In this document: in pieces, positions 1 to 6,361 of the stretch
Numbering within the stretch: position 1 is the first letter of the stretch
How the letters are laid out: each line of letters begins with the position of its first letter
NCBI GenBank assembly: GCA_946886185.1
Contig: CAMPIC010000181.1
Coordinates: 1 to 6,361 of the forward strand
From: an uncultured bacterium
GTDB lineage: Bacteria > Eisenbacteria > RBG-16-71-46 > CAIMUX01
DNA: 6,361 nt
Direction: 5' to 3'
The notes under the pieces: model-generated
Seen by the model: the letters and a program-made list of their open reading frames with translations, nothing else
Database searches by the model: none
Told to the model about the DNA's origin: nothing
Position numbers and translations under genes: made by a program

Positions 1-569
1 GTGTCGTCGTGGTCCTCCGACTCCCGGAACTTTTGAAACTCAGCCTCGGTCTCTAGGAGGACCGCAAGCTGGTATCGCGAATCCTTGTACTCGTCGTATG
101 CGTCGTCGCCCTGAGTCTTCTCGTTGTACGCGAGCCCACCCAGAGCGACCGCGCCCAGCAGACAGCTCCACTTGAAGATCGATCCGAGGGCGGATCCTCC
201 TCCTCCGCTCGCGCTGCTGCGCGGAGCGGGAGTGTCGGGAGCGGGTGCCACTGGTGTCTCCGGCTCTCGCGTGGGGGGCGGAGGCGCCGGGGTCGCCTCG
301 ACCACTTCGACGTACTTGTCCGAGACCCATCCGATCGTCCCATTCTCGAGCTGGATCTGCTTCCATCCGGGAGATTCGCGCAGGAGGACAACGATCTCAT
401 CCTTCTTCACGGATCCGAGCACCTCGAAGTCGGTGCCCGGCCCGGAGCGGACGTTCAGGCTGTTCGCGGTGATGCGGGCGCGCCCTTCTCCCTGGGCCCA
501 TGCAATCGTGGGAAGCAGTTGACCGAACAGAAACGAAGAAACGAGTAGCAGCGCTACGAGGCGGCGCAT
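1..569 (-). CDS. SH3b-domain protein with signal peptide and membrane segment (partial, 3' end outside window)
   Basis: The open frame runs off the left edge, giving 189 visible residues. Residues 1-26 are a signal peptide (MRR, then a hydrophobic core, likely cleaved after TIAWA). Residues about 31-90 form a bacterial SH3 domain, recognised from 'NVRSGPGTDFEVLG', 'PGWKQI' and 'GWVSDKYVE'. A Pro/Thr/Ala-rich linker follows (about 92-120), then a GGGGS stretch, a hydrophobic segment that could cross the membrane (about 132-148) and an acidic, Tyr-rich helical region (from about 150). SH3b domains usually bind peptidoglycan or act as protein-interaction modules in the envelope; the role here is unknown. 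The start is set by an AAGGAGGG ribosome site 6 nt upstream. The gene is transcribed away from the protease at 877. Sure of the SH3b domain, not of function; the C-terminal part is not visible. Confidence 0.85.
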   Translation of the reverse strand, partial: MRRLVALLLVSSFLFGQLLPTIAWAQGEGRARITANSLNVRSGPGTDFEVLGSVKKDEIVVLLRESPGWKQIQLENGTIGWVSDKYVEVVEATPAPPPPTREPETPVAPAPDTPAPRSSASGGGGSALGSIFKWSCLLGAVALGGLAYNEKTQGDDAYDEYKDSRYQLAVLLETEAEFQKFRESEDHDD

Positions 570-575
570 CCGGGT

Positions 576-583
576 CCCTCCTT
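576..583 (-). promoter_or_regulatory. Ribosome binding site of the SH3b gene
   Basis: AAGGAGGG read on the minus strand, 6 nt before the ATG at 569. It fixes the start of the left-edge gene. Confidence 0.8.
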
Positions 584-648
584 GGCATCCCTCGAACCGA
601 GATTCACGACGTGGCGGAGAGTAGCAGGAACCCCCGGTCCCCGCTACG

Positions 649-670
649 CGTGGGCTTCGTCGGGCCCACG
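649..670. repeat. Perfect 7-bp inverted repeat
   Basis: CGTGGGC (649-655) and GCCCACG (664-670) are perfect complements separated by 8 bases. It sits about 80 bases upstream of the SH3b start and could be an operator or RNA hairpin. No T-run follows in either direction, so it is not a typical intrinsic terminator. Confidence 0.5.
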
Positions 671-725
671 AGGGAGATATCGGAATGGCCGCGCCGCCTC
701 CCAACTCGAACAGGGCGAGCCCGAC

Positions 726-738
726 GGGAAAATTTCCC
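726..738. repeat. Palindrome GGGAAA-A-TTTCCC
   Basis: A perfect 6+6 palindrome around a single A, AT-rich at its centre in otherwise GC-rich DNA, between two divergent genes. This looks like a possible binding site for a dimeric regulator. The factor is unknown. Confidence 0.4.
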
Positions 739-823
739 ACCCGGGCGGAGAAGTGGGCAATTTGCGCGACCGCGGCGTTCCGTTCCGGGAGCCGTTCGGG
801 GTACCATCATTCGGCCGGGGATC

Positions 824-841
824 GAGCGAATCCCTTCGCTC
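824..841 (+). promoter_or_regulatory. Hairpin in the leader of the protease gene
   Basis: GAGCGAA (824-830), loop TCCC, TTCGCTC (835-841) form a perfect 7-bp stem with a 4-nt loop, ending 35 bases before the protease ATG. A TTTT run occurs 6 bases after the stem (848-851), so it may act as a weak attenuator-like or mRNA-stabilising hairpin. Function is inferred from structure and position only. Confidence 0.45.
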
Positions 842-876
842 ACCCAGTTTTGCGCGCATCCGGAGGGAAAGTGACC

Positions 877-2616
877 ATGAAGCGCATTGTCTTGCTTGCC
901 GCGTGCTGTTTCTTGACCCAGCCGGCTCTGGCGGAGTCGGAGCTCGCTCCGAGAGTGGTCGGTCCGCTCGAGACCTGGTCCGCCGCGGACGCCGACCTCT
1001 TCGATCCCGCCTGGCTGCACGTCAAGTTCGTCGAGGGATCGGAGACCGCGATCCATGCCGACCGGTTCACCGACCCGACGCTCGATCTGTCGGCGGTCAA
1101 TGCGGCGCTGCAGCGCGGACACGCCGTCGAAGTGCGGCGCACCTTCCAGAAAGACCGCGCGCTCCTTCGCGAGTGGAAGCGGGAGGGCGAGCTTCGCAGC
1201 GGCGCGACCGGACCGGATCTCTCCCTCTGGTTCGACGTGCGCGTGGAAGGCGGACCGGCGCGCGTCGCGCAGCTCGTGAATGGGCTCAACGCATGCGCGG
1301 CGGTCGAGATCGCGCATCCGGCAATGGGAGTTCAGTCCGCCGTCCTCCGAACCGAGTCGATGCCGCACGCTGCTCATCGTGGCGGCACTCCCGACTTCAG
1401 CGGAATGCAGCAGTATCTCTACGACGCTCCTGCGGGTCTCGAAGGTCCGGCGGCCTGGTTGGTTGCCGGTGGGAAAGGGGACGGTCTGAAGTTCATCGAC
1501 GTCGAGCTCGCCTGGACGGAAGACCACGAAGACTTCGACGACAGCAAGCTGTTCTATCAAGGGGGCGCAACCGAGGACCCTGGCTACGAACCGCACGGTA
1601 CCGCGGTTTTGGGAGAGGTGATCGGACAGCACAACGCCTACGGAGTGAGCGGATTCGCGCCGGACGTGCAATACGGGCGAGTTGCGGTCACCGTTTCCGA
1701 GTGGCCGAACGTGCCGCACTACTTCCAGGAAGCGATCGACCAACTGGACGCGGGCGATGTCTGGTTGATCGAGCTGCAGACGAATCAGGTCCTTCCGATG
1801 GAGCACGTGCAGGTGAACTACGACGTCATCTGGACCGGATGCTGGTCGCGCGGAGTCGTTTGCATCGAAGCCGCCGGCAACGGCTCCTGGAATCTCGACA
1901 GCGCCCAGTTTGGAGGACTGTTCGATCGCAACGTCCGCGATTCCGGCGCCATCATGGTCGGCGCGGGAACTCCATTCGGGCTCGTCGCCGAGTCGTTCTC
2001 CAACTACGGAACGCGGTGCGACGCGCATGCCTGGGGATCGCAGATCGTGACCACGGGCTATGGGGACCTCTACAACGAAGGACCGCTCCAGACGCGGTAC
2101 ACCGATGGCTTCGGCGGCACCTCGGGCGCCTCGCCGATGGTGACGGGAGCCGCGCTCTGCCTACAGGGAATCGCGATCGCCAATCAAGCGCGCCGTCTCA
2201 CTCCGCTCGAGCTGCGCACGCTCATCACCGAGACGGGGACTCCGCAGCAGGGAACGCGCTTGATCGGTCCGCGGCCCAATCTGGAGGTGGCGGTGGAGAC
2301 TCTGCTCGACGCGGCCTCCGTGCCCGCATCCGCTGCGTCGCGTGCACTCAATCTCGTGGTCAGCCCCAATCCGTTCCACGATGCGTCCGAGATCCGGTTC
2401 GCCGCTCCGGACGCGGGATTCGGAAGCGTGGACGTGTTCGATGCGACTGGCCGTCAGGTCCGCCAGCTTTGGACTGGAAAGATGGCGGCGGGAACGCAGG
2501 CCATGACGTGGGATGGGCGAGACGACGCGGGCCAGATGGCGCCGAGCGGTGTCTACTACGTCCGCATCAACGTGAACGACGTCAACGCCACGAGGACCGT
2601 GCAAAGGATCCGTTGA
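877..2616 (+). CDS. Secreted subtilisin-like serine protease (S8) with FlgD/T9SS-type C-terminal domain
   Basis: This 579-residue protein has a signal peptide (1-19, cut after PALA) and a putative N-terminal propeptide-like region to about residue 195. The S8 catalytic domain carries Asp208 in 'KFIDVELAW', His240 in 'PHGTAVLGEV', the oxyanion Asn335 in 'AAGNGS' and the nucleophile Ser416 in 'GGTSGASPMVTGAA'. Spacing between these residues is close to that of subtilisin, so the enzyme should be active. The last ~90 residues form a FlgD-like beta-sandwich with 'SPNPF' at 496-500, 'WDGRDDAG' from 545 and 'GVYYVRI' at 558-564; this domain is common at the ends of secreted proteins in FCB-group bacteria, where it often serves as a sorting signal or surface anchor. 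The ATG at 877 has GGAGGG 9 nt upstream; an in-frame GTG at 871 would be only 3 nt from it. Probably a monocistronic, exported degradative protease. Confidence 0.93.
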   Translation: MKRIVLLAACCFLTQPALAESELAPRVVGPLETWSAADADLFDPAWLHVKFVEGSETAIHADRFTDPTLDLSAVNAALQRGHAVEVRRTFQKDRALLREWKREGELRSGATGPDLSLWFDVRVEGGPARVAQLVNGLNACAAVEIAHPAMGVQSAVLRTESMPHAAHRGGTPDFSGMQQYLYDAPAGLEGPAAWLVAGGKGDGLKFIDVELAWTEDHEDFDDSKLFYQGGATEDPGYEPHGTAVLGEVIGQHNAYGVSGFAPDVQYGRVAVTVSEWPNVPHYFQEAIDQLDAGDVWLIELQTNQVLPMEHVQVNYDVIWTGCWSRGVVCIEAAGNGSWNLDSAQFGGLFDRNVRDSGAIMVGAGTPFGLVAESFSNYGTRCDAHAWGSQIVTTGYGDLYNEGPLQTRYTDGFGGTSGASPMVTGAALCLQGIAIANQARRLTPLELRTLITETGTPQQGTRLIGPRPNLEVAVETLLDAASVPASAASRALNLVVSPNPFHDASEIRFAAPDAGFGSVDVFDATGRQVRQLWTGKMAAGTQAMTWDGRDDAGQMAPSGVYYVRINVNDVNATRTVQRIR

Positions 2617-2662
2617 TCGCCTGTGCACATACCGGGGATTCGGGTGGGTCGTTCGTCGGACT

Positions 2663-2679
2663 ACTCCCGCAGCGGGAGT
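2663..2679. terminator. Hairpin between convergent genes, possible bidirectional terminator
   Basis: ACTCCCG, loop CAG, CGGGAGT gives a perfect 7-bp stem with a 3-nt loop. It lies between the stop of the protease (2616) and the stop of the MetE-like gene (2729), where a shared terminator is expected. There is no T-run on either side, so it is not a canonical rho-independent terminator. Confidence 0.45.
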
Positions 2680-2728
2680 GGCGACTTCGATCGGCTGGAA
2701 GACACTAAGCCGCGACCGGCGAGATTGG

Positions 2729-3892
2729 TTACGCTTCGCTGCCGGTGTAGCGCGACCGGAGCAGGCAGGCGGCTTGCACCATGCTGCGGAGCTTCGCGGC
2801 CGCGATCTCGTGCTCGTTGACGCAGCGGTTGGCGAAGCAGCCGAAGCCGCAGTCGGGGTTCAAGAAGATCTGATCGGGCGAGAAGTACTGGAGCGCCTGC
2901 TCGACGCGCTCCACGATCTCGTCCACCGACTCCACCTCATCGGTACGCGGGTTGACGACGCCGAGGCCGATCTCGCGCCCCGCGAGCGCGCGCCCCACGA
3001 TCGCGATCTCTCCCGCGCGGGGAGTGGAATGCTCCAGCACGAACTGGTGGACGCGCATCTTCTGGAACGCGGGCACGAGCGGAGCATAATCGCCCGTCAG
3101 GAGCACGCTCTCGTCCTTGCTCCAGTTTCCGCGGCAGACGTGCAGTCCGATCCGAGGACCGGTCACTCCCTCGATCACGCGGTTCAGAAGGTCGGCTGCG
3201 TAATTCAACTCCGTACCCGCGTCCCGGCGGGTTGCCAGAGTCGCTCACATGAAGGTTCGCCGGCCGGCATCCTCGGAGAGCACGATCTCGGTCAGGACCG
3301 GCTCGTCGAACTGGACGAATTCGCATCCCGCGGCGGCCAGTTCGAAAAGCTCTTCGCGCAGGATTCGCACGACATCCTCGCCCATCTCCACCTTGTCTCG
3401 ATAACCCGCCTGCGAGAACTGACTGACCCACATCGCGCGAGTGAGGAGATACGGCCCCGGCAGCGTGATCTTGACGGGGCGGTCGGTAAGCGTGCGCAGG
3501 AACGCGAGCTCCTCGCCGGTCAGAGACTCGCGGCGTTCGAGCCGTCCGATGCAGGTCGGATTCTTGATCGCGGAGGCGGGGACGTCGAGCGTCGTCAACA
3601 TCTCCTCGAACGAGGCCTTGTCCTCGACCGTGTCGAGCATTTCGGCGAGCGACATCAGCTTGGTTCCGGCCAGCTTGTCGGTCACGAAGGAGTAGAAGTT
3701 GTCGCGCCGGATCTCGCCGTCCACCACGTAGTCGACTCCGGCATCCAGCTGCGCTTGTACGCACGCTTCGACTTCGCGATTCGCGATCTCGGTGAACGCG
3801 TCGCGCGTGATCCGCCCCGCCTGTCGATCGCGCAGCGCCCCGAGAAGCGCGCGCGACCGCGGCCAGCTCCCGACTTGCGTCACCTCGAACAT
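2729..3892 (-). CDS. MetE-like methyltransferase read as a selenoprotein (in-frame TGA = Sec216)
   Basis: Read through one TGA, this is a 387-residue protein of the cobalamin-independent methionine synthase II (MetE catalytic domain) family, whose usual single-domain length is similar. The N-terminal part has 'TQVGSWPRS' (5-13), 'VDGEIRRDNFYSFV' (57-70), 'LPGPYLL' (144-150) and 'VQFDEPVL' (193-200). The TGA falls at residue 216, just after 'GRRTFM'. The C-terminal part carries the expected zinc ligands: His251 and Cys253 in 'HVCRGNWS', Glu287 in 'VLEHSTPRAG' and Cys348 in 'NPDCGFG'. MetE-family enzymes use this zinc to activate a thiol for alkylation: methyl to homocysteine in methionine synthases, including short folate-independent core-MetE types, or epoxide to coenzyme M in epoxyalkane:CoM transferases. 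The substrate here is unknown. The frame is identical on both sides of the TGA and a SECIS-like hairpin follows it, favouring selenocysteine over a nonsense mutation. The ATG at 3892 has GGAGG 4 nt upstream. Extra cysteines at 352 and 357 are unusual. Last gene of the minus-strand cluster. Family assignment is firm; Sec is strongly supported but not proven. Confidence 0.85.
3206..3243 (-). promoter_or_regulatory. Candidate bacterial SECIS element
   Basis: Read on the minus strand, starting one base after the TGA: lower stem CGACTCTG pairs with CGGAGTTG (8 bp, two of them G-U), a 3/1 internal loop (GCA against A), upper stem ACCCGC pairs with GCGGGT (6 bp), apical loop CGGGAC (6 nt). The loop has G at its second position and begins 18 nt after the TGA. 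Bacterial SECIS elements lie in the coding sequence right after the UGA, with an apical loop of a few nucleotides, a G in its first two positions and a UGA-to-loop distance of roughly 16-37 nt. All are met. It would be bound by SelB carrying Sec-tRNA. Folding was done by eye, without energy calculation. Confidence 0.8.
3245..3247 (-). other. In-frame TGA, predicted selenocysteine codon
   Basis: The plus-strand TCA reads TGA on the coding strand, codon 216 of the MetE-like gene, between ATG (Met215) and GCG (Ala217). The frame upstream and downstream is the same, so no frameshift is involved. From my memory of the family, homologues tend to have Cys at the matching 'TFM-C-A' position, which is the usual exchange for Sec; an alignment would confirm this. 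Confidence 0.8.
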
Positions 3893-3896
3893 GGAA

Positions 3897-3901
3897 CCTC
3901 C
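3897..3901 (-). promoter_or_regulatory. Ribosome binding site of the MetE-like gene
   Basis: GGAGG on the minus strand, 4 nt before the ATG at 3892. It supports this start rather than the upstream in-frame ATG at 3955, which would add 21 residues with no family resemblance. Confidence 0.65.
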
Positions 3902-3909
3902 GGTGTTGC

Positions 3910-3925
3910 CGCCGCGCTCGCGGCG
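3910..3925 (-). promoter_or_regulatory. GC hairpin in the leader of the MetE-like gene
   Basis: CGCCGC, loop GAGC, GCGGCG is a perfect 6-bp stem with a 4-nt loop, ending 17 bases before the ATG and 8 bases before the ribosome site. It could modulate translation or be an mRNA processing boundary within the 128-base gap after the OsmC fusion. There is no T-run, so termination is unlikely. Confidence 0.4.
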
Positions 3926-4020
3926 CGTCCACAGAAAACAACGAGCTTGCTCCATTTGGAGGCAGCTCTCACAAGACGATCAGGTTCGCCGCGAGCGTGG
4001 TCCCTACGGGAGCACGACCC

Positions 4021-4767
4021 TCACAAAATCACCAGCTTGGTGACGAGCGCCGTTGCCTTCGAGAGCGTTGCCGCCACGGGGGAGCGCTCCACCGTCCGAT
4101 CCCACGCGGCTTGCACGAGCGCATTGTCCGCCATCGTCGAAGCGAAGCAGCGCACCTCGATCTGCACCAGACTGGGATCTCCTTCTCCGATTCCCAGATG
4201 CGCCAACGGATTTCCGAGCCGTCCCTTCACGGTCAGCTCGATGTCGTCGACCTCGACTCCCGCGCGGGCGCACTCGGTCGCGAACCCCGTGGAGAGCGCG
4301 GTTCCGAGCGAGCCCAGGAGCAGCTCGATCGCGGATGGATGGACATCCTTCTCCTCGAAACTCGCCGGCTGTCCCGCCTTGAAGGCGAAGTTGCGGCAGT
4401 AGGCGGTGCTTTCGAGGTGGCCGGTGGAGCGGACCCGGACACGCCACTCGTACGACTCCGCTTTCTTCTTGTCCGCTTCGAGCGCCTTCTCTTCCGCTTC
4501 GGCCGCATGACCGCTCTTGCGCACGAAATACCGCACCGTCACGCGATCTTCTTCGCCGACTGCGCCGAGGTATTCGTGGCCCACCATCCGGCACCAAGGC
4601 GGAAGGTCGGAACGCACCGACGGCTCACGCGAGCGCATCTCCAGGATGCCACCGGTCGGAACCTGAAGCATGTGCTCACGGATGAGCAGCACGAGCCCCG
4701 ATCCGCAGTCGAGGTCCCCGCCCTCGAACACGCGATCCGGCTTCAGTTGCTCGAGATCGTCCGACAC
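4021..4767 (-). CDS. TusA-like / OsmC-like fusion protein, OsmC domain without catalytic cysteines
   Basis: A 248-residue two-domain protein. Residues about 12-84 are a TusA/SirA-type sulfur-carrier module with 'GGDLDCGSGLVLLIRE' (Cys21) and 'LPPWCRMVGHEYL' (Cys59); Cys21 is followed by Gly instead of the classical CPxP. A charged, Ala/Lys/Glu-rich linker (about 86-106) leads to an OsmC-type domain (about 107-248): 'FKAGQPASFEEKDVHPSAIELLLGSLG' region, 'VEVDDIELTVKGRLGNPL' and 'ERSPVAATLSKA'. Typical OsmC peroxidases have two reactive cysteines, one in the helix after the 'ELLL..LG' motif and one in a 'CPV..TL' motif; here these places hold Ala157 and Ser229, so thiol peroxidase activity is not expected. 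A binding or scaffold role in sulfur transfer is possible. The GTG start at 4767 has GGAGGAG 6 nt upstream; the frame stays open to 4959 but that stretch resembles nothing. A 121-base gap separates it from the DsrE-like gene upstream. Confidence 0.85.
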   Translation of the reverse strand: MSDDLEQLKPDRVFEGGDLDCGSGLVLLIREHMLQVPTGGILEMRSREPSVRSDLPPWCRMVGHEYLGAVGEEDRVTVRYFVRKSGHAAEAEEKALEADKKKAESYEWRVRVRSTGHLESTAYCRNFAFKAGQPASFEEKDVHPSAIELLLGSLGTALSTGFATECARAGVEVDDIELTVKGRLGNPLAHLGIGEGDPSLVQIEVRCFASTMADNALVQAAWDRTVERSPVAATLSKATALVTKLVIL

Positions 4768-4773
4768 GTCCTG

Positions 4774-4780
4774 CTCCTCC
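4774..4780 (-). promoter_or_regulatory. Ribosome binding site that decides the GTG start of the TusA-OsmC gene
   Basis: GGAGGAG on the minus strand, 6 nt before the GTG at 4767. This makes GTG at 4767 the start, not the far upstream ATG at 4959, which would overlap the end of the DsrE-like gene. Confidence 0.75.
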
Positions 4781-4888
4781 GTTGGACAGTCCGATAGGCC
4801 CTGGTCCCGCGCGTTGGACGAGAGCGCCGCGACCGCTCCGCGAGTGCGGCGTCGATCGGGCGGCTCGTTCTTGTCGCGTCCATGCGTG

Positions 4889-5254
4889 CTAGTACGTGAT
4901 GCTGGGCGCGCCGTCCGACAGGAACTCCACCAGCGCCGCGCCTCCGGCCGGGGTCGCACCCTCGATCAACTGCTCCGGCTCGATCCCACGCTTCTTCATG
5001 CAGGGCGTGCAGACGAGGATGCGGCCGCCTCCAGCGACGAACTTGTCCACCAGCTCCTTGAGAGGAGCGAACGGAGCGCCTTCGACGATCTTCTCGTACT
5101 CGCCCTTCACCGCAGCCCAGACTCCGTCCGTCGAGAGGAACACCATGGTCTCCTTCTCGCTCCCGAGTGCGGCGTTCGCCACCACGAATCCGACCGTGGC
5201 CTTGTCTCCGTCCTGCTTGCAGTGTGTGATCGAAACGCAAAACTTGTTGCTCAT
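4889..5254 (-). CDS. DsrE/DsrF-like sulfur-transfer family protein
   Basis: A 121-residue soluble protein with the DsrE-like alpha/beta fold pattern: an N-terminal strand 'KFCVSITH', a helix with 'DKATVGFVVANAAL' (18-30), 'TMVFLSTDGVWAAVKG' (37-51) and a C-terminal half with 'GGGRILVCTPCMKKRGI' (75-91), 'LIEGATPAGGAALVEFL' (96-112). The CTPC motif (Cys82, Cys85) sits where family members carry their reactive cysteine(s). DsrE-like proteins pass persulfide sulfur between carriers, often with a TusA partner, and this gene lies between two TusA-like genes. The start is ATG 5254 with AAGGAG 6 nt upstream; the adjoining in-frame GTG at 5257 would be only 3 nt from it. The TAG stop at 4889 matches a natural family C-terminus. 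No in-frame TGA is present. Confident in the family; donor and acceptor are inferred. Confidence 0.88.
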   Translation of the reverse strand: MSNKFCVSITHCKQDGDKATVGFVVANAALGSEKETMVFLSTDGVWAAVKGEYEKIVEGAPFAPLKELVDKFVAGGGRILVCTPCMKKRGIEPEQLIEGATPAGGAALVEFLSDGAPSITY

Positions 5255-5283
5255 CACGTTCTCCTTTCCTGCGCCCTATATCC

Positions 5284-5322
5284 GCGTTCTGTTTCCGAGT
5301 TCGGTTTCCTGCGTTCTGTTCC
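5284..5322 (-). repeat. Three tandem 13-bp degenerate repeats
   Basis: Plus-strand units GCGTTCTGTTTCC (5284-5296), GAGTTCGGTTTCC (5297-5309) and TGCGTTCTGTTCC (5310-5322; shifted by one base). A more degenerate fourth unit, GCGCCCTATATCC, lies at 5271-5283. On the transcribed strand these read as GGAA(A)C-rich units. They fill most of the gap between the TusA-like stop (5338) and the DsrE-like start (5254), upstream of the DsrE ribosome site. Role unknown. Confidence 0.6.
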
Positions 5323-5337
5323 GCCCGGCGTGCTCGG

Positions 5338-5619
5338 TCATGCCGATTTGACCTTCGTCAAATAGTAGGGATGGCGTGCTTCGAGAAACTCGTGTCCGGT
5401 GACGCGGCACCATGCCGGAATCTCGACCGGCGCGCCCACATCGAGCGCGTGGATCGCGACATGCGTTCCGGGAGGAAGCTTCCGGAAGTGAGTTCGCAGA
5501 TCCAGGATCATCTCTCCGCACCCGGTGTCGCCGCCGTCGAAGCGCGACTCCGGATTCCAGTCGGAGGGAAGATTCATCCAGGGATCCGCTCCGGATGATC
5601 CATGCTTCTCCCGCGTCAT
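5338..5619 (-). CDS. TusA-like sulfur-carrier protein with Cys-Gly motif
   Basis: A 93-residue protein of the TusA/SirA family. After a short polar N-terminus it has 'FDGGDTGCGEMILDLR' (27-42; Cys34), a middle strand 'GTHVAIHALDVGAPVEIPAW' (51-70) and 'CRVTGHEFLEARHPYYLTKV' (71-90; Cys71). Cys34 occupies the place of the reactive cysteine in CPxP of classical TusA but is followed by Gly. TusA proteins carry a persulfide on this cysteine and hand it to partners such as DsrE-like proteins. The module resembles the N-terminal half of the TusA-OsmC fusion (shared 'WCR..GHE'), so the two are probably paralogous. The ATG at 5619 overlaps the TGA of the outer-membrane protein gene (ATGA), with AGGA 7 nt upstream, showing translational coupling. 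A longer upstream reading would lie inside the neighbour and is rejected. The C-terminus at a TGA looks natural, so I do not read that stop as Sec. Confidence 0.85.
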   Translation of the reverse strand: MTREKHGSSGADPWMNLPSDWNPESRFDGGDTGCGEMILDLRTHFRKLPPGTHVAIHALDVGAPVEIPAWCRVTGHEFLEARHPYYLTKVKSA

Positions 5620-6361
5620 CGAGAGGTCCTGACTTGATAGGATAGCCCGAGCTGCAGCGCCCACTCCTGCACGTTTCCGCCATTCTGCTGCACGTCGCGA
5701 TAGACTGTGAACGGAACGCCCGCCGACAACGACATTGCGTCCGTGGGCGTCCACGCCAGAGCCGGGCCCACCGCGACGATCGGTCCTGCGCGCCGGAATC
5801 CGATGGTGTCGCCGAACAGATCGTCGTAGGGAATCCAGGCGAAGTCGGTCGACACGCTCAAGGAAAGACGGCCCAGTGGGCTCTCTCCGATGTTGAAAGG
5901 AGAGATCAGGCTCAGCCGCGCGACGACAGCGTCGGAATCGGAGTTTTTCTCAGGGCCCATGCCGGTCAGCTCATGGCGGAAGTTGTTCCCGCTCGTCGCG
6001 GACGGCGTGAACACATAGCGCGCCGAGAACGCAGCGCCCAGCCGGCTCGCCAATGCAGCGTTGCCTCCCAGCTCGACGATCCCCGCCGCGTTGCCGGTGC
6101 CGGTTTGAGCCGCCAGATCTTTGGTCACCTTGGTCCCGTTCTGCCGGGTGAACTGTCCGTCGGACTCGCCCGTCGGAAGGCGCAGACCCGCGGCGGCGTA
6201 CCAGCGCGGACCGCTCTCTTCATTTCGGAACCAGTACCGGCCCAAGAGGCGGATATCGCCGAGGCCGTTGGCCTCCATCGTCCCGGCCACGCCTCCGAAC
6301 TCGCGACTCTGCTCGGTGTGCACGAACGGGAACTCCCCGACCAGCGTGAAACCTCTCGCGA
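5616..6361 (-). CDS. Outer-membrane beta-barrel (transporter-like) protein, C-terminal part
   Basis: The frame enters from the right edge and ends at TGA 5618-5616; about 247 residues are visible and the N-terminus with signal peptide is missing. A GTG at 6323 is internal, because the frame stays open and strand-like upstream ('GFTLVGEFPFVHTEQ'). The sequence alternates short amphipathic strands with Gly/Asp/Asn turns: 'GLGDIRLLGRYWF', 'YAAAGLRLPTGESDG', 'LGAAFSARYVFTP', 'LGRLSLSVSTDFAWIPYDD', 'GPIVAVGPALAWTPTDAMSLSAGVPFTVYR', 'EWALQLGLSYQV'. The 'GLGD...' plus 'LPTGESDG' pair resembles the putative outer-membrane channel family often labelled 'MetA-pathway of phenol degradation / transporter'. 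Its stop codon overlaps the start of the TusA-like gene by ATGA, so it is co-transcribed with the sulfur cluster and might pass a substrate for it. The barrel call is firm, the subfamily moderate, and the substrate unknown. Confidence 0.8.
   Translation of the reverse strand, partial: ARGFTLVGEFPFVHTEQSREFGGVAGTMEANGLGDIRLLGRYWFRNEESGPRWYAAAGLRLPTGESDGQFTRQNGTKVTKDLAAQTGTGNAAGIVELGGNAALASRLGAAFSARYVFTPSATSGNNFRHELTGMGPEKNSDSDAVVARLSLISPFNIGESPLGRLSLSVSTDFAWIPYDDLFGDTIGFRRAGPIVAVGPALAWTPTDAMSLSAGVPFTVYRDVQQNGGNVQEWALQLGLSYQVRTSR

What the first reader, a model, noticed from the sequence alone, without database searches (positions are those of the whole stretch)
2729..3892. MetE-like methyltransferase that appears to be an undescribed selenoprotein (Sec216)
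Two fragments, 3892-3245 and 3208-2729, are in the same frame and together make one full-length MetE-catalytic-domain protein, separated only by TGA at 3247-3245. All predicted zinc ligands (His251, Cys253, Glu287, Cys348) lie after the TGA, so the first fragment alone could not work, and the second has no usable start: the TTG at 3208 directly abuts GGAG with no spacer. Conserved motifs are preserved on both sides, unlike a decaying gene. A SECIS-like hairpin follows immediately. I do not recall MetE-family enzymes among the well-known selenoprotein families. Sec at this point, between the 'DEP' motif and the zinc His-x-Cys, could add a nucleophile, redox partner or metal ligand.
Basis: partly seen in the sequence, partly recalled or inferred. 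Interest (0 to 1): 0.93.

Follow-up and report, generated by a model that had tools for sequence, protein, structure and literature searches.

The report
MetE-like selenoprotein with sulfur-carrier cassette
A bacterial gene related to methionine synthase carries an in-frame TGA codon that is predicted to be read as the rare amino acid selenocysteine, and it sits beside genes resembling sulfur-carrier proteins, so it likely marks an undescribed branch of selenium and sulfur chemistry.

Summary
In the best 80 of 407 relatives from named genomes, codon 216 is TGA in 73 and Cys in 7; of 120 listed database proteins 119 have Cys and 1 a gap. No other in-frame stop occurs in 30,757 aligned codons. 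A short hairpin after the TGA is paired in 95% of cells in the TGA genes and mostly lost in the 7 Cys loci; its codons are fixed far beyond codon usage. Most relatives' genomes have selA, selB and tRNA-Sec; the window's genome is not held. Beyond the finding: the gene is part of a cassette (TusA-like, DsrE-like, TusA/OsmC fusion, MetE-like), complete in 65 of 74 TGA loci; in 7 of 81 loci selenium genes lie beside it. Zinc and homocysteine-binding residues are kept, so Sec216 is an extra residue. A 2026 inventory of 119 prokaryotic selenoprotein families/subfamilies has no MetE entry. The reaction is inferred; methyl-selenium or methyl-sulfur transfer is my best guess.

The parts
2729..3892 (-). 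MetE-like gene, 387 residues with the TGA read through
   Evidence: translation with one internal TGA; PF01717 110.1 bits
3245..3247 (-). TGA codon 216, predicted Sec
   Evidence: TGA in 73 and Cys codons in 7 of 80 relatives
3197..3247 (-). SECIS-like region: apical stem-loop at 3232-3215 (stem 6 bp, loop 6 nt), starting 12 nt after the TGA
   Evidence: 95.0% of 438 cells paired against 28-49% when slid; codon excess; fold -21.5 kcal/mol
3897..3901 (-). GGAGG ribosome-binding-like site before ATG 3892
   Evidence: sequence printed
3134..3142 (-). predicted zinc ligands H251 and C253
   Evidence: invariant in 200 rows; align with the MetE H-x-C of 4ztx
3032..3034 (-). predicted zinc ligand E287
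   Evidence: invariant in 200 rows
2849..2851 (-). predicted zinc ligand C348
   Evidence: invariant in 200 rows
3305..3307 (-). D196, counterpart of the Asp that binds the homocysteine amino group in MetE (S9 at 3868-3866 and E60 at 3715-3713 are the other two substrate residues)
   Evidence: D196 and E60 invariant in 200 rows, S9 in 197 with 3 gaps; roles in MetE from PMC7857596 passages
4021..4767 (-). TusA/OsmC-like fusion protein
   Evidence: OsmC 39.6 bits (cut-off 27.5), TusA 22.2 (cut-off 28.6); homologue within 3 kb upstream in 71 of 74 TGA loci, window included
4889..5257 (-). DsrE-like protein with an invariant CxxC
   Evidence: PF02635 51.2 bits, cut-off 22.7; CxxC in 72 of 72 rows
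5338..5577 (-). small TusA-like protein
   Evidence: TusA 23.7 bits, under the cut-off of 28.6; C20 in 72 of 72 best hits, a few of which fall on the fusion's TusA part

Best explanation
Codon 216 (TGA) of this MetE-like gene is predicted to be translated as selenocysteine, directed by the conserved hairpin that starts 12 nt after it, giving a 387-residue zinc-type enzyme that likely works with the TusA-like, DsrE-like and TusA/OsmC-like proteins encoded just upstream. Shown by the calls: TGA/Cys exchange at one otherwise invariant column, RNA-level conservation of the hairpin, the four-gene cassette, kept zinc and homocysteine-binding residues, and selenium genes beside the gene in 7 of 81 loci. 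Inferred: SelB reads the TGA; zinc activates a homocysteine-type thiol as in MetE; the methyl donor is a methylated selenium or sulfur compound; Sec216, in the loop between the Asp that holds the substrate amino group and the zinc His-x-Cys, is the reactive group that takes up the methyl or the freed selenium/sulfur and hands it to the carrier proteins, so that methionine is made and selenide or sulfide is recovered. I hold the Sec claim at about 0.95, the cassette as a working unit at about 0.9, and this catalytic role at about 0.35; the confidence below is for the first sentence.
For: 73 of 80 relatives TGA, 7 Cys; 119 of 120 listed proteins Cys; 0 other stops in 30,757 codons; hairpin pairing 95.0% and codon excess such as GCG 59 of 62 against 17.8 expected and GGT 61 of 71 against 12.7; at least 6 Sec/Cys changes on the tree; selB 38 of 41, tRNA-Sec 27 of 27 and selA 19 of 21 TGA carriers searched; complete cassette in 65 of 74 TGA loci; selD, selA, yedF or tRNA-Sec genes in the flanks of L007, L025, L049, L054, L070, L074, L078; zinc and homocysteine residues invariant. 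A different zinc methyltransferase set of the wider UroD superfamily has been tied to methyl-selenium use (PMC10418091, passages).
Against: The window's own genome is not held, so its Sec machinery is untested. Covariation in the hairpin is weak: one two-sided change, and 26 of 500 shuffles reach the observed values; three Bacteroidota sequences lose four of the six pairs; the lower stem is not conserved; Rfam has no match. Three TGA carriers have no selB over the cut-off. The tRNA-Sec cut-off is also passed by 5 of 14 control genomes. Only 80 of 407 relatives were fetched. Se-gene neighbours are absent from the window and from 74 of 81 loci. The TusA matches are under Pfam's cut-off. No structure model could be made, so the position of Sec216 near zinc is inferred from sequence.
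Confidence: 0.93

Rival explanations
1. It is a Sec-containing core methionine synthase: a folate-domain-less MetE relative that makes methionine from homocysteine with a corrinoid or other ordinary methyl donor; Sec only speeds or protects it, and the cassette supplies sulfide or redox power.
For: Zinc ligands and all three homocysteine-binding residues are kept; core synthases without the folate part exist (PMC7857596, passages); 11 of 20 carrier genomes have no metH over its cut-off.
Against: metH is over the cut-off in 9 of 20 carrier genomes, so methionine synthesis is covered there; the recurring neighbours are sulfur-carrier types and, in 7 loci, selenium genes; no corrinoid protein was recognised among the recurring neighbour families, though not every family was annotated.
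Confidence: 0.35
2. Sec216 serves redox chemistry (for example a selenylsulfide with C352) and the protein is a chalcogen transfer or reduction enzyme that no longer transfers methyl groups.
For: C352 goes with the Sec type and near Cys relatives (70 of 74 and 38 of 38) and is Thr in 88 of 88 distant Cys forms; partners carry conserved Cys and CxxC.
Against: The whole zinc and homocysteine site is kept, which a pure redox protein would not need; 4 of 74 Sec types lack C352.
Confidence: 0.2
3. TGA 216 is a true stop and the two pieces are separate proteins or decayed gene fragments, or a sequencing error.
For: The frame is open on both sides and a TTG start exists at 3208.
Against: Same TGA in 73 of 80 relatives and never TAA or TAG; no other stop in 30,757 codons; hairpin and codon conservation; zinc ligands all lie in the second piece.
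Confidence: 0.02
4. TGA is reassigned to an amino acid throughout this genome.
For: None beyond the in-frame TGA.
Against: Four other genes of the window end in TGA; carriers span many phyla and most have Sec machinery.
Confidence: 0.01

Closest known systems
Cobalamin-independent methionine synthase MetE, catalytic barrel (PF01717)
   Same: PF01717 over the cut-off; zinc ligands and homocysteine-binding residues kept
   Different: No folate-binding N-terminal half; TIGR01371 90.5 of 929.95 bits; an extra RTFM[U/C] segment with Sec/Cys
Core methionine synthases MesA-MesD (PMC7857596, passages)
   Same: Single catalytic barrel with HCEC zinc residues
   Different: None of those passages mentions Sec; here the neighbours are TusA/DsrE/OsmC types; family assignment to MesA-D was not tested with their own models
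YedF (TIGR03527), TusA-like plus DsrE-like fusion linked to SelD (PMC5322559, passages)
   Same: TusA-type and DsrE-type parts, genomic link to selenium genes
   Different: Separate genes here, plus OsmC and the MetE-like enzyme; the window's proteins do not match TIGR03527
Type 1 mlp gene clusters with MtaA-like methyltransferases, tied to methyl-selenium metabolism (PMC10418091, passages)
   Same: Methyltransferases of the same wide UroD superfamily, genomic link to selA/selB/selD
   Different: Those are corrinoid-dependent MtaA-like proteins in anaerobes; here a MetE-like barrel, itself a selenoprotein, with sulfur-carrier partners
The 119 selenoprotein families/subfamilies of PMC13188914 (Table 1 read)
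   Same: In-frame TGA, downstream hairpin, Cys homologues
   Different: No MetE or PF01717 entry; the methyltransferases listed are of arsenite, methylated-DNA and other types. OsmC-like and DsrE-like selenoproteins are listed, but the window's OsmC and DsrE parts carry no TGA

Membership tests
bacterial selenoprotein | in-frame TGA aligned with Cys in homologues | tested here: met
   73 TGA and 7 Cys of 80 loci; 119 Cys and 1 gap of 120 proteins
bacterial selenoprotein | conserved hairpin just after the TGA, absent in Cys genes | tested here: met
   95.0% of cells paired in TGA genes, 11 of 42 cells in the 7 Cys loci, codon excess; covariation itself weak
bacterial selenoprotein | Sec machinery in the same genome | tested here: inconclusive
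   own genome not held; relatives: selB 38 of 41, tRNA-Sec 27 of 27, selA 19 of 21 TGA carriers searched
bacterial selenoprotein | selenium in the purified protein | not testable with these tools
   needs 75Se or mass spectrometry
MetE | catalytic domain PF01717 over cut-off | tested here: met
   110.1 bits, cut-off 21
MetE | zinc ligands H, C, E, C and homocysteine residues S, E, D | tested here: met
   invariant in 200 rows apart from 3 gaps at S9
MetE | folate-binding N-terminal domain and TIGR01371 cut-off | tested here: not met
   PF08267 19.2 of 27 bits; TIGR01371 90.5 of 929.95
core methionine synthase (MesA-MesD) | partner corrinoid protein or MesX nearby | tested here: inconclusive
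   none recognised among recurring neighbour families, but not all were annotated
YedF | TusA-DsrE fusion over TIGR03527 cut-off | tested here: not met
   no TIGR03527 match listed for the window's proteins; separate genes
known selenoprotein families of PMC13188914 | listed family with MetE or PF01717 domain | tested here: not met
   Table 1 read in full

The most novel reading that the evidence does not exclude
A widespread, undescribed selenium/sulfur salvage module: a MetE-fold zinc enzyme with an active-site Sec takes methyl groups off methylated selenium (or sulfur) compounds, makes methionine, and passes the freed selenium through TusA-, DsrE- and TusA/OsmC-type carriers towards SelD. 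It would be the first MetE-family selenoprotein and a route of selenium acquisition distinct from the corrinoid-dependent mlp clusters.
Probability: 0.25. Interest if true: 0.92.

Novelty: new variant of a known kind. Interest (0 to 1): 0.8.

Why it matters
Most characterised selenoproteins have a thioredoxin-like fold with a redox motif (PMC13188914). A Sec residue in a zinc thiol-alkylation barrel would put selenium to a different chemical use. Standard gene calling splits the gene in two, as the ORF listing does here, so it is easily missed. The conserved cassette and its linkage to selD, yedF, selA and selB give a testable lead on how bacteria move selenium and sulfur; the in vivo selenium donor of SelD is described as incompletely elucidated (PMC13188914).

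Tried and rejected
Genetic-code change: rejected, TGA stops four other genes of the window. Decay: rejected, no other stop in 30,757 codons. Sec as a replacement zinc ligand: not favoured, all four ligands kept. Rfam search of 3100-3350: one chance-level hit, 10.5 of 56 bits. Lower stem of the window's hairpin: 49.5% of cells paired, not conserved. SelB as a discriminator in Thermodesulfobacteriota: uninformative, 221 of 247 have it; 4 of 247 carry the gene at E 1e-100, one with a TGA. Verrucomicrobiota: 2 of 240 carry the gene at E 1e-100, both without an internal stop and without a selB hit at E 1e-75, which agrees with Cys forms not needing Sec machinery. Bacillota: 1 of 101, the centre itself, at E 1e-60. 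Solved structures: sequence relatives are MetE-type chains such as 4ztx, 1ypx, 3rpd, 1t7l; none for the DsrE-like protein; TusA 3lvj at E 0.0009 for the fusion. Papers: five searches aimed at a MetE-type selenoprotein and five on neighbouring topics listed no report of one; three listed papers that hold both words were checked by passages and do not describe one. Only open-licence PMC papers are held; supplements could not be read.

Full report
The gene. On the minus strand of the window, 3892-2729 is one reading frame of 387 residues interrupted only by TGA at codon 216, 3247-3245. The joined protein is a MetE-type catalytic barrel: PF01717, 110.1 bits, residues 4-375. No NCBIfam model reaches its cut-off, the best being methionine synthase PRK04326 at 179.5 of 406 bits. 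ATG 3892 is preceded by GGAGG. Four other genes of the window end in TGA: the S8 peptidase and the beta-barrel-like, TusA-like and TusA/OsmC genes. TGA is therefore an ordinary stop here.

Column 216. A scan of one genome per species found 407 relatives, of which the best 80 were kept. At the column of residue 216 the codon is TGA in 73, TGT in 4 and TGC in 3, and nothing else. Of 7987 homologous proteins the best 120 were listed; 119 have Cys there and one, P0003, has a gap that removes six residues around the site. In the 80 loci and the window no other in-frame stop occurs among 30,757 aligned codons. The TGA carriers bear record titles from many phyla, among them Eisenbacteria, Planctomycetota, Thermodesulfobacteriota, Bacteroidota, Verrucomicrobiota, Acidobacteriota, Chloroflexota, Latescibacterota and Pseudomonadota. 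On a tree of 140 rows the Sec/Cys state needs 7 changes; well-supported branches force at least 6; shuffled labels need 46.9 on average. The nearest protein, P0002 (73% identity), is a Cys form inside the window's own well-supported set of four rows.

The hairpin. The 51 nt from the TGA fold at -21.5 kcal/mol, z -2.73, with 4 of 200 shuffles as good. In 74 TGA sequences (73 distinct) the apical stem, positions 16-21 with 28-33, is paired in 95.0% of 438 cells, against 28-49% with partners slid by one to three columns. Two-sided changes are rare: one cell, in L007, and 26 of 500 shuffles reach the observed values, so covariation alone is weak. The stronger sign is codon choice. Compared with each gene's own codon usage, the stem and loop codons are fixed far beyond expectation: ACC 72 of 74 (37.8 expected), CGC 70 of 74 (27.7), CGG/CGT 70 of 70 (25.4), GCG 59 of 62 (17.8), GGT 61 of 71 (12.7). 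Codons +1, +8 and +12 show smaller excesses (40 of 72 against 18.9; 49 of 74 against 29.3; 53 of 74 against 33.8). Codons +2 and +4 show none (39 of 72 against 36.6; 37 of 74 against 36.0). The sequences are related, so these are not independent trials. In the 7 Cys loci only 11 of 42 stem cells pair. The lower stem seen in the window is not conserved, 49.5%. Three Bacteroidota sequences (L010, L020, L034) lose four of the six pairs; other hairpins are predicted there. No Rfam family matches.

Decoding machinery. The window's genome is not held. Among genomes of fetched loci, selB passes its cut-off in 44 of 48: 38 of 41 TGA carriers and 6 of 7 Cys carriers. tRNA-Sec passes in 32 of 33: 27 of 27 TGA carriers and 5 of 6 Cys carriers; but 5 of 14 control genomes also pass, and one TGA carrier (G011) passes only at 47.8 bits. 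selA passes in 20 of 22, 19 of them among 21 TGA carriers. The three TGA carriers without selB over the cut-off (G005, G015, G018) have tRNA-Sec and selA, which points to incomplete assemblies. selD passes in 8 of the 10 genomes searched, 7 of them among 8 Cys carriers. The nearest relative's genome, G001, has a partial selB over the cut-off, tRNA-Sec, a selA fragment at a contig end, and no selD over the cut-off.

The cassette. Upstream of the gene, on the same strand, lie a TusA/OsmC fusion (4767-4021), a DsrE-like protein (5257-4889) and a TusA-like protein (5577-5338). The TusA matches are below Pfam's cut-off, so 'TusA-like' rests on weak scores plus a conserved Cys. All three partners lie within 3 kb on the same strand in 65 of 74 TGA loci, the window included. 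Of the 9 others, 6 have 1264 bases or fewer upstream before the contig ends, and L044, L070 and L074 lack them. Of 7 Cys loci, 3 have all three, 3 only a fusion or OsmC-part match, 1 none. In some loci (L006, L008, L011, L012, L018) the TusA-like gene is downstream. Partner cysteines are conserved: TusA-like C20 in 72 of 72 best hits, a few of which fall on the fusion's TusA part; the DsrE CxxC in 72 of 72. In the window the order is beta-barrel-like protein, TusA-like, DsrE-like, TusA/OsmC, MetE-like; L001 and L002, its nearest loci, share this order.

Link to selenium genes. In 7 of 81 loci selenium genes lie in the flanks. L007: a cysteine desulfurase family protein (TIGR01977 468 bits; Sec lyase SclA second, under its cut-off), YedF (208.2 bits, cut-off 110), a Se/S carrier protein (PF11823), SelD, then the cassette. 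L054: SelD, YedF-like, cassette. L025: YedF-like downstream. L049: a SelD fragment downstream. L074: MetE-like(Sec), SelA, SelB, SelD, tRNA-Sec. L070: MetE-like(Sec), then SelA running off the contig. L078, a Cys form in Siminovitchia: cassette, SelD, SelA, tRNA-Sec, with a selB hit over the cut-off on the same contig. Five loci with selD compare with about 0.14 expected if every genome had one selD in 4.6 Mb (an assumed mean). L070 and L074, which lack the cassette, have an ArsR-rhodanese regulator upstream. The window and 74 of 81 loci in all show no such gene in the sequence held, by the queries used.

How it may work. MetE of T. maritima holds zinc with His618, Cys620, Glu642 and Cys704, near the ends of strands 5, 6 and 8, and Asp577 holds the homocysteine amino group (PMC539065, passages). 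In E. coli the ligands are His641, Cys643, Glu665, Cys726 and the substrate residues Ser433, Glu484, Asp599 (PMC7857596, passages). I take H251, C253, E287, C348 and S9, E60, D196 as the counterparts (alignment to 4ztx, and motif position); they are invariant in 200 rows apart from 3 gaps at S9. Sec216 lies between D196 and H251, in an RTFM[U/C] segment that has no counterpart in the aligned 4ztx MetE. By inference it sits in the loop after strand 4 on the active-site face; no model could be made. C352 goes with the Sec type and its near Cys relatives (70 of 74 and 38 of 38) and is Thr in 88 of 88 distant Cys forms, so it is a candidate partner. I propose zinc activation of a homocysteine-type thiol, a methylated selenium or sulfur compound as methyl donor, and Sec216 as the group that takes up the methyl or the freed chalcogen and passes it to the carriers. 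A parallel exists: corrinoid-dependent MtaA-like methyltransferases of the same wide superfamily, in clusters with sel genes, are proposed to demethylate methyl-selenium compounds and recycle the methyl into methionine (PMC10418091, passages). None of these steps is tested here. Classical methionine synthesis is a live rival; metH is over its cut-off in 9 of 20 carrier genomes.

Novelty. A 2026 review lists 119 prokaryotic selenoprotein families or subfamilies (PMC13188914; passages, and parts 1 and 2 of section 7 with all of Table 1); none is MetE or PF01717. Passages searched in three other surveys name no MetE-type selenoprotein: PMC12013277, PMC9312934, PMC2398784. [quoted passage not shown] the passages shown mention DsrE as a part of YedF. 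Ten paper searches listed no report. Subscription journals and supplements were out of reach, so 'undescribed' means not found there.

Noticed in passing
L026, L035, L049, L071, L075, L076, L079, L085: A variant neighbourhood: an acyl-CoA dehydrogenase-like and a phosphonate-binding-protein-like gene stand upstream of the MetE-like gene, alone with it in Cys forms (L049, L075, L076, L079, L085) and together with the cassette in TGA forms (L026, L035, L071).
   Followed up: partly
L070 2012-2668, L074 4199-4900: An ArsR-rhodanese regulator directly upstream of the MetE-like(Sec) gene, with selA directly downstream.
   Followed up: partly
L008, L017, L039, L051, L063, L068: A LysR-type regulator near the cassette; whether it belongs to the LysR_Se subfamily of PMC5322559 was not tested.
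   Followed up: no
window 685-2616 (+): S8 subtilase with a FlgD-Ig / T9SS type A sorting-like C-terminus.
   Followed up: no
window 5616-6359 (-): Beta-barrel-like protein with no Pfam or NCBIfam match, shared with L001 and L002 just upstream of the cassette.
   Followed up: no
protein P0003: A JGI-sourced protein 69% identical to the query lacks just the six residues around the Sec site, possibly a gene model drawn around a TGA.
   Followed up: no
genome G382 (L085): A Cys-form carrier with a strong selD (430 bits) but no selB hit at E 1e-75, so selenium use without Sec decoding is possible there.
   Followed up: no
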